NCBI GenBank assembly: GCA_018222585.1
Contig: JAAFAB010000005.1
Location: forward strand, 62,001-126,000
DNA from: Paracoccaceae bacterium
GTDB lineage: Bacteria > Pseudomonadota > Alphaproteobacteria > Rhodobacterales > Rhodobacteraceae
Direction of reading: 5' to 3'
Length of the DNA: 64,000 nt
Shown here: piece after piece, positions 1 to 64,000 of the stretch
Position numbering within the stretch: position 1 is the first letter of the stretch
Layout of the letters: each line of letters begins with the position of its first letter
The notes under the pieces: model-generated
What the model was told of the DNA's origin: nothing
The model's input: only the letters and a program-made list of their open reading frames with translations
Databases searched by the model: none
Translations under genes and position numbers: made by a program

Positions 1-160
1 GCAACTCGGCGCCCTTTGCCTGCAGGTCCTTCTGGCCGCCGCGATCTCCCTGAAGGGAAAGGGCCACCGGATGACCCTGACCCATTTCAGCGACAAGGTC
101 GTCGAGCAACTGGCCCAGATGGGCTTTTCCCCCGAAACCCTGGCGGAGGGCCGGGCATGA
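1..160 (+). CDS. STAS-domain chemotaxis protein (3' end only)
   Basis: The window opens inside this gene; reading from base 2 gives the last 52 residues, ending in TGA at 158-160. The visible part (QLGALCLQVLLAAA, then a short strand and a final helix ending LAQMGFSPETLAEGRA) looks like the C-terminal half of a STAS domain, the fold of anti-sigma-factor antagonists. STAS proteins commonly start che operons in alphaproteobacteria; in Sinorhizobium the equivalent protein (CheS) binds CheA. The stop overlaps the next start as ATGA, so the two are translationally coupled. The family call rests on half a domain plus context. Confidence 0.65.
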   Translation, partial: QLGALCLQVLLAAAISLKGKGHRMTLTHFSDKVVEQLAQMGFSPETLAEGRA

Positions 161-522
161 GCCTGAAAATTCTGGCTGTCGACGACAGCCGCACGATGCG
201 TGACATGATCCGTATGGCCCTGATACCCGCCGGCTTCGATGTCCACCTTGCCGAGGACGGCGTTCATGGGATCGAGGTGCTCGACGGCCTCGCGCCGGAT
301 GCGATCATCACCGACATCAACATGCCCCGCATGGACGGGTTCGGTTTCATTGATGCGGTGCGCGACCAGGAAGAGCATCGTGCGACGCCGATCCTGGTGC
401 TGACCACGGAAAGCGCACCCGAGCTGAAGATGCGTGCCCGCGAGGCCGGCGCGACCGGCTGGATCGTCAAGCCCTTCGACCCTGCCAAGCTGGTCAAGGC
501 CCTGCAGATGGTTGCCGGATAG
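157..522 (+). CDS. cheY: CheY-like single-domain response regulator (first copy)
   Basis: A 121-residue stand-alone receiver domain. The acidic pocket is D9/D10, the phospho-acceptor is D53 (IITDINMP), the switch Thr is T83 and the conserved Lys is K105 in the IVKPFDP motif. The ATG at 157 overlaps the upstream stop (ATGA). The same frame stays open upstream to about base 16, but that part lies over the STAS gene and is not protein-like. CheA would phosphorylate it; in alphaproteobacterial che operons with two CheY copies one often works as a motor regulator and the other as a phosphate sink. Which role this copy has cannot be told from sequence. Confidence 0.93.
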   Translation: MSLKILAVDDSRTMRDMIRMALIPAGFDVHLAEDGVHGIEVLDGLAPDAIITDINMPRMDGFGFIDAVRDQEEHRATPILVLTTESAPELKMRAREAGATGWIVKPFDPAKLVKALQMVAG

Positions 523-535
523 GAGGAGGGCCGAG

Positions 536-2737
536 ATGTCCGATCAGAACGACCCGATGGCGGAGATCCGCGCCTCGTTCTTCATCGAATGCGAGGAACT
601 GATGGAAGCCCTGCAGGACGGCCTGCAGGAGCTTGACGACGGCAGCGAGGACCCCGAGACGATCAACGTCGTCTTCCGCGCCGTGCATTCGATCAAGGGC
701 GGCGCCGGGGCCTTCGGCCTCGAGGCGCTGGTGCGTTTCGCGCATCGCTACGAAACTGTTCTGGACGAGGTACGCAACGGCTCGCTGCATCCTGACAGCG
801 AGGCGATGAAGCTCTTTTTTCTCGCCGCCGATCACCTCTCGGACCTGATCCGCGCCTGCCGCGACGAAACGGAGATCAACGAGTCCACCAGCGACGAACT
901 GCTGGAGCGCCTCGATGCCCTTCTGGGGGAGGAAGGTGGCGCCGAGGAGATCGCGCCGGAGGAATTCGAGGTCCAGGGCCTGTCCCTGTCGCTCGATCTC
1001 GATCTGGATCTCGATACCGCCACCGGGGACGACGGCGGCGACGAGGCAGAGAGCACGGCGCTCTACACCATTCGTTTCAAGCCCGAGCAGGAGCTTTTCG
1101 CCACCGGCAACGAGCCCGCGATGCTGCTGCGCAACCTCTGCGATCTCGGGGAGGCCAGGGTCCGATGCGCCTTCGGCGACCTGCCCTCTCTGCAGGACCT
1201 GGCGCCCGAAACCCCCTACGTGGAATGGATTGTCGAGCTCAGGACCGACGCTGCCGAACCCGAGATCCGCGACATCTTCGAATTCGTCGACGGCCTCTGC
1301 GAGCTCGAGATCACGGGCGGCACCTCCCCCCTTCCGGAGCCCCAGGCCGAAGCCGAGGCAGCGACCGAGCCGGCGCTGCCCGAAGCGGCGCCGCCGCCGC
1401 CCGAACCGGATCCTGTTGCGACGACGGACACCGGCGCCACGATCCTGCCCATGGGTCCGCGCGACGCGGCGCCGGAGCCGGCACGAGAGGGAGAGGGCGA
1501 ACGCAAGGCCACCCCGGCCGCGAAATCGGTCGTACGCGTGGATCTCGAGCGCATCGAGCGACTGGTGAACCTTGTCGGCGAACTGGTGATCAACCAGGCG
1601 ATGCTTTCTCAGAGCCTGGACGAGGCCGGCCTGTCGCCTCATTCCGACGCGATGAACGGGCTGGAGGAATTCCAGCGCCTGACCCGGGATATCCAGGATT
1701 CGGTGATGATGATCCGCGCGCAGCCGGTGAAGTCCCTGTTCCAGCGCATGTCCCGAATCGTGCGCGAATCCTCGGCCGCCGTCGACAAGGAGGTGCGTCT
1801 GATCACCGAGGGCGAGGCTACCGAGGTCGACAAGACCGTGATCGAGAGGCTTGCCGACCCGTTGACCCACATGATCCGGAATGCCGTCGATCACGGACTG
1901 GAAGCCACCGAACGGCGGGAGGAGATCGGCAAGTCCCGTGCCGGCACCGTCACGCTCACCGCGGCCCACCGCTCGGGTCGTGTGATCATCGAGGTTGCTG
2001 ACGACGGCGCGGGCATCAATCGCAAGCGCGTCCAGGAGATTGCCGTCACCAAGGGGCTGATCCCCGCCGATGCCCAGCTCTCCGACGGAGAGATCGATAA
2101 CCTTTTGTTCCTGCCGGGGTTTTCCACTGCAAAGCAGGTTTCGAACCTGTCAGGCAGAGGCGTCGGAATGGATGTGGTAAAGACCTCGATCCAGAGCCTG
2201 GGCGGTCGCATCACCATCAACTCGGAGCCTGGCAAGGGCACGACCTTCTCGATCAGCCTGCCGCTCACTCTCGCAGTCCTCGACGGCATGGTTGTCAATG
2301 TTGCCAATGAAACCCTCGTGCTGCCATTGAACGTGGTTGTCGAGACCCTCTCACTTGGCACGGACGACGTGCAGATGCTGCGCCCCGGCAACTACGTCGT
2401 CCGCTGGCGCGGCGGCTTCGTGCCGCTCTACGACCTGGGGGTAATGCTGGGCTACCGCAGCCACCGCCAGACCGATCCCGGCTCCATCGTCCTGCTGATC
2501 GTCCTGGAGGATGGCAGCCGCGCCGCGCTGGTCATCGATGGCATCCAGGATCAGCGCCAGGTCGTGATCAAGGGCCTGGACGACAGCTTCTACCGCGCGC
2601 CCGGGATCGCTGCCGCCACAATCCTCGGCGACGGGCAGATCGCCCTCATCCTCGACCCCGCCGATGTCATCTCCGGCATGGGTCACATCCGCGGAACCGA
2701 TCTCATGCTTTCGGAAAGGAAGATTGCAAATGAGTGA
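536..2737 (+). CDS. cheA: Chemotaxis histidine kinase CheA
   Basis: A 733-residue CheA with the full domain order. The N-terminal Hpt (P1) domain carries the phospho-acceptor H51 in AVHSIKGGAGAFG. A region with a CheY-binding (P2-like) fold and an acidic/proline-rich linker spans about residues 180-340. The dimerisation helices start near VDLERIERLVNLVGELVIN. The ATPase has the N-box HMIRNAVDHG, the DDGAGI box and GRGVGMDVV. A CheW-like domain ends the protein. The start at 536 is chosen because AGGAGGAGGG (521-530) lies just upstream and P1 begins right after it; the frame is open further upstream over cheY without homology. Its 3' end overlaps cheW by 8 bp. It phosphorylates the neighbouring CheY proteins. 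Confidence 0.96.
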   Translation: MSDQNDPMAEIRASFFIECEELMEALQDGLQELDDGSEDPETINVVFRAVHSIKGGAGAFGLEALVRFAHRYETVLDEVRNGSLHPDSEAMKLFFLAADHLSDLIRACRDETEINESTSDELLERLDALLGEEGGAEEIAPEEFEVQGLSLSLDLDLDLDTATGDDGGDEAESTALYTIRFKPEQELFATGNEPAMLLRNLCDLGEARVRCAFGDLPSLQDLAPETPYVEWIVELRTDAAEPEIRDIFEFVDGLCELEITGGTSPLPEPQAEAEAATEPALPEAAPPPPEPDPVATTDTGATILPMGPRDAAPEPAREGEGERKATPAAKSVVRVDLERIERLVNLVGELVINQAMLSQSLDEAGLSPHSDAMNGLEEFQRLTRDIQDSVMMIRAQPVKSLFQRMSRIVRESSAAVDKEVRLITEGEATEVDKTVIERLADPLTHMIRNAVDHGLEATERREEIGKSRAGTVTLTAAHRSGRVIIEVADDGAGINRKRVQEIAVTKGLIPADAQLSDGEIDNLLFLPGFSTAKQVSNLSGRGVGMDVVKTSIQSLGGRITINSEPGKGTTFSISLPLTLAVLDGMVVNVANETLVLPLNVVVETLSLGTDDVQMLRPGNYVVRWRGGFVPLYDLGVMLGYRSHRQTDPGSIVLLIVLEDGSRAALVIDGIQDQRQVVIKGLDDSFYRAPGIAAATILGDGQIALILDPADVISGMGHIRGTDLMLSERKIANE

Positions 2738-3188
2738 ACAGGGCCAGAACAAAGACCTGGAATTGCTGACCTTCCGCGTCGCGGACCAGGAATATTCTCT
2801 CGATATCATGTCGGTACGCGAAATTCGTGGCTGGACGCGCACGACCCCGATGCCTCACGCGCCGGACTACATGCGCGGCGTGATCAACCTGCGCGGCACC
2901 GTTTTGCCGGTGATGGACCTGGCGCGGCGGCTCAATCTTCCCTCTCAGGAAACGAATGAGCGCAACGTGATCATCGTCGTCAAACTGGCCGGCACACTGA
3001 CCGGGCTTCTGGTCGATGCGGTTTCCGACATCGTCGCGATCACCGAGGACGACCTGCAACCGCCACCCGATATCTCCTCGGACCCACAGATGTCCGTGGT
3101 CCGCTCGCTGACCGTGATCGACGACCAGATGATCCGCGTCCTGGACTTGGCGGCCGTGGTGCCGGTTTCCAGTGACGAGGCCGCATGA
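2730..3188 (+). CDS. cheW: Chemotaxis coupling protein CheW
   Basis: A 152-residue CheW covering one full CheW domain. Recognisable parts are the receptor-proximal strand LLTFRVADQEYSLDI, the signature MRGVINLRGTVLPVMDLARRL, and the NVIIVVKLAG core strand. It couples chemoreceptors to CheA in the signalling array. The start at 2730 is preceded by GGAAAGGA and lies inside the end of cheA (8-bp overlap); the 3' end overlaps cheR as ATGA. The acidic C-terminal tail (SSDEAA) is slightly longer than in minimal CheW proteins. It is an ordinary member of the operon. Confidence 0.95.
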   Translation: MSEQGQNKDLELLTFRVADQEYSLDIMSVREIRGWTRTTPMPHAPDYMRGVINLRGTVLPVMDLARRLNLPSQETNERNVIIVVKLAGTLTGLLVDAVSDIVAITEDDLQPPPDISSDPQMSVVRSLTVIDDQMIRVLDLAAVVPVSSDEAA

Positions 3189-4060
3189 CGCGAAGCGCTA
3201 CCGACACCTCGGCCCTGGTGATGGACGACAAGTCCTTCCTTGCGATCGCCACGATGGCCAAGGACGAGGCCGGACTGGTCCTGCCTGAAGGCAAGATGAC
3301 CATGGTTCAATCGCGCCTGCGCAAACGGCTGCTGGCCACCGGCCAGCCGGACTATGAAAGCTATTGCCGCTTCGTCACCTCTCCTGCGGGAGAACAGGAG
3401 CGGCGCTACATGATCTCGGCACTGACCACCAATGTCTCCCATTTCTTCCGCGAGTCGCATCATTTCGACATCCTGCGAAGCAAGGTCGTGCCGGTCCTGC
3501 TGCAAAAAGCGCGGAATGGTCAGCGGGTCAGGATCTGGTCGGCCGGTTGCTCCTCCGGCCAGGAGCCTTATTCGATCTCCATGTGCCTTCACGATGCGGC
3601 GCCTGATCTTGTTACCAAGGACGTACTGATCTTGGGCACGGACATCGATCCGGCGATCCTCGAGAAGGCCGAAGCCGCCACCTACTCGGAGCAGCAGGTC
3701 GCCGGGATACCGTCAGAGATGCGATCAGCCTACCTGGAACCGGATCGTGGGACGGGGCAGTATCGCGTGAACGGCGCGATACGCCGGATCGTACGGTTCC
3801 GCGAACTCAACCTGCTGCGCGACTGGCCCATGAAAGGCCAGTTCGATGTGATTTTCTGCCGCAACGTGGTGATCTACTTCGACGCGGCAACACAGGCATC
3901 CCTCTGGCCCCGTTTCCGCCAGAGGATCATCGACAATGGCTGGATCTTTCTCGGGCATTCCGAACGGATCTCGGATTCGGCCATCAAGCTCTTCGAACCC
4001 AATGGAATGACGGCCTATCGGGCGGCCGCTGCCAAGACCCCACACGGCGGGAAGGATTGA
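3185..4060 (+). CDS. cheR: Chemotaxis protein methyltransferase CheR
   Basis: A 291-residue CheR that methylates glutamates on chemoreceptors with S-adenosylmethionine during adaptation. An N-terminal helical CheR_N domain (about residues 15-70) is followed by the Rossmann methyltransferase domain with SAM motif RIWSAGCSSGQEPYS and the later acidic motif LILGTDIDPAIL. The DVIFCRNVVIYFD segment is the typical post-motif of the family. It overlaps cheW as ATGA and lies 4 bp from the second cheY. No cheB (methylesterase) is seen in the visible part of the operon, so the CheB partner must be encoded elsewhere or upstream of the window. Confidence 0.95.
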   Translation: MTRSATDTSALVMDDKSFLAIATMAKDEAGLVLPEGKMTMVQSRLRKRLLATGQPDYESYCRFVTSPAGEQERRYMISALTTNVSHFFRESHHFDILRSKVVPVLLQKARNGQRVRIWSAGCSSGQEPYSISMCLHDAAPDLVTKDVLILGTDIDPAILEKAEAATYSEQQVAGIPSEMRSAYLEPDRGTGQYRVNGAIRRIVRFRELNLLRDWPMKGQFDVIFCRNVVIYFDAATQASLWPRFRQRIIDNGWIFLGHSERISDSAIKLFEPNGMTAYRAAAAKTPHGGKD

Positions 4061-4064
4061 TTGA

Positions 4065-4451
4065 ATGGCCCTGAGAGATCAGATCAGAATCATGGTGGTG
4101 GACGACATGTCCACCAGTCGCGGACTCATCACCCAGGCGCTGGACGCTTTCGGCGTGCGTAATGTCGCGACTTCAGCGGATGGACCGACCGCCCTCAAGA
4201 CCCTCGAGACAAAGCCGGTGCACCTGGTCATCTCTGACTTCAACATGCCCGGCATGGACGGACTGCAACTGCTGCACCAGCTGCGTAGCGGCGCAAAGAC
4301 CAAGGGCGTCGGTTTCATCCTGATCACCGGCAAGGCGGACAAGGCGATCATCGACAAGGGCAAGCAGCTTGGAATGAACAATTTCCTGAAGAAGCCATTT
4401 GACCCCAATGACCTGCGCGCCTGCATCGAAGCGGTGGTCGGCCGACTCTGA
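4065..4451 (+). CDS. cheY: CheY-like response regulator (second copy)
   Basis: A 128-residue stand-alone receiver. The acidic pocket is D13/D14, the phospho-acceptor is D58 (VISDFNMPGMDG), the switch residue is the Thr of FILITGKAD and the conserved Lys sits in FLKKPFDP. It starts 4 bp after cheR, and its stop overlaps the next start by 1 bp. It is clearly different in sequence from the first CheY of the operon, as in rhizobial and Rhodobacter systems where two CheY proteins divide motor control and phosphate draining. The gene fused to it by overlap may encode its phosphatase (next entry). Confidence 0.93.
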   Translation: MALRDQIRIMVVDDMSTSRGLITQALDAFGVRNVATSADGPTALKTLETKPVHLVISDFNMPGMDGLQLLHQLRSGAKTKGVGFILITGKADKAIIDKGKQLGMNNFLKKPFDPNDLRACIEAVVGRL

Positions 4452-4867
4452 TGCCTCAGGACGCAGCCCCAGCCCCGGAGGAGCAAGCCACGGCGCACCT
4501 CGACATCGCCGCTCCTGAGCTGGCCGAGATCCTGGCCGGCCAGGTGGCGGGTCTGCGTGGGCTGACCACGGGGCTCGAGGAAGCGCTCTCGGCCAGCCTG
4601 TGCACCTGCAAGCCACTGACGGAAGACGCTTTTCTGACTCTTCAGCGTATCGACTACATGCGCCAGGCATTGAAGGACCTCGAAGGCATCCTGCAGAGGT
4701 TCGGGCCCAGCCTGGACTGGTCGGATGGCCATGGGCTGACGCATGAGGCGCTGAATGCCTCGGTCGACATGGGCGACTCGATCAAGCCGATCCTGAAGGC
4801 CTCGAAGAACCCGCCGCAACTAGATGACACCCCCAGCCATGGATCGGGGGAATTGGACCTCTGGTAG
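4451..4867 (+). CDS. Small helical che-operon protein with DxxxQ motif (CheT/CheZ-like candidate)
   Basis: A 138-residue protein, last of the che operon, overlapping the second cheY by 1 bp. It appears largely helical. Residues 62-82 form a predicted amphipathic helix containing D68-Y-M-R-Q72, which fits the DxxxQ catalytic motif of the CheY-P phosphatase CheZ and of the CheZ-like CheT protein of Sinorhizobium meliloti, also encoded at the end of its che operon. The extreme C-terminus is acidic then hydrophobic (GSGELDLW), similar in character to the CheZ tail peptide that binds CheY. Overall similarity to CheZ is not evident by eye, so a phosphatase role is an inference from motif, tail and position. 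Confidence 0.6.
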   Translation: MPQDAAPAPEEQATAHLDIAAPELAEILAGQVAGLRGLTTGLEEALSASLCTCKPLTEDAFLTLQRIDYMRQALKDLEGILQRFGPSLDWSDGHGLTHEALNASVDMGDSIKPILKASKNPPQLDDTPSHGSGELDLW

Positions 4868-4915
4868 AAGACAGAAGAGCACTCAGCAAAAGACCGCGCG
4901 ACAGGAGAGGACTTG

Positions 4916-5017
4916 ATGACGGCAACCACATCCAGCGCGCCCTGGACTGAGGATGGCGAGCTGGAGCATCCAAAGCACACGGGCGACCCGACGCGGGGCA
5001 AGGACCAAACGGCATGA
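4916..5017 (+). CDS. Possible small protein (33 aa) after che operon
   Basis: ATG at 4916 is preceded at good spacing by AGGAGAGG (4902-4909) and opens a 33-codon frame (MTATTSSAPWTEDGELEHPK and onward) ending in TGA at 5015-5017. The product would be small and charged, without a membrane segment or signal peptide. It starts 48 bp after the last che gene, so it could be co-transcribed. The ribosome binding site is the only positive evidence; the ORF is short enough to occur by chance. No family is recognised. Confidence 0.3.
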   Translation: MTATTSSAPWTEDGELEHPKHTGDPTRGKDQTA

Positions 5018-5281
5018 CGGTGCGGGACAAAGCCGGGCAGGACAATAGCCGCGCAAGACAATGCCAGGTCATGACAAAGCGACATGACGCCCCCGCAAGC
5101 GGTACAAAGATGATCGGACAGGGCAATCCCGGGCGGCGCGGTGCAGGATCGTCGGAATCGCTCTCAGCCGCGGTCACCTGCCATCAATCTCGCGCAGGCT
5201 CCGGGGCGCTGGCCAGCATTGCCTGCCTTGTGACACCCGGTCCCCGGCCGCCGGGCCTTCACTGGACCCATGACATCGACC

Positions 5282-5313
5282 CCGGGCGACGCTCGAAGGG
5301 ACGCGTCGCCCGG
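5282..5313. repeat. Perfect 11-bp inverted repeat (hairpin)
   Basis: CCGGGCGACGC (5282-5292) and its exact reverse complement (5303-5313) enclose a 10-nt loop. It has no T-tract on either side. It could act as a late terminator or RNA-stabilising hairpin for the che transcript. Confidence 0.5.
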
Positions 5314-5562
5314 CAGCCGGTCCGCGACAGTCGCCTCGAGAGAGGTCCAGGCCCGCCCGACACAGCGCTCGGCAACTGCCATTCTGATGGTTCCGTCCCC
5401 ATGACCCGAAGCAAGAGGGCCGCTGCAGCAGCACCCAGCTGGCCGGGCAACCATGGAACCAGGTCAGGGGAATGGACCGGGCTGCAACAGGCCCGACTTA
5501 CTCGGCCTCGCCGCCTCCCTTCGCCTCGACAAACCAGCGTCACTCGGGCTAGACCCAGCGTG

Positions 5563-5575
5563 AAACATCGTGTTT
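5563..5575. promoter_or_regulatory. Candidate operator dyad upstream of luxR
   Basis: AAACA-TCG-TGTTT is a perfect 5-bp dyad with a 3-bp centre, nested within CCAGC/GCTGG arms (5555-5580), about 70 bp before the luxR start. The half-site CCAGCGT also occurs as a direct repeat at 5534 and 5555. The position suits an autoregulatory or foreign operator; no regulator is known from sequence. Confidence 0.35.
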
Positions 5576-5590
5576 GCTGGCTCGCGATGA

Positions 5591-5610
5591 CCCGCCGGAC
5601 TGCCGGCGGG
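5591..5610 (+). promoter_or_regulatory. Hairpin in presumed luxR leader
   Basis: CCCGCCGG (5591-5598) and CCGGCGGG (5603-5610) form an 8-bp GC-only stem with an ACTG loop, 36 bp before the luxR ATG and just before its ribosome binding site (GGAGGGG near 5631). It could end an upstream transcript or affect translation. Confidence 0.4.
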
Positions 5611-5646
5611 CGCGTGGAGCGACTGGTCGGAGGGGTACTTACAGCC

Positions 5647-6402
5647 ATGCTGCGCCGGGAATACCTCGAACAGATCACCAATGCGCAGTCCATCGAGGCA
5701 CTCTGGACGCTGCATTGCAACCGGATGGCGGAGTACGGCTTTGACCGGCTGCTCTACGGGTTCACCCGTTACCGCACCGCCACCTCGCTTGGTGACCCCG
5801 AGGATTTCGTCATCCTCACCAATCACTCGCAGGCCTACAGCGACGCCTTCCTTGGCAACGGGCTGTATTTCCACGCGCCGATGGTTCGCTGGGCGCTGGA
5901 CAACGAGGGCGCCTGCTCGTGGCGGATCCTCGGCGAAATGACCGCCTCTGGCGTGCTGACCGAGAGCGAGCGCAAGGTGATCGAGTTCAACCGCTCGATG
6001 GGAGTCACCGCGGGGTATTCGATTTCCTTCCGCTCGATCTCGCCACGCACCAAGGGGGCGATCGCCCTGACCGCGCGCCGCGACATGAGCCAGGAAGAGG
6101 CCGATGCGGTCTGGGCCGAACACGGCCGCGACATCGTGATCTTCAACAACGTGGCGCATCTGAAGATCCTGACCCTGCCCTACTCCGGCCCGGCGCGCGA
6201 GTTGACCCGGCGCCAGCGTGAGGCGCTGCAATGGGTGGGCGATGGCAAGACGACACAGGACATCGCCCTGCTGATGGGACTGACCACCGCCACGGTCGAG
6301 AAGCACCTGCGCCTGGCGCGAGAGAATCTCAACGTCGAGACCACCGCCCAGGCGGTGCTCAAGGCGGCGTTTCTCAACCAGATGTTCATTCTCGACGCCT
6401 GA
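5647..6402 (+). CDS. LuxR-family regulator with autoinducer-binding domain
   Basis: A 251-residue transcription factor. The N-terminal two thirds match the autoinducer-binding domain layout (around NGLYFHAPMVRWALDNEG). The C-terminal 65 residues are a LuxR/GerE helix-turn-helix (LTRRQREALQWVGDGKTTQDIA, then TTATVEKHLRLARENLN). The ATG at 5647 is chosen because the domain begins directly after it and GGAGGGG lies upstream; earlier in-frame codons have poor codon use. No luxI synthase is in the window, so it would be a LuxR solo answering a signal made elsewhere, or made by other cells. Its place after the che operon suggests, but does not prove, a motility link. Confidence 0.88.
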   Translation: MLRREYLEQITNAQSIEALWTLHCNRMAEYGFDRLLYGFTRYRTATSLGDPEDFVILTNHSQAYSDAFLGNGLYFHAPMVRWALDNEGACSWRILGEMTASGVLTESERKVIEFNRSMGVTAGYSISFRSISPRTKGAIALTARRDMSQEEADAVWAEHGRDIVIFNNVAHLKILTLPYSGPARELTRRQREALQWVGDGKTTQDIALLMGLTTATVEKHLRLARENLNVETTAQAVLKAAFLNQMFILDA

Positions 6403-6416
6403 CGCGCCCCGCATCG

Positions 6417-6492
6417 CTTACCAAAGGTAAGGTATTCCAGCCTTTTTGGCCGATTTCGCTAAGTGTTTGGGATTAGGTAAGGTTTCCCTTAC
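6417..6492. promoter_or_regulatory. Two GGTAAGG dyad sites
   Basis: Site 1, CTTACC-AAA-GGTAAG (6417-6431), is a perfect 6-bp dyad. Site 2, GTAAGG-TTTC-CCTTAC (6477-6492), is another perfect 6-bp dyad. Both contain GGTAAGGT (6426-6433 and 6476-6483), spaced 50 bp, about five helical turns. This spacing is typical of paired binding sites for one protein. Confidence 0.4.
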
Positions 6493-6703
6493 TTCCTCTT
6501 CGGCGCCCAAAGGACCAATCTGCAGGAGTTCCGTGAGTGGTGGCTTTGAGCCATGGAACATCCGGCTCGCACCCCTGACATTCCAGGGCCCTGCGATCCG
6601 GCCGGGAGACCGGAGCCGGCAGGACAGGGTGTATTGATCCACCCTGCCCTCCGGCACTTCAGCCGGGCATCGTATCATCCCCTTCGACGCGCCCTGGCCC
6701 TGT

Positions 6704-6732
6704 GCGGTGCCGATTGTCCCGATCGGCACCGC
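6704..6732 (-). terminator. Hairpin after MFS transporter gene
   Basis: GCGGTGCCGAT (6704-6714) and ATCGGCACCGC (6722-6732) form a perfect 11-bp stem with a 7-nt loop, just beyond the stop of the minus-strand MFS gene. No T-tract follows, so termination may be partial or need Rho. Confidence 0.6.
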
Positions 6733-6740
6733 TTCGGACC

Positions 6741-8003
6741 TCAGCCCGGCAGGCGCGAGAACCCGCGCCCGATGCCGCGCCAGCCAAGGGCGGTCAGCAG
6801 GAACACCCCCAGTGTGGCGATGGCGAAGGGGGCCAGCAGGGCCGTTTCGCGCGGCACGATCTCTTCCGCCAGATCCACCGAAAGCCCCGAAAGCGCCAGG
6901 CCGACGGGCATCATCCCCCAGGAGCAGAGACGATAGAGGGAGTTGACCCGCCCCAGCATGGCGTCCGGCACGGCGCGCTGGCGGAACGAGATTGAAACCG
7001 TGTCCCAGAGCAGCCCGAAGAAGGAAAACAGCATCAGCGAGACCGACAGGCCGACCGCGCCCTGTACCAGCAGCAGCAGCGCGAAGGCGAAACCGCAGCA
7101 GAGCGCGGAGACCTGCGCCACCCGCGCCCCGGTGAAGCGGGCGACGAGGTGCCCCGCAACCACCCCGCCGATGATCCCGCCGAGCGCGCCGGCCGAGAGC
7201 ACCAGCCCGAAGGCCTCGGCCGAGAGATGCAGGTTCTCCTGCGCGTGGAGGACGAGGCCCACCACGATCATCTGGTGCAGCAGGTTGAACCCGCCGGTGA
7301 AGACCGCCAGCAGCCGCAACGTCGGCTCGGCCGCGAGAAAGCGGAAACCCTCAGCCAGTTCCTGCTGCCAGGGGCGACGGGCAGGGATGGCGCCGCGCCG
7401 GGGGATGGTGAGCCGCGCGAGGATGGTCGCCGCCACTAGGTAGGCCGCCGCATTGACCACGAAGGGCAACGGCAACGCCAGGCCGATCAGGAAGGCGCCG
7501 AGCGCGGGGCCCAGCAGGGTGTTTCCGACCAGTTCGACGGTAGAGAAGCGGGCGTTGGCATGTTCCAGCCGCCCATGATCGACGATGGAGGGCAGCACGG
7601 TCTGCGCCGCCGTATCGCGGAATACCTCGGCCATGCCGATGACCAGCGCGCAGAGCGCAAGGGCGGTGAAGAGCAGCGGGTCCGAGGCGCCCTCGGCAGG
7701 GGGCGCGGCAAGCGGCAGCTCCTGCCAGATGCAGGCGGCGGCCAGGCCGAAGGCCAGCCCCCGGGTCACGTCCATCGCCAGCAGCAGCCGCTTGCGCTGC
7801 ACCCGGTCGGTGACCAGGCCCGCAGGGATCGCGAAGAGGAACCAGGGCAGACGTAGCGCCACCGGCATCAGGGCGATCAGGAAGGGGTCGCGGGTCAGCG
7901 CCGAGGCCAGCCAGGTCCAGGCCAGCGTGGCGATCCCGTCGCCCATGTTGGTGAGGCCGGCGGCCAGAAGGAAGCGGCGGAAGGTCTTGGGATCCTGGGG
8001 CAT
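6741..8003 (-). CDS. MFS transporter (exporter type)
   Basis: A 420-residue major facilitator with about twelve hydrophobic segments. The loop between helices 2 and 3 carries the MFS motif A variant AGLVTDRVQRKRLLLAMD. The start region (RRFLLAAGLTNMGDGIATLAWTWLASALT) and the layout resemble the MFS_3 / enterobactin-exporter-like group that includes macrolide and siderophore exporters. The substrate cannot be told. It is a single-gene unit, convergent with luxR and followed by a hairpin (6704-6732). The ATG at 8003 is the natural start, giving the first helix within 30 residues. Confidence 0.88.
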   Translation of the reverse strand: MPQDPKTFRRFLLAAGLTNMGDGIATLAWTWLASALTRDPFLIALMPVALRLPWFLFAIPAGLVTDRVQRKRLLLAMDVTRGLAFGLAAACIWQELPLAAPPAEGASDPLLFTALALCALVIGMAEVFRDTAAQTVLPSIVDHGRLEHANARFSTVELVGNTLLGPALGAFLIGLALPLPFVVNAAAYLVAATILARLTIPRRGAIPARRPWQQELAEGFRFLAAEPTLRLLAVFTGGFNLLHQMIVVGLVLHAQENLHLSAEAFGLVLSAGALGGIIGGVVAGHLVARFTGARVAQVSALCCGFAFALLLLVQGAVGLSVSLMLFSFFGLLWDTVSISFRQRAVPDAMLGRVNSLYRLCSWGMMPVGLALSGLSVDLAEEIVPRETALLAPFAIATLGVFLLTALGWRGIGRGFSRLPG

Positions 8004-8126
8004 GGCGGTCTTTCCGAAACGTATCGGCCCAAGCTAGCGCCTCAAGCGCGGTTGAGGACAAGTGGAAAAGATCCCGTCGGACCAAGGGCTTCGTCACGCC
8101 CTCCGACATGCACCCCGCCGACATGC

Positions 8127-8152
8127 AAAAGGGCCGGGATAACCCGGCCCTT
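8127..8152 (-). terminator. Intrinsic terminator of rpsB-tsf
   Basis: GGGCCGGG (8131-8138) and CCCGGCCC (8143-8150) form an 8-bp stem with loop ATAA. On the minus strand it is followed by TTTT (complement of 8127-8130). It lies about 40 bp after the tsf stop. Confidence 0.85.
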
Positions 8153-8190
8153 CGCATTCACTGTCCAATTTGCCTCGCGGCGGCAGGCGA

Positions 8191-9066
8191 TCAGCCCTGA
8201 GCGGCCTTGGCCACTTCGGCGGCGAAATCTTCCTGTTCCTTCTCGATGCCTTCACCGACCTGCAGGCGCACGAAGCCGACGATCTCGGCACCGGCTTCCT
8301 TGGCGGCTTCCTCGACCGTCAGGTCGGGGTTCATCACGAAGGACTGGCCCAGCAGGGTCACCTCGCCGAGGAACTTCTTCATCCGGCCGACGATCATCTT
8401 CTCGATCACGGCGTCCGGCTTGCCGGATTCACGGGCGATGTCGATCTGCACCTGACGCTCTTTCTCGACGACGGCGGGGTCCAGGTCGGATTCGTTCAGC
8501 GCGGCGGGATTGGCGGCGGCGATATGCATCGCGACCTGCTTGCCGAAGGCTTCGTCGCCGCCCTTCAGGGCAACGAGGACGCCGATCTGGCCGAGGCCGG
8601 CAGCGGCGGCGTTGTGGACATAGGTCGCCACGACATCGCCTTCGATCTTGGCCATCCGGCGCAGGGTCATGTTCTCGCCGATCTTGGCGATCTTGTCGGT
8701 CAGGACTTCGGAGACCTTCTTGCCGTCCATGTCCGCATCGGCCAGAGCCTCGATGCTGTCGACACCGGTGGCAACCTTGGCGATGCCGGCGACCATGTCC
8801 TGGAACTCGGCGTTCTTGGCGACGAAGTCGGTCTCGGCGTTCACCTCGACGGCAACACCCACACCACCGTTCACCTCGACGGCCACGAGGCCCTCGGCGG
8901 CGGTCCGGCCGGATTTCTTGGCGGCCTTCGCCAGGCCCTTGGTGCGCAGCCAGTCAACGGCGGCTTCCATGTCGCCATCGGTTTCGGTCAGGGCCTTCTT
9001 GGCATCCATCATGCCTGCGCCGGTCATCTCGCGCAGTTCTTTAACCTGTGCAGCAGTGATCGCCAT
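8191..9066 (-). CDS. tsf: Translation elongation factor Ts
   Basis: A 291-residue EF-Ts, the nucleotide exchange factor that reloads EF-Tu with GTP. The N-terminal UBA-like part has the signature [18 protein letters not shown]. The core domain has [12 protein letters not shown], which contacts EF-Tu, and the C-terminal module follows. Length is normal for alphaproteobacteria. It lies downstream of rpsB on the same strand, 78 bp apart, with an intercistronic hairpin between them; this is the usual bacterial rpsB-tsf arrangement. An AAGGAGAT ribosome binding site precedes the ATG at 9066. Confidence 0.98.
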
Positions 9067-9095
9067 GGGGAGATCTCCTTGTCTGGAAGTAGGGT

Positions 9096-9120
9096 CCGGC
9101 CGCGGATATCACGCGGCCGG
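9096..9120 (-). promoter_or_regulatory. rpsB-tsf intercistronic hairpin
   Basis: CCGGCCGCG (9096-9104) and CGCGGCCGG (9112-9120) form a perfect 9-bp stem with a 7-nt loop between rpsB and tsf. It has no T-tract. It may act as an attenuator or mRNA-processing element setting the S2:EF-Ts ratio. Confidence 0.5.
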
Positions 9121-9144
9121 TGACAATTCTGTAACGCGGACGGC

Positions 9145-9924
9145 TTACGCCTGAGCTTCCGGCGCGGCGTCTTCGGCCAGGGCTTCTTCTCCGTAGCCTT
9201 CGACCAGTTCGCCGACGTCGACGCCTGCGGCACCCAGCTGGGCGGTCATGCCGTCCAGCGCAGCGCGCGAGGCCAGGTCGCAGTACAACGCGATGGCACG
9301 GGCCGCGTCATCGTTGCCGGGGATGATGTAGTCCACGCCTTCGGGCGAGCAGTTGGTGTCGACGATGGCGACGACGGGGATGCCCAGCTTCTTGGCTTCG
9401 GCGATGGCCAGCGACTCTTTCTTCACGTCGATGATGAAGAGCAGGTCGGGCACGCCGCCCATTTCGCGGATCCCGCCGAGCGATGCCTGAAGCTTGCCCT
9501 GCTCGCGTTCCATCTGGAGACGCTCTTTCTTGGTCATGCCCTCGGCGCCGCCTTCCAGGCGTTCGTCGATTTCCTTCAGACGGTTGATCGACTGGGAGAC
9601 GGTCTTCCAGTTGGTCAGCGTGCCGCCCAGCCAGCGGTGGTTCATGTAGTACTGAGCGCATTTCTCGGCAGCTTCGGCGATCGGTGCCGAGGCCTGGCGC
9701 TTGGTGCCGACGAACAGCACGCGGCCGTTCTTGGCCACGGTTTCGCGGATCACGTTCAGCGCGGCGTCCAGCATCGGGACGGTCTGCGTCAGGTCGAGAA
9801 TGTGGATGCCGTTGCGGGCGCCGTAGATGAACTCTCCCATGCGGGGGTTCCAGCGCTGCGTCTGGTGGCCGAAGTGCACGCCAGCTTCAAGCAGCTGACG
9901 CATGGAGAACTCGGGAAGAGCCAT
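9145..9924 (-). CDS. rpsB: 30S ribosomal protein S2
   Basis: A 259-residue S2 of the small ribosomal subunit. Signature segments are [19 protein letters not shown] near the N-terminus and [24 protein letters not shown] in the middle. The acidic C-terminal tail ([13 protein letters not shown]) is typical of alphaproteobacterial S2. The start at 9924 is chosen because S2 begins with [11 protein letters not shown] and GGAAAGGAT precedes it; the frame is open further upstream into the leader, which is not protein-like. A good promoter lies about 110 nt upstream. Confidence 0.98.
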
Positions 9925-10042
9925 GTCTTTATCCTTTCCGGTTTGCGCCTTGGCGGGGGTGTGAGACCATCTGGTCAACCGGTGGACATGCGGGGATGTC
10001 TCCCCCACAGGCCCGACCCCGCCTGCGGGATTGAGTGGCGCC

Positions 10043-10071
10043 GCTATAGAGCCATTCCGCGGCCCTTGCAA
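10043..10071 (-). promoter_or_regulatory. Sigma-70-type promoter of rpsB-tsf
   Basis: On the minus strand, TTGCAA (10066-10071) and TATAGC (10043-10048) are separated by exactly 17 bp. This predicts a start near 10036 and a leader of about 110 nt. The leader could host S2 autoregulation, as known for rpsB in other bacteria, but no specific fold was recognised. Confidence 0.6.
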
Positions 10072-10080
10072 CACCCCTTT

Positions 10081-10119
10081 GCCACAGCGGCCTTGACGCT
10101 GGCGCCTGGCCGCTGTGGC
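10081..10119 (-). terminator. 12-bp hairpin after HupE/UreJ-like gene
   Basis: GCCACAGCGGCC (10081-10092) and its exact complement (10108-10119) form a perfect 12-bp stem with a 15-nt loop, 6 bp after the stop of the minus-strand gene. No T-tract follows on the minus strand. It separates this gene from the rpsB promoter. Confidence 0.6.
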
Positions 10120-10124
10120 CCGGC

Positions 10125-11201
10125 TCAGGCCGCCATGCGTACCAGAACCACGGCCAGCGCCGCCAGGCCGATCACCGCCGAGCCCGGCAGGCGCAGTTGG
10201 CGGGTCAGCACCGGGGTTTCCTCGATCCAGTTGGCCAGCAGGACATGCAACGCCAGGAAGATAACGGCAATGGCCAGCCACAGGCCAAGGACCGCCCCCA
10301 GGAGGGCGGGCGCCCCGGCCAGCATCGGCAGCCCCTCGGCCTGCAGCAGCCGCTCCCCCAGGATCAGACCGTGCAGGACGCCGAACAAGGTCACCCCGGC
10401 CCGCCGCAGCAAGGTCGGCCGGGGCATGGCGATATTGCCGGCAACGACCAACAGCGTGCTCAGCGCGATCAGCGCCGCCGGCCAGGGCCAGCCTGAGGTC
10501 AGCCCCGGCACCAGCAGCGGCCCGAGCCAGAGCGCCGCCCCCGCGCCCGCTCCATGCAGCATCACCTGCGGCAGCAGCACCTGCCCCCGGAAGCTGAGAA
10601 ACCCGAGCCCCAGCAGGAACAATACCACCGACGGCGCCCCAGGCAGCAGCAGCGCGAAGCCATGCGGCACGTAGGCCAGCAGCGCGGTCAGGCCGGGCAG
10701 CAGCACAGCCCCCTCCTGCGACAGCGGCGGCGACAGCTCTGACGGGGCCAGCAGGCGACCCCGGGGCAGACCATCATCGCCCTCGTGCTGGATCAGCAGC
10801 ATCCCTCCCCCGCCCAGCCACCTGACCCTGAGGCGCTGACGCGGCGCCTGCGGGGCCGCCGTGTAGCGCAGTGTCAGGGTCGGCGCGGCAATGCCGGCGA
10901 GGCCGACCAGTTGCAGGGGGATCTCCTCGCCCCGCGCGGTCTGCAGGACCAGCGGCGGCGCGGCTTCCAGCGCGCTGCGCAGCGCCTGCTCGGACGGATC
11001 TGCGGTGATCGGCGCGCCAGCAGCAGGCATGTGCAGGGTCAGCACCAGCCCCTCCTCGCCCGGCTGGAGCCGCAGCAGGGAGGGCAGGACGAGGTCACTT
11101 GCCCGGGCGGGCGGCACCGTCAGAAGGCACAGAAGCGCCAGCAACAGCGGGACGCACAGCCGAAGCCGTCGGGGGAATGTCGCGGCACGGGCCGGAAACA
11201 T
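10125..11201 (-). CDS. HupE/UreJ-like membrane protein
   Basis: A 358-residue protein. The N-terminus is a signal peptide ([14 protein letters not shown] then PPARA-S). A periplasmic domain of about 150 residues follows, then six to seven hydrophobic segments. The layout (signal peptide, soluble domain, C-terminal membrane domain with [13 protein letters not shown]) matches the HupE/UreJ_2 family, linked in some members to nickel or cobalt uptake. The usual metal-binding H...G.DH motif in the first membrane helix is not intact here ([17 protein letters not shown]), so metal transport is doubtful. The ATG at 11201 is the first ATG; a TTG at 11264 is an alternative. It is a single-gene unit. 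Confidence 0.65.
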
Positions 11202-11483
11202 GGCGATACTCTTACACAACAGGACACCTCTTGACCGGCGGCGCCACACACAAACGCCGGACAAGCTAACGATCCCCGGAGGGTATACCGAAAAGCCGAA
11301 AAGGCGAGGATTTTCGCAGGAAGCGGGGTCGGCAAAAGGTCGAACCCGCTGTCGGGCGACCTATCAGGCCGCGCGCCGGGCGCGGCGGGGACGCCGTTGC
11401 GCTCCCGGATCCGCCCGGGCGAGGCCGGGCAAGAACGCTCACGTCAGGCTTGCGCCGGGCCCGCTCCGGCGGCAAAAGACCAC

Positions 11484-12389
11484 ATGACCCGGCAAAGCTC
11501 TTCCCCTTCCGACATCCTCTGCATCGGCGCGGTGCTCTGGGACATCATCGGCCGTTCCGCCAGCCACATGCGGCAGGGCTCGGACGTGCCCGGGCGGATC
11601 ACCCGCCTGCCCGGCGGGGTGGCGATGAACATCGCCATGACGCTGGCACGCTTCGGGATGCGCCCGGCACTGCTGACCGCCATCGGCCGCGACGCGGAGG
11701 GGGACGAACTGGTGCGCGCCTGCGCCGAGCTGGGCATGGAGACGGCGCATATCTACCGCTCGGACGACCTGCCGACGGATCGCTACATGGCGGTCGAGGG
11801 CGCCAACGGCCTGATCGCCGCCATCGCCGACGCCCATTCGCTTGAAGCCGCCGGAGCCAAGATCCTGCGCCCGCTGACCGATGGCACCCTTGCCAGCGCC
11901 GAGGCCCCCTACAGCGGCCCCGTGGCCCTGGACGGCAACCTGACACAGCGCCTGCTGGAAGAGATCGCCGCCGCCCCCGCCTTTGCCCGGGCCGACCTGC
12001 GCGTCGCGCCCGCCTCGCCCGGCAAGGCCGAACGGCTGCGCCCCTTCCTGACCCATGGCCGCGCCCTGCTCTACGTCAACCTCGAAGAGGCCGGGCTGCT
12101 CTGTCAGCGCGAATTCACCTCGGCCGAGGCCGCCGCCGCCGGGCTGCTGGACCGCGGCGCCCGCCGGGTGCTGGTGACCGATGGCGGCCGCCCGGCCTGC
12201 GACGGCAGCGCCGAGGGGCTGGTCACCGGCTGCCCGCCCGAGGTGCTGGTCACCCGCGTCACCGGCGCCGGCGACACCTTCATGGCCGCCCATATCGTCG
12301 CCGAGGCCGAGGGCACCCCCCGGGCCGAGGCGCTGGAGCGTGCGCTCGCCGCCGCGGCGCGCTATGTCTCTGGCGAGACCGGACTCTGA
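11484..12389 (+). CDS. psuK: Pseudouridine kinase (PfkB family)
   Basis: A 301-residue ribokinase/PfkB-family sugar kinase. The N-terminus has DILCIGAVLWDIIGR and the substrate-site LPGGVAMNIAMTLARFG. The C-terminus has the PfkB signature VTGAGDTFMAAH with the catalytic Asp. It lies 24 bp upstream of psuG, which fixes the likely substrate: it phosphorylates pseudouridine to pseudouridine 5'-phosphate, which PsuG then cleaves. The ATG at 11484 is chosen because family homology starts about 10 residues later; the frame is open upstream in GC-rich non-coding DNA. No nucleoside transporter is adjacent. Confidence 0.9.
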   Translation: MTRQSSSPSDILCIGAVLWDIIGRSASHMRQGSDVPGRITRLPGGVAMNIAMTLARFGMRPALLTAIGRDAEGDELVRACAELGMETAHIYRSDDLPTDRYMAVEGANGLIAAIADAHSLEAAGAKILRPLTDGTLASAEAPYSGPVALDGNLTQRLLEEIAAAPAFARADLRVAPASPGKAERLRPFLTHGRALLYVNLEEAGLLCQREFTSAEAAAAGLLDRGARRVLVTDGGRPACDGSAEGLVTGCPPEVLVTRVTGAGDTFMAAHIVAEAEGTPRAEALERALAAAARYVSGETGL

Positions 12390-12413
12390 CCTTCCTCCCC
12401 CAAAAGGTTCCCC

Positions 12414-13319
12414 ATGCTGAAACTGAAGAAATCCTCCGAACTGGCGGCGGCGCAGGCCGCGGGCAAGCCCGTGGTGGCGCTGGAAAGCACCATCATCACC
12501 CACGGGATGCCCTATCCGCAGAACCTGGAGACCGCCCGCCAGGTCGAGGACGACATCCGCGCCGAGGGTGCCGTGCCCGCCACCATGGCGGTCATTGACG
12601 GCACGCTGCACGCCGGCCTCGAACCCGCCGAGCTTGAGGCGCTGGCCCAGGCCAGGGACGTGGCCAAGCTGTCGCGCGCCGATTTCGCCGCCTGCATGGC
12701 GCGCGGCGGCACCGGCGCCACCACCGTGGCCGCGACGATGATCGCCGCCCGCCTCGCCGGGATCGAGGTCTTCGCCACCGGTGGCATCGGCGGCGTGCAT
12801 CGCGGCGCGGAAGAGAGCTTCGACATCTCCGCCGACCTCTCGGAGCTGGCCCAGACCGCCGTCACCGTCGTGGCCGCAGGCGCCAAGGCGATCCTCGACA
12901 TCCCGAAGACCCTGGAAGTGCTGGAAACCAACGGCGTGCCGGTCATCGCCTTCGGCCAGGACGAGCTGCCCGCCTTCTGGTCGCGCCGCTCGGGCCTTGC
13001 CGCGCCGCTGTCGATGGACACCCCGGCAGAGATCGCCGCCGCACACCGGATGCGCGCCGCCCTCGGCCTGCCCGGCGGCCAGCTGGTCGCCAACCCGGTG
13101 CCCGAGGCCGACGAGATCCCCCGCGACGAGATCGAGCCGATCATCACCCAGGCGCTTGCCGAGGCCGAGGCGCAGGGCGTCACCGCCAAGCAGGTCACCC
13201 CCTTCCTGCTGCAACGCATCTTCGAACTGACCGGGGGGCGGTCCCTGGCGACCAATATCGCGCTGGTGCGCAACAATGCCCGGCTGGCCGCCCGGATCGC
13301 CCAGGCGCTGAGCGAATGA
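12414..13319 (+). CDS. psuG: Pseudouridine-5'-phosphate glycosidase
   Basis: A 301-residue PsuG, which splits the C-C glycosidic bond of pseudouridine 5'-phosphate to give uracil and ribose 5-phosphate. Family hallmarks are VVALESTIITHGMPYPQN near the N-terminus, the ARGGTGATTVAATM segment, FATGGIGGVHRGAEESFDIS and the late LTGGRSLATNIALV. Length matches the family. It forms an operon with psuK and is followed by a strong GC hairpin (13324-13356). Together the two genes salvage the modified nucleoside released by RNA turnover. Confidence 0.95.
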   Translation: MLKLKKSSELAAAQAAGKPVVALESTIITHGMPYPQNLETARQVEDDIRAEGAVPATMAVIDGTLHAGLEPAELEALAQARDVAKLSRADFAACMARGGTGATTVAATMIAARLAGIEVFATGGIGGVHRGAEESFDISADLSELAQTAVTVVAAGAKAILDIPKTLEVLETNGVPVIAFGQDELPAFWSRRSGLAAPLSMDTPAEIAAAHRMRAALGLPGGQLVANPVPEADEIPRDEIEPIITQALAEAEAQGVTAKQVTPFLLQRIFELTGGRSLATNIALVRNNARLAARIAQALSE

Positions 13320-13323
13320 CACC

Positions 13324-13356
13324 GCCCGGGCCGGTCGCCACGCGGCCGGCCCGGGC
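13324..13356 (+). terminator. Hairpin after psuKG
   Basis: GCCCGGGCCGG (13324-13334) and CCGGCCCGGGC (13346-13356) form a perfect 11-bp stem with an 11-nt loop right after the psuG stop. Only AATT follows, with no T-tract. Confidence 0.65.
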
Positions 13357-13434
13357 AATTCGCCTCAGCCCCATTGCGGCCCGGCCCGTTCGCGCCTACC
13401 TTCCTGAGCCGAAACTCCTTTTCCCGGTCCCCAG

Positions 13435-14133
13435 ATGAACGATCCCCTGAACGATCCGCAACCCGCAGCTCCGACGGCCCGCCCCGGGCTCTTCGCGAGG
13501 CTGCGGTCGTCCTTCCTGACCGGGATCGTGGTCATCCTGCCCGTGGCGCTGACGATCTGGCTGCTCTGGACCCTGCTGGGCTGGGTCGACGGCTTCGTGC
13601 TGCCGCTGGTGCCCGAACGCTTCCAGCCCGAAAAGTACATCGGCATCAACCTGCGCGGCGTGGGGATCATCTTCTTCCTGGTGTTCACCATCATGGTGGG
13701 CTGGGTCGCCAAGGGGCTGATCGGCCGCTCACTGATCCGCTACGGCGAGGGCGTGGTCGACCGGATGCCCTTCGTGCGCTCGATCTACTCGGGCGCCAAG
13801 CAGATCGCCGAGACCGTCTTTGCCCAGTCCGAGCGCAGTTTCGAGGAAGCCTGCCTGGTGCAGTATCCGCGCAAGGGGATCTGGGCCATCGGCTTCGTCT
13901 CCACCGAGGCGCGCGGCGAGGTCGCCCGCCGGGCAGAGACCGGTTCGAAGCTGCTGTCGGTCTTCGTGCCGACCACGCCCAACCCCACCTCGGGCTTCCT
14001 GCTCTTCTTCCCCGAAGAGGACGTGGTCATGCTGGACATGACCATCGAGGATGCCGCCAAGCTGGTGATCTCGGCCGGGCTCGTCTACCCCAACGGGGTC
14101 GACCCGACCAAGCTGCCCGCCCCCAAGGGCTGA
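13435..14133 (+). CDS. DUF502 family membrane protein
   Basis: A 232-residue DUF502 protein. Two hydrophobic segments (FLTGIVVILPVALTIWLLWTL and VGIIFFLVFTIMVGWVAKGLIG) are followed by a soluble part with the family pattern RMPFVRSIYSGAKQIAETVF and PNPTSGFLLFFPEEDVV. DUF502 proteins occur widely in proteobacteria and plants (LIKE COV proteins) without a settled bacterial function. It is separated from psuG by a terminator-like hairpin, so it is likely transcribed on its own. A hairpin at 14164-14180 lies between it and the convergent patatin gene. Confidence 0.9.
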   Translation: MNDPLNDPQPAAPTARPGLFARLRSSFLTGIVVILPVALTIWLLWTLLGWVDGFVLPLVPERFQPEKYIGINLRGVGIIFFLVFTIMVGWVAKGLIGRSLIRYGEGVVDRMPFVRSIYSGAKQIAETVFAQSERSFEEACLVQYPRKGIWAIGFVSTEARGEVARRAETGSKLLSVFVPTTPNPTSGFLLFFPEEDVVMLDMTIEDAAKLVISAGLVYPNGVDPTKLPAPKG

Positions 14134-14163
14134 TCGCAAACCGCCAAGACAGCCGAGGACCGG

Positions 14164-14180
14164 CGGACCGCACCGGTCCG
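14164..14180. terminator. Hairpin between convergent DUF502 and patatin genes
   Basis: CGGACCG (14164-14170) and CGGTCCG (14174-14180) form a 7-bp stem with a 3-nt loop in the 67-bp gap between two convergent genes. It can serve both transcripts. Confidence 0.5.
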
Positions 14181-14200
14181 TCTGCCCGGTCAGGGACCGG

Positions 14201-15259
14201 CTATCCGAACATCTCTCTCAGGTCGACGGTGGAGTGATCATTCAGCGCCTCCCGGTGCTCTGCCAGGAACCTCTCGGCCGAAGCGCGCCCCGCCGCCTTC
14301 AGCGAGGTCAGCAGGTAGCCGTTCGGGAACATCTTGGTGGCCATCGACAGGTGCTGCATCACGCTGTCCTCGGCGATCATGTGCACCAGCACCCGTTTCT
14401 TCTCGTTCGAGCTGATGCGCCCGTCGTCCAGCAGGCGCTGCACGTATTCGATGGCCCGCAGCTCGCGCAGCAGGGACGAGTTGAAACTGATCTCGTTGAT
14501 CCGGTTCTGGATCTGGGCGGGCATCATCGGCAGCTCGGCGCGCTCCAGCGGATTGATCGAGACGATCAGCACGTCATCCGGCAGGTCCGGCCGGAACAGC
14601 GGGAACAGCGCCGGGTTGCCCGAGTAGCCGCCGTCCCAGAAGGCTTCCATCCGGTCGGACTTCGGGTCATGGAACTCGACCGCCGTGAACAGGGTCGGCA
14701 GGCAGGCCGAGGCCAGCAGCGCCTCGACGGTCAGCTCCTCGCCCTCGAAGACGCGGATTTTGCCATCTCGCACCTTGGTCGCGCAGACGAACAGGTCGGG
14801 GCCGCCCGCGCCGCAGACGGCCCCGAAATCGAACCGCTCGACGATGGGGCGCAGGGGATTGCGGTAGAAGGGGCCGAGCGCATAGGGCGTGGTCACCACC
14901 GAGAGCATGTCCGCCACCTGCCCGGCCATGGAGTATTCCAGAGCCCGGCCGATCTCCCGGGAGCCAGGCATCGGGATGCCGGCCATGAACCAGGTCCAGA
15001 AACCGTGTTCCTCGACCGCGCCCATCTGTGACCAGAACCAGTCAAGCTCGGCCCGCGCGCCCTCGCGCCCGTTCTTCGCCCAGCCGGCTTTCAGCGCGGC
15101 GCCGTTCATCGCCCCGGCAGAGGTGCCGGAGATGGCCGCGATCTCGAGGCTCTCGTCCTCGAGCAGCCGGTCCAGAACGCCCCAGGTGAAGGCGCCATGG
15201 GCGCCCCCGCCCTGCAGCGCCAGGTTGATCCGCTTGGTTTCCTGCTTGCCGGACGCCAT
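14201..15259 (-). CDS. Patatin-like phospholipase
   Basis: A 352-residue patatin-family serine hydrolase. It carries the oxyanion-hole motif LALQGGGAHGAFTWG, the nucleophile elbow SGTSAGAMNG (catalytic Ser) and the DGGYSGNPAL motif with the catalytic Asp. There is no signal peptide, so it should be cytoplasmic. It lies 51 bp downstream of bdhA on the same strand. Patatin-fold enzymes include phospholipases and, in some bacteria, intracellular polyhydroxybutyrate depolymerase-like esterases. The pairing with 3-hydroxybutyrate dehydrogenase makes a role in PHB or 3-hydroxybutyrate metabolism plausible, but this is inference. Confidence 0.9.
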   Translation of the reverse strand: MASGKQETKRINLALQGGGAHGAFTWGVLDRLLEDESLEIAAISGTSAGAMNGAALKAGWAKNGREGARAELDWFWSQMGAVEEHGFWTWFMAGIPMPGSREIGRALEYSMAGQVADMLSVVTTPYALGPFYRNPLRPIVERFDFGAVCGAGGPDLFVCATKVRDGKIRVFEGEELTVEALLASACLPTLFTAVEFHDPKSDRMEAFWDGGYSGNPALFPLFRPDLPDDVLIVSINPLERAELPMMPAQIQNRINEISFNSSLLRELRAIEYVQRLLDDGRISSNEKKRVLVHMIAEDSVMQHLSMATKMFPNGYLLTSLKAAGRASAERFLAEHREALNDHSTVDLREMFG

Positions 15260-15310
15260 GGTTCTCTCCTGCCGGGGTTTGGCGAGGCCCCGCCACGGCG
15301 GGGCCTTCGG

Positions 15311-16084
15311 TCACAGCGCCGTCCAGCCGCCGTCGATGCTGATCGTCGTGCCGGTGATCTGCTCGGCCGCGGGCGAGCAGAGGAAGGCCACCGTGCCGCC
15401 GATCTGTTCGGTGGTGGCGAATTCCTTGGAGGGCTGACGCTCCAGCAGGACGTTGCGCACCACCTCGTCGCGGCTCATGTCGTATTTCTTCATCGTGTCG
15501 GGGATCTGCGCCTCGACCAGGGGCGTCAGCACGTAGCCCGGACAGATGGCGTTGCAGGTGATCGGCTCTTCCGCCGTCTCAAGCGCCACGGTCTTGGTCA
15601 GCCCGACCACCCCGTGCTTGGCACTGACATAGGCCGACTTGTAGGGACTTGCCGTCAGACCATGGGCCGAGGCGATGTTGACCACCCGGCCCCAACCCGC
15701 CTTGCGCATCATCGGCAGCGCGGCGGCGATGGTGTGGAACGAGCTGGAGAGGTTGATGGCGATGATCGCATCCCACTTGGCCACCGGAAACTCTTCGATG
15801 GCCGCAACGTGCTGGATACCGGCGTTGTTGACCAGGATATCGCAAGCGCCGGCCTTCTCGATCAGCGCCCGGCACTCTTCGCCCTTCGACATGTCGGCCT
15901 GGATATAGCGCACCTCGGTGCCGTATTTCGCCGCCATGTCGGAGGCGATCTTGTGATCCTCCTCGCTGTCGGTGAAGGAGTTCAGCACCACCTTCGCCCC
16001 GGCCTTCGCGAGCTCTTCCGCCACGCCGAGGCCGATGCCGCTGGTGGATCCCGTCACCACCGCTGTCTTGCCGCTTACACTCAT
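15311..16084 (-). CDS. bdhA: 3-hydroxybutyrate dehydrogenase
   Basis: A 257-residue short-chain dehydrogenase. It has the NAD-binding TGSTSGIGLG motif, NNAGIQH, the catalytic Ser in NIASAHG and the Tyr/Lys pair in YVSAKHG. Length, the C-terminal GTTISIDGGWTAL and the LLERQPSKEF stretch match D-3-hydroxybutyrate dehydrogenase, which oxidises 3-hydroxybutyrate to acetoacetate. The ATG at 16084 is chosen because the Rossmann strand begins seven residues later; AGGAGAGACC precedes it. The frame runs on upstream only by chance. It appears to be the first gene of a two-gene unit with the patatin gene. Confidence 0.92.
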   Translation of the reverse strand: MSVSGKTAVVTGSTSGIGLGVAEELAKAGAKVVLNSFTDSEEDHKIASDMAAKYGTEVRYIQADMSKGEECRALIEKAGACDILVNNAGIQHVAAIEEFPVAKWDAIIAINLSSSFHTIAAALPMMRKAGWGRVVNIASAHGLTASPYKSAYVSAKHGVVGLTKTVALETAEEPITCNAICPGYVLTPLVEAQIPDTMKKYDMSRDEVVRNVLLERQPSKEFATTEQIGGTVAFLCSPAAEQITGTTISIDGGWTAL

Positions 16085-16222
16085 TGGTCTCTCCTCTTGT
16101 CTGGGGTTGGCCCTGCGGCTGCCCCGTCGGAGAAGACAATAATGCTGCAGGCGCGAAAAGCGAGGGAAAGAGACCGCCCGGTCGCGCAGATGGGAAGCCC
16201 CGCGATCCGCCGCGATCGCCCA

Positions 16223-16300
16223 TAAAAAAAACGCCGGCACAAGGCCGGCGTTCAGTCATTGAGGCAGGTTTCATACAGGCAAGAAACCTATCGAGCAGTG
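16223..16300 (-). ncRNA. Candidate small RNA with two hairpins
   Basis: On the minus strand a -10 box TATAAA (complement of 16306-16311) predicts a start near 16299. The transcript would contain hairpin 1 (AGGTTTC/GAAACCT, 16283-16289 with 16266-16272, 10-nt loop). A short single-stranded stretch follows, then a strong intrinsic terminator (AACGCCGGC/GCCGGCGTT with a run of eight T, 16224-16252). Length is about 75-78 nt. No minus-strand gene lies upstream that would need this terminator; the next gene, at 16413, is on the other strand. The -35 box is weak (TTTCAT at 17-bp spacing). No known sRNA family is recognised. Confidence 0.55.
16224..16252 (-). terminator. Strong intrinsic terminator
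   Basis: A 9-bp stem, AACGCCGGC (16230-16238) with GCCGGCGTT (16244-16252) and a 5-nt loop, is followed on the minus strand by an eight-T run. It is the best intrinsic terminator in the window and lies upstream of bdhA rather than after a gene. Confidence 0.85.
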
Positions 16301-16412
16301 ATCTCTTTATAAGCAATCCCAGCCCGTCATGAAAGCTAAAAGTTTGAAAAGGCGTGAATCCGCAGTTACCGTGAGGGCCAAGAAAACAAGGTTTCCAGGG
16401 AGCAGACAGCGA

Positions 16413-18260
16413 ATGAGACTTTTCCCCAAAGGACGGCCCTCGGGCCTCTTGCGCCGGGCGGGCGGCGTGCTCGCCGGGGCGATTCTCGGGCTTTCGGGGG
16501 TGATTCCCGCCATGGCGCAGCCCTCCCATGGTCTTGCCATGTATGGAGAACCGGCGCTTCCGGCGGATTTCAGCCACCTGCCCTATGCCAATCCCGATGC
16601 GCCCAAGGGCGGGGTCTATGTCACCGGCAATACCGGCGGTTTCGACAGTCTCAATCCCTATCTGGTGCGCGGCAACGTCCCCTGGCAATTGCGCTTCCTG
16701 ACCAATGACACGCTGGTCTACCGCAGCCAGGATGAACCCTTCACGGTCTATGGCCTGATCGCCGAATCGATCGAGACCGGGCCGAATCGCGACTGGGTTG
16801 AATTCACCCTGCGCGAAGAGGCCCGTTTCTCGGACGGCAGCCCGATCACCGTCGAGGATGTGATGTGGTCCTACGAGACGCTCGGCACCGAGGGCAACGC
16901 GCGCTACCTCGGCCTCTGGGGCATGATCGAGAAGATGGAGCAGACCGGCCCGCGCAAGATCCGCTTCACCTTCAACAGCGAGGACCGCGAGCTGGCGCTG
17001 ATTGTCGGAATGCGGCCGATCCTGAAGAAGGCCCAGTGGGAGGGCATCGACTTCGACCAGCCGGGCTTCGACGTGATCCCGGTTTCGTCCTCGCCCTACG
17101 TGGTCGAGAGCTGGCAGGCCGGCCGCAACGTGGTGCTGAAGCGCGATCCCGACTACTGGGCGAAGGATCTGCCGATCCGCCGGGGCACGGCCAATTTCGA
17201 CGAGATCCGCATCGAGTTCTTCGGCGATCAGAACGTGCTCTTCGAAGCCTTCAAGGCCGGGGAAATTTCCTTCGTGCGCGAATTCAACGCCGAGAAATGG
17301 GACCGCGACTACGATTTCCCCGCCATGCGCTCCGGCGAGGTGGTGAAATCCGAGATCTCGTCCGAGCGGCCCTCGGGCATCACCGGGCTGGTGATGAATT
17401 CCCGCCGGACACCCTTCGACGACATCCGCGTGCGTGACGCCCTGCTGCACGCCTTCAACTTCGAATACATCAACGAGGCGCTGACCGGCGGCAAGCAGCC
17501 GCGCATCACCTCCTATTTCTCGCATTCGGTGCTGGGGATGCGCGACGGCCCCGCCGAGGGCCGCGTGCGCGAGTTGCTGGCGCCCTTCACCGACGTGCTG
17601 GCCCCCGGCGCGCTGGAGGGCTACGCCCTGCCGGTCAGCGACGGCTCGACCCGCAACCGGGCCAATATCGTCAAGGCGGCGGATCTGCTGAACGAGGCGG
17701 GCTGGACCGCCGGCGACGACGGGATGCGGCGCAACACCGCCGGAGAGCCGCTGACCTTCGAGATCCTGCTGCGCCAGGGTGACCAGCAGACCCAGGCCAT
17801 CGTCGACATCTACCTCGACGCGCTGACGCGCCTCGGCATCGACGCCCGGGTCTCGGTCGCCGACAATGCCCAGTACACCAGCCGGATCGAGACCTTCGAC
17901 TTCGACATGACCGACATCCGCCGCCAGGTCTCTCTCTCGCCGGGCAATGAACAACGCCTCTACTGGGGGGTCGAAAGCGCCGATCAGAACGGCTCGCGCA
18001 ACCTGATGGGGGTAAAGAACCCGGCCATCGACGCCATGGTCGACGCCATGCTGGCCTCGCGCGGGTCGGATGATTTCACCGCCGCCGTGCGGGCGCTGGA
18101 CCGAATCCTGACCGCCGGGCGCTACGTGATCCCGATCTTCATGTACGACAAGGCCCGCGTCGCACATGACGCGGCGCTGAAATACCCGGACGAGATCCCG
18201 ATCTACGGCGACAGCGTCAACTGGCTGCCCGAAGTCTGGTGGATGGACCCCGAGGGCTGA
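16413..18260 (+). CDS. Periplasmic peptide-binding protein (YejA-like, SBP family 5)
   Basis: A 615-residue extracellular solute-binding protein. A signal peptide (RRAGGVLAGAILGLSGVIPAMA, about residues 15-36, with AMA-Q cleavage) is followed by the family-5 binding domain. FSHLPYANPDAPKGG and GGFDSLNPYLVRGN are characteristic of the YejA group, which binds oligopeptides or microcin C-like peptides for an ABC importer. The ATG at 16413 is chosen because it starts the signal peptide and AGGGAG lies upstream; a longer in-frame start at 16329 is unlikely. The yejB/E/F permease and ATPase genes are not adjacent, so the binding protein is an orphan here. A hairpin terminator follows (18286-18311). 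Confidence 0.9.
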   Translation: MRLFPKGRPSGLLRRAGGVLAGAILGLSGVIPAMAQPSHGLAMYGEPALPADFSHLPYANPDAPKGGVYVTGNTGGFDSLNPYLVRGNVPWQLRFLTNDTLVYRSQDEPFTVYGLIAESIETGPNRDWVEFTLREEARFSDGSPITVEDVMWSYETLGTEGNARYLGLWGMIEKMEQTGPRKIRFTFNSEDRELALIVGMRPILKKAQWEGIDFDQPGFDVIPVSSSPYVVESWQAGRNVVLKRDPDYWAKDLPIRRGTANFDEIRIEFFGDQNVLFEAFKAGEISFVREFNAEKWDRDYDFPAMRSGEVVKSEISSERPSGITGLVMNSRRTPFDDIRVRDALLHAFNFEYINEALTGGKQPRITSYFSHSVLGMRDGPAEGRVRELLAPFTDVLAPGALEGYALPVSDGSTRNRANIVKAADLLNEAGWTAGDDGMRRNTAGEPLTFEILLRQGDQQTQAIVDIYLDALTRLGIDARVSVADNAQYTSRIETFDFDMTDIRRQVSLSPGNEQRLYWGVESADQNGSRNLMGVKNPAIDAMVDAMLASRGSDDFTAAVRALDRILTAGRYVIPIFMYDKARVAHDAALKYPDEIPIYGDSVNWLPEVWWMDPEG

Positions 18261-18285
18261 TCCGCCTCTCTGCTGTCACGACACG

Positions 18286-18311
18286 GAACGCCGGGCCCCT
18301 GCCCGGCGTTC
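18286..18311 (+). terminator. Hairpin after yejA-like gene
   Basis: GAACGCCGGGC (18286-18296) and GCCCGGCGTTC (18301-18311) form an 11-bp stem with a 4-nt loop 25 bp after the stop. The stem is followed by TGTCG, so there is no true T-tract. Confidence 0.7.
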
Positions 18312-18343
18312 TGTCGTCGAACGACATCGAAAGGAGCCCCCCG

Positions 18344-18688
18344 ATGAACTGGCCCGAAATCGCCCGCAACTGGTCGACCCTTGTCCCCGCCGTGATGCAG
18401 CAATGGCCCGAGGCCGGAGAATCCGACCTGCTGGCGCTCGACGGCTCGCGCGAGGCGCTGGCGGGCTACCTCGCCCAGGCCACGGGGCGCGACTACGCGG
18501 ATATCCAGGACGAGATTTCCGAATGGCGCGAGGGCGCCATGCCCGCCGATCTGCGCATGGATGAAAGCGAGGACATGAAGGCCATCGCCGCCTCCGGAAA
18601 ATACGTGCCGGTCGGCGAGGATCCCTCGGACGACGATGCCGCCTTCGGCGATGACGACCAGGCCGAGACGCCCATCGGGCGCACCTGA
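18344..18688 (+). CDS. CsbD-like small protein with acidic tail
   Basis: A 114-residue soluble protein. The first 60 residues (NWPEIARNWSTLVPAVMQQW, then a DLLALDGSREALAGYLAQATG pattern) follow the CsbD layout: NW-x-I start, W at the end of helix 1, D-L-L-x-L-G-R-E-L, then a helix. CsbD proteins are small stress-induced proteins of unclear function. The second half is an acidic, low-complexity tail (EDPSDDDAAFGDDDQAE). AAGGAG (18331-18336) sets the start. It is separated from the upstream gene by a terminator and convergent with the XRE regulator, so it is likely its own unit. Confidence 0.6.
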   Translation: MNWPEIARNWSTLVPAVMQQWPEAGESDLLALDGSREALAGYLAQATGRDYADIQDEISEWREGAMPADLRMDESEDMKAIAASGKYVPVGEDPSDDDAAFGDDDQAETPIGRT

Positions 18689-18694
18689 CAGGGC

Positions 18695-19318
18695 TCAGGC
18701 CAGCGAGGTCACCCAGAGGATCGTCGCATCCTCGGGGCTGAGGGAGATGACGTTGTGGCCCATGGAGGCGTCGTAATAGGCGCTGTCGCCGCGGCGCATC
18801 TCCACCGGCTCGTAGAACTCGGTATAGAGGCGGATCACCCCGGTCAGCACGTAGAGGAATTCCTCTCCGTCGTGGCGCACCCAGCCGTCGAATTCCTCCA
18901 TCGCGCGGGCGCGGATGCGGGCCCGGTAGGGCAGCATCTGCTTGCGGGTCAGCTGGGCGGCCAGAAGCTGATGCTCGTAGGTGGCCGTGGCGTGATCCTG
19001 GCCCTCGCCCTCGCGGGTGGTGGCCATCCGGCCCATGACCTGCTGCGCCTTGGGAGGGGTGAAGAGCTGCGGCACCGGTATCCCCAGCCCCGTCGCCAGC
19101 TTCTTCAGCGCGTCATAGGTGGGCGACATCTGTCCGTTCTCGATCTTCGACAGCGTCGAGCGGGCCATGCCGGCCTTGACGGCGGCCTGCTCCAGCGTCC
19201 AGTCCCTCTCGCGGCGCAGCTCGCGCACGCGGTGGCCAAGATCCAGCGGCTCGGCCGGGGTCTCCTCGCCGCTCTCGCGGGCGATGCGGATCAGGGTGCG
19301 GGGATCGGTTTCGCTCAT
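18695..19318 (-). CDS. XRE-family regulator with cupin domain
   Basis: A 207-residue transcription factor. An N-terminal HTH_XRE domain (RVRELRRERDWTLEQAAVKAG, MARSTLSKIENGQMSPTYDALKKLA) is joined to a C-terminal cupin_2 ligand-binding domain (EEFLYVLTGVIRLYTE, RRGDSAYYDASMGHNVIS). Such regulators usually sense a small metabolite and repress a nearby gene. It is divergent from the acyl-CoA synthetase gene, with 104 bp between starts, so that operon is the likeliest target. The ATG at 19318 is chosen because the domain follows closely; the frame is open further into the intergenic DNA without homology. Confidence 0.9.
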   Translation of the reverse strand: MSETDPRTLIRIARESGEETPAEPLDLGHRVRELRRERDWTLEQAAVKAGMARSTLSKIENGQMSPTYDALKKLATGLGIPVPQLFTPPKAQQVMGRMATTREGEGQDHATATYEHQLLAAQLTRKQMLPYRARIRARAMEEFDGWVRHDGEEFLYVLTGVIRLYTEFYEPVEMRRGDSAYYDASMGHNVISLSPEDATILWVTSLA

Positions 19319-19422
19319 GGCGCCCTCTGTAGCGCGCGCCGGGGCGCCATGGCAACGCAGATCAGGGCCCCCGGGCGCCGCATCGGGCTTGCCCGAACCC
19401 AGCGTGCGGCCTAGCAAGTGGC

Positions 19423-20964
19423 ATGGAGACCCTTTCGATCTGTGATCGCGGCCCTGCCGCCCCCTGCCCCGCGCCCTTCAACATGGCCCGTCACGTCCTG
19501 ACCGCCGGGCAGGCCACACCCGACAAGGTGGCGCTGTCGATCCTCGGCCTCGCCCGCGCCGAACGCTGGAGTTATGCCCGGCTGGAGGCCGCCGTGCGCG
19601 GCACCGCCAACGGGCTGCTGGAGGCCGGGCTGCGCCCCGGTGATCGCGTCGTGCTGCGCCTCGGCAATACGGTGGAGTTCCCGCTGGCCTTCCTCGGCGC
19701 GATCACGGCGGGGCTGGTGCCGGTGCCGACCTCGGCCCAGCTGACCTCGCGCGAGCTGGCGCAGGTGATCGCCACCACCGCCCCCGCCGCCCTGCTGGTC
19801 GGACGCGGCCTGATGCCCGACCTTCCCGAGGGCGCCTCGCCGGCGCGGGTGATCGGCGATGAGTCCCTGCTGGCCATGCGCGACCTGCCCGCCGCCGACT
19901 GGCACATGGGTGACCCCGGGCGCGAGGGTTACGTGGTCTTCACCTCGGGCACCTCCGGCACGCCGCGCGCCGTTGCCCATGCGCATCGCGCCATCTGGGC
20001 CCGCCAGATGATGCACCGCGACTGGTACGACCTCGGCCCCGGGGACCGCCTGCTGCACGCCGGCGCCTTCAACTGGACCTTCACCCTGGGCACCGGGCTG
20101 ATGGATCCCTGGACCCGGGGCGCCACCGCCCTGATCCCCGCCGAAGGCGTCCCCCTGACCAGCCTGCCCCTGCTGCTGAAGCGCCACGAGGCGACGCTCT
20201 TTGCCGCCGCGCCGGGGGTCTTCCGCAAACTGCTGGCCGACCAGCCGCGCCTCGACCTGCCGAAACTGCGCCACGGTCTTTGCGCGGGCGAAAAGCTGTC
20301 CGACCCGCTGCGCAGTGCCTGGGGGGTCGCGACGGGCCGCGCCATCCACGAGGCATTCGGCATGTCGGAAATCTCGACCTTCCTGTCGGGCGCGCCCGGC
20401 GCCCCCGCTGCCGAGGGCACCCTGGGCCGCCCGCAGCAGGGCCGCCGGGTTGCCATCCTGGCCGAGGACGGCCCCGCCCCTCTGGGGGCTCCCGGCATCA
20501 TCGCCGTGCACCGCGACGACCCGGGCCTGTTCCTCGGCTACCTCGGCGCGCTCGAGGCCACGGCGGCGCGCTTCCGCGGCGACTGGTTCCTGACCGGCGA
20601 TCGCGGCGCCATGGCAGCGGACGGCAGCGTCACCTACCTCGGTCGCGAGGGCGACATGATGAACGCCGGCGGCTACCGAGTCTCTCCTCTGGAGGTCGAG
20701 GCGGCGCTGGCCGACCTGCCGGTCGCCGAGCTGGCGGTCTGCGAAATCACGGTCAAGCAGGACGCCTCGGTCATCGCCGCGCTCTATACCGGAGAGGCCC
20801 GGGATCCCCTCACGCTTTCGGCACTGGCCGAGACGCGCCTGGCCCGATACAAGCAGCCCCGGATCTGGCGGCATGTTGCGGCATTGCCGCGCAACACGAA
20901 CGGAAAACTGCAGCGCACGGCCCTGGCCGCGCTGCTGGAGGACCAAAATGACCGTCAAACTTGA
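19423..20964 (+). CDS. AMP-forming acyl-CoA synthetase
   Basis: A 513-residue member of the ANL (adenylate-forming) superfamily. It has the P-loop YVVFTSGTSGTPRAVAHAH, the acyl-site region HEAFGMSEIS, the hinge motif DWFLTGDRGAM and the C-terminal catalytic Lys in LPRNTNGKLQRTAL. It activates a carboxylic acid to its CoA ester through an acyl-AMP. Overall layout resembles benzoate-CoA ligase / medium-chain acyl-CoA synthetases; the substrate is not clear. It overlaps the following dsbA-like gene by 17 bp and is divergent from the XRE-cupin regulator, which probably controls it. Confidence 0.9.
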   Translation: METLSICDRGPAAPCPAPFNMARHVLTAGQATPDKVALSILGLARAERWSYARLEAAVRGTANGLLEAGLRPGDRVVLRLGNTVEFPLAFLGAITAGLVPVPTSAQLTSRELAQVIATTAPAALLVGRGLMPDLPEGASPARVIGDESLLAMRDLPAADWHMGDPGREGYVVFTSGTSGTPRAVAHAHRAIWARQMMHRDWYDLGPGDRLLHAGAFNWTFTLGTGLMDPWTRGATALIPAEGVPLTSLPLLLKRHEATLFAAAPGVFRKLLADQPRLDLPKLRHGLCAGEKLSDPLRSAWGVATGRAIHEAFGMSEISTFLSGAPGAPAAEGTLGRPQQGRRVAILAEDGPAPLGAPGIIAVHRDDPGLFLGYLGALEATAARFRGDWFLTGDRGAMAADGSVTYLGREGDMMNAGGYRVSPLEVEAALADLPVAELAVCEITVKQDASVIAALYTGEARDPLTLSALAETRLARYKQPRIWRHVAALPRNTNGKLQRTALAALLEDQNDRQT

Positions 20965-21607
20965 CATCCTCTCGGACCCGATCTGCCCCTGGTGCTACAT
21001 CGGCAAGACCCTCCTGGACCGCGCCCTGGCCGAACGGCCGGCGCATCCCTTCGTCATCGAATGGCATCCCTTCCAGCTGAACCCCGACATGCCGCGCGAG
21101 GGCATGGACCGGCGCGCCTACCTGGAAGGCAAGTTCGGCAAGGGCCGCGCAGACGAGGTCTATGGCCAGATCGCCGAACGCGCGAAGGCCGAGGGGATCG
21201 AGGCCGATTTCCCGATGATCACCCGTACGCCCAACACCCTGGATGCGCACCGGCTGATCCACTGGGCGGGGCTTGAGCAGGTGCAGGGCAAGGTCGTCGA
21301 CGCGCTCTTTGCCGCCAATTTCCGCGAGGGGCGCGACATCGGCGACCGCGAGGTGCTCTGCGATATCGCCGACAGCTGCGGCATGGATGCCTCGGTCGTC
21401 GGGCGGCTGCTGGACAGCGAAGCCGACGAACAGGCGATCTGCGACCGCGACGAACACAGCCGCAAGATGGGCGTGACCTCGGTCCCGACCTTCATCGTTG
21501 CGCAGCAGCACGCGGTGCCCGGTGCCCAGCCGGTCGACCTGTGGCTTAAGGTGATCGACGAGATCATGGAACAGGTCGCGGCGGACGAGGTCGGCCCGCC
21601 CTCCTGA
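20948..21607 (+). CDS. DsbA/FrnE-family thiol oxidoreductase
   Basis: A 219-residue thioredoxin-fold protein of the FrnE type, without a signal peptide, so cytoplasmic. The active site is C13-P-W-C16 (SDPICPWCYIG) and the cis-Pro loop is TSVPTFIV. A helical insertion between them is typical of the DsbA fold. FrnE-type proteins are disulfide isomerases or 2-hydroxychromene-2-carboxylate isomerase-like enzymes involved in oxidative stress or polyketide and aromatic metabolism. It overlaps the acyl-CoA synthetase gene by 17 bp, so the two are co-translated and may act on the same substrate class. Confidence 0.9.
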   Translation: MTVKLDILSDPICPWCYIGKTLLDRALAERPAHPFVIEWHPFQLNPDMPREGMDRRAYLEGKFGKGRADEVYGQIAERAKAEGIEADFPMITRTPNTLDAHRLIHWAGLEQVQGKVVDALFAANFREGRDIGDREVLCDIADSCGMDASVVGRLLDSEADEQAICDRDEHSRKMGVTSVPTFIVAQQHAVPGAQPVDLWLKVIDEIMEQVAADEVGPPS

Positions 21608-21738
21608 CCTGCGCGCTGACGCACAGAGTTCATGTGGATCCCTGCAGAGTCCCCGGCCCCGTTCTGCGCCGGGTGCGCTCTGGTGCAGGGGCAGAAAACC
21701 TGCTAGCGGCATGTAAATCCCGCCGAAAAGGATCTCTC

Positions 21739-22956
21739 ATGCCGCAGCGCCTGCATCCCGCCGAATTCGTGGCCCTGATGGCGATGATGATGGCCACCGT
21801 TGCCTTCTCGATCGACTCCTTGCTGCCCGCCCTGCCCGAGATCGGCCGGGAGCTGGCCGGGGGCGATGGCAATGACGCGCAGCTGGTGCTTTCGGCCTTC
21901 ATGGTCGGCATGGGGGTGGGCACGCTGTTCACCGGACCGCTGTCGGACAGCTTCGGGCGCAAGCCGGTGATCCTGTGCGGGGCCGTGGTCTATATCGCCG
22001 GCGCGCTGATTTCCTGGCAGGCGCCCTCGCTCGAGGTGCTGATCCTGGGCCGCGCCCTGCAGGGCCTTGGCGCCTCGGCGGCGCGCGTGGTGGCGATCGC
22101 CATCATCCGTGACCTCTACTCGGGCCGCGAGATGGCACGGCTGATCTCCTTCGTGATGATCGTCTTCACCGTCTTCCCGGCCATGGCACCGCTTCTGGGC
22201 AACTGGATCATCCTGGCCGGCGGCTGGCGCTCGATCTTCCTGGCCTTCCTCGTCTTCTCGTTCGTCGGCTCGACCTGGCTGGCCACCCGCCTGGACGAGC
22301 CCCTGCCAAAGGCGCGCCGCCAGAAGTTCCGCGTCAGCAACCTCTGGCACGCCCTGCGCGAGATGTTCTCGATCCCGATGGTGCGCCTGTCGCTGATGGT
22401 GCAGACGGCGATCTTCTCGGTGCTCTTCACCTCGATCTCGCTGATCGAACCGACCTTCAACCGCATCTTCGGCCTGGCCGAAGACTTTCCCTACTGGTTC
22501 TTCGGCGTGGGGATCCTCTGCGCCACCTCCTCGATGGTCAATGCGGCCATGGTGGGCAAATACGGGATGCGGGCGATCATCACCCTGACACAGGGCGTCT
22601 TCCTCTGCCTCTCGGTGACGCTGCTGCTGGCCTATACGGTGATTCCGCATGACTCCGGATACGGCATCTACTTCTTCGCCTACCTCGCCTGGCAGGCGGC
22701 GGCCATGTACCAGATGGGCCTGACCATCGGGAACCTGAACGCCCTGGCGATGGAACCCATCGGCCATATCGCGGGCCTGGCGGCCTCGGTCCTGGGCGCG
22801 GTCTCGACGGTGGTCGCGGCGGTGATCTCGACCATCGTGGCCCAGATCTTCGACGGCACCATCCTGCCGCAGCTGCTGACCTCGCTGCTGCTGACCGCGA
22901 TCTCCTTCCCCATGCTGCTGCGGATGCGCCGGCTGGAGCGGCACCGCGATACCTGA
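21739..22956 (+). CDS. Bcr/CflA-type multidrug exporter (MFS)
   Basis: A 405-residue MFS transporter with about twelve membrane helices. The start (MMMATVAFSIDSLLPALPEIG), motif A (GPLSDSFGRKPVILCGA) and motif C-like ALQGLGASAARVVAIAIIRD follow the Bcr/CflA subfamily, proton-driven exporters of drugs such as bicyclomycin, sulfonamides and cysteine-pathway compounds. The ATG at 21739 is preceded by AAAAGGA. An earlier in-frame start at 21634 lies in intergenic sequence and would put a charged stretch before helix 1. It is a single-gene unit by spacing. Confidence 0.9.
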   Translation: MPQRLHPAEFVALMAMMMATVAFSIDSLLPALPEIGRELAGGDGNDAQLVLSAFMVGMGVGTLFTGPLSDSFGRKPVILCGAVVYIAGALISWQAPSLEVLILGRALQGLGASAARVVAIAIIRDLYSGREMARLISFVMIVFTVFPAMAPLLGNWIILAGGWRSIFLAFLVFSFVGSTWLATRLDEPLPKARRQKFRVSNLWHALREMFSIPMVRLSLMVQTAIFSVLFTSISLIEPTFNRIFGLAEDFPYWFFGVGILCATSSMVNAAMVGKYGMRAIITLTQGVFLCLSVTLLLAYTVIPHDSGYGIYFFAYLAWQAAAMYQMGLTIGNLNALAMEPIGHIAGLAASVLGAVSTVVAAVISTIVAQIFDGTILPQLLTSLLLTAISFPMLLRMRRLERHRDT

Positions 22957-23106
22957 ACCCTGCGGCCAATCGGCGCCGCGGGTCACTTTCCCGGTATACT
23001 TCCGCATACAAGGGTTTCCGCTAACGGAGCTTTAGGCTATGCAGGCCCAGAAAGCCGCACGCGGCTTGATTCCAGCCCGTTCCGTACATCGCAGGGAGCC
23101 AGCCCC

Positions 23107-24321
23107 ATGACGAAGATCAAGGTGGACAATCCCGTCGTCGAACTCGACGGCGACGAGATGACCCGCATCATCTGGGATTTCATCAAGAAGAAGCTGATCG
23201 AGCCCTATCTCGACATCGACCTGCTCTACTATGACCTGGGCATCGAGGAGCGTGACCGCACCGACGACCAGATCACCGTGGACGCGGCGATGAAGATCAA
23301 GGAAGTCGGCGTCGGCGTCAAATGCGCCACGATCACCCCGGACGAGGCGCGGGTCGAGGAGTTCGGCCTGAAGAAGATGTGGCGCAGCCCCAACGGGACG
23401 ATCCGCAACATCCTTGGCGGCGTGGTCTTCCGCCAGCCGATCATCTGCCGCAACGTGCCGCGCCTGGTGCCGGGCTGGACCTCGCCCATCGTGGTCGGCC
23501 GGCACGCCTTCGGCGACCAGTACAAGGCCACCGACTTCACCTTCCCCGGCAAGGGCCAGCTGACGATGAAATTCGTCGGCGAGGACGGCACCGAGATCGA
23601 GAAGGTCGTCTATGACGCGCCCTCGGCCGGGGTCTTCATGGGCATGTACAACGTCGACGAGTCGATCCGCGACTTCGCCCGCGCCTCGTTCAACTACGGT
23701 CTGAACCTGGGCTGGCCGGTCTACCTGTCGACCAAGAACACCATCCTGAAAGCCTATGACGGCCGGTTCAAGGATATCTTCGCCGAGGTCTACGAGCAGG
23801 AATTCGAGGAGCAGTTCAGAGCGAAGAAGATCTGGTACGAACACCGGCTGATCGACGACATGGTCGCCTGCGCGCTGAAGTGGAACGGCAAGTTCGTCTG
23901 GGCGCTGAAGAACTACGATGGCGACGTGCAGTCGGATACCGTGGCGCAGGGCTTCGGCTCTCTCGGGCTGATGACCTCGCAGCTGATGACGCCGGACGGC
24001 AAGATCGTCGAGGCCGAGGCGGCCCATGGCACCGTCACCCGGCACTATCGCCAGCACCAGGAAGGCAAGTCGACCTCGACCAACTCGATCGCCTCGATCT
24101 ACGCCTGGACCGGCGGACTGAAGCACCGCGCCAAGCTCGATGGCAACACCGCGCTGATGGCCTTCGCCACGACGCTGGAGAAGGTGGTGATCGAGACCGT
24201 CGAGAGCGGGCACATGACCAAGGACCTGGCGCTGCTGGTCGGCCCCGACCAGGGGTGGCTGACGACCATGGGCTTCCTCGAGAAGGTCGATCAGAACCTG
24301 AACAAGGCCCTCGTCGGCTGA
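23107..24321 (+). CDS. icd: NADP-dependent isocitrate dehydrogenase (type II)
   Basis: A 404-residue IDH of the eukaryote-like homodimeric type, common in alphaproteobacteria. The start [18 protein letters not shown], the isocitrate loop [16 protein letters not shown], the metal-site [16 protein letters not shown] and the cofactor segment [15 protein letters not shown] are all present. It oxidatively decarboxylates isocitrate to 2-oxoglutarate in the TCA cycle, making NADPH. It is a single gene with a 150-bp upstream region. A bidirectional-looking intrinsic terminator (24351-24380) separates it from the convergent chemoreceptor gene. Confidence 0.97.
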
Positions 24322-24350
24322 AGCCCGGCGCAAGGCCTGCAACCTTTACG

Positions 24351-24380
24351 AAAAGGGCCTGCCTGCCGGCGGGCCCTTTT
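24351..24380. terminator. Bidirectional terminator between icd and chemoreceptor gene
   Basis: AAAAGGGCC (24351-24359) pairs with GGCCCTTTT (24372-24380) around a 12-nt loop. A and T runs on the two sides suit termination in both directions. Confidence 0.85.
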
Positions 24381-24463
24381 CAATGCCAGGGCTGGCCCTT
24401 GCCGCAGGCGGTGACGCCCCTCGGTGCCGGCCACCCTTGGCCCGCCTCTTCGGCATCCGGCGA

Positions 24464-26530
24464 TCAGCTTGCGGCGCGGTAGCTGTTGCGCACCGGCACC
24501 TTCGCCGCATCGCCGCTGAAGAAGGAGACCGCCATCTGCATGTCGGCGATGCCGGTGGCCAGCGCCTGGGTGGCGGCATTGGTCTCTTCGGCCATGGCCG
24601 CGTTTTCCTGCGTCGCGTGATCGAGCTGGTTCACGGCGGTGTTCATCTCGGAGATCCCGCGGGCCTGTTCGCTGGCTGACCCGGCGATCTGGGCGACGAT
24701 GTCGTTGATCTCTCCGAACATGGAATCGATGGTGCGGATCGAGGTCCCGGCCTGACCCACCAGCTCGACACCGCGCCCGACCTGCCGGGTCGAGGCAGAG
24801 ATAAGTTCGGCGATTTCACGGGCGGCCTCGGAGGACCGCTGCGCCAGGGCCCGCACCTCCTGGGCGACCACGGCGAAGCCGCGCCCGGCGTCACCGGCAC
24901 GCGCCGCCTCGACCCCGGCGTTGAGCGCCAGCAGGTTGGTCTGGAAGGCAATGTCGTCGATCACATTGGTGATCGAGGTGATCTTGTTCGAACTCTCCTG
25001 GATCTCGTTCATCGCGCCGACCGCGTTGTCCACCACGCGCCCGGACTCCTCGGTGCTCTTCTTGGCGAGGTCGGCCTTGGTCTTGGCCTCGTTCGCGGCT
25101 TCGGCGGCGTGCTGGACAGAGACGGACAGCTCGGTCAGGGCGGCGGCGGTCTGCTGCAGGGTCGCCGCCTGCTGCTCGGTCCTCCGCGACAGCTCGGTCG
25201 TGGCGCCGGTGATCGCACCGGTCTCGCTGTGCACGTCGTTGGAGCGCGTCAGCACCTGGTCCATGACCTCTCCGATCTTGGCCACCGCGCTGTTGAACTT
25301 CTGCCGGATCGCGTCGAGCTGGCCGAGGTTCTGTTCCAGCCGGACGGCGAGATCCCCGTCCGCCAGCCGGTCCAGACCGGACTGCATGGTGTCGACGGTC
25401 AGCTGCAGGGCCGTCGTGTCGATGGCATATTTCACCACCTTCACCACCTCGCCCGCGGCATTGTGGATCGGGTTGTAGCTGGCGCGGATATGCACGACCC
25501 GCCCCCCCTTGCCGATGCGCTGGAAGTTGCCGGAGACATCGCGCCCGGCGCGCAGATCCTCCCAGAACTTCACGTAGTCCTGGGACTGCGCAAAGCCTTG
25601 GTCCACGAACATCGCATGGGACTTGCCGAGGATTTCCTCCCTTGCGTAGCCCATGGCCTGACAGAAGGTGTCATTGGCCGCGACGATCTTGCCGCGGGTG
25701 TCGAACTCGATCACCGCCTGGACCTTGTTGATCGCGGCGATCTGGCTGGCGGCATCGGCCGCGATGTTCTTGGCATCGGTGATGTCGAAGGCATAGCACA
25801 CCACCTTGAAGGGACGGCCCTCGGGATCGATCAGCGTTTCATAGGTCGCTTCGAGCCAACGATAGTCGCCGTTGCGGGCACGTCGCCTGACCTGGCCGCT
25901 TTCCGAGGCGCCCTTGCGCAGCCGCTGCCAGAAGGCTTCGTAGGCGGCACTGCCGGCCTCCTCGGGGTCCACGAACAGGCGGTGGTGCTTGCCTGTCACC
26001 TCCTCCAGCCGGTACCCCATCGGTTTCAGGAACAGCTCGTTCGCATCCAGCAGGCTGCCGTCCAGCCCGTATTCGGCCACGGCCATGGATCGCTTGACCG
26101 CATCCACCTGGCTGCGGTTGTCCCGCCGCCGGAAGTGGTTGCGAGAGATCTCTCGCGCGACGCTCACCACATGGGAGAAGCCGCCTTCGGGCGCGGCGAC
26201 GGGTGTATAGGTGACGTCGAACCAGATTTCCTCTCCGGCGCGGTTCAGGCGCGGGACGATCCGGTTCACCGATTCCCCTTCGCACATGCTGCGCCAGAGC
26301 CGGGCGAGATCCGGCAGGTCCTGGTCCTTCTCGCGCACGAAGATCCTGTAGGATTTGCCGATGACCTCGGCACGGGAATAGCCGGTCTCCTCGCAGAAAT
26401 TGTCGTTCGCATCCAGGATGGTGCCCTCCATGTCGTACCAGACCAGAAGGTGCGACCGGCTGATTGCGTCGATCTCGGCCATGGCGGTGCTGGCCGGAGT
26501 GTCCTTCGACCTGGACAGGAATGCAAACAT
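24464..26530 (-). CDS. Soluble methyl-accepting chemotaxis protein with three PAS domains
   Basis: A 688-residue chemoreceptor without a membrane segment. Three PAS domains follow one another (about 20-140, 145-265 and 270-385), each with the YxLDGxxLDAN/FxxxxGYxxEE pattern; PAS2 and PAS3 end in PAC-like [12 protein letters not shown] and [13 protein letters not shown] short HAMP-like stretch ([13 protein letters not shown] type) leads to the signalling domain, whose hairpin tip reads [17 protein letters not shown]. It should sense an internal signal (redox, flavin or haem ligand state, or a small molecule) in a cytoplasmic array with CheA/CheW. It lies 20 kb from the che operon. Confidence 0.93.
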
Positions 26531-26633
26531 GTCAGCCTCTCGTTTCGTGACCGGGCGGAGGCTAGGCCCCCTGAGTTGACGTATGGTGAATCACGCCCCC
26601 GCGATTGACGCCAATTTGAGTCACCCAAGCGAG

Positions 26634-26659
26634 AAGGGCCGCCCCGAGGGGCGGCCCTT
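26634..26659 (-). terminator. Hairpin after PfpI-family gene
   Basis: AAGGGCCGCCCC (26634-26645) pairs with GGGGCGGCCCTT (26648-26659), giving a 12-bp stem with a minimal loop, 30 bp after the stop of the minus-strand gene. There is no clear T-tract. Confidence 0.7.
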
Positions 26660-26688
26660 GCTGCACATGTCTCTGCCTGTCGCCGGAC

Positions 26689-27249
26689 TCAGGCCGCGCG
26701 GCGCTGGTGGCGCCCTTCGCGGATCTCCTCGACCAGCTTGTCGACGAAGGCCTGCAGGTCGTCGGGGCTGCGCGAGGTGACGATACCACGTTCGCAGACC
26801 ACGGCGCTGTCCTCCCACTTGCCGCCGGCGTTTTCCACGTCGGTGCGGATGGAGTGGTAGGAGGTCACCGGCAGATCCTTGACGATGCCTGCCTCGACCA
26901 GCAGCCAGGGGCCGTGACAGATGGCGGCGATGATCTTGCCTGCGGCGTGGAAGTCCTTCACCAGCGAGACGGCCTCGGCCTTGGTGCGCAGGATGTCGGG
27001 GTTGATCTGGCCGCCCGGCAGGACGATGGCGTCGTAGTCGGCCGCCGAGACGTCGGCCAGCGCGGCATCGGCAGGCACTTCGGTGCCCCAGTCGCTGCCC
27101 TTCCAGCCACGGATCTTCTCGCCGTCCAGGCTGACCACGTGCACCGTCGCGCCACGCTCCTTCAGCGCGTCACGGGGCACTTCCAGCTCGGACTGCTCGA
27201 AGCCATGGGTGGCAAGGATAAGGACGCGGGATTGATCGATTGCGGGCAT
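26689..27249 (-). CDS. PfpI/DJ-1 family protein (general stress protein 18 type)
   Basis: A 186-residue protein of the DJ-1/PfpI superfamily. It has the start SRVLILATHGFEQSELEVPRD, the conserved DAIVLPGGQINPD strand-turn and the nucleophile elbow AAICHGPWLLVEAG with the reactive Cys followed by His. Members of this subgroup (YhbO/PfpI) are linked to stress resistance and protein or nucleotide deglycation; peptidase activity is debated. The ATG at 27249 is chosen because AAAGGAGCAT lies directly upstream. The gene stands alone, divergent from the YitT-like pair. Confidence 0.93.
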   Translation of the reverse strand: MPAIDQSRVLILATHGFEQSELEVPRDALKERGATVHVVSLDGEKIRGWKGSDWGTEVPADAALADVSAADYDAIVLPGGQINPDILRTKAEAVSLVKDFHAAGKIIAAICHGPWLLVEAGIVKDLPVTSYHSIRTDVENAGGKWEDSAVVCERGIVTSRSPDDLQAFVDKLVEEIREGRHQRRAA

Positions 27250-27492
27250 GGGATGCTCCTTTCGCTCGAATGGGTGGGGCGGATCCTGCCGCCCCTCTGA
27301 TCCTGCAACGGTCAGCCCCGGCGGGATGTTCCGGTTTCCGTCGCGCCTCGGCGACTCCCTGCCCGGCAGATGGGCATCCCCGCGCAACGTCGCGTCTTCC
27401 GGCCCGGATCCCGCGCTTTCGCTCTGGGCCTTCCCGTCGCGGGCCGCTACAAGGGAAGCATTGCTGACCCATCATGCCCGGGAGAGACCGCG

Positions 27493-28119
27493 ATGCCGGC
27501 ACCGATGCCGTTTCCCACCGAGTACCGTCACAACCACACCCCACTGGAGGACGCCCAGGGCTTCGCCATCGCCCTGCTGACCTCGGCGACGGGGATCATC
27601 TTCCTGTCCTCGCTGGGCTTCATCACCGGCCAGACCGCCGGGCTGGCGCTGATCATCGCCTATGTGACGGGCTGGAGCTTCGGCACGGTCTTCTTCCTGG
27701 TCAACCTGCCCTTCTACGCCTTCGCCTGGAGGCGCCTGGGAGCCGAGTTCACCCTCAAGAGCATCTTTTGCGTCGCCGCCCTGTCGGTGCTGGTCGACTA
27801 CCTGCCCATCGGCCTGCAATTCGAGACGCTGAACCCGATCCTCGGCACCACGATCTTCGGCGTGCTGACCGGTTACGGGCTGCTCGGGGTGTTCCGGCAC
27901 AAGGGCTCGCTCGGCGGACTCGGCGTGATCGCCCTGCTGATCCAGGACCGCACCGGATTCCGCGCTGGCTACGTGCAGCTGATCGTCGACGCGGTGCTGT
28001 TCACCGTGGCCTTCTTCCTCTTCGACAGCCGCACGATCCTCTATTCGCTCTATGGCGCGCTGATCCTGAACGGGGTGATCGCCTTCAACCACCGCCGCGA
28101 CCGCTATATCGCGGACTGA
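27493..28119 (+). CDS. YitT-family membrane protein (first of tandem pair)
   Basis: A 208-residue membrane protein with five to six helices. Motifs are GFITGQTAGLALIIAYVTGWSFG and GSLGGLGVIALLIQDRTGFRAGY, which match the YitT (DUF161) core. It lacks the soluble C-terminal DUF2179 domain of the Bacillus proteins and ends in FNHRRDRYIAD. Function of the family is unknown. The next gene is a clear paralogue with the same motifs and same end (NHRRDWYVAT), 83 bp downstream. The ATG at 27493 is preceded by GGGAGAGACC; an upstream in-frame start at 27370 is less likely. Confidence 0.8.
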   Translation: MPAPMPFPTEYRHNHTPLEDAQGFAIALLTSATGIIFLSSLGFITGQTAGLALIIAYVTGWSFGTVFFLVNLPFYAFAWRRLGAEFTLKSIFCVAALSVLVDYLPIGLQFETLNPILGTTIFGVLTGYGLLGVFRHKGSLGGLGVIALLIQDRTGFRAGYVQLIVDAVLFTVAFFLFDSRTILYSLYGALILNGVIAFNHRRDRYIAD

Positions 28120-28202
28120 CCCGCGGGCCCGGCGTCGCCCGGCCGCTGGACTGGACAGCGATTTTCCGCCCGGATAGAGGGGAGACAACCAGCGGAGGCC
28201 CC

Positions 28203-28826
28203 ATGAGCGACGAGCAGATGACCGAGAGCCCGAAACAGGGCCATTCTCCCCTCGCGGATGCCCAGGGGCTGCTGTTCGGCACCTCGATGTGCGGCCTGGG
28301 CATCGTCATCCTGACCCACCTCGGCCTGGTCACCGGCCAGACCGCGGGCCTCGCGGTCCTGCTCTCCTATGTCACGGGGTGGAGCTTCGGGCTGGTCTTC
28401 TTCCTGGTCAACCTGCCGTTCTACTGGCTCGGCTATACCCGCATGGGGCTGCGCTTCACGATCAAGACCTTCCTCGCCGTGGCCATGCTGTCGGTGCTGT
28501 CGAAATTCCTCGGCACGCAGGTGGTGTTCGACCAGCTCACCCCCTGGGTCGGCGCGATCCTCTTCGGCTTCATCACCGGCGCCGGGCTGCTGGCGCTGTT
28601 CCGCCACGGCGCCTCGCTGGGCGGGATCGGGATCCTGGGGCTCTACCTGCAGGACAAGACCGGGTTCCGGGCCGGCTGGACCCAGCTCAGCTTCGATGCC
28701 TGCCTCTTCACGGTGGCCTTCTTCGTGCTGCCGGGCAGCGCCTTCCTCTGGTCCCTGCTGGGGGCGGTGGTAGTCAACCTGGTGATCGCCATAAACCACC
28801 GCCGCGACTGGTACGTCGCCACCTGA
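28203..28826 (+). CDS. YitT-family membrane protein (second of tandem pair)
   Basis: A 207-residue paralogue of the preceding gene, aligned over its full length: ADAQGLLFGTSMCGLGIVIL, GLVTGQTAGLAVLLSYVTGWS, FFLVNLPFYWLGY, GASLGGIGILGLYLQDKTGF and the end INHRRDWYVAT. It has the same membrane layout and again no DUF2179 domain. It is followed after 10 bp by an SMR transporter gene, with GAGGAG shared around its stop codon, so these two are coupled. The tandem copies have clearly diverged, pointing to an old duplication rather than a recent one. Confidence 0.8.
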   Translation: MSDEQMTESPKQGHSPLADAQGLLFGTSMCGLGIVILTHLGLVTGQTAGLAVLLSYVTGWSFGLVFFLVNLPFYWLGYTRMGLRFTIKTFLAVAMLSVLSKFLGTQVVFDQLTPWVGAILFGFITGAGLLALFRHGASLGGIGILGLYLQDKTGFRAGWTQLSFDACLFTVAFFVLPGSAFLWSLLGAVVVNLVIAINHRRDWYVAT

Positions 28827-28836
28827 GGAGCGTCCC

Positions 28837-29169
28837 GTGCCTGCCTACCTGACCCTGATCATCGCGGTGGTGCTGGAAACCATCGGCACCTCGGCCCTGA
28901 CGGCCAGCCAACAGTTCAGCCGGCTGCTGCCCTCTGTCCTGACGCTGGTGGCCTATGCGGCCAGCTTCTACTTCCTGTCGCTGACCCTGCGCCACATGCC
29001 CGTCGGCGTGGTCTACGCGCTGTGGTCCGGTCTCGGTATCGTGCTGATCGCGGTGATCGGCTACCTGGTCTTCGGCCAGAAGCTCGACCTGCCCGCCGTG
29101 CTGGGAATGCTGATGATCGGCGGCGGAATCGCCGTCATCCAGATCTTCTCCGACACCACCCCGCACTGA
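28837..29169 (+). CDS. SMR-family small multidrug transporter
   Basis: A 110-residue transporter with four membrane helices. The essential Glu of the family is E14 (LIIAVVLETIGTSALTAS). The YALWSGLGIVLIAVIGYLVFGQKLD segment is the typical helix 2-3 region of EmrE-type proteins (rather than SugE/Gdx by the helix 1 sequence). It exports cationic or guanidinium compounds in exchange for protons as an antiparallel dimer. The start is GTG at 28837 with GAGGAG 10 bp upstream. A terminator follows at 29218-29240. Confidence 0.92.
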   Translation: MPAYLTLIIAVVLETIGTSALTASQQFSRLLPSVLTLVAYAASFYFLSLTLRHMPVGVVYALWSGLGIVLIAVIGYLVFGQKLDLPAVLGMLMIGGGIAVIQIFSDTTPH

Positions 29170-29217
29170 GGGCCACCCCTCGGCGCACCCTGAGGGCTTG
29201 CGACACCTGCACATGAC

Positions 29218-29240
29218 AAAGGGGCGCCTTCCGCCCCTTT
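29218..29240 (+). terminator. Intrinsic terminator after SMR gene
   Basis: AAAGGGGCG (29218-29226) pairs with CGCCCCTTT (29232-29240) around a 5-nt loop, 50 bp after the stop. It has A and short T runs on both sides. Confidence 0.75.
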
Positions 29241-29319
29241 CAGCCTGCCCGAAACCGGCCTGCCGGCGGCCCCCTCCAGCCGCGCGCCCTCGGCCCATGA
29301 CGCACCGGGAGACCGTATT

Positions 29320-29358
29320 GGGGGGGGGGCGGCGTGGCCGCAGGCCGCGCCGCCCCCC
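29320..29358 (-). terminator. GC hairpin with G10 run after dehydrogenase gene
   Basis: A run of ten G (29320-29329) opens a long stem: GGGGGGCGGCG (29324-29334) with CGCCGCCCCCC (29348-29358), continued by a G-U pair and GGCC/GGCC around a GCA loop. It lies 20 bp beyond the stop of the minus-strand dehydrogenase gene. The homopolymer is a likely site of sequencing length error. Confidence 0.65.
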
Positions 29359-29378
29359 TTCGTGCCCCGCAGGGGGTC

Positions 29379-30251
29379 TCAGCCAAAAGCCTTCAGCCGT
29401 TTCAGAAGCGCCGAGGTGTCCCAGCGGCCGCCGCCCATGGCCTGCACATCCTTGTAGAACTGGTCGACCAGCGCCGTCACCGGCAGCGCCGCGCCGATCT
29501 CCTCACCGGTCGCCAGGCAGATCCCGAGGTCCTTGCGCATCCAGTCGACGGCGAAACCGTGTTCGTAGTGATCCGCCAGCATCGTCTGGTAGCGGTTCGC
29601 CATCTGCCAGGACCCGGCGGCCCCCTGCGAGATCACCTCGACCACCTGCGCCCCGTCCATGCCAGCCTTCTCGGCGAAGTTCAGCGCCTCCGAGAGGCCC
29701 TGCACCACGCCGGCGATGGCGATCTGGTTGCACATCTTGGTGATCTGCCCGGCGCCCGAGGGGCCCATCAGGCGGCAGATCTTGGCATAGGCGTCGATCA
29801 CCGGGGCGGCGCGGTCGAAATCCTCCTGCGTGCCGCCGCACATGACCGAGAGGGCGCCGTTCTCGGCCCCCGCCTGCCCGCCCGAGATCGGTGCATCGAC
29901 AAAACCCAGACCCTTCTCCGCCGCCAGCGCCGAAAGCTCGGCCGTGACGCGGGCCGAGACGGTGGTGTGATCGACCAGCACGGCGCCCGCCTTCATGCCC
30001 TCGAAGGCGCCGCCGGGACCGGCGCAGACGGCACGCAGGTCGTCGTCGTTGCCGACGCAGGTCATCACGAAATCGGCGCCCGCCACGGCTTCGGCAGGCG
30101 TCGCGCCCATGGCGCCGCCATGTTCGGCCACCCAGGCTTCGGCCTTGGCGGCGGTACGGTTGTAGACGGTCACCTCGTGGCCCTTCGCGGCAAGATGACC
30201 CGCCATCGGATAGCCCATCACGCCGAGACCCAGAAAGGCTGCTTTCACCAT
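29379..30251 (-). CDS. Beta-hydroxyacid dehydrogenase (3-hydroxyisobutyrate dehydrogenase family)
   Basis: A 290-residue NAD(P)-dependent dehydrogenase. The dinucleotide fold is AAFLGLGVMGYPMAGHLAAKG followed by NRT, which suits NADP preference. The substrate motif is FVDAPISGGQAGAENGALSVM, and the catalytic Lys and Asn lie in GAGQITKMCNQI. The family includes 3-hydroxyisobutyrate dehydrogenase, tartronate semialdehyde reductase and glyoxylate/succinic semialdehyde reductase; the last group also has a Lys-Asn pattern of this type. No valine-catabolism genes are adjacent, so the substrate stays open. It is divergent from the penicillin acylase homologue. Confidence 0.9.
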   Translation of the reverse strand: MVKAAFLGLGVMGYPMAGHLAAKGHEVTVYNRTAAKAEAWVAEHGGAMGATPAEAVAGADFVMTCVGNDDDLRAVCAGPGGAFEGMKAGAVLVDHTTVSARVTAELSALAAEKGLGFVDAPISGGQAGAENGALSVMCGGTQEDFDRAAPVIDAYAKICRLMGPSGAGQITKMCNQIAIAGVVQGLSEALNFAEKAGMDGAQVVEVISQGAAGSWQMANRYQTMLADHYEHGFAVDWMRKDLGICLATGEEIGAALPVTALVDQFYKDVQAMGGGRWDTSALLKRLKAFG

Positions 30252-30400
30252 GGCTCATTCCCCTGTATTGGTGCACGCGCCGGCCGCGGGACGGGCGGGC
30301 GCGCCTTGATCGCCGCAAGACTGTCCGCCAGCCCGCCGGAACGCAAGGGGCTTGCCCGGACTTCGAAATCCCGGGCCAGATATCGAGGGCAGGAGATCAC

Positions 30401-32893
30401 ATGGCTTTCCTTTTCCGCTGGCTGCTGCGCATCGCCGGGGGTCTCATCGTTCTCTCCGTGCTGGCGGTCGTCGGGATCTACTACCTCGCGTCGCGCTCCC
30501 TGCCCGACTACGACAAGACGCTCGCGGTCTCGGGCCTGCGGGCCCCGGTCGAGATCGTCCGCGATACCGCAGACGTGCCCCATATCTTCGCCGAGGACGA
30601 TGCGGATGTCTTCTTCGGCCTCGGCTATGCCCATGCCCAGGACCGGCTGTGGCAGATGATCACCCTGCGCCGCACCGTGCAGGGCCGCCTGTCCGAGCTC
30701 TTCGGCACCCGCACCCTGCCCGTCGACCGGCTGATGCGTCGCTTCGACCTCTACCGCCTGGCGATCGAGTCGGTGCCCGACCAGGACGCCCGCACCACCG
30801 CCGCGCTGCAGGCCTATGCCGCCGGGGTCAACGCCCGCCTGGCCGAGATCAACGAGGACGCCCTGGGCCGCGGCGCGCCCGAGATGTTCCTCTTCCACGG
30901 GCCCGTCGCGCCCTGGCAACCCGCCGATTCCATCGCCATCGGCAAGCTCATGGCGGTGCAGCTCTCCGGCGCGCTGGAAAGCGAAGTCGAGCGCGCCCGC
31001 GTCTCCCTGTCGCTGCCCGACCCCGACATGCTGCAGGACATCCTGCCCGACGCGCCGGGCGCCGCCATCGCCGACCCGGACTATGCCGCGCTGATGCCCG
31101 CCACCGGCTTCCCGGGCAGCGCGGCGCGGCAGTTCGCCGATGCCGGGCTGGACCGCTTCGGCCTGCCCGCGACGCCCCTGTCGCCCTTCCCGCAACCGGG
31201 CCAGGCCGGCGCCTCGAACGCCTTCGCCGCCGCGCCCTCACGCTCGGCCTCGGGCGGTACGCTGCTGGCCAACGACCCCCACCTGGGGTTCTCGGCGCCG
31301 GTGATCTGGTACCTGGCGCGGATGGAGCTGACCCAGGGCGGCGTCATCGGCGCGACAATCCCCGGTATCCCCTCGATCCTCTCGGGGCGGTCGCATTTCC
31401 TCGGCTGGGGGCTGACCTCCTCCTACCTCGACGATCTCGATGTCTACATGGAAGAGGTGAACCCCGAGAACCCCGAGGAATACCGCACCCCCGAGGGCTG
31501 GGCCCGCTTCCAGTCCCGCAAGTCGATCATCAACGTCAAGGACAGCGCGCCGGTCACCCTGACCCTGCGCTGGACCGAGAACGGCCCCGTGCTGCCCGGC
31601 AGCCACTTCGATCTCGCCTCGATCACCCCGGCCGGTCACGTCGCCTCTGTCGCCTGGACCGCGCTGTCGCCCGACGACACCACCCTGACCGCCGGCGTGA
31701 ACCTGATGTATGCGCGCAATGTCGAACAGGCCATCGAGGCGACCGAGGCCCATGTCGCCCCCTCGCAGAACCTGACCCTGGCCGATGCCTCGGGCATCGC
31801 GATGAAGACCATCGGCGCCATGCCCGCCCGCGATCCGCGCCACGACACCAAGGGGCGGATGCCCTCGCTGGGCTGGCACCAGCAGAACCGCTGGCAGGGC
31901 ATCCTGCCCTATGACCGCAATCCCGAGTTCGTGAACCCCGAGGGCGGCTTGCTGGGCAATACGAACAACAAGTTCATCGACCGGCCCTTCCCCGAGCATG
32001 TGAGCTTCGACTGGGGCGACACCCAGCGGATCCACCGCTGGCAGCGCCTGATGCAAAGCCGCCGGGTGCACACCCGCGACAGCTTCATCGAGGCGCAGCT
32101 GGATACGGTCTCGTTCACCGCGCGCTCGCTGCTGCCGCTGATCGGCCGCGACCTGTGGTTCACCGGCGATCCCGCCCCCGAAGGCACCCCCGAGCGCCTG
32201 CGCCAGGAGGCCCTGCGCCTGCTGGCCGAATGGAACGGCGAGATGAACGAGCACCTGCCCGAGCCGCTGCTCTATGCCGCCTGGCTGCGCGCCCTGCAGG
32301 AAAAGCTGATCCGCGACGACCTCGGCCCGGTGGCCAACGACTTCACCCATGTCGACCCGGTCTTCATCGAACGTGTCTTCCGCGACATCGACGGCGCGAG
32401 CCGATGGTGCGACATCCGCCAGTCCTCCGCCACCGAGAGCTGCGCCGATATCGCGCGGCAGGCGCTGGACGAGGCGCTGCTGTGGATCACCGAACGCTAC
32501 GGGCGCAACCTGGAGAGCCTCCGCTGGGGGGATCTGCACCAGGCGGCCCATGACCATCCGGTGCTGGGCGATGTCCCGGTGCTGCGCTACTTCGTGAACA
32601 TCCGTCAGAGCACCTCGGGCGGGGACAACACGCTGATGCGCGGGCTGACCTCGGGCACCGGCGGCAACCCCTACCTCAACGTCCATGGCGCGGGGTTCCG
32701 CGGGGTCTACGACTTCGCCGATCCCGACAGCTCGGTCTTCATCACCTCCACCGGCCAGTCCGGGCATTTCCTGTCCCGTCACTACGACGACCTCGGAGAG
32801 CTTTGGCGGCGTGGCGAATATATCCCGATGTCGCTGGACGAGGCGCTTGCCCGCGCCGCCTCGGTCGGCGTCACCCGGCTGGAGCCGCGCTGA
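30401..32893 (+). CDS. Penicillin acylase family protein
   Basis: An 830-residue Ntn-hydrolase of the penicillin/acyl-homoserine-lactone acylase family. An N-terminal membrane anchor or signal (FRWLLRIAGGLIVLSVLAVV) is followed by the alpha chain start (VEIVRDTADVPHIFAEDDADVFFGLGYAHAQDRLWQM). The beta chain Ser nucleophile is most likely in GASNAFAAAPSRSASGGTLLANDP, exposed by self-cleavage before Ser. Known members cleave amide bonds of penicillins, cephalosporins, AHLs or other N-acyl compounds. The substrate cannot be assigned; a role in AHL breakdown would be notable given the LuxR solo in the window. It is a single-gene unit. Confidence 0.9.
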   Translation: MAFLFRWLLRIAGGLIVLSVLAVVGIYYLASRSLPDYDKTLAVSGLRAPVEIVRDTADVPHIFAEDDADVFFGLGYAHAQDRLWQMITLRRTVQGRLSELFGTRTLPVDRLMRRFDLYRLAIESVPDQDARTTAALQAYAAGVNARLAEINEDALGRGAPEMFLFHGPVAPWQPADSIAIGKLMAVQLSGALESEVERARVSLSLPDPDMLQDILPDAPGAAIADPDYAALMPATGFPGSAARQFADAGLDRFGLPATPLSPFPQPGQAGASNAFAAAPSRSASGGTLLANDPHLGFSAPVIWYLARMELTQGGVIGATIPGIPSILSGRSHFLGWGLTSSYLDDLDVYMEEVNPENPEEYRTPEGWARFQSRKSIINVKDSAPVTLTLRWTENGPVLPGSHFDLASITPAGHVASVAWTALSPDDTTLTAGVNLMYARNVEQAIEATEAHVAPSQNLTLADASGIAMKTIGAMPARDPRHDTKGRMPSLGWHQQNRWQGILPYDRNPEFVNPEGGLLGNTNNKFIDRPFPEHVSFDWGDTQRIHRWQRLMQSRRVHTRDSFIEAQLDTVSFTARSLLPLIGRDLWFTGDPAPEGTPERLRQEALRLLAEWNGEMNEHLPEPLLYAAWLRALQEKLIRDDLGPVANDFTHVDPVFIERVFRDIDGASRWCDIRQSSATESCADIARQALDEALLWITERYGRNLESLRWGDLHQAAHDHPVLGDVPVLRYFVNIRQSTSGGDNTLMRGLTSGTGGNPYLNVHGAGFRGVYDFADPDSSVFITSTGQSGHFLSRHYDDLGELWRRGEYIPMSLDEALARAASVGVTRLEPR

Positions 32894-32934
32894 GCCCTCG
32901 CCCGGCGCCTGCCCCCGGGGCCTGGGTCGGACAT

Positions 32935-32959
32935 GAGTATTTATGGCCGTCGAATGGAA
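32935..32959 (+). repeat. Dispersed extragenic repeat, copy 1 (diverged)
   Basis: GAGTATTTATGGCCGTCGAATGGAA after the penicillin acylase gene; the shared core GAGTATTT and GCC(A/G)TCGAAT recurs at 51346-51411 and 55649-55670. Here the flanking CCCCCC stretch is only loosely kept. Confidence 0.6.
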
Positions 32960-33119
32960 GAAGGATGCACCGTACCTGGCAAAGCGCGTGCGGGATCGGC
33001 AGCCACGGGCGCGGGAGATCGGTTCGGGTTTGAATTGAATTGACCCCCTGCCCGGGCTCTGCCACAGAGGTCTCTCAGACAGCTTCAGGACAGGGCGTCC
33101 GCCTCGGCGGTCGGAACTC

Positions 33120-34496
33120 ATGAAAGTCATCATCTGCGGCGCGGGCCAGGTCGGCTGGCAGATCGCCCGCCATCTCTCCGGTGAAAACAACGACGTGACG
33201 GTGGTGGACAGCAACCCCGACCTGGTGCGCCGGGCCACCGACACGCTGGACGTGCAGGGGATCGCGGGCTTTGCCTCCTACCCCGACATCTTGGAGCAGG
33301 CGGGCGCGCGCGATGCCGACATGATCATCGCCGCGACCTTCTCGGACGAGGTCAACATGGTCACCTGCCAGGTGGCGCATTCGGTCTTCTCGGTGCCGCG
33401 CAAGATCGCCCGGCTGCGCGCGCGCAGCTACCTCGACGCGATCTATTCCGACCTCTACCGCCGCGATCACATGCCCATCGACGTGGTGATCAGCCCCGAG
33501 CTGGAGGTGGCCGAGGCAGCCCTCCAGCGTCTCTCGGCCCCCGCCGCCTTCGACGTCGAGCAGTTCCTCGGCGGACGGGTGCAGTTGCTGGGCATCCAGA
33601 TCGACCCGGACTGCCCGGTGGTCAACACACCGCTGCGCCAGCTGACCGATCTCTTCTCGACCCTGCGCGCCGTGGTCGTCGGCATCCGCCGCGAGGGGCG
33701 TCTCTTCGCGCCCGAGCCCGGCGACCAGATCTTCCCCGACGATGAATGCTACATCTGCGTCCACTCCGAGGACGTGACCCGCTGCCTGGAGGTCTTCGGC
33801 AAGTCGAACCGCCAGCAGGACCGCGTGGTCATCGTCGGCGGCGGCAATGTCGGGCTGACCGTGGCCCGCCGGCTGGAGACCTCGGGCCGCCGGATCCGCG
33901 CCAAGGTGGTCGAGAAGAACCGGAAGATCGCCGAGAAGGCCGCCGATGCGCTGGAGCGGACCATCGTGCTGAACGGCGACGGGCTGGACAGCGCGCTGCT
34001 GGCCGAGGCCGGGATCAGCCGCGCCGATGCGGTGCTCTGCGTCACCGACGACGACAAGACCAACATGCTGACCGCCGTCCGGGCCAAGAACCTCGGCTGT
34101 CCGATGGCGATCGCGCTGATCAACGACCCGACCCTGACGCCGCTGATGGCGCCGCTCGGCATCGACGCCTACATCAACCCGCGTGCCACCACCGTCAGCT
34201 CGATCCTGCGCCACATCCGCCATGGCCGGGTACGCGGCGTCTATTCCATCGGCGATGCCGAGGCCGAGGTGATCGAGGCCGACGTGCTGTCGACCTCGCC
34301 GATGTCGGGCAAGCCGATCCGCGACATCGCCTTCCCCGAGGGCGTGCTGGTCGGCGCGGTGATGCGCGAACGCAAGGTGATGCGGCCCGCCGCCGACCTG
34401 GTCATCGAGGAGGGCGACACCATCGTGCTCTTCGCCCTCGCCGCCGATGTCCCCGAGGTGGAGCGCCTGCTGCAGGTCTCCATCGACTACTTCTAG
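33120..34496 (+). CDS. trkA: Trk potassium uptake regulator TrkA
   Basis: A 458-residue peripheral membrane protein that gates the TrkH K+ channel. It has two RCK halves: Rossmann motif GAGQVGWQIARHL with the acidic strand end (VVDSNPD), a TrkA_C domain near residues 140-215, then a second GGGNVGLTVARRLE and second TrkA_C domain. Length fits the tandem-RCK TrkA of proteobacteria. It lies 9 bp upstream of trkH, forming one transcription unit. NAD(H) or ATP/ADP binding is expected at both Rossmann folds. Confidence 0.96.
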   Translation: MKVIICGAGQVGWQIARHLSGENNDVTVVDSNPDLVRRATDTLDVQGIAGFASYPDILEQAGARDADMIIAATFSDEVNMVTCQVAHSVFSVPRKIARLRARSYLDAIYSDLYRRDHMPIDVVISPELEVAEAALQRLSAPAAFDVEQFLGGRVQLLGIQIDPDCPVVNTPLRQLTDLFSTLRAVVVGIRREGRLFAPEPGDQIFPDDECYICVHSEDVTRCLEVFGKSNRQQDRVVIVGGGNVGLTVARRLETSGRRIRAKVVEKNRKIAEKAADALERTIVLNGDGLDSALLAEAGISRADAVLCVTDDDKTNMLTAVRAKNLGCPMAIALINDPTLTPLMAPLGIDAYINPRATTVSSILRHIRHGRVRGVYSIGDAEAEVIEADVLSTSPMSGKPIRDIAFPEGVLVGAVMRERKVMRPAADLVIEEGDTIVLFALAADVPEVERLLQVSIDYF

Positions 34497-34505
34497 GCCG
34501 GGGTC

Positions 34506-36077
34506 ATGCGCCAGGCGCCGCCGCCCGTCCACCTCGGCCCGCATGGGTCCCGCCCATTCTCGCGCCTGCTGGAGCGGCAGCCACTGTTCCTGCTGCTCTT
34601 CGCCGCGCTCTGCCTGTCGATGCTGGCGCCGGCCGGCCTCGCCCTGGCGCTGGAGCAGCACGCCACGGCGCGGGCCTTCTTCTACTCGGCCCTGCTGGGC
34701 ACCGCGCTGGCGGTGATGATCGGACTGGCGCGCGGCGGGCGCAATGCCGAGGTGACGGGCCGCGCCGATCTCTTTGCCCTGCTGGCCCTCTTCGCCGCCT
34801 TCCTGCTGCTGCCCCTGCCGTTGGCCGTGCCCTTCGCCGAGAGCCTGCCCGACACCCGGTTCCTCAATGCCTACGTCGAGATGGTGTCGAGCTTCACCAC
34901 CACGGGCATGACCTTCTACGACGACCCGCGCCGCCTGTCGGCGCCCTTGCACCTGTGGCGCGCCCAGGTGGCCTGGATGGGCGGTTTCATGATCTGGGTC
35001 TCGGCCGCCGCCGTCATGGCGCCGCTGTCGCTGGGAGGCTTCGAGATCACCGCCGCCGGGCGCGACGAGGGCGAGACCCGCATTTCCCGCTTCCAGCGCG
35101 CCGGGGTGATGCGCCGTGTGCTGCGCGGAGCCACCCGGCTCGGGCCGATCTACCTCGGGCTGACCGCCGCGCTCTGGCTGGCGCTGCTGGTCGCGGGCGA
35201 CCGTCCGCTGGTCGCGCTGATCCATGCCATGTCGACGCTGTCGACCTCGGGCATCTCGCCGGTCGGCGGACCGACCCACGCCGGGTCCGGCGTCGCCGGA
35301 GAGGTCATCATCGCCGCCTTCCTGCTGTTCGCCCTGTCCCGCGTCGCCTTCTCGTCCGACACGGTGACCGCCCGCATCGGGTTGCACCGCGACCCCGAGT
35401 TCCGCATGGGGCTGGCGCTGGTCGCCGTGGTGCCGCTGCTGCTGTTCCTGCGCCACTGGGCCGCCGCCTTCGACGTTGCGGCTGGAGAGGACCTTGGCCT
35501 GGGCTTCGGGGCGCTCTGGGGATCGGTCTTCACCGTGCTCTCCTTCCTCACCACGACCGGCTGGGAAAGCCTGCACTGGGAAACCGCACAAAGCTGGTCC
35601 GGCCTCGAGACCCCGGGCATGGTCCTGATGGGGCTGTCGATGGTCGGCGGCGGCGTCGCCACCACGGCGGGCGGCGTGAAGCTGCTGCGGGTCTATACCC
35701 TCTACCTGCAGGGCCGGCGCGAGATGGACCGGCTGGTGCATCCCTCCTCGGTTTCGGGCACCGGCAAGGCGGGGCGCCGCATCCGTCGACACGGCGCCTT
35801 CCAGGCATGGGTCTTCTTCATGCTCTTCGCCATCTGCCTCGCGGCCTCGATGTCGATTCTGGCGGCCTTCGGCATCTCCTTCGAGGACGCCACCGTGCTC
35901 TCTGTCGCGGCACTCGCCAACGCGGGCAACCTCGCCGTCCACGGTGGCAGCGACCCGGTCGCCCTGCTGCAGCTGAGCGACGGTGCCAAGCTGACCCTCT
36001 GCGCCTTCATGATCCTGGGACGGCTGGAACTTCTGGCCATCCTGGCGCTGTTCAATCCGGCTCTGTGGCGCGAGTGA
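34506..36077 (+). CDS. trkH: Trk potassium uptake protein TrkH
   Basis: A 523-residue membrane channel subunit with four pore-loop repeats visible as SFTTTGMTFY, LSTSGISPVGG, LTTTGWESLHW and LANAGNLAVHGG. The conserved Gly of each loop forms the K+ selectivity filter. The N-terminal 35 residues (RQAPPPVHLGPHGSRPF) are hydrophilic and cytoplasmic. Arg/Lys-rich RRMEMDRL-type linkers lie between membrane units. It follows trkA by 9 bp; together they import K+ in response to osmotic or pH change. The gene is 132 bp upstream of hfq. Confidence 0.95.
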   Translation: MRQAPPPVHLGPHGSRPFSRLLERQPLFLLLFAALCLSMLAPAGLALALEQHATARAFFYSALLGTALAVMIGLARGGRNAEVTGRADLFALLALFAAFLLLPLPLAVPFAESLPDTRFLNAYVEMVSSFTTTGMTFYDDPRRLSAPLHLWRAQVAWMGGFMIWVSAAAVMAPLSLGGFEITAAGRDEGETRISRFQRAGVMRRVLRGATRLGPIYLGLTAALWLALLVAGDRPLVALIHAMSTLSTSGISPVGGPTHAGSGVAGEVIIAAFLLFALSRVAFSSDTVTARIGLHRDPEFRMGLALVAVVPLLLFLRHWAAAFDVAAGEDLGLGFGALWGSVFTVLSFLTTTGWESLHWETAQSWSGLETPGMVLMGLSMVGGGVATTAGGVKLLRVYTLYLQGRREMDRLVHPSSVSGTGKAGRRIRRHGAFQAWVFFMLFAICLAASMSILAAFGISFEDATVLSVAALANAGNLAVHGGSDPVALLQLSDGAKLTLCAFMILGRLELLAILALFNPALWRE

Positions 36078-36209
36078 CGCAGGCTGGCGTCAGGGCCAAA
36101 CTATTGCAATATCGGGGCTGGAATCTTCCCGCACGGCCCCCCATACTCGATGCGCTAATTCCAGAAAGCCGCGGACGGCAATAATAAACCTAAAAAAGGC
36201 GTAACAAGA

Positions 36210-36449
36210 ATGGCTTCCGATAGACAGAACCTGCAAGACGCATTCCTGAACCACGTGCGGAAAACCAAGGTTCCGGTGACGATTTTCCTGATCAACGGTG
36301 TCAAGCTCCAGGGGGTTATCACCTGGTTCGACAATTTCTGCGTGCTGCTGCGCCGCGATGGCCAAGCCCAGCTTGTCTACAAACATGCGATCTCGACCAT
36401 CATGCCGTCGCAGCCGATTTCTCTTTATGAAGGCGACGGCGAAAATTGA
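36210..36449 (+). CDS. hfq: RNA chaperone Hfq
   Basis: A 79-residue Hfq. Sm1 is [23 protein letters not shown] and Sm2 is the [13 protein letters not shown] strand, with the YKH motif lining the proximal U-binding face. The short tail SLYEGDGEN is typical of alphaproteobacterial Hfq, which lack the long E. coli C-terminus. It pairs small RNAs with mRNAs, which is relevant to the candidate sRNA at 16223-16300. Its stop overlaps the hflX start (TTGA), the usual alphaproteobacterial hfq-hflX coupling. Confidence 0.98.
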
Positions 36450-37720
36450 TCGGACATGAACAGGCGCCGACCCGCGCCTTCGTGATCCACCCCGAGTTCA
36501 AGGGTGAAGAGGCGCGCCATGCGCCTCTCTACGCGCTGGCGGAGGCGGTGAGCCTGGCCCATGCGCTGCCCGGTCTGGAGGTGGTGGGCGACCAGCTGGT
36601 GCGGATTGCCACGGCGCAGCCCAAGACGCTATTCGGCAAGGGCAAGGTCGAGGAGCTGAAACAGATCCTGACCGAGGCCGAGGCCGAGTTGGTGCTTATC
36701 GACGGCCCCGTCAGCCCGAAGCAGCAGCAGAACCTGGAAAAGGCGTGGAACGTCAAGATCCTGGACCGCACCGGGCTGATCCTGGAGATCTTCTCGGACC
36801 GCGCCCGCACGCGGGAGGGCGTCTTGCAGGTGGAACTGGCCGCGCTCGGCTACCAGCGTACGCGCCTGGTGCGCGCCTGGACCCACCTTGAACGTCAGCG
36901 TGGCGGGCTCGGCTTCGTCGGCGGCCCCGGCGAAACCCAGATCGAGGCCGACCGCCGTGCCATCGACGACCAGATGGTGCGCCTGCGCCGCCAACTTGAG
37001 AAGGTGGTGAAGACCCGCGAGCTGCACCGCGCCTCGCGCGCCAAGGTGCCGTTCCCGATCGTCGCGCTTGTCGGCTATACCAACGCCGGAAAGTCCACGC
37101 TCTTCAACCTGTTGACCGGCGCCGACGTGCTGGCCAAGGACATGCTCTTTGCCACGCTGGACCCGACCATGCGGCGGGTGCAGCTGGAAACCGGGGCCGA
37201 GATCATCCTCTCCGACACCGTGGGCTTCATCTCGGACCTGCCGCACCAGCTGGTCGCGGCCTTCCGCGCCACGCTGGAAGAGGTTCTGGAAGCCGACCTG
37301 GTGCTGCATGTCCGCGACATCTCGCATCCCGAGACGCGCGAACAGAAGGCCGATGTCGAGGAAATCCTGGCCGAGCTGGGGCTGCGCGAAGAGGTGCCGG
37401 TGCTGGAGGTCTGGAACAAGATCGACCTGCTGCCGGAGGAGGAATCCGAGCGCCTGCTTACCGCCTCCGAGCGAGACGAGCAGATCCTGCCGATTTCGGC
37501 GATCACCGGCGCGGGCCTGCCCGCCCTGCTGGCCGAGGTCACCCGGGCGCTTGATTCCGAGCGTCACGCCGAAACCGTGCTGCTGCCCTTCTCGGATGGC
37601 AAGCGCCGGGCCTGGGCCTTCAAGGAAGGCATCGTCCAGTCCGAGCGGCAGACCGAAGCGGGCTTCGAGCTGGATGTTCTGTGGACCGCGCGCCAGTCTG
37701 CCCGTTTCCGCGACATGTAA
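36446..37720 (+). CDS. hflX: Ribosome-associated GTPase HflX
   Basis: A 424-residue HflX. The N-terminal HflX domain has [11 protein letters not shown] and [17 protein letters not shown], a helical linker [19 protein letters not shown], then the GTPase core: G1 [10 protein letters not shown]3 DTVGF, G4 NKID. It binds and can split stalled 70S ribosomes. The apparent start is TTG at 36446, overlapping the hfq stop as TTGA; no ATG lies at a suitable place near the start of homology, so TTG is preferred. Confidence 0.95.
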
Positions 37721-37739
37721 GACCCTGCGGCGGGCGCCT

Positions 37740-37820
37740 TCAGTGCCCGCCCACCTCCAGCAGTGCCCGCGTGGCGAGCGCCCTCAGTGCCCGCCCGCCT
37801 CCAGCAAGGCCCGTGTCGCG
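37740..37820. repeat. Imperfect direct repeat at the 3' end of the cytochrome c gene
   Basis: A 37-bp segment at 37784-37820, the last codons and stop of the minus-strand cytochrome gene, recurs at 37740-37776 with 32 of 37 matches by eye; the period is 44 bp. The outer copy lies in the short gap between the two convergent genes. Confidence 0.75.
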
Positions 37821-38296
37821 GCGTTCTGGCTGGCATAGATGGCGTTGGTCGCCTCCTGCCGCGCGCGCACCTCTTCCGGCCATGTGGACTTGATGTAGGA
37901 CAGCACGTCGAGGATCTGGCGATCCTCCAGCGCCTCGGCGAATTCGGGCATCTCGGCATCGCCGGTGCCGGTCAGGCAGAGCTCGGCCACCTCGCCGGAC
38001 TTGGTCAGCCCGAAGAGCACGTAATCGGCATGTTTCCAGCTGTGGCCGGTCTCGTCATGGGGCGGGGCGACGGGCGCGGGCGCATCTGGATCGCGCGCTG
38101 CGCCGTCCAGCCCGCCGTGGCAGGCGCTGCATTCCGAGGCATAGAGCACCGCGCCGCGCGCCACGGTGGCCGGGTCCCGCCAGGCCAGCAGGCCGGTGTC
38201 CGGCGCGCCACGCAGGGCGGGAACCGCCAGCAAGGCCACGACGCCAAGCGAAGCGGCCCCGGTCAGGCCCAGAACGATCTTCGCGGCAGGTTTCAT
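37784..38296 (-). CDS. Membrane-anchored cytochrome c
   Basis: A 170-residue protein with an uncleaved or cleaved N-terminal hydrophobic helix (KIVLGLTGAASLGVVALLAV) and one c-type haem site C56-S-A-C59-H60. The distal Met ligand is likely in GDAEMPEFAEAL. The fold matches cytochrome c class I of the CccA/mono-haem type; it probably carries electrons in the periplasm. The ATG at 38296 starts the signal segment; the frame continues upstream without signal. It is convergent with hflX, and its 3' end is duplicated (37740-37820). Confidence 0.88.
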   Translation of the reverse strand: MKPAAKIVLGLTGAASLGVVALLAVPALRGAPDTGLLAWRDPATVARGAVLYASECSACHGGLDGAARDPDAPAPVAPPHDETGHSWKHADYVLFGLTKSGEVAELCLTGTGDAEMPEFAEALEDRQILDVLSYIKSTWPEEVRARQEATNAIYASQNAATRALLEAGGH

Positions 38297-38436
38297 GCGT
38301 CTTCCCCGGTCATGACGCAAGCCTATGCGCGCTGCCGCAGGCAAGGCAATCGGCGAATGCCCGGTCAGGGCCTGGCCCCCTGCCCCTGCCCGCTACACGG
38401 GCACCGACAGGGGGCGGTCGTTGGCACGGCGAAGCG

Positions 38437-38901
38437 TTACTTTCCGCCGCTCTCAGCCTTCTTCTCCCACCGGCCCGATTCCTCGGACCAGTAGATCGCC
38501 GCGCAACCCGCCCCGGTCAGCGCCTTCCACTGGCCGCGCGCATGGCTCAGCGCCTGGTCGTCGTGACCGTCGAAGAGGATACAGGCCCGCTTGACGCCCT
38601 CGACCTCGGAAGGCTCCAGCGCGGCGCCGTCGATGGTCATCAGGCAGTCGGGCCTGTTGGCGGGCTGGCCGAGGGTCAGCAGCACCGGCTGCAGCTCGGC
38701 ATGGGGGTTCTTGTCCTGGCCGTGCGGCAGGAAACTCTCCTCGGGGCCCAGCCACAGCTTCTGATCCAGCCAGTCCAGCCGGTCGGCGTCCGGGCCACGC
38801 ACCGCCACCCGCCAGCCCGCCGCCAGGGCGCGCGGCAGCAGGTTCTGCAATGCCCCGTCGACCGAGCTGCGGGTCAGGTGGTAGAAGTAGACCTCGCCCA
38901 A
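38437..38901 (-). CDS. holC: DNA polymerase III chi subunit
   Basis: A 154-residue HolC, the chi subunit that links the clamp-loader complex to single-strand binding protein. Visible parts are the start GEVYFYHLTRSSVDGALQNL, WRVAVRGPDADRLDWLDQKLW and DCLMTIDGAALEPSEVEGVKR. It directly follows pepA, a frequent pepA-holC(-valS) order in proteobacteria. The start is read as TTG at 38901, 4 nt after the pepA stop, with GAGGG upstream; a second TTG at 38928 inside pepA is possible. Confidence 0.85.
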   Translation of the reverse strand: MGEVYFYHLTRSSVDGALQNLLPRALAAGWRVAVRGPDADRLDWLDQKLWLGPEESFLPHGQDKNPHAELQPVLLTLGQPANRPDCLMTIDGAALEPSEVEGVKRACILFDGHDDQALSHARGQWKALTGAGCAAIYWSEESGRWEKKAESGGK

Positions 38902-38905
38902 GGGA

Positions 38906-40360
38906 TCAGCCCTCGTACCGATCCGCAACGAGGCGGTTCAGCGCCAGCACGCCCCAGCCCGTCGCGCCCGCAGGCGCCAGGTCTGTACCCGCCTTGATCG
39001 AGGCGGTGCCCGCGATGTCGAGGTGGATCCAGGGGGTCTCGTCCTTGACGAAGCGCTTCAGGAACTGCGCGGCGGTGACCGAGCCGGCCGGCCGCCCGCC
39101 GAGGTTCTTCATGTCCGCGATGCGGCTCTTCAACTGGTCGTCATAGCCCTGCGCCAGCGGCATCCGCCAGGCGCCTTCGCCCTCGGCCGTCGCTGCCTTC
39201 AGGAAGCTGTCGCAGAAGGCGTCGTCATTGGACCAGGTGCCGGTCATCTCATGGCCGAGCGCGATGATCACCGCGCCGGTCAGCGTGCAGAGGTCGATCA
39301 TGCCCGCCGGTTTGAAACGCTCCTGCGCGTACCACATCACGTCACAGAGCACGAGCCGCCCCTCGGCGTCGGTCGAGATCACCTCGACCGTGTCGCCCTT
39401 CATGGTGGTCAGCACGTCGCCCGGGCGATAGGCATTGCCCGCCGGCATGTTCTCGACCAGCCCGACAAGGCCGACGACATTGGCCTTCGCCTTGCGCAGC
39501 GCCAGCGCCTTCATGGTGCCGGCGACGGTGCCCGCGCCGCCCATGTCCATGGTCATGTCCTCCATGCCGCCGACGGGCTTCAGAGAGATGCCCCCGGTGT
39601 CGAAGACCACGCCCTTGCCGATCAGCGCCAGCGGCGCCTCGTCGGCGCCGCCCTTCCACTGCATGACGACCACCTTCGAGGGCGTGACCGAGGCTTCCCC
39701 CACGGCCAGCAGCGCGCCCATGCCAAGCTCCTTCAGCGCAGGTTCGTCCAGCACCTCGACCTCCAGCCCGAGGGCCGACAGCTCGGCCAGCTGGTCGGCG
39801 AAGGTCTGCGTCGTCAGCACGTTGGCGGGGGCATTGACCAGGTCGCGGGTGAAGAAGACACCTTCGGCCAGGGCATCGACATCGCTGGTCTCGGGCAGGT
39901 CGCTGCCCATGATCGTCACCGCGCCCTTCGGATCGGCCTTGGTGGTCTTCTGGGCATCGTAGTCATAGGCGCGCAGCTTCAGGCCCAGGGCCAGGTCTTC
40001 GGCGCCGCGCAGAGCGCCGGTCAGCACCAGCATCCCGGCCTCTCCCAACAGCTTGCCCAGCTTCGCGCCGGTGCGGCGCAGCAGCGCGGCCTCGGGCTTG
40101 CGCGACAGGATGACCACGTCCAGCGCCTCGGCGGCCAGGCCCTGCGGGAAGGCCAGGGTGATCACCTCGCCCTCCTTCACCTTCTGCCAGCTCTCTGCCG
40201 CGATCATCCGCGCCAACGCCCCCTTGGTCAGCTTGTTGACCCGCCGCGCCGGGGCCGAGAGCTTGCCATCGGGCGAGACGACCACCGCAAGGCGGCCCTC
40301 CTGCCCCGGCAGGGCATCAAGATCGGTTTCGGCGAAACGAAGGGAAACGGGCTTGGTCAC
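38906..40360 (-). CDS. pepA: Leucyl aminopeptidase PepA
   Basis: A 484-residue M17 zinc aminopeptidase. Metal-site residues are in LIGKGVVFDTGGISLKP, MDMGGAGTVAG and the family signature NTDAEGRL-like STDAEGRLVLCDVM. The active-site Arg lies in that same region. N-terminal sequence (RFAETDLDALPGQEGRLAVV) is the usual poorly conserved domain. It removes N-terminal residues from peptides; in E. coli PepA also binds DNA, but that cannot be judged here. It is the first gene of the pepA-holC unit, divergent from lptF with 276 bp between. Confidence 0.96.
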   Translation of the reverse strand: MTKPVSLRFAETDLDALPGQEGRLAVVVSPDGKLSAPARRVNKLTKGALARMIAAESWQKVKEGEVITLAFPQGLAAEALDVVILSRKPEAALLRRTGAKLGKLLGEAGMLVLTGALRGAEDLALGLKLRAYDYDAQKTTKADPKGAVTIMGSDLPETSDVDALAEGVFFTRDLVNAPANVLTTQTFADQLAELSALGLEVEVLDEPALKELGMGALLAVGEASVTPSKVVVMQWKGGADEAPLALIGKGVVFDTGGISLKPVGGMEDMTMDMGGAGTVAGTMKALALRKAKANVVGLVGLVENMPAGNAYRPGDVLTTMKGDTVEVISTDAEGRLVLCDVMWYAQERFKPAGMIDLCTLTGAVIIALGHEMTGTWSNDDAFCDSFLKAATAEGEGAWRMPLAQGYDDQLKSRIADMKNLGGRPAGSVTAAQFLKRFVKDETPWIHLDIAGTASIKAGTDLAPAGATGWGVLALNRLVADRYEG

Positions 40361-40431
40361 GGAACATTCCTCGGCTGGGACAGGCGTCTTGAGTGTCTGG
40401 GTCGCATCCCCGTGGCAGGCGATCGCTTTCG

Positions 40432-40483
40432 GGCTGTCGGGCCAGGCTGTCGGGCCAGGCTTTCGGGCCGGGCTGTCGACCGG
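40432..40483. repeat. 13-bp tandem repeat, four units
   Basis: Units start at 40432, 40445, 40458 and 40471. The first two are identical (GGCTGTCGGGCCA), the third is GGCTTTCGGGCCG, the fourth GGCTGTCGACCGG. The repeat lies in the pepA/lptF divergent region. Confidence 0.8.
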
Positions 40484-40542
40484 CGGGGGGCGGCATGTCG
40501 CGCGAAGCTAACGCGGGGCCCGGGGTTTGACCAGATTGCAGT

Positions 40543-40559
40543 TTTCCCGCGCGGGGAAA
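40543..40559. promoter_or_regulatory. Dyad upstream of lptF
   Basis: TTTCCC (40543-40548) and GGGAAA (40554-40559) form a perfect 6-bp dyad with a 5-nt centre, about 80 bp before the lptF start. It may be an operator in the pepA/lptF divergent region. Confidence 0.3.
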
Positions 40560-40636
40560 CCCGCTAGACTTTCGCGAAGGGCCGCCGGGGGGCGGCCTGC
40601 TGCTGCTATTTACGTCAAGAACCAGAAGACCCGGGG

Positions 40637-41800
40637 GTGCGCGTGGCGCGATTCGACAGATACCTGCTGTCGCAGCTTATGACGCTCTTCGGATTCTTCG
40701 CCCTCGTTCTGGTGGCGATCTACTGGATCAATTCCGCCGTGCGCCTCTTCGACCAGCTGATCGCCGACGGGCAATCGGCCTGGGTCTTCCTGGAATATAC
40801 CGCGCTGACGTTGCCCAACGTGATCCGCATCACCCTGCCGATGGCCGCCTTCGCGGGAGCGGTTTACGTGACCAACCGGCTGGCCTCGGAATCCGAGCTG
40901 GTGGTGATGCAGGCCACCGGCTTCTCGCCCTGGCGGCTGGCGCGTCCCGTGCTGATCTTCGGGCTGATCACCGCCGCCATGATGTCGGTGCTGACGCACC
41001 TGCTGGTGCCGATGAGTCATGCCGAGATCATCACCCGCAACAAGGAAATCTCGCGCAACGTGACGGCGCGGATGCTGACCGAAGGCACCTTCCTGCACCC
41101 GGCGAGCGGCATCACGTTCTACATCCGCTCGATCGACGCCGACGGCGCGCTGCACGACGTCTTCCTGTCCGACCGTCGAGATGCGGAAGAGGTGCAGACC
41201 TTCACCGCCGCCCGTGCCTACCTGATCAATGCCGCCGAGGATCCGGCCGCCGACCCCGAGCCGAAGCTGGTGATGGTCGACGGGCTGGCGCAGAGCCTCG
41301 ACCTGACGACACGGCAGCTCTACACCACCCATTTCCAGGACTTCGCCTATGATGTCGGCGCGCTGATCGACGTCTCGGACAAGGTGATCCTCGGCATCCG
41401 CGACCTGCCCACATGGCAACTGCTGCGCGAGACCGAGGCGGTCTCTGCCCTCACCGGTTCCGGGCCCGGCTGGGTGGTGCAGGAGGCCCATGGCCGGTTC
41501 GCCCAGGCGTTGCTTTGCATCGTGGCCGCGCTGATCGGCTTCGCGGCGCTGCAGGTCGGGGGATTCTCGCGCTTCGGGGTGTGGAAACAGATCGTCTTCG
41601 CGGTGCTCCTGCTGGTGGTGGTGAAATTCGTCGAGGGGCTGGTGACCGACCCGGTGCGCAAGGATGCGAGCCTCTGGCCGATCCTCTACCTGCCGGCCCT
41701 CACCGGGCTGGGCCTGTCGGGGATCCTGCTGTGGTGGGCGGCACGGCCGCACCGTCCGCGCGCCCGCGCGCTGCCGGCCGAGGCGGAGGCCGCCGGATGA
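40637..41800 (+). CDS. lptF: LPS export permease LptF
   Basis: A 387-residue YjgP/YjgQ-family permease. The start RFDRYLLSQLMTLFGFFALVLVAIYWIN is the first membrane helix. A periplasmic beta-jellyroll-like part (about residues 120-280) lies between two sets of three helices. It forms the inner-membrane transporter LptB2FG with LptG, extracting lipopolysaccharide from the membrane. The start is GTG at 40637 after a G-rich stretch. It overlaps lptG as ATGA. lptB and lptA/C are not in the window. Confidence 0.94.
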   Translation: MRVARFDRYLLSQLMTLFGFFALVLVAIYWINSAVRLFDQLIADGQSAWVFLEYTALTLPNVIRITLPMAAFAGAVYVTNRLASESELVVMQATGFSPWRLARPVLIFGLITAAMMSVLTHLLVPMSHAEIITRNKEISRNVTARMLTEGTFLHPASGITFYIRSIDADGALHDVFLSDRRDAEEVQTFTAARAYLINAAEDPAADPEPKLVMVDGLAQSLDLTTRQLYTTHFQDFAYDVGALIDVSDKVILGIRDLPTWQLLRETEAVSALTGSGPGWVVQEAHGRFAQALLCIVAALIGFAALQVGGFSRFGVWKQIVFAVLLLVVVKFVEGLVTDPVRKDASLWPILYLPALTGLGLSGILLWWAARPHRPRARALPAEAEAAG

Positions 41801-42912
41801 TCCTGCACGCCTATTTCGCCCGCCGCTTCGCCAAGTCCTTCCTGCTGATCCTCGGCATCTTCTTCCTGCTGACGGCGATGATCGACCTGGTCGAACAGAT
41901 GCGGATCATGTCGAACTACGATGTCTCGCTGGGCCAGATCATCGGGCTGGTGCTGCTGAACGTGCCCGCCGGTCTCTACGAGATCCTGCCGCTGATCATG
42001 ATCCTGGCCACGGTCTCGCTGTTCCTGGCGCTGTCGCGTTCGTCGGAACTGGTGGTGGCGCGTGCCGTCGGACGCTCGGCGCTGCAGTCGCTGATGGCGC
42101 CGCTGGCCGTGGCGCTGCTGATCGGCCTGCTGACCGTGGGAATGCTGAATCCGATCGTCGCCTCGACCTCGAAACGGTTCGAGGCGGTGGCCGAGAGCTA
42201 TCGCTCGGGCGGCAGCGATACGCTGTCGGTCTCGGCCGAAGGGCTCTGGCTGCGCCAGGGCGGCGCCGAAGGGCAGACGGTGATCCGCGCCGCCCGCGCC
42301 AATCCCCAGGCGACCGAGCTCTTCGACGTGACCCTGATCACCTATGCCCCGCTCGGCCCCGAGGGCGAAGGCGGGGGCCCGCTGCGCCGCATCGAGGCCG
42401 AGAGCGCGCGGCTGACCCGGGGCGCCTGGGCGCTCAGCGGGGTCAAGCTCTGGCCGCTCAGCGACGGTATCAATCCCGAGGCCGACGCCGAGCGATACGA
42501 CAGCTATTCGCTGCCCTCGACCCTGACCGAGGAACGCATCCGCGACAGCTTCGGCGACCCCTCCGCGATCTCGATCTGGGAACTGCCGGCCTATATCCGC
42601 CAGCTCGAACGGGCCGGCTTCTCGGCACGCCGGCACGCGGTCTGGCTGCAGATGGAGCTGGCCCGGCCGCTGTTCCTGCTGGCCATGGTCGTGGTCTCGG
42701 CGGCCTTCACCATGCGCCCGGCGCGGTTCGGCCGCACCGGGCAATCGGTGCTGGTGGCGATCCTGCTGGGTTTCTCGCTTTACTACGTCCGGAACTTCGC
42801 TCAGGTGTTGGGGGAGAACGGGCAGATCCCGGTGATGCTGGCGGCCTGGGCGCCGCCGGTCGCCGCCCTGCTGCTGTCGACCGGGCTATTGCTACAGATG
42901 GAGGACGGCTGA
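41797..42912 (+). CDS. lptG: LPS export permease LptG
   Basis: A 371-residue partner of LptF from the same family. The start (ILHAYFARRFAKSFLLILGIFFLLTAMIDL) gives the first helix; the central periplasmic domain and final three helices follow (FLLAMVVVSAAFTMRPARFGR, then VLVAILLGFSLYYVRNFAQVLG). Both ends overlap neighbours: ATGA with lptF at the start and TGATG with lptD at the end, so lptFGD is a tightly coupled unit. The ATG at 41797 is chosen because it begins the membrane helix; longer open frame over lptF is spurious. Confidence 0.94.
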   Translation: MILHAYFARRFAKSFLLILGIFFLLTAMIDLVEQMRIMSNYDVSLGQIIGLVLLNVPAGLYEILPLIMILATVSLFLALSRSSELVVARAVGRSALQSLMAPLAVALLIGLLTVGMLNPIVASTSKRFEAVAESYRSGGSDTLSVSAEGLWLRQGGAEGQTVIRAARANPQATELFDVTLITYAPLGPEGEGGGPLRRIEAESARLTRGAWALSGVKLWPLSDGINPEADAERYDSYSLPSTLTEERIRDSFGDPSAISIWELPAYIRQLERAGFSARRHAVWLQMELARPLFLLAMVVVSAAFTMRPARFGRTGQSVLVAILLGFSLYYVRNFAQVLGENGQIPVMLAAWAPPVAALLLSTGLLLQMEDG

Positions 42913-45107
42913 TGGCGGCCCCTTTCCGCCCCACCCCCCGGGTGGCCCCCTTCCCCGCGCCGCGCCGCCACCTGGCCGCGCTGGCCCTGACCACCGTGCT
43001 TGCGCTTGGCGCCGGCACCGCCCGGGCCGCCGATCCGGCGATGCTGGTCGCCGACCAGATCTACCTGGCCGGGGACAACCGCATCGTGGCCGAGGGTCAC
43101 GTCGAGGCGCTGCAGGGCGATACCCGCCTCTCGGCGCAGCGGATCACCTACGATCAGTCCACGGGCGAGTTGGTCATCGAGGGCCCGATCCGGATGACCG
43201 AAGAGGGCGGCGAAACGGTGATCGTCGCCGATGCCGCCCGTCTTGACGGCGAGCTGCGCGAGGGGCTGCTGACCGGCGCCCGGATGATGCTCTCGGCGCA
43301 GGTGCAGCTGGCGGCCGCGCAGATCAACCGCAGCGGCGACCGCTACACCGAGCTGACCCGGGCCACGGTCTCGTCCTGTCACGTCTGCGACGACGGGCGT
43401 CCGCCGCTGTGGCAGATCCGTGCCAAGCGGGTCACCCATGACCAGGAGGCCGGACAGCTCTACTTCGACGCCGCGCGCTTCGAGGTGCTGGGGGTGCCGC
43501 TGCTCTACCTGCCGCACATGCGGATGCCCGATCCCAGCCAGGACCGCGCCACCGGCTTCCTGATCCCCTCGATCCGGCGCAACTCGCTTCTGGGGACCGG
43601 GCTGAAGCTGCCGTATTTCTGGGCCATCGACGACAGTCGCGACCTGACGCTGACGCCCTACCTGTCGCAGAACACCCGCACCCTGGAATTCCGCTATCGT
43701 CAGGCCTTCGCCAAGGGAGCGCTCGGCCTCTCCGGCGCGGTCAGCTCGGATGACCTGCTGCCCGACGAAGCCCGCGGCTACCTCGAGGCGGCGGGACGCT
43801 TCCAGCTGCCTCGCGACCTGGTGCTGAGCTTCGATGTCGAGGCGGTGACCGACGACGGCTACCTGGCCGACTACGACTACTCGGACAAGGACCGGCTGGA
43901 CAGCCGCCTGGCGGTGGAGCGGGCCCGGCGGGACGAGTGGCTCAGCCTGTCGGTGACCCACTACTATTCCCTGCGTGAGGACGAGGACAATTCCACCCTG
44001 CCCTCGATCATCGGAGACGCGACCTACGAGACCCGGCACTTCCCCTCGACCCTGGGCGGCGAGCTGCGCCTGGGCGCCGAGTGGCACCACCATTACCGCT
44101 ATTCCACCGACGCCACCGACGGGCCTGATGCCGACAGCGTTGTCGACGGGCGCGACGTCACCCGGCTGACCGCCAGCGCCGACTGGCGCCGCTGGTACAC
44201 CCTGCCGGCCGGCATCCGCGCCGAGCTGATGGCCGGGATCGCGGCGGACAGCTTCCGCACCTCGCAGGACGCTTCCCTGCCCGACCGCCAGACCGGCGTC
44301 ACCCCGATGACCGCGCTGACCCTGCGCTGGCCGATGATGCGCGCCACCGCCACCGGCGCCACGCAGGTGCTGGAGCCGGTGGCGCAGGTCGCCTGGTCCG
44401 GTGGTCGTGACCTCGACGTGGCCAACGACGAGAGCACGCGGCTGGAATTCGACGAGGGCAACCTGCTGGGTCTGACCCGGTTCACCGCCCCCGACCGGCG
44501 CGAACGCGGCTGGCGCGGGGCCTACGGGGTCTCGTGGTCGCATTTCGATCCCTCGGGCTGGGAAGGCCGGCTGGTGCTGGGCCAGGTGGTGCAGGAAAAT
44601 CCGGATGCCGCCTTCAGTCAGACCTCGGGCCTCAGTTCGACCTTCTCGGACCTGCTGGTCGCCGGGCAGATCGTCGCGCCGGGCGGCTTCAGCTTCTCGG
44701 CCCGGTCGCTCTTCGAGGATGCGCTGGACCCGGACAAGGCCGAGGCCCGCGCCGCCTGGAGCAACGAGCGCACTGCGCTGGCCGCCTCCTACGTCTGGCT
44801 TGGACCCGACCCGCAGGAGGACCGGCCCAACGTGATCTCGGAATGGGTAGTGGACGGCAGCTATCGCTGGAACGACCGCTGGCTGACCTCGGCCAATGTC
44901 CGCTACGACGTGGCCGACGACCGGCTGGCGAAGGCGGGGTTCGGCCTGACCTGGTCGAATGAATGCGTCGACGTGGCGCTCGGCATCTCGAAGAGCTTCG
45001 CGTCTTCCACCGTGCTGACGCCCTCGACCGATTTCAGCTTCACCATCGGGCTCAGGGGCTTTTCGGCCTCCGATCGCGGCAAGGTAAGCTCCAAGTCCTG
45101 CAGCTGA
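42912..45107 (+). CDS. lptD: LPS-assembly outer-membrane protein LptD
   Basis: A 731-residue LptD. A signal peptide (LAALALTTVLALGAGTARA) is followed by an N-terminal OstA/LptA-like domain (DQIYLAGDNRIVAEGHVEAL) and a long C-terminal beta-barrel. Cys residues VSSCHVCDDGR and the terminal SKSCS may form the disulfides that guide LptD assembly. It inserts LPS into the outer leaflet with LptE. The next gene is surA, the chaperone needed for LptD folding, so the operon joins LPS transport with outer-membrane biogenesis. Confidence 0.95.
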   Translation: MAAPFRPTPRVAPFPAPRRHLAALALTTVLALGAGTARAADPAMLVADQIYLAGDNRIVAEGHVEALQGDTRLSAQRITYDQSTGELVIEGPIRMTEEGGETVIVADAARLDGELREGLLTGARMMLSAQVQLAAAQINRSGDRYTELTRATVSSCHVCDDGRPPLWQIRAKRVTHDQEAGQLYFDAARFEVLGVPLLYLPHMRMPDPSQDRATGFLIPSIRRNSLLGTGLKLPYFWAIDDSRDLTLTPYLSQNTRTLEFRYRQAFAKGALGLSGAVSSDDLLPDEARGYLEAAGRFQLPRDLVLSFDVEAVTDDGYLADYDYSDKDRLDSRLAVERARRDEWLSLSVTHYYSLREDEDNSTLPSIIGDATYETRHFPSTLGGELRLGAEWHHHYRYSTDATDGPDADSVVDGRDVTRLTASADWRRWYTLPAGIRAELMAGIAADSFRTSQDASLPDRQTGVTPMTALTLRWPMMRATATGATQVLEPVAQVAWSGGRDLDVANDESTRLEFDEGNLLGLTRFTAPDRRERGWRGAYGVSWSHFDPSGWEGRLVLGQVVQENPDAAFSQTSGLSSTFSDLLVAGQIVAPGGFSFSARSLFEDALDPDKAEARAAWSNERTALAASYVWLGPDPQEDRPNVISEWVVDGSYRWNDRWLTSANVRYDVADDRLAKAGFGLTWSNECVDVALGISKSFASSTVLTPSTDFSFTIGLRGFSASDRGKVSSKSCS

Positions 45108-45197
45108 GGGATGGGCACTTGACCCCGCCTGTGTCAGGAAGCGATTGAGAGATGGGCCCGATCCGCTATAGATAGGGCGAAAGGGGGGCGCCTTGCG

Positions 45198-46511
45198 ATG
45201 CCCCCGCACAAAGAGACGAAGGCAGAGATGACCAGGGCAGACATGACAACTTCCGTTCCGCACAGCCCCCTTCACCGCAAGGCCCGCCGGATGCTGGCGC
45301 CTCTGGTGACCTGCGCTGCCCTTCTTGGTGCCACTCTTCTCGGCGCCCCCCATCCGGTCGCGGCGCAGAGTTTCGGCCCGGCCATCCGCGTCAACGACCG
45401 CGTCATCACCGAATATGAACTCGACCAGCGCGCGCGCATGTTGCAGGTCTTCAGCACCCCCGGTGATCCCGCCGAACTGGCCCGCGAACAGCTGATCGAG
45501 GATCGCCTGAAGGCCGATGCGGCCGAGCGCTTCGGCCTCAGCCCCGACGCGGCCGAGGTCAACGCGGCCATGGGGCAATTCGCCTCTCAGGCCAGCATGG
45601 ACACCGAGCAGTTCATCGCCGCCCTCGCCCAGGAAGGTGTCGCCGAACAGACCTTCCGCGACTTCATCGCCTCCAGCGTGGTCTGGCGGCAGGTCGTGCG
45701 CGGCCTGTTCTCGGCCAAGGTGAATGTCACCGAGGAAGAGGTCGACCGCGCCATTGCCAACCAGGGTCAGGGCGGCGGCGTGCAGGTGCTGCTGTCCGAG
45801 ATCTTCATCCCGACGGCGCGGAACCCAGAGGCCGCCGCCGATCTTGCCCGGCAGATCTCGCAGCTGACCTCGATCGACGCTTTCGCCAATGCCGCACGGC
45901 AGTATTCCGCCGCCCCCTCGCGCGGGAATGGCGGGCGCATCAACTGGATGAACATCTCGAACCTGCCCCCGGCGCTGCAACCGGTGATCATGGGCCTGCG
46001 CCCCGGCGAGGTGACCGAGCCGCAGCAGGTGAGCGGGGCGCTGGCGCTGTTCCAGCTGCGCGCCATCCAGGAAAGCACCGCCACCCGGCAGGATTATTCC
46101 GCCATCGAATACGCCCGCTACTTCATCCCCGGCGGCCGCTCGCCCGAGGCGCTGGCCAAGGCCGGCGAGATCGCCGGAAGCATCGACACCTGTGACGACC
46201 TTTACGGCGTCGCGCAGGGCCAGCCCGAGGAAGTGCTGGACCGGGTCAGCCAGGCCCCGGCCGAGATTCCCTCGGACATCGGGCTGGAACTGGCCAAGCT
46301 GGACGACAACGAGGTCTCGACCGCGCTGACCGCCAATGGCGGCCAGACGCTCGTCTTCCTGATGCTCTGCGGACGCACCCCTGACGGCCTTGGCGGCGAG
46401 GGCGAGATCGACCGTGCCGCCGTGCTGCAACAGCTGCAGAACCGCCGTCTCGGCTCCTACGCCGAGGGCTACCTGGCGCAGCTGCGCTCTGAAGCGCGCA
46501 TCGTCGAGTAG
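45198..46511 (+). CDS. surA: Periplasmic chaperone / peptidyl-prolyl isomerase SurA
   Basis: A 437-residue SurA-type protein. A signal peptide (APLVTCAALLGATLLGAP, AAAQS-type end) precedes the SurA N-terminal chaperone region (IRVNDRVITEYELDQRARML). One parvulin (PPIC) domain is visible around EIFIPTARNPEAAADLARQI and FANAARQYSAAPSRGNGGRI; a second, degenerate one may follow. It helps fold LptD and other outer-membrane proteins. Starts at 45198, 45228 and 45243 are all possible; 45198 has the best purine stretch upstream. Its stop is directly followed by the rsmA ATG. Confidence 0.9.
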   Translation: MPPHKETKAEMTRADMTTSVPHSPLHRKARRMLAPLVTCAALLGATLLGAPHPVAAQSFGPAIRVNDRVITEYELDQRARMLQVFSTPGDPAELAREQLIEDRLKADAAERFGLSPDAAEVNAAMGQFASQASMDTEQFIAALAQEGVAEQTFRDFIASSVVWRQVVRGLFSAKVNVTEEEVDRAIANQGQGGGVQVLLSEIFIPTARNPEAAADLARQISQLTSIDAFANAARQYSAAPSRGNGGRINWMNISNLPPALQPVIMGLRPGEVTEPQQVSGALALFQLRAIQESTATRQDYSAIEYARYFIPGGRSPEALAKAGEIAGSIDTCDDLYGVAQGQPEEVLDRVSQAPAEIPSDIGLELAKLDDNEVSTALTANGGQTLVFLMLCGRTPDGLGGEGEIDRAAVLQQLQNRRLGSYAEGYLAQLRSEARIVE

Positions 46512-47354
46512 ATGGCGGCCATCGACGGACTTCCGCCACTGCGCGAAGTCATCGCAACCCATGGCCTCGCGGCGAAGAAGTCGCTGGGCCAGAACTTCCT
46601 TCTGGATCTGAACCTGACCGCCAAGATCGCCCGCCAGGCCGGGGACGTGTCGGCCTGCGACGTGCTGGAGATCGGCCCCGGCCCCGGCGGGCTGACCCGT
46701 GGACTGCTGTCCGAAGGCGCGCGCAAGGTGCTGGCGATCGAGAAGGACGCCCGCTGCCTGCCCGCCCTGGCCGAGGTCGCTGCGCATTATCCCGGACGGC
46801 TTCAGGTGATCGAGGGCGACGCGCTGCAGATCGACCCGCTGGCGCATCTGAGCCCGCCGATCCGCATCGCCGCCAACCTGCCCTACAATGTCGGCACCGA
46901 GCTGCTGGTGCGCTGGCTGACGCCGCCCGAATGGCCACCCTTCTGGGAAAGCCTGACGCTGATGTTCCAGCGCGAGGTGGCCGAGCGGATCGTCGCGGCG
47001 CCGGGCTCCAAGGCCTATGGACGGCTGGCGCTGCTGGCCTCCTGGCGGGCGGAGGCGCGCATCGCCATCTCGCTGCCGCCCGAGGCGTTCACGCCGCCGC
47101 CCAAGGTCTCCTCTGCCGTGGTGCACCTGACCGCCCTGCCCGAGCCGCGCTACCCCGCCGACCCGAAGGTGCTGGAGCGCGTGGTGGCCCGGGCCTTCAA
47201 CCAGCGCCGCAAGATGCTGCGCGCGGCGCTGAAGGGACTCGCGCCGGATCTCGAGGACCGCCTGCTGGCCTCGGGCATCCAGCCCACCGACCGCGCCGAG
47301 ACCGTGGGGCTGGAACAGTTCTGCGCCCTGGCCCGCAATATCGCGGCGGGCTGA
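46512..47354 (+). CDS. rsmA: 16S rRNA dimethyladenosine transferase RsmA (KsgA)
   Basis: A 280-residue SAM-dependent methyltransferase that dimethylates two adjacent adenosines near the 3' end of 16S rRNA. Motifs are [14 protein letters not shown] motif [15 protein letters not shown], and [16 protein letters not shown]-terminal helical domain with [15 protein letters not shown]. It begins immediately after the surA stop (TAG-ATG). In many alphaproteobacteria pdxA lies between surA and rsmA; here it is missing. Length is normal. Confidence 0.97.
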
Positions 47355-47415
47355 CCTCACGGCATTGGACCTCGGCCGCCGCCGGGTGCTAGCCTGCGGG
47401 CAGGAGGTGGCGCGC

Positions 47416-48153
47416 ATGATCCCTTTCGGCCCCGAACTCTGGCTGCAGGACGGTCCCGCCGTCACCGGCGCCGGTGGTTTCCGCTTTCCCACCCGCATGG
47501 CCGTGGTACGGTTGCCCGACGGGGCCGGGCTGTGGATCTGGTCTCCGGTGGCGCTGACCGACGCGCTGCGCGACGACCTCGCGGCCCTCGGCGAGGTGCG
47601 CGCGCTTGTCGCCCCCAATTCCCTGCATCACAGCTTCCTGGCCGACTGGGCGCGGGCCTTTCCCGAGGCGACGGTGCACGCGGCGCCGGGGCTGAGCGCA
47701 GAGACCGCCGGAACGCCCCTGCACGCCACCCTCGGCGACACAGCGCCCCCGGCATGGCACGGCGCGCTGGAGCAGGTCCTGGTGCCCGGCAACCGCATCA
47801 CCACGGAAGTGATCTTCTTCCACCGCCCCTCGGCGACCGTGCTGGTCACCGACCTGGTGCAGCAGATCCCCGGGGACTGGTATCGCGGCTGGCGCGCGCT
47901 GGTGGCGCGGCTCGACCGGATGAGCGGCCCCGCCCCCGCCGTGCCGCGCAAGTTCCGGCTGGCGATGCGGGATCGCACGGCGGCGCGGGCGGCGATTGGG
48001 CGGGTCCTCGACTGGCCCGCGCGGCAGTTGGTCATGGCCCATGGCCCGGCGCTCTCGCAGGGCGGCGGCGAGGCCCTGCGCGACGCCTTCCGCTGGCTGG
48101 CGCAAGCGCCTGGCCGACATGCGAAAGGCGGCCCCTCGGGACCGCCTTCCTGA
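47416..48153 (+). CDS. DUF4336 domain protein
   Basis: A 245-residue soluble protein of the DUF4336 family, thought to have a metallo-beta-lactamase-like fold. Family features are LWLQDGPAVTGAGGFRFPTRMAVVRL, LWIWSPVALTDALRDDL and VRALVAPNSLHHSFLADW. A second stretch IFFHRPSATVLVTDLVQQ is typical. It has no clear HxHxDH zinc motif, so classic hydrolase activity is doubtful. AGGAGGTGG (47402-47410) is a near-perfect ribosome binding site for the ATG at 47416. Function is unknown. Confidence 0.85.
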   Translation: MIPFGPELWLQDGPAVTGAGGFRFPTRMAVVRLPDGAGLWIWSPVALTDALRDDLAALGEVRALVAPNSLHHSFLADWARAFPEATVHAAPGLSAETAGTPLHATLGDTAPPAWHGALEQVLVPGNRITTEVIFFHRPSATVLVTDLVQQIPGDWYRGWRALVARLDRMSGPAPAVPRKFRLAMRDRTAARAAIGRVLDWPARQLVMAHGPALSQGGGEALRDAFRWLAQAPGRHAKGGPSGPPS

Positions 48154-48166
48154 ATTCTCTCACGTC

Positions 48167-48184
48167 CCGGGGCCACTGCCCCGG
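48167..48184. terminator. Terminator between DUF4336 and DUF4167 genes
   Basis: CCGGGGC (48167-48173) pairs with GCCCCGG (48178-48184) around loop CACT, in the 38-bp gap between convergent genes. It has no T-tract. Confidence 0.55.
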
Positions 48185-48191
48185 CAGGCGA

Positions 48192-48908
48192 TCACTCCGC
48201 CGCGGCGGGGCCTTCGCTGGCGGATGCCTCGGCCTGGCCTTCGCCCTCCGAGGCGGGCTCTGCCACCTTGCGGGAGGTGCGCTTGCGCGGCGCCGGCTTG
48301 TTGCCCGAGTTCTCGGGCGTTTCGACCAGCATCGAGTCGCTCTCGTCTTCCGAGCTGACCTCGATCACGTCGTCCGCGCCCTTCCTGGAGCGGCTGCGCG
48401 CGGGCTTCGCGGTGCCCTCGACGGCGTCATCTCCAGACCCACGCGGCTTGCGGCTGCGCGAGCGGCTCGATTTCTCGGGCTTGCTGCCGTCGCCATTGCC
48501 ACCGTTCTCGGCCTCGGAAGGCTTGTCCTGGGACGTCTCCGGGCGCGCCTCGGCCCTGTCGTCGCCACTGTTGGACTCACGATCCTGGCGCTGCGCGCGG
48601 TCACGGTCGCGGTCGGCCTGGCGCTGGCGGTTTTCCTGTTCCTGCTGCTCGCGACGAGTGTCCTGCTCTTTCTGGGCTTCGCCCAGCATCCGCAGGTAAT
48701 GCTCCGCATGTTGCTGGAAGTTCTCGGTTGCGACGCGGTCACCGGCCAACTGCGCATCGCGCGCCAGCTGGTTGTACTTGTCGATGATCTGTTGCGGCGT
48801 GCCGCGCACCTTGCCTTCGGGGCCCGAGGAATCGAAGACCCGGTTGACGATGTTCCCGACGGAACGGTTGCGCGATTTGCTCCGCGAACGTGATTTCGAA
48901 GATCTCAT
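48192..48908 (-). CDS. DUF4167 protein (low-complexity C-terminus)
   Basis: A 238-residue DUF4167 protein, a family restricted mainly to alphaproteobacteria. The conserved part is the first 90 residues: Arg/Lys-rich start SSKSRSRSKSRNRSVGNIVNR, then VFDSSGPEGKVRGTPQQIIDKYNQLARDAQ and RVATENFQQHAEHYLRML. The rest is a charged, repetitive tail, likely disordered. The basic start suggests RNA or DNA binding. It lies just upstream of prmC/prfA on the same strand with 190 bp between, a conserved neighbourhood. Function is unknown. Confidence 0.9.
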   Translation of the reverse strand: MRSSKSRSRSKSRNRSVGNIVNRVFDSSGPEGKVRGTPQQIIDKYNQLARDAQLAGDRVATENFQQHAEHYLRMLGEAQKEQDTRREQQEQENRQRQADRDRDRAQRQDRESNSGDDRAEARPETSQDKPSEAENGGNGDGSKPEKSSRSRSRKPRGSGDDAVEGTAKPARSRSRKGADDVIEVSSEDESDSMLVETPENSGNKPAPRKRTSRKVAEPASEGEGQAEASASEGPAAAE

Positions 48909-49098
48909 AAGGTCAGATGTCCAGCCTTGTTGTATCTAAGGTACCTGCTCGCTGTCTCGGCGCGTCCTGCGTCGGATCTGGGCGAGCGGTTTCTCTCTGG
49001 CTTGGCATCCGGGGGACGCGGGCAATCTGCGCGTCCTCGATCCGGATAGAACCGAATAAACATGCCCGAATGCAGATGACAAGAGGGAAGTGACAGTT

Positions 49099-49956
49099 TT
49101 ACGCAGATTGTGCATCTTTCGGGGCCGCTTGCGGCGCCCGGGCCGCCACGACCCTGTCCCTGCCATCCATGTCGGGATGAATGGCCACCTGTTCAAGACC
49201 CGCGGCACGGAAGATTTCCGCCACGGCGGGCCCCTGCCGCCAGCCGATCTCGACCGCGAGGCGTCCGCCGGGCAGCAGATGCGCCCCCGCCCCCGCCGCG
49301 ATCACCCGGTAGCTGTCCAGCCCGTCGCCGCCGGGGCTCAGGGCCAGGGCGGGCTCGCGCAGAACCTCGGGCGACAGCTCGGCCATCTCGGCCGCGGTGA
49401 TATAGGGCGGGTTCGAGACGATCAGGTCGAAGCGTCCGGTGACCTTGCCAAACCAGTCCGACACCGTCAGGTCGGCGCGCTCACCCAGCCCCAGGGCCGC
49501 GCGGTTGCGCCCGGCCACCTCCAGCGCGGCGGGGCTGAGGTCGACGCCCAGCCCCCGCGCCATGGGACGCTCGGCCAGCAGGCTCAGCAGCAGACAACCC
49601 GACCCGGTGCCGAGGTCGAGTAGCCGGTCAAAAGGCGCCTCAAGCGCATGGGCCACCAGCGCCTCGGTCTCCGGCCGCGGGTCCAGCACATCGGGGGTGA
49701 CGATGAAGCGACGCCCCCAGAACAACCGGCTGCCGGTGATATGGCTGAGCGGCTCACGCGCCGCGCGCCGGACGATGGCGGCCTCGAAGGCGATGGCGGC
49801 CGCTCCGAGGTCGGCGGGCATCTCGACCGAGAGCCTCTTGGTGGCGATCCCGAGCACATGGGCCAGCAGCCGGCGGGCATCGCGGCCCGGATCGGGCACG
49901 CCGGCCTCGGCCAGGCGACGGCCGGCCTCCGCGAGGGCGCGGCGGGTGTCGCTCAC
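49099..49956 (-). CDS. prmC: Release-factor glutamine methyltransferase PrmC
   Basis: A 285-residue SAM-dependent methyltransferase that methylates the Gln of the GGQ motif in release factors. The SAM motif is [18 protein letters not shown] and the catalytic motif is IVSNPPYI. The N-terminal helical domain (about residues 1-80) recognises the release factor. It overlaps prfA by 4 bp (ATGA), so substrate and modifier are co-translated, a very common order. Length and motifs are normal. Confidence 0.96.
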
Positions 49957-51002
49957 GCCCCGTCCTCGGCCAGCAGCTGTGCCTGGTGATCGGCGATCAG
50001 CGCGTCGATGACCTCGTCCAGATCGCCCTGCATCACCTGGTCCAGCTTGTAGAGCGTCAGGTTGATGCGGTGGTCGGTCATGCGCCCCTGCGGGAAGTTG
50101 TAAGTGCGGATTCGCTCCGAGCGGTCGCCCGAGCCGACCTGCGCCTTGCGGTCGGCGGCACGGGCATCGGCGGCCTGCTGGCGTTGCAGGTCGAACAGGC
50201 GGTTGCGCAGCACCTGCATGGCGATGGCGCGGTTCTGGTGCTGGGACTTCTCCGACGAGGTCACCACGATGCCGGAGGGGATATGGGTGATGCGCACGGC
50301 GGAGTCAGTCGTGTTGACGTGCTGGCCACCCGCGCCCGAGGCGCGCATCGTGTCGATACGGATCTCGTTCGGGTCGATCCTGATGTCGACTTCCTCGGCC
50401 TCGGGCAGCACGGCGACGGTGGCGGCAGAGGTATGGATGCGCCCGCCGCTTTCCGTGCTCGGCACCCGCTGGACGCGATGCACGCCGCTTTCGAACTTGA
50501 GCCGGGCAAAGACGCCCTCGCCGCGCACGGCGGCGGTGACTTCCTTGATGCCGCCCAGCTCGGTCAGCTGTTCCTCGACCACCTCGAATTTCCAGCCGCG
50601 CGCTTCCGCGTACCGCTGGTACATGCGCAGCAGATCCCCGGCGAACAGCGCCGCCTCGTCCCCCCCCGTCCCGGGGCGGATCTCGATCATCGCGGGGCGC
50701 GCATCTGCCATGTCACGCGGCAGCAGCGCGATACGCAGATCCTGCTCCAGCCCCGGCAGGCGGGACTTCAGCGCCGGCAGCTCCTCCTCGGCGAGGGTGC
50801 GCATCTCGGGGTCGGTCAGCATGGCCTCGGCCTCGGCCATGTCGGCGCGCAGGGTCTCGTAGGCGCGGACCACCTCGACCACCGGCTTCAGCTCGGCATA
50901 TTCGCGGGCCAGCGCGGCGAAATCGCCGCCGCCCTCGGCCATCTTGGCTTCGATGAATTCGTATCGGCCCTTGATGCGGGCCAGCCTGTCTTCGGAGATC
51001 AT
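49953..51002 (-). CDS. prfA: Peptide chain release factor 1
   Basis: A 349-residue RF1 that ends translation at UAA and UAG codons. The peptidyl-hydrolysis motif is [21 protein letters not shown]; the codon-recognition domain holds the P-x-T-like [18 protein letters not shown] region. N-terminal coiled part is normal. It is the first gene of a prfA-prmC pair and is divergent from the small secreted-protein gene (62-bp gap). Nothing unusual is seen. Confidence 0.97.
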
Positions 51003-51064
51003 GGGGCGAAGCCATCCCCCAAAGCTGCGCTTTGGTCAAGCCTGCACCCGTGATACACTGGGCC

Positions 51065-51337
51065 ATGCTGCGTTACGCCCTGATCCTTTTTGCCCTTCCC
51101 GTGACGGCACAGGAGGCCCCGCCCCTGAAGCCCATCGAGTGCTATTGCACCGACCGCCAGGGCGCCCGGGTGGAACTGGGCGAAACCATCTGCCTCAGCG
51201 TCGATGGCCGCAGCTACCTGGCGCAATGCCAGATGTCCTTGAACGTGCCGATGTGGCGCGAGGTCGGCCCCTCCTGCCTGTCGTCGCGCGATCTGGAAGC
51301 GGAGCGGGGGGCCAGCCCCCCGTCAGCCGACGGCTGA
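51065..51337 (+). CDS. Small secreted Cys-rich protein
   Basis: A 90-residue protein with a signal peptide (MLRYALILFALPVTA-Q). The mature part has five Cys (IECYCTDRQG, GETICLSVDG, YLAQCQMSL, GPSCLSS), suggesting disulfides or a metal site in the periplasm. No named family is recognised. The final residues (AERGASPPSADG) and the stop codon are encoded within the extragenic repeat region at 51307-51411, so the natural C-terminus has been replaced or extended by repeat DNA. The true conserved end is probably near the Cys at residue 78. Confidence 0.65.
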   Translation: MLRYALILFALPVTAQEAPPLKPIECYCTDRQGARVELGETICLSVDGRSYLAQCQMSLNVPMWREVGPSCLSSRDLEAERGASPPSADG

Positions 51338-51338
51338 C
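51322..51338 (+). terminator. Hairpin overlapping the stop of the secreted-protein gene
   Basis: GTCAGCC (51322-51328) and GGCTGAC (51332-51338) form a short perfect stem that includes the gene's TGA. Together with the CCCCCC and repeat that follow, it is part of a compound gene-end element seen in another form at 55604-55670. Confidence 0.45.
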
Positions 51339-51345
51339 TCCCCCC

Positions 51346-51411
51346 GGAGTATTTCTGGCCATCGAATGGAATAAGGGCCTCTTATATCCATTCGATGGCC
51401 AGAAATACTCC
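51346..51411. repeat. Perfect 25-bp inverted repeat made of two head-to-head extragenic repeats
   Basis: The left arm (51346-51370) and right arm (51387-51411) are exact reverse complements over 25 bp, each carrying GAGTATTTCTGGCCATCGAAT. The 16-bp spacer also pairs partly (ATAAG/CTTAT). It lies between two convergent genes, the secreted-protein gene and the agmatinase gene, so each gene ends in one copy. Confidence 0.9.
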
Positions 51412-51421
51412 CGCCGGAGGC

Positions 51422-51442
51422 TTCGCCCCTGCTAGGGGCGAA
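51422..51442 (-). terminator. Hairpin after agmatinase gene
   Basis: TTCGCCCC (51422-51429) pairs with GGGGCGAA (51435-51442) around a 5-nt loop, right after the agmatinase stop on the minus strand. It adjoins the right arm of the inverted repeat. Confidence 0.6.
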
Positions 51443-51451
51443 AACCACGGC

Positions 51452-52420
51452 TCAGCTCATGCGACGGGTCCAGCACCAGAGCGCGATCAGCTCCATCGCC
51501 ACATGGGCGCCGGCGATTGCCGTGGCACCGGTTGTGTCGAAGGGGGGCGAGACCTCGACCACATCCCCGCCCTGCAGGTTGACGCCCGCGATGCCGCGCA
51601 GGATCGCCGCCGCCTGGGCCGAGGTCAGCCCGCCCCAGACCGGCGTGCCGGTGCCGGGGGCATAGGCCGGGTCGAGGCAGTCGATGTCGAAGGTCAGGTA
51701 GGCCGGGTGGTCGCCGACGATCTCGCGGATCTTCGCGGCGACCGCCTTCGGCCCTGTCTCGTGCACCTCGGGGGCGTCGATGATGTTCATCCCGAAGGCG
51801 CCATCCTCGTTCACCGTGCGGATACCCACCTGGACCGAGCGCGCCGGGTCGATCAGCCCCAGCTTGATCGCCTTGTAGAACATCGTGCCGTGGTCGATCC
51901 GGCTCATGTCGTCATCGCGCCAGGTGTCGGAATGGGCATCGAAGTGGATCAGCGAGAGCGGGCCGAACGTCTCGGCATAGGCCTTGAGGATCGGGAACGA
52001 GATGTAGTGATCCCCGCCAAGTGCGATGGAGCCTGCCCCCTGCGCAAGGATGCCCCGGATGTGGTTGGTCAGCGTCTCGGGGAACTCGGCCACCTTGGCA
52101 TAGTCGAAGGCCAGGTCGCCGTAATCGGCCACGGCGAATTCCCCCAGCGGGTCGAAGCCCCAGCCATAGGGCGGGTCATAGGGCTGCAGGGTCGATGCCT
52201 CGCGGATGGCGCGGGGGCCGAGGCGGGTGCCGGTGCGGTTGGTCACCGCCTGGTCGAAGGGCACGCCGGTCACCGCCAGGTCGAAGCCCGCCAGGTCCTT
52301 GGTGTACTTGCGGCGCAGGAAGGAAGTGGCGCCGCCGAAGGCGTTCTCGTAGCTGAGGCCCCGGGCCTGCTCGCGCGTGAAGGCCTGGTCGACCTGGGTC
52401 TTGGCGTCTTCAAGGGCCAT
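51452..52420 (-). CDS. speB: Agmatinase / ureohydrolase
   Basis: A 322-residue ureohydrolase with the binuclear Mn site intact: IALGGDHYISFP, LIHFDAHSDTW and TFDIDCLDPAYAPGTG. The closest common type is agmatinase (agmatine to putrescine plus urea), though guanidinobutyrase and related amidino-hydrolases look alike. It is immediately downstream of an M20 amidohydrolase (1 bp between), so the two form an operon. The pairing suggests breakdown of an N-acylated or guanidino compound rather than simple polyamine synthesis. Confidence 0.88.
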   Translation of the reverse strand: MALEDAKTQVDQAFTREQARGLSYENAFGGATSFLRRKYTKDLAGFDLAVTGVPFDQAVTNRTGTRLGPRAIREASTLQPYDPPYGWGFDPLGEFAVADYGDLAFDYAKVAEFPETLTNHIRGILAQGAGSIALGGDHYISFPILKAYAETFGPLSLIHFDAHSDTWRDDDMSRIDHGTMFYKAIKLGLIDPARSVQVGIRTVNEDGAFGMNIIDAPEVHETGPKAVAAKIREIVGDHPAYLTFDIDCLDPAYAPGTGTPVWGGLTSAQAAAILRGIAGVNLQGGDVVEVSPPFDTTGATAIAGAHVAMELIALWCWTRRMS

Positions 52421-52421
52421 C

Positions 52422-53591
52422 TCAGTTTCCTTTCAGCGGCAGGGCGGTTTCGACGAGCCGGGCGAAGAAGCTGGCGCCGACCGGGGCGATCTCGTCGTTG
52501 AAATCGAACTTCGGGTGATGCACCGGAGCCGTGTCACCCTGCCCGAGGAACAGGTAGGCGCCGGGCCGGGCATTGAGCAGGAACGAGAAATCCTCGGCCC
52601 CCATCTCGCGCTCGTCGTTGAAGAGCACCGCGTTTTCGCCCGCCACGTCGCGGGCCACATCGGCGGCGAAGGCGGCCTTCTCGGGGTTGTTGATGGTCGC
52701 CGGATACCAGCGTTCGTAGATCAGTTCCGCCTGCACGCCATAGGCGGCGGCCTGGCCGGAGACGATCTCGGTCAGCCGCCGTTCCACCATGTCCTGCACG
52801 GCGGGGTCATAGGTGCGCACGGTGCCCATCATGTAGGACTTTTCCGGCACCACGTTCTCGGCGCTGCCGGTGTGGATCTGGGTGATCGAGATCACCAGGT
52901 CCTTCAGCGGGTCGTGGTTGCGTGACAGCACCGTCTGGATGGCGGTGTAGATGCCGACGGTGGCGGCGATGGGATCGACCGTGTCATGGGGATTGGCGGC
53001 ATGGCCCCCGGTGCCCGTCACATGGATGTGGATCGTGTCGACGGCGGCCATCATCGCCCCCGGCGCGGTGCGGAAGCTGCCCTGGGGCAGGCCCGGCGCG
53101 TTGTGCAGGGCATAGACCTCGGCGATGTCGAAGGTCTCCATGATGCCGGCCTCGACCATGCGGCCGCCGCCGCCGCCGTCTTCCTCGGCGGGCTGGAAGA
53201 TCAGCGCCACGCGACCAGCGAAATTGCGCGTCTCGGCCAGGTACTTGGCGGCGCCGAGCAGCATGGTGGTATGGCCGTCGTGGCCGCAGGCGTGCATGGC
53301 GCCGGGGCGGGTCGAGGCATGGGGCAGCCCGGTTTCCTCTGCCATCGGCAGGGCGTCCATGTCGGCGCGCAGGCCCACGGTCGGGCCCGGTTCGCGGCCC
53401 TCGATGATCGCCACGATACCGGTCTTCGCGATGCCCTCATGCACCTCGGTGATGCCGAATTCGGCCAGCTTGCCGGCCACGAAGGCGGCGGTCTCGAAAC
53501 AGTCGAAACCGATCTCGGGGATCTGGTGCAGATGCTTGCGCCAGCCCTCCATTTCCCCGGCAAGACCGGCGATGCGATTGACCACGGGCAT
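52422..53591 (-). CDS. M20-family amidohydrolase (hippurate hydrolase type)
   Basis: A 389-residue metallo-amidohydrolase. Metal ligands are in HACGHDGHTTMLLGAAKYL, the catalytic Glu in FQPAEEDGGGGGRMVE and a later His in GTGGHAANPHDTVDP. The layout is that of M20D enzymes (hippurate hydrolase, N-acetyl amino-acid deacetylase, IAA-amino-acid hydrolase). The ATG at 53591 is chosen because homology begins in the next 15 residues; an open frame upstream runs antisense over mazG. It is transcribed with speB and divergent from mazG. Confidence 0.92.
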   Translation of the reverse strand: MPVVNRIAGLAGEMEGWRKHLHQIPEIGFDCFETAAFVAGKLAEFGITEVHEGIAKTGIVAIIEGREPGPTVGLRADMDALPMAEETGLPHASTRPGAMHACGHDGHTTMLLGAAKYLAETRNFAGRVALIFQPAEEDGGGGGRMVEAGIMETFDIAEVYALHNAPGLPQGSFRTAPGAMMAAVDTIHIHVTGTGGHAANPHDTVDPIAATVGIYTAIQTVLSRNHDPLKDLVISITQIHTGSAENVVPEKSYMMGTVRTYDPAVQDMVERRLTEIVSGQAAAYGVQAELIYERWYPATINNPEKAAFAADVARDVAGENAVLFNDEREMGAEDFSFLLNARPGAYLFLGQGDTAPVHHPKFDFNDEIAPVGASFFARLVETALPLKGN

Positions 53592-53654
53592 GGTCTGGAC
53601 TCCTTGGGGTTCTCTCGTCAGGGTGCAGGAAATCCCAAACCGCGAGGCGCTGCA

Positions 53655-54482
53655 ATGGCCGATGACAGCCGTGATCCGATCCATGACGTCGAGGCAGGGC
53701 TGCCCCGCCTGCTGGAGATCATGCGCCGGTTGCGCGACCCCGAGACGGGCTGCCCCTGGGACATCGAGCAGGATTTCGCCTCGATCGCGCCCTATACCAT
53801 CGAAGAGGCCTACGAGGTCGCCGATGCCATCGAACGCGGCGAGATGGGCGAGCTGGAGGGAGAGCTGGGCGATCTGCTGCTGCAGGTGGTGTTCCATGCG
53901 CAGATGGCCGAGGAGGCCGGGCATTTCAGCTTCGACAGCGTGGCCGGCGTCGTGGCGCAGAAGATGATCGACCGCCATCCGCATATCTTCGGCAGTGAGA
54001 GCCGCGACAAGAGCGCCGCCCAGCAGACCCTCGACTGGGAAAAGATCAAGGCCGCCGAGCGCGCGGCGAAGAAGGAGACCCGGGTGCTGGACGGCGTCGC
54101 CCTGGGCCTGCCCGCCCTGATGCGGGCGGTGAAGCTGCAGAAACGCGCCGCGCGGGTCGGCTTCGACTGGCCCGAGGTGGGACAGGTCGTCGACAAGATC
54201 GCCGAGGAAGCCGCCGAGCTGGTCGAGGCGCGCGACGAATTGACCCCGGAGAAGGTGGCCGAGGAATATGGCGACCTGCTGTTCGTCATGGCCAACCTCG
54301 GCCGTCACTTGGGCGTCGACCCGGAGGAGGCCCTGCGCGCGGCGAATTCGAAGTTTACCCGTCGTTTCAACGCAGTAGAGGATGCTCTTGCAGCCGCAGG
54401 ACGGCGCCCCGAGCAGAGTGACCTGGCCGAGATGGATGCACTCTGGGATGCCGCCAAGGCGGCGGAGAAGGCGGCGGAATAA
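53655..54482 (+). CDS. mazG: Nucleoside triphosphate pyrophosphohydrolase MazG
   Basis: A 275-residue MazG with two MazG repeats. Repeat 1 has CPWDIEQDFASIAPYTIEEAYEVADA with EGELGDLLLQVVFHAQ, and repeat 2 has GQVVDKIAEEAAELVEARDE with EEYGDLLFVMANLGRHL; each gives the EExxE plus ExxD metal-binding pattern. It hydrolyses NTPs and dNTPs to monophosphates and pyrophosphate, cleaning abnormal nucleotides and affecting ppGpp signalling in E. coli. The ATG at 53655 begins the protein; upstream open frame is antisense to the M20 gene. A short hairpin (CCCGAC/GTCGGG) follows the gene near 54500. Confidence 0.95.
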   Translation: MADDSRDPIHDVEAGLPRLLEIMRRLRDPETGCPWDIEQDFASIAPYTIEEAYEVADAIERGEMGELEGELGDLLLQVVFHAQMAEEAGHFSFDSVAGVVAQKMIDRHPHIFGSESRDKSAAQQTLDWEKIKAAERAAKKETRVLDGVALGLPALMRAVKLQKRAARVGFDWPEVGQVVDKIAEEAAELVEARDELTPEKVAEEYGDLLFVMANLGRHLGVDPEEALRAANSKFTRRFNAVEDALAAAGRRPEQSDLAEMDALWDAAKAAEKAAE

Positions 54483-54570
54483 CTTCCTCGTGATCCCCGA
54501 CAGGAACAGTCGGGATTGACCTGCAGGAGGGTGGCGGGCCATATCCGGGAAGAAACCCCGAGGAGGCCTC

Positions 54571-55590
54571 ATGTTCACACGTATCCTGTCTGCCGTCGCC
54601 CTTGGCGGCGCGGCGCTGCCCGCCCTTGCCCCCGCCGTCACGGCGGAAGAGGTGAACCTCTATTCCTATCGTCAGCCCGAGCTGATCGCGCCACTGGTCG
54701 AGGCCTTCACCGAGAAGACCGGCATCCCGGTCAATGTCGCCTTCCTGGAGCAGGGCATGGTCGAACGGCTGAAGGCCGAGGGGATGCGCTCTCCGGCCGA
54801 CCTGGTTCTGACGGTGGATATCGCGCGGCTGTCGGCCATCGTCGACGCGGACGTGACCCAGGCCATCGAGGACCCGGCGCTGATCGAGGCGATCCCGGCC
54901 TCGCTGCGCGATCCCGAGGGCCATTGGTTCGGCGTCACCACCCGGGCCCGGGTGGTCTATGCCAGCAAGGAGCGCGTCGCGGATGGCGAGCTGACCAGCT
55001 ACGAGGATCTGGCCGATCCCAAGTGGCAGGGCCGCATCTGCACCCGCTCGGGGACGCACCCCTACAATGTCGCGCTGACGGCGGCCTATCTGCATCACCA
55101 CGGCGAGGAGGCCACGAAGGCGTGGCTGACCGCCCTGAAGGGCAACCTGGCGCGCAAGCCCCAGGGCAATGACCGCGCCCAGGTGCGGGCGATCTGGGCC
55201 GGCGAATGCGACATCGCGCTTGGCAACACCTATTACATGGGTCAGATGCTGGCCGATCCCGAGCAACAGGACTGGGCCGAGAGCGCCCGGATCATCTTCC
55301 CCACCTTCGAGGGTGGCGGCGCCCATGTGAACATCTCCGGCATCGCGATGACCAAGGCCTCGCCGAACCGCGAGACGGCGCTGAAGTTCGTGGAGTTCCT
55401 CGTCTCGCCCGAGGGGCAGGAGATCTACGCGGAAAAGAACTACGAGTACCCCGTCGCGCCGGGCTCGGAACCCTCCGAGCTGGTCTCCTCCTGGGGCAGT
55501 TTCGAGGCCGATGACGTGGCGTTGATGGACCTCGCCGCCCTGCGCCCCGATGCGCTGCGGCTGATGGAAGAGGTCGATTTCGACGGCTGA
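54571..55590 (+). CDS. Periplasmic Fe(3+)-binding protein (FbpA/FutA type)
   Basis: A 339-residue extracellular solute-binding protein of family 1. A signal peptide (RILSAVALGGAALPALAPAVTA) precedes the mature protein, which starts EEVNLYSYRQPELIAPLVEAF. The adjacent Tyr pair in LGNTYYMGQML is the usual ferric-iron ligand pair, with an earlier Tyr in NLYSYRQ. It should bind Fe(3+) for an ABC importer, but permease and ATPase genes are not adjacent. AGGAGG (54560-54565) precedes the start. I see no clear iron-box upstream. Confidence 0.92.
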   Translation: MFTRILSAVALGGAALPALAPAVTAEEVNLYSYRQPELIAPLVEAFTEKTGIPVNVAFLEQGMVERLKAEGMRSPADLVLTVDIARLSAIVDADVTQAIEDPALIEAIPASLRDPEGHWFGVTTRARVVYASKERVADGELTSYEDLADPKWQGRICTRSGTHPYNVALTAAYLHHHGEEATKAWLTALKGNLARKPQGNDRAQVRAIWAGECDIALGNTYYMGQMLADPEQQDWAESARIIFPTFEGGGAHVNISGIAMTKASPNRETALKFVEFLVSPEGQEIYAEKNYEYPVAPGSEPSELVSSWGSFEADDVALMDLAALRPDALRLMEEVDFDG

Positions 55591-55603
55591 GCCTGCCTCG
55601 GCC

Positions 55604-55670
55604 CGGGGCGGGGGCCAGCCCCCCGCCCGCCTGCGGCGGTCTCCCCCCGGAGTATTTGTCGCCATCGAAT
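55604..55670 (+). repeat. Dispersed extragenic repeat, copy 3 with GC hairpin
   Basis: After the iron-binding protein gene the order is GGGGGCCAGCCCCC, a GCCGC-type hairpin, CTCCCCCCGGAGTATTT and GCCATCGAAT (core at 55649-55670). The same order occurs after the secreted-protein gene at 51307-51370, showing a compound gene-end element. Confidence 0.7.
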
Positions 55671-55801
55671 AGGGAGGGGCGCGGTTCTGCCTGTCGGGCG
55701 GGCGCGCCCCTTCGGTTTTCCGCCGATGCCGGTCGTGGGCGATGGACAAATCGCTTGCGGCAGACCAATCTCCGCCTCTCCAGCACGACCAAGGAGCGGA
55801 C

Positions 55802-56740
55802 ATGGCGCGCAAGATCATCATCGATACGGACCCCGGGCAGGACGATGCCGTGGCAATTCTGCTGGCGCTGGCCAGCCCGGAAGAGATCGAGGTGCTGGGC
55901 ATCACCGCCGTTGCGGGCAACGTGCCGCTGCCGCTGACCCAGAAGAACGCGCGCATCGTCTGCGAACTGGCCGACCGGCCCGACGTCAAGGTCTTCGCCG
56001 GCTGCGACGCGCCGCTGAAGCGCAAGCTGCACACCGCCGAGCATGTGCATGGCAAGACCGGCCTCAATGGCCCCGTACTGCCCGATCCGGTGATGCCGCT
56101 GCAGGAGCAGCACGCGGTCGATTTCATCATCGAGACCCTGCGTGCCGAGCCCGAGGGGACCGTCACGCTCTGCCCGCTCGGCCCGCTGACCAATATCGCC
56201 ACCGCCTTCCGGAAGGCTCCCGACATCGTCTCGCGTGTGCAGGAGATCGTGTTGATGGGCGGGGCCTATTTCGAGGTCGGCAACATCACCCCGGCGGCCG
56301 AATTCAACATCTACGTCGACCCGGAAGCCGCTGATATCGTTTTCAGATCCGGCGTTCCCCTGGTCGTCATGCCGCTGGACGTGACGCACAAGGTGCTGGC
56401 CACCCGGCCCCGGATCGAAGCGATCCGCGCACTGGACAGCAAGGTCGGTCATGCGGTGGCCGAGATGACCGACTTCTTCGAACGTTTCGATGTCGAGAAA
56501 TACGGCTCTCTCGGCGGGCCGCTGCATGATCCTTGCGTCACAGCCTATCTGATCCGCCCCGAGATCTTCCAGGGCCGCCATATCAACGTCGAGATCGAGA
56601 CCTCCTCGGAACTGACCCTGGGCATGACCGTCGCCGACTGGTGGCGGGTCACCGAGCGCGAGGCCAATGCGCTGTTCATCGGCGCGGCTGATGCGGATGC
56701 CTTCTTCGATCTGCTGACGGAACGGCTCGGCCGGTTTTGA
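55802..56740 (+). CDS. Inosine-uridine preferring nucleoside hydrolase
   Basis: A 312-residue nucleoside hydrolase. The N-terminal Ca-binding motif is KIIIDTDPGQDDAVAILLAL, with further ligands in MGGAYFEVGNITPAAEFNIYVDPEAA and a late His-Asp (GPLHDPCV). It cleaves N-glycosidic bonds of ribonucleosides to ribose and base. CCAAGGAGCGGAC before the ATG at 55802 is a good ribosome binding site; an earlier in-frame ATG at 55742 is less likely. The GNAT gene overlaps its stop. It may work with psuKG in nucleoside salvage, though they are far apart. Confidence 0.94.
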   Translation: MARKIIIDTDPGQDDAVAILLALASPEEIEVLGITAVAGNVPLPLTQKNARIVCELADRPDVKVFAGCDAPLKRKLHTAEHVHGKTGLNGPVLPDPVMPLQEQHAVDFIIETLRAEPEGTVTLCPLGPLTNIATAFRKAPDIVSRVQEIVLMGGAYFEVGNITPAAEFNIYVDPEAADIVFRSGVPLVVMPLDVTHKVLATRPRIEAIRALDSKVGHAVAEMTDFFERFDVEKYGSLGGPLHDPCVTAYLIRPEIFQGRHINVEIETSSELTLGMTVADWWRVTEREANALFIGAADADAFFDLLTERLGRF

Positions 56741-57183
56741 CCGCTTTGCACCTGGCCCGGGAGGGCGACGAAGAGCGGTTGCTGCCGATGCTGCGCGCCT
56801 GCCATACCGAACTGGGGCTGGCGAGTGAGGACTGGGCCCTGCGCGAGGCGCTCGGGCCGATCCTGTCGGGGGCGCCGCATGGGGCGATCTACATCGCCGG
56901 CCCGGCGCGGGCACCCATCGGCTACGCGGCGATCTCCTTCGGGTGGTCGCTGGGTGCCGGGGGTCTGGCCGCCGACCTGGACGAGATCTGGGTCCGCCCG
57001 GCGATCCGCGGTCGTGGCATCGGCGGCGAGCTGCTGTCGATCCTGCCACGCGCGCTGGCAGAGGCCGGGCTGAAGCGGTTGCGGGTGATCGTGCCCAGCA
57101 CCGATCATGCGCTCGCCCGGCTGGCCCGCGTCGGCGGTTATCGCGCGGCGGCGGACAGCCTGTGCTGGTCGCGCACCTTCTGA
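56737..57183 (+). CDS. GNAT-family N-acetyltransferase
   Basis: A 148-residue GNAT protein. The acetyl-CoA-binding motif is VRPAIRGRGIGGELLSILPR, after the strand DLDEIWV. N- and C-terminal parts follow the usual fold (AREGDEERLLPML start; RVIVPSTDHALARLARVGGY). The apparent start is TTG at 56737, overlapping the nucleoside hydrolase stop as TTGA, so the two genes are coupled. The substrate is unknown; small-molecule or protein N-acetylation is possible. Confidence 0.85.
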   Translation: MTALHLAREGDEERLLPMLRACHTELGLASEDWALREALGPILSGAPHGAIYIAGPARAPIGYAAISFGWSLGAGGLAADLDEIWVRPAIRGRGIGGELLSILPRALAEAGLKRLRVIVPSTDHALARLARVGGYRAAADSLCWSRTF

Positions 57184-57223
57184 AGCTCTGGCAAAGGCCC
57201 GCCATGCGCCCTAGCTATGGTGC

Positions 57224-58651
57224 ATGAGCATCGCCTTCCCCTTCGACAATAGCTTCGCCACCCTGCCCGAGGGGTTCTTCCTGCGCCAGCCGCCGCGTCC
57301 CGCCAGCGCGCCCGAGCTGCTGGCTTTCAACGCGCCGCTGGCCGCAGACCTCGGCATGACGGGCGAGGCCCCGCCCGAGGAGCTGGCCCAGATCTTTGCC
57401 GGCAACCAGTTGCCCGAGGGCGCCGACCCGCTGGCCCAGGCCTATGCCGGGCACCAGTTCGGCGGCTTTTCCCCTCAGCTTGGCGATGGCCGGGCGCTGC
57501 TGATCGGCGAGGTGGTGGGCCGCGACGGCCAGCGTCGGGACATCCAGCTGAAGGGCTCGGGCCGCACGGCCTTTTCGCGCGGTGGTGACGGGCTGGCGGG
57601 CATCGGGCCGGTGCTGCGCGAATACCTGGTATCCGAGGCGATGGCGGCGCTTGGCGTGCCGACCACGCGCTCTCTGGCGGCCGTGGCGACGGGGGACACG
57701 ATCTACCGCGAGACCGCCCTGCCCGGCGCCGTGCTGACCCGGGTCGCCAGTTCGCACCTGCGCGTCGGGCATTTCGAGTTCTTCGCCGGGCGGCGCGATC
57801 CGGCGCGGATGCGGCTGCTGATGGAGCACGCCATAGCGCGCCATGACCCGCGGGCCGACGGGCCGCTCTCCTTCCTCAAGGGCGTCATCGCGCGGCAGGC
57901 CGAGCTGGTGGCGCAGTGGCTGTCGCTCGGCTTCATCCACGGGGTGATGAACACCGACAACACGACGATTTCCGGCGAGACCATCGACTACGGCCCCTGC
58001 GCCTTCATGGATGGCTACCATCCGCAGACGGTGTTTTCCTCCATCGACCGGCAGGGGCGCTATGCCTATGACAACCAACGCCATGTGCTGCCCTGGAACA
58101 TGGCGCAGCTGGCTTCGGCGCTGCTGCTGCTGGAAGAGGAAGCCGAGGGCCAGGTCGAAGCCTATACCCAGGCCGTCCATGCCATGCCGGGGCTGATCGA
58201 CGCCGCCACGCTGCGGCGGTTCGGGCAGAAGCTGGGGATCGCCGAGGCGGATGAGGCCGACCGGGGGCTGATCGAGGCGCTGCTCACTCTGATGCAGAAC
58301 GAGGGCGCCGATTTCACCAATACCTTCCGCGCTCTCGGCGAGGATCCGGGCCGCGCGGGAACCATGTTCAGTGACACCGCCGCCTTTGCCGGCTGGCGCC
58401 GGGACTGGGACGCGCGGATCGCCCGCGAAGAGGCGCCGCAGGACTTGATGGCCCGGGTGAACCCCGCCGTGATCCCGCGCAACCATCGTGTCGAGGCCGC
58501 GCTTGCGGCGGCGCATCAGGGCGACCTGGCCCCCTTCCGCGACCTGCATCGCGTTCTGGCGACGCCCTTCTCGCTGGCCGAGGCAGACAGCGCCTATGCC
58601 GCCCCGCCGCGCCCCGGGGAAGAGGTGCAGGCCACTTTCTGCGGCACCTAG
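57224..58651 (+). CDS. selO: Protein adenylyltransferase SelO
   Basis: A 475-residue SelO (YdiU), a pseudokinase-fold enzyme that transfers AMP to Ser/Thr/Tyr of target proteins. Family motifs are QAYAGHQFGGFSPQLGDGRALLIGE, IQLKGSGRTAFSRGGDG and the metal-site HGVMNTDNTTISGETIDYGPCAF. The C-terminal CGT motif is cysteine-type (VQATFCGT), not selenocysteine. It lies 40 bp after the GNAT gene. Its stop overlaps the stop of the convergent YjdF-like gene within a CTAG. Confidence 0.95.
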   Translation: MSIAFPFDNSFATLPEGFFLRQPPRPASAPELLAFNAPLAADLGMTGEAPPEELAQIFAGNQLPEGADPLAQAYAGHQFGGFSPQLGDGRALLIGEVVGRDGQRRDIQLKGSGRTAFSRGGDGLAGIGPVLREYLVSEAMAALGVPTTRSLAAVATGDTIYRETALPGAVLTRVASSHLRVGHFEFFAGRRDPARMRLLMEHAIARHDPRADGPLSFLKGVIARQAELVAQWLSLGFIHGVMNTDNTTISGETIDYGPCAFMDGYHPQTVFSSIDRQGRYAYDNQRHVLPWNMAQLASALLLLEEEAEGQVEAYTQAVHAMPGLIDAATLRRFGQKLGIAEADEADRGLIEALLTLMQNEGADFTNTFRALGEDPGRAGTMFSDTAAFAGWRRDWDARIAREEAPQDLMARVNPAVIPRNHRVEAALAAAHQGDLAPFRDLHRVLATPFSLAEADSAYAAPPRPGEEVQATFCGT

Positions 58652-59301
58652 CGCCGCTTGTCCTGCCAGTCCTTGAGCCGGGCAAAGAGGCGGGGGTTGC
58701 GGTCGACGAACTGGTGGATCAGGCCGGTCAGGCCGCCCCTCTCCTGCCCCTTGAGATAGGCAAAGCCCACCGAGGCGCCGAAGATCGCTCCGGCGTGATC
58801 GACGATCAGGTCCCACATGGTATCCTGCAGCCCGGACTTCTGCATGTTGGTGCCGAAGGTCTGGTCCATGGCGAACTCGAAGACCTCCCATGTGGCGCCG
58901 ATGGAGACGGCGAAGCAATAGGCGAAGAATCCGATGGCTATGGGCGGCGCGGCGTAGCGGTCGCCCTGGAACATGGCGAAGACCAGGATGAAGCCGATCA
59001 TGCCGAACCCGACCGCCGAGCCGCCATGCATGACCACGTCCCACCACCAGTAGCGGTTGTAGAAGTCGAAGACCTCGCCCAGGAACAGCGTGCCCCAGAT
59101 GAAGGCGACCACGGCAGCCATGAAACCGGGCGGCACGCGGATGTGCATCCAGCGCGCCACGAACAGCGGCACCATCGAGGCCGAGAGCGTCGCAGCGGCG
59201 ATGAAGGCCAGCGACCAGCGCCCGAGGAACAGCGATTCCGCGATGGAAAACAGCAGTGACAGCCAGATCAGGCGAGTCACGATGGATTGTTCCCGAAACA
59301 T
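58648..59301 (-). CDS. YjdF-like (DUF2238) membrane protein
   Basis: A 217-residue membrane protein with about six helices. A conserved pattern FDFYNRYWWWDVVMHGGSAVGFGMIGF and later TMWDLIVDHAGAIFGASVGFAYLKG matches the DUF2238/YjdF group; WDxxxH and WDLIVDxxGA motifs are typical. The function is unknown. The ATG at 59301 is the natural start; the frame is open far upstream over the antisense strand of the next gene but without domain. It is divergent from the EEP gene with only 36 bp between starts. Confidence 0.85.
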   Translation of the reverse strand: MFREQSIVTRLIWLSLLFSIAESLFLGRWSLAFIAAATLSASMVPLFVARWMHIRVPPGFMAAVVAFIWGTLFLGEVFDFYNRYWWWDVVMHGGSAVGFGMIGFILVFAMFQGDRYAAPPIAIGFFAYCFAVSIGATWEVFEFAMDQTFGTNMQKSGLQDTMWDLIVDHAGAIFGASVGFAYLKGQERGGLTGLIHQFVDRNPRLFARLKDWQDKRR

Positions 59302-59337
59302 CTGGAAGCCTCGAACGTTGGGTGTCACAGAGACCCT

Positions 59338-60039
59338 ATGAAAGCCTCCTCGGTGCGGATCGCAAGCTACAACCTGCAGAAATGTGTCGGCCTGGACCTG
59401 CGCCGCAACCCGAGGCGCAGCCTCGAGGTGCTGGAGGCCACCGGCGCCGTGATCGCCGTGCTGCAGGAGGCCGACAAGCGCCTGGCGCCGCGTCCCGCCG
59501 CCCTGCCCCATGACATGATCCAGGCCGAGGGCTGGCAGATCGCCCCCTTCGGCAAGGGGCCCTCGCTTGGCTGGCACGGCAATGCGCTGCTGCTGCGCCC
59601 GGGGATCGAGGTGCTGCACCATGCGCGGCTGGACCTGCCGGGGCTGGAGCCGCGCGGCGCGATCCTGGCAGAGCTGGGCACCCCCATCGGTCCGCTGCGG
59701 GTGATCGGCGTGCACCTTGGGTTGGTGGCACGCTGGCGGCGGCTGCAATGCGCCGCCCTGCGCCGCGCGGTCGAGCCGCTGGCGAAGATGCCGACCCTGA
59801 TCGCCGGGGATTTCAACGCCTGGGGTCCGGCCCGAGACCTGGATGCCGAACTGGGGTTCCTCGACCTGCTGCCCGGCGTGCCGAGCTTTCCCGCTGCCCG
59901 CCCCGTGGCGCCGCTGGACCGCATGGGCATCACCCGCGACCTGCGCGCCACGCCGCTGCACGCGCTGAGCGCGCAGCCGGCCCGCATCGCCTCGGATCAC
60001 CTGCCGGTCTGCCTCGACCTCAGCCTGCGGGCGGCGTAG
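59338..60039 (+). CDS. Endonuclease/exonuclease/phosphatase family protein
   Basis: A 233-residue EEP-fold protein. Key residues appear as SYNLQKCVGL (Asn of the first strand), VLQEADKR (Glu metal ligand), IAGDFNAWG (Asp/Asn) and ASDHLPVCLDL (Asp-His general base pair), so it should be an active metal-dependent phosphodiesterase or phosphatase. There is no signal peptide. The substrate cannot be judged. The start at 59338 is chosen because the EEP fold begins about eight residues later; an upstream ATG at 59287 overlaps the divergent gene. Confidence 0.87.
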   Translation: MKASSVRIASYNLQKCVGLDLRRNPRRSLEVLEATGAVIAVLQEADKRLAPRPAALPHDMIQAEGWQIAPFGKGPSLGWHGNALLLRPGIEVLHHARLDLPGLEPRGAILAELGTPIGPLRVIGVHLGLVARWRRLQCAALRRAVEPLAKMPTLIAGDFNAWGPARDLDAELGFLDLLPGVPSFPAARPVAPLDRMGITRDLRATPLHALSAQPARIASDHLPVCLDLSLRAA

Positions 60040-60093
60040 CCAGCACCCGCGCGCCATGCTATGCGGGGCATGTTTCCAACACCCGGATTTCCC

Positions 60094-61356
60094 ATGACCA
60101 TTCTGCAGATCGCCTCTCTGCTCATCGTGCTGGCGGCCGGTTTCGGCACCGTGAACTACTTCTTCCTGCGCTTGCCGTCTTCCATCGGCATCCTGCTGGT
60201 GGCGCTGGCCACCTCGTTGACCATGCTGGGCCTCGACATGGCCATTGCCGATTTCGCCCTGGCCGACCAGATCCGCACCCTGGTGCTGGGCATCGACTTC
60301 TCGGATGCGCTGCTGGAGGGGATGCTGGGGCTGCTGCTGTTTGCCGGGGCGCTGCATGTCAAGCTGTCGGACCTCAGGGCGCAATGGCCGGTGGTGCTGC
60401 TGATGGCGACACTGGGGGTCGGGGTCTCGACCGTCATCGCGGGGGTGGGCTTCGCCTGGGTGACGGGGATGCCGCTGCTGGTGGCGCTGGTCTTCGGGGC
60501 GCTGATCTCTCCCACCGATCCGGTTGCGGTGCTGGGCGTCCTGCGCGAGGCCAACCTGCGCCGCAGTCTGGAAACCACCATCGCCGGCGAAAGCCTGTTC
60601 AACGACGGCGTGGGCTACGTGGTCTACCTGGTCCTGGTCGGCATCGCCTTCGGCGCGACGGGCGGACATGGCGGCGCCGGCGAGGGCAGCGAGCTGGCCC
60701 ATGCCGCGCAGCTTTTCCTGCGCGAGGCGGTCGGCGGCGCGGTGATCGGGCTGGTGCTGGGCTATCTGGTCTTCCGCGTCATGCGCCGCATCGACGATCC
60801 CTCGCTCGAGGTGCTGATCACCCTGGCGCTGGCCTTCGGCGGATACGAGCTGTCGGTGGCGCTGCATGTCTCGGCGCCGATCATGGCGGTCTGCGCCGGC
60901 CTGCTGATCGGCGACATCGGCGCCCGGCATGGCATGTCCGAGAAGACCCGCGACTACGTGGAAACCTTCTGGCACCTGATCGACGAGATCCTCAACGCGG
61001 TGCTCTTCCTGCTGATCGGGCTGGAGGTCTTCGCGGTGCAGCTGGAACCCAACTATTTCGCCGCCGCCGCCCTGGCGATCGGGCTGGGGCTGGTGGCGCG
61101 TCTTGGCGCGGTGGCCCTGCCGCTGCTGCTGCTGAAACCCTTCCGCGACTTCGGCCCCGGCACCCTGCAGATCATGACCTGGGGCGGGCTGAAGGGCGGC
61201 ATCTCGGTCGCCCTCGCCCTGTCACTGCCGGAAAGCGAGTGGAAGCCGCTGATCCTGACGGCGACCTACGCGGTGGTGATCTTCTCGATCCTCGTGCAGG
61301 GGCTGACCGTCGGCAAGCTGGCGGCCAAGGTGGGACGGGAACCCGACCTGGTGTGA
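60094..61356 (+). CDS. Sodium/proton antiporter (NhaP, CPA1 family)
   Basis: A 420-residue cation:proton antiporter with about twelve helices. The transport motif is ALISPTDPVAVLGVL with the Asp of the ion site, followed by ESLFNDGVGYVVYL, which holds the conserved Asn-Asp pair. It exchanges Na+ or K+ for protons. The ATG at 60094 is chosen because helix 1 follows; an ATG at 60061 is possible. A GTG of the following DUF1697 gene overlaps its stop. Confidence 0.93.
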   Translation: MTILQIASLLIVLAAGFGTVNYFFLRLPSSIGILLVALATSLTMLGLDMAIADFALADQIRTLVLGIDFSDALLEGMLGLLLFAGALHVKLSDLRAQWPVVLLMATLGVGVSTVIAGVGFAWVTGMPLLVALVFGALISPTDPVAVLGVLREANLRRSLETTIAGESLFNDGVGYVVYLVLVGIAFGATGGHGGAGEGSELAHAAQLFLREAVGGAVIGLVLGYLVFRVMRRIDDPSLEVLITLALAFGGYELSVALHVSAPIMAVCAGLLIGDIGARHGMSEKTRDYVETFWHLIDEILNAVLFLLIGLEVFAVQLEPNYFAAAALAIGLGLVARLGAVALPLLLLKPFRDFGPGTLQIMTWGGLKGGISVALALSLPESEWKPLILTATYAVVIFSILVQGLTVGKLAAKVGREPDLV

Positions 61357-61874
61357 GGTGGATCGTCCTGCTGCGCGCCGTCAATGTCGGAGGGACGGGC
61401 AAGCTGCCCATGGCGCCGCTGCGCGCGGCGCTTGCCGAGGCGGGCGCCGGCAAGGTCGCAAGCTACATCCAGAGCGGCAACCTGCTGTTCGACCTCGGCC
61501 AGCAGGATCCGCAGGCGGTGGCGGACTGGACCTGCGACGTGATCGAGGGGCACGCCGGCTTCCGCCCCGGCGCGGTGGCGCTGAGCCCGGCCGAGCTGCG
61601 CGCCGCCCACGAGGGCCTGCCCTTCGCCGGGGCAGATCCGAAGATGACTCACCTCGGCTTCTTTCGCGGCACGCCGTCGGCGGATGCACTGGACCGGCTC
61701 GTGCCCTTCTGCAGCCAGGGCGAGGAGACGGCCCTCGGCCCGCTCTGCCTCTGGCTGCATACGCCGAAGGGCATCGGGCGCTCGAAGCTGTCGGGAAAGA
61801 TCGAGGGCGCGCTCGGCCGGCCGGTGACGATGCGCAACCTGAACACGGTCGACAAGCTGCTCTCGCTCGCCTGA
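61353..61874 (+). CDS. DUF1697 family protein
   Basis: A 173-residue DUF1697 protein. Family hallmarks are the N-terminal WIVLLRAVNVGGTGKLPM and YIQSGNLLFDL, and the late IGRSKLSGKIEGALGRPVTMRNLNTVDKL. It has no known function; the fold is small and soluble. The GTG start at 61353 overlaps the antiporter stop (GTGTGA), so it is co-translated with it. Homology begins exactly at this start. Confidence 0.92.
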   Translation: MRWIVLLRAVNVGGTGKLPMAPLRAALAEAGAGKVASYIQSGNLLFDLGQQDPQAVADWTCDVIEGHAGFRPGAVALSPAELRAAHEGLPFAGADPKMTHLGFFRGTPSADALDRLVPFCSQGEETALGPLCLWLHTPKGIGRSKLSGKIEGALGRPVTMRNLNTVDKLLSLA

Positions 61875-61966
61875 GCTGCACCGCGGCGGATCTTGAAGGC
61901 TTGCGCCCGGCCCCGCAAGCGGTCACAAGGGCGCCTGACCTTTCAAGAAACTCGCAGGGCCTTCCC

Positions 61967-62857
61967 GTGACCACCCGCCAAGACATCCTGCGCGCCGTCC
62001 TCTGGATGAGCGGCGCCGTGGCCTCCTTCCTGACCATGGCCTTTGCCGGGCGGGCCCTGTCGACCTCGCTGGACACCTTCGAGATCATGACCTGGCGGTC
62101 GCTGACCGGGGTGGCGATCATGGTCGCGATCATCACCGCGCGCGGGGCCTGGGGGCGGATCAGCACCCGCCGCATGGGCCTGCACATCGGGCGCAACATC
62201 GCCCATTTCACCGGCCAGAACCTGTGGTTCTACGCCGTCGCGGTGATCCCCGTGGCCCAGGTCTTCGCGCTGGAGTTCACCTCGCCGCTGTGGGTGCTGG
62301 TGCTCTCGCCGCTGGTGCTGGGCGAGAGGCTGACCCTGATGCGGGTGCTTGCGGCCGGGCTCGGCTTCCTCGGCATCCTGATGGTCACCCGCCCCGGCAC
62401 GCAGGAGCTCTCGCCCGGCGTCATCGCCGCCGCCTGCTGCGCGATCGCCTTCGCGCTGACCATGGTCACCACCAAGCGGCTGACCCGCGACGTGCCGACC
62501 CTGTCGATCATCTTCTGGATGACCGTCACCCAGACCGTGATGGGGCTGATCTGCGGCGGCTACGACATGGACTTCGCCCTGCCGACCGCGCAGACCCTGC
62601 CGCTGCTGGTCCTGGTCGGCTGCTGCGGCCTGCTGGCCCACTTCTGCATCACCACCGCGCTCAGCTTCGCGCCCGCGACGGTGGTCGTGCCCATCGACTT
62701 CACCCGCCTGCCGCTGGCCGCACTGCTGGGCGTGCTCTTCCTGGGAGAGCCCTTCGACATCTGGGTGCTGGCCGGCGCCGTGGTGATCTTCGCCGGCAAT
62801 GTCGTCAACATCCGCTCCGAGACCCGGCCCCGGCTGCTGACCCCCGACGTGAACTGA
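61967..62857 (+). CDS. EamA/DMT-family transporter
   Basis: A 296-residue membrane protein with ten helices in two EamA repeats (FLTMAFAGRALSTSLDTFEIMTWRS; later ALSFAPATVVVPIDFTRLPLAALLGVLFLGEP). It follows the drug/metabolite transporter family, which exports or imports small metabolites such as amino acids or nucleotide sugars. The start is read as GTG at 61967. It lies 92 bp after DUF1697 and before a 280-bp gap. The substrate is not known. Confidence 0.9.
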   Translation: MTTRQDILRAVLWMSGAVASFLTMAFAGRALSTSLDTFEIMTWRSLTGVAIMVAIITARGAWGRISTRRMGLHIGRNIAHFTGQNLWFYAVAVIPVAQVFALEFTSPLWVLVLSPLVLGERLTLMRVLAAGLGFLGILMVTRPGTQELSPGVIAAACCAIAFALTMVTTKRLTRDVPTLSIIFWMTVTQTVMGLICGGYDMDFALPTAQTLPLLVLVGCCGLLAHFCITTALSFAPATVVVPIDFTRLPLAALLGVLFLGEPFDIWVLAGAVVIFAGNVVNIRSETRPRLLTPDVN

Positions 62858-63029
62858 TCGCCTGCCCGTCGCTCCCGCGCTCAGATCCGGCTCGCGGGCT
62901 GGGGGCGTGCTGCAGCGAGGCGAAATTTTCCGCACCGCAGCGTAACTTGGCCGTTTTCCGGGGGCCCGGGCCGGCTCCCATGGTCGCGATATTGCAACCG
63001 CGCCACAGCTGGCGCCAAATAACGCCACG

Positions 63030-63053
63030 TTACGTAGCCTTCCCCCCACGTAA
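63030..63053. promoter_or_regulatory. Candidate operator upstream of fadL-like gene
   Basis: TTACGT (63030-63035) and ACGTAA (63048-63053) form a perfect 6-bp dyad with a 12-bp centre. The ACGT half-site also repeats directly at 63027-63030 and 63032-63035. The site lies about 85 bp before the start and about 175 bp after the EamA gene. No regulator is known from sequence. Confidence 0.35.
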
Positions 63054-63137
63054 ACCTCTCAGCATGATTGCAGCAGCCCCTGTCGCGGCTCTAGGCTTGA
63101 TCCACGCAGACGCAGGTCTGAGTTGGGAGGAGACATC

Positions 63138-64000
63138 ATGAAACTTCAAGCTGGCGCCCTTCTGGCGCTACTCGGCGCGACGACGGCCCATGCGGGCGGG
63201 ATCGAGCGGACCAGCCAGTCCGCAATGCTGCTCTTTGCCGAAGGGAACCGGTTCGAGCTCAGCTTCGGCTCCGTCGACCCGTCGCTGACCGGCGTGGACG
63301 GAGCAACCAACAGCATTTCCGACGTTGGCAAGGGCTACACCCTGCCCAGCTTCGGGCTGAAGATGGACGTGACCGATCGCGTGGCCCTGGCCATGATCTA
63401 CGACACCCCCTTCGGGGCCGATGTGGAATATGACTACGGCGGGGCGAGCCAGTTGCTGAATGGCACGGCCGCCCAGGCGGACGTGCGCGCCCTGACCCTG
63501 CTGGCCAAATACCAGGCCACGGACCGGGTCAGCGTCTACGGCGGCATCCGCCACCAGAACGCCGAGGGCGAGATCACCCTGGACGGCCTGGCCTACGGCG
63601 GCCCGCCGCCGGGCGGTCTTTCCGGCTACTCGGTCGAGCTGAACGACGGCTCGGGCACCGGCTACGTGCTGGGCGCCGCCTACGAGATCCCCGAGATCGC
63701 GTTCCGCCTGGCGCTGACCTACAACTCGGAAATCAGCCATGACTTCGACACCGTCGAATACGGTCTGGCCGCTTCCGGCATTCCCGGCACGCTGACCTCG
63801 AAGACCCCCGAGAGCTGGCATCTCGAGTTCCAGAGCGGCATCGCCGAGGACACGCTGCTGATGGCCAGCATCCGTCACGTCAAGCATTCGCAGTTCAAGG
63901 TGCGGCCGCCGACCGCGAACCGCGATCTGGTCAGCCTCGAGGATAGCACGACCTACCAGCTGGGCATCGGGCGTCGCTTCACGCCGAAGCTGGCCGGCTC
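63138..64000 (+). CDS. FadL/OmpP1-type outer-membrane transport protein (5' part)
   Basis: The gene runs off the window; 287 codons are visible. A signal peptide (KLQAGALLALLGATTAHA) is followed by GGIERTSQSAMLLFAEGN, the usual start of the OmpP1/FadL/TodX family, whose N-terminal hatch plugs the barrel. Strand-turn patterns (YDTPFGADVEYDYGG, VSVYGGIRHQNAEG, HLEFQSGIAEDTLLMASIRHVKHS) continue through the visible part. It takes up long-chain fatty acids or other hydrophobic compounds. GGGAGGAGA precedes the ATG. It ends at the window edge without a stop. Confidence 0.9.
   Translation, partial: MKLQAGALLALLGATTAHAGGIERTSQSAMLLFAEGNRFELSFGSVDPSLTGVDGATNSISDVGKGYTLPSFGLKMDVTDRVALAMIYDTPFGADVEYDYGGASQLLNGTAAQADVRALTLLAKYQATDRVSVYGGIRHQNAEGEITLDGLAYGGPPPGGLSGYSVELNDGSGTGYVLGAAYEIPEIAFRLALTYNSEISHDFDTVEYGLAASGIPGTLTSKTPESWHLEFQSGIAEDTLLMASIRHVKHSQFKVRPPTANRDLVSLEDSTTYQLGIGRRFTPKLAG

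Follow-up and report, generated by a model that had tools for sequence, protein, structure and literature searches.

Bacteria of the family Rhodobacteraceae are of major importance in the sea and in soils, and a function is known for few of their small RNAs. Several described RNAs invite comparison with the one reported here; for the papers cited by PMC number, our statements refer to the accessible parts of those sources. SorX (Rfam RF02784), also from Rhodobacteraceae, is a Rhodobacter sphaeroides RNA whose source is the 3' UTR of an OmpR-like gene (PMC6238624). The same species also has StsR (RSs0827), which measures 72 nt and is Hfq-associated there (PMC8307010); it is an orphan in a source that lists 79 small RNAs for this species, 38 of them orphan (PMC8625941). 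The alpha-r8 RNAs (MmgR of Sinorhizobium, SisA-D of Caulobacter) are ~77 nt long and Hfq-associated in those bacteria (PMC12559287, PMC8401924). In Paracoccus denitrificans, two abundant RNAs named 'Intergenic 134' and 'Intergenic 60' (84 and 80 nt, respectively) were conserved by BLAST over many Rhodobacteraceae (PMC5107571), and the accessible target table of Ruegeria pomeroyi holds trans RNAs of at least 101 nt, none fitting our RNA by size (PMC4809877).

Our small RNA gene lies in a 64,000-nt stretch of a contig from a Paracoccaceae bacterium (the window), within which no Rfam family reached its gathering score. The SorX model aligned with the RNA over its full length at 27.4 bits (cut-off 46.6; E = 3.4e-05), and weak SorX matches were also present in 11 of 14 control genomes. 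The two RNAs are alike in their size, 5' hairpin, CCU-bearing linker and U-tailed terminator, but their cores differ, and our RNA has its own promoter and YejA-like and bdhA neighbours rather than a 3'-UTR origin. Identity with SorX was rejected because the score is under the cut-off and true SorX matches occur elsewhere in the same genome, where two exceed the cut-off (67.8 and 53.9 bits). These lie at L082 1501-1571 and L083 1555-1501, the second without most of the 5' hairpin.

Identity with alpha-r8/MmgR had been suspected from a loop taken to be UUUCCUGUAU, but the published core is UUUCCUCCCU (PMC12559287), which is absent from our RNA, and the MmgR/suhB model (RF00519) scored 17.6 bits on it against a cut-off of 41. 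A likeness to alpha-r8 is seen in its anti-Shine-Dalgarno 10-mer and in the link of MmgR to PHB, as our RNA adjoins a PHB gene. However, the alpha-r8 10-mer follows a weak hairpin (PMC12559287), whereas the candidate seed of our RNA is a hairpin loop. The best RF00519 match in the window's genome was found at L090 ~1500-1577 (31.7 bits, <41) and contains UUUCCUCCCU with one mismatch. StsR was rejected as well, as the probe given in the accessible part of PMC11354728 had 0 matches in the window at up to 3 mismatches. The BLAST lists for Intergenic 134/60 (PMC5107571) include Rhizobiales/Streptomyces and Sphingomonadales, unlike what we found for our RNA, and the coordinates of both were absent from the matches in 121 genomes, which need not include P. 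denitrificans. In the literature within our reach, with most subscription papers and all supplements beyond it, no named RNA could be equated with this one. The small RNA belongs to a known kind of RNA but forms a sequence family that is new and reaches no Rfam cut-off, and it may already have been detected in some transcriptome.

The coordinates of the gene and its neighbours are collected in Table 1. R1, a covariance model built from 65 sequences of relatives, matched the window at 16224-16303 with 109 bits. The first core nucleotide is 16299, which yields the predicted RNA length of ~76 nt, and conservation sets in at this expected +1, 7 nt past the -10 box. A preliminary description of the locus had placed the RNA at 16223-16300, which is correct to 1-2 nt, and the -10 TATAAA, the 7-bp hairpin with its 10-nt loop and the eight-T terminator that it reported are all found on the minus strand. 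The 5' hairpin gains one T-G pair in predicted folds, and the first 6 nt of the linker fall inside the core. Loop and linker are both predicted to be single-stranded, with a high unpaired probability for the loop (computed on a consensus); the loop sequence, at up to one mismatch, had no second place within the window. The folding of the RNA gave z = -4.78 against shuffles, with 0/200 shuffles as good, and the terminator pattern was unremarkable by itself (2 in 14 kb vs 6.0 ± 2.9 in shuffled sequence). The fold and terminator statistics alone are modest; the existence of the gene was decided by conservation.

Table 1 Features of the small RNA gene and its neighbours in the window.
Feature	Position	Strand	Basis
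Small RNA gene, predicted transcript ~76 nt	16224-16299	minus	sequence and covariance model R1
Ultraconserved core of 40 nt, comprising a single-stranded 5' part, the hairpin and the first linker bases	16260-16299	minus	sequence identity
5' hairpin, 7-bp stem AGGTTTC (16289-16283) / GAAACCT (16272-16266)	16266-16289	minus	sequence, folds, alignment
10-nt loop TTGCCTGTAT, candidate pairing seed	16273-16282	minus	sequence, predicted unpaired
Single-stranded linker GCCTCAATGACT, second candidate seed	16254-16265	minus	predicted unpaired
Intrinsic terminator stem-loop, 10 pairs (7 G-C)	16229-16253	minus	terminator scan, covariation
Terminator T-tract, eight T; first bases overlap extended stem	16224-16231	minus	sequence
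-10 box TATAAA	16306-16311	minus	sequence and promoter comparison
-35 position, TTTCAT in the window	16329-16334	minus	promoter comparison
Conserved upstream box CAAACTTTTAG, at -47 to -37	16336-16346	minus	promoter comparison
bdhA, 3-hydroxybutyrate dehydrogenase, downstream neighbour	15311-16084	minus	TIGR01963, 368.7 vs cut-off 307.05 bits
YejA-like family 5 solute-binding protein, divergent neighbour	16413-18260	plus	PF00496
Patatin-like protein gene, past bdhA	14201-15259

The distribution of the RNA was evaluated in 394 Rhodobacteraceae genomes from 393 genera, of which those ≥90% complete and ≤5% contaminated were counted as good. R1 matched 384 of the 394 genomes and 345/347 good ones. 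The 40-nt core with up to three mismatches was present in 378/394 genomes (340/347 good ones), corresponding to 377/393 genera. Our samples overlap, and searches over 40 genomes filter more strictly, so that weak relatives could escape these counts. A smaller first sample gave R1 matches in 36/36 family members and in 0/24 genomes from other families, and in a sample taken as the genus of a Paracoccus aminovorans locus (L063), 120 of 121 genomes carried the RNA. Among 289 genomes sampled at the class level, strong R1 scores (107-109 bits) were confined to the four Rhodobacteraceae, and ten others had weak scores of 28.9-35.6 bits. In eight of these ten, the stretch nearest to the core on either strand had at least 17 mismatches; as the core is absent from the eight, the weak matches were set aside. 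Model and DNA searches found one copy in the window's genome, and two R1 matches were counted by eye in 15/384 genomes, with the core present twice only in G226. No match was found in phage sequences. Plasmid records with a match comprised four Paracoccus replicons of 1.5-2.2 Mb and one Cupriavidus record with a 33-nt match. To judge from the genomes sampled, nearly all Rhodobacteraceae have the small RNA, almost always as a single copy.

Conservation of the core was assessed in 80 bdhA-bearing loci from other genomes, and the core was found upstream of bdhA in 78 of them, 77 with 0 mismatches in 40 nt. The two exceptions were a contig that ends 87 bases upstream of bdhA (L003) and a locus with neither the RNA nor YejA found in the stretch covered (L023). 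Across the 78 loci, the mean pairwise identity of the core was 0.9987 and 38/40 positions were invariant. In bdhA from the same loci, the best 40-nt window had a mean pairwise identity of 0.844 and the longest invariant run was 5 nt (65/78 sequences; 13 were excluded for differing length or frame). We also examined 28 loci reached via the RNA itself, which avoids the bias towards bdhA (8 with 1.5 kb flanks and 20 chosen from the listed matches with 4 kb), and all 28 had the core with 0 mismatches, as did 147/150 among the matches listed (Rhodobacteraceae). The rare changes affect loop positions 1-2 (L021, L307), a stem base (U-A to U-G in L021) and sites near either end of the core (L305, L308). 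Past the T-tract, conservation drops to background: the first base 3' of the terminator reached 0.77, and the commonest base thereafter 0.29-0.45 (every third of 60 positions). The core can also persist when its surroundings change, as in L302 and L303, where the promoter box has been replaced along with the terminator sequence, and in L304, where the promoter box is gone and the common terminator stem is kept; the 40-nt core is identical in all three.

The predicted structure was evaluated on 63 distinct sequences, in which 1071/1071 pair cells were standard. Whole-structure covariation was 0.127, compared with 0.041 ± 0.004 after shuffling (0/500 shuffles as high); slid controls did not exceed 0.027. 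The preliminary description had looked to compensatory changes in both stems. These occur in the terminator, where 5/8 consensus pairs have changed on both sides with pairing kept, but not in the 5' stem, where 8/9 helix pairs are invariant across the same sequences; as it hardly varies, the 5' hairpin yields no covariation evidence, for or against.

Our results suggest that the small RNA is probably an independently transcribed, Hfq-type trans-acting regulator of ~76 nt that pairs via its loop and linker. Its U-tail and the A/U-rich stretch ahead of the terminator would bind Hfq, which is indeed encoded in the window as previously noted (36210-36449; TIGR02383, 113.1 vs cut-off 61.7 bits), and the U-rich end would be consistent with a dependence on Hfq. 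The exposed 10-nt loop UUGCCUGUAU and the linker CCUGCCUCAAU would base-pair with several mRNAs near their ribosome-binding sites, where the CCUG/CCUC motifs of both could complement Shine-Dalgarno-like purine tracts. Such pairing would mostly block translation or speed decay, and if the targets are many and fixed, or a single partner is essential, the core would be unable to change.

The near-total invariance of both stem arms exceeds the needs of pairing and may point to a protein partner. It is conceivable, though rather unlikely in our estimation, that the RNA acts mainly by binding a protein, which it would sequester or guide, with the frozen hairpin and its flanks as the protein site. 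In its favour, the freezing takes in the stem, the loop and the flanks on either side, and the 5' helix is nearly invariant; however, an own promoter, short single-stranded CCUG/CCUC stretches and a U-tailed terminator are the anatomy of a pairing RNA. We know of no candidate protein partner for the small RNA.

The promoter was compared in 107 sequences (the window, 78 bdhA loci and 28 RNA-reached loci), and its -35 and -10 elements stand at a fixed spacing from the core. The -10 element reads TATA in all 107 and TATAAA in 72. At the -35 position, TTGG is in register in 99/107 promoters and shifted by one base in a further 4; the deviants besides the window (TTTCAT) are L106, L111 and one further locus. 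The preliminary description names no -35 element. The degenerate -35 of the window may indicate weaker or activator-dependent expression. No sigma-70-type promoter scored above the scan threshold. In R. sphaeroides, an RpoHI/HII promoter of a gene has -35 TTG and -12 TAT in the accessible part of its source, motifs too short to discriminate between sigma factors (PMC10673084). The base preceding +1 was C in 65/78 loci, and the preceding four bases were variable. The upstream box, with the RNA on one side and the divergent YejA-like gene on the other, was exact in 69/107 promoters and is missing from L302-L304, whose core is unchanged. With up to two mismatches it occurred at the RNA gene in 10/11 genomes, and elsewhere 13 times vs 37 for the reversed control; as the box is no commoner elsewhere than this control, a shared regulon was not inferred.

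The YejA-like gene was divergent and adjacent in 78/78 bdhA loci with the RNA. Among the 28 loci reached via the RNA, YejA was found in 26 and bdhA in 24: one locus had neither (L124), one had no YejA (L119), two had no bdhA within 4 kb (L116, L118), and one had no bdhA inside its 1.5 kb flank (L101). The gap between terminator and bdhA ranged from 38 to 2215 nt, being ≤204 nt in 54/78 loci and >1 kb in 11/78 (L002, L039, L042, L049, L056, L059, L071, L074, L075, L078 and L079). The varying gap, the differing open frames before bdhA and the loci without neighbours argue for an independent gene, and a free-standing gene with its own promoter and intrinsic terminator is very strongly supported by the sequence data. 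This part of the earlier proposal of a trans-acting small RNA thus stands firmly, and its trans role is supported by the loci that have the RNA without YejA or bdhA alongside. By eye, some of the open frames in the long gaps encode DnaJ-like or calcium-binding-repeat proteins, and a homologue of the patatin-like gene was found in 56/80 bdhA loci.

The same arrangement bears on a cis-acting bdhA leader or attenuator, in which transcripts would stop at the terminator unless a signal permits read-through. The RNA is on the same strand as bdhA and upstream of it in 78/80 loci, mostly at the short distances given above. However, we consider this reading very unlikely given the range of the gap, the unrelated open frames between RNA and bdhA, the 4/28 RNA-reached loci with no bdhA found in the flank (only 1.5 kb for L101) and the absence of conservation past the terminator. 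The persistence of the RNA beside neither neighbour in L124 speaks against it as well.

The AGGTTTC-N10-GAAACCT palindrome also adjoins the divergent promoter region, and it could instead be a DNA operator for the YejA-like gene, its neighbour in nearly all loci, or for the RNA itself. Yet conservation is as strong in the non-palindromic loop and the two flanks as in the arms, the site is present without YejA in L119 and L124, and an operator does not need a covarying terminator, which makes this explanation very improbable. Finally, a divergent member of the SorX, alpha-r8/MmgR or StsR RNAs, which the full-length SorX alignment and the shared order of hairpin, linker and terminator would favour, is the least credible of these alternatives in view of the sub-threshold SorX and RF00519 scores, the missing alpha-r8 core and the unmatched StsR probe.

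With regard to the wider meaning of this RNA, we tentatively propose, as a possibility that we hold at somewhat less than even, that Rhodobacteraceae as a whole share in it a core riboregulator not described before, which has a never-named fixed partner and forms a new Rfam family. A fixed partner, be it a protein or a set of RNAs that the cell cannot do without, is implied by a core that stays frozen while promoter and terminator can turn over. To the best of our knowledge, a sequence fixed over hundreds of genera is rare for trans-acting RNAs, and the RNA thus lends itself to asking what keeps an RNA from changing: the number of targets, a protein partner or both. An RNA that nearly all Rhodobacteraceae have, and whose core can hardly change, should be an important regulatory node in this family; our alignment A1 and model R1 would serve as support for a new family in Rfam.

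Candidate targets of the proposed pairing were sought in 13 genomes as exact complements of the loop (ATACAGGCAA) and the linker (TTGAGGCAGG). Exact sites numbered 99 vs 27 for reversed controls and 153 vs 33, respectively, with the RNA gene itself contributing 13 to each; nothing was drawn from this excess since reversal ignores codon use. For the loop, 85 regions were analysed for 86 sites outside the RNA gene, as one region holds two sites, of which one was analysed. For the linker, 55 sites were analysed, 10 from the window's genome and 45 from six others; those of G030, G034, G100, G168, G344 and G413, plus four of G090, were left out. Seven site clusters had the site in register, each in 2-5 genomes. 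In every member, a reading frame of 300-470 aa spans the site on the other strand. Judged by eye, these antisense frames resemble genes for citrate synthase, 3-isopropylmalate dehydrogenase, malic enzyme, a TRAP permease, a methyltransferase and a glucosidase; L182 is the one member whose sense frame exceeds the antisense one in length. Because a long conserved frame runs antisense to the site, we took the seven clusters as coding conservation and not as targets. No conserved perfect 10-mer site in the sense orientation was found in the 140 regions, and no recurrent gene outside the clusters was seen among them by eye. A possible start codon lay near the site in 51/140 regions, by a loose filter that includes some members of the antisense clusters.

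The flanking genes were also compared with the RNA by duplex energy at 78 loci. The solute-binding protein gene next to the RNA, which the preliminary description had suggested as a target, did not emerge as one: the yejA duplexes had a mean z of -0.25, with no mean difference from shuffles. The bdhA region gave a mean z of -0.27 against shuffles. Duplexes with z < -2 were found at 9/78 loci on the yejA side and 3/78 on the bdhA side, with the lowest values in L073 (-4.3, yejA) and L066 (-3.3, bdhA). On the yejA side, z was ≤ -3 in L054, L072, L073 and L075, a tail slightly heavier than expected around a mean near zero.
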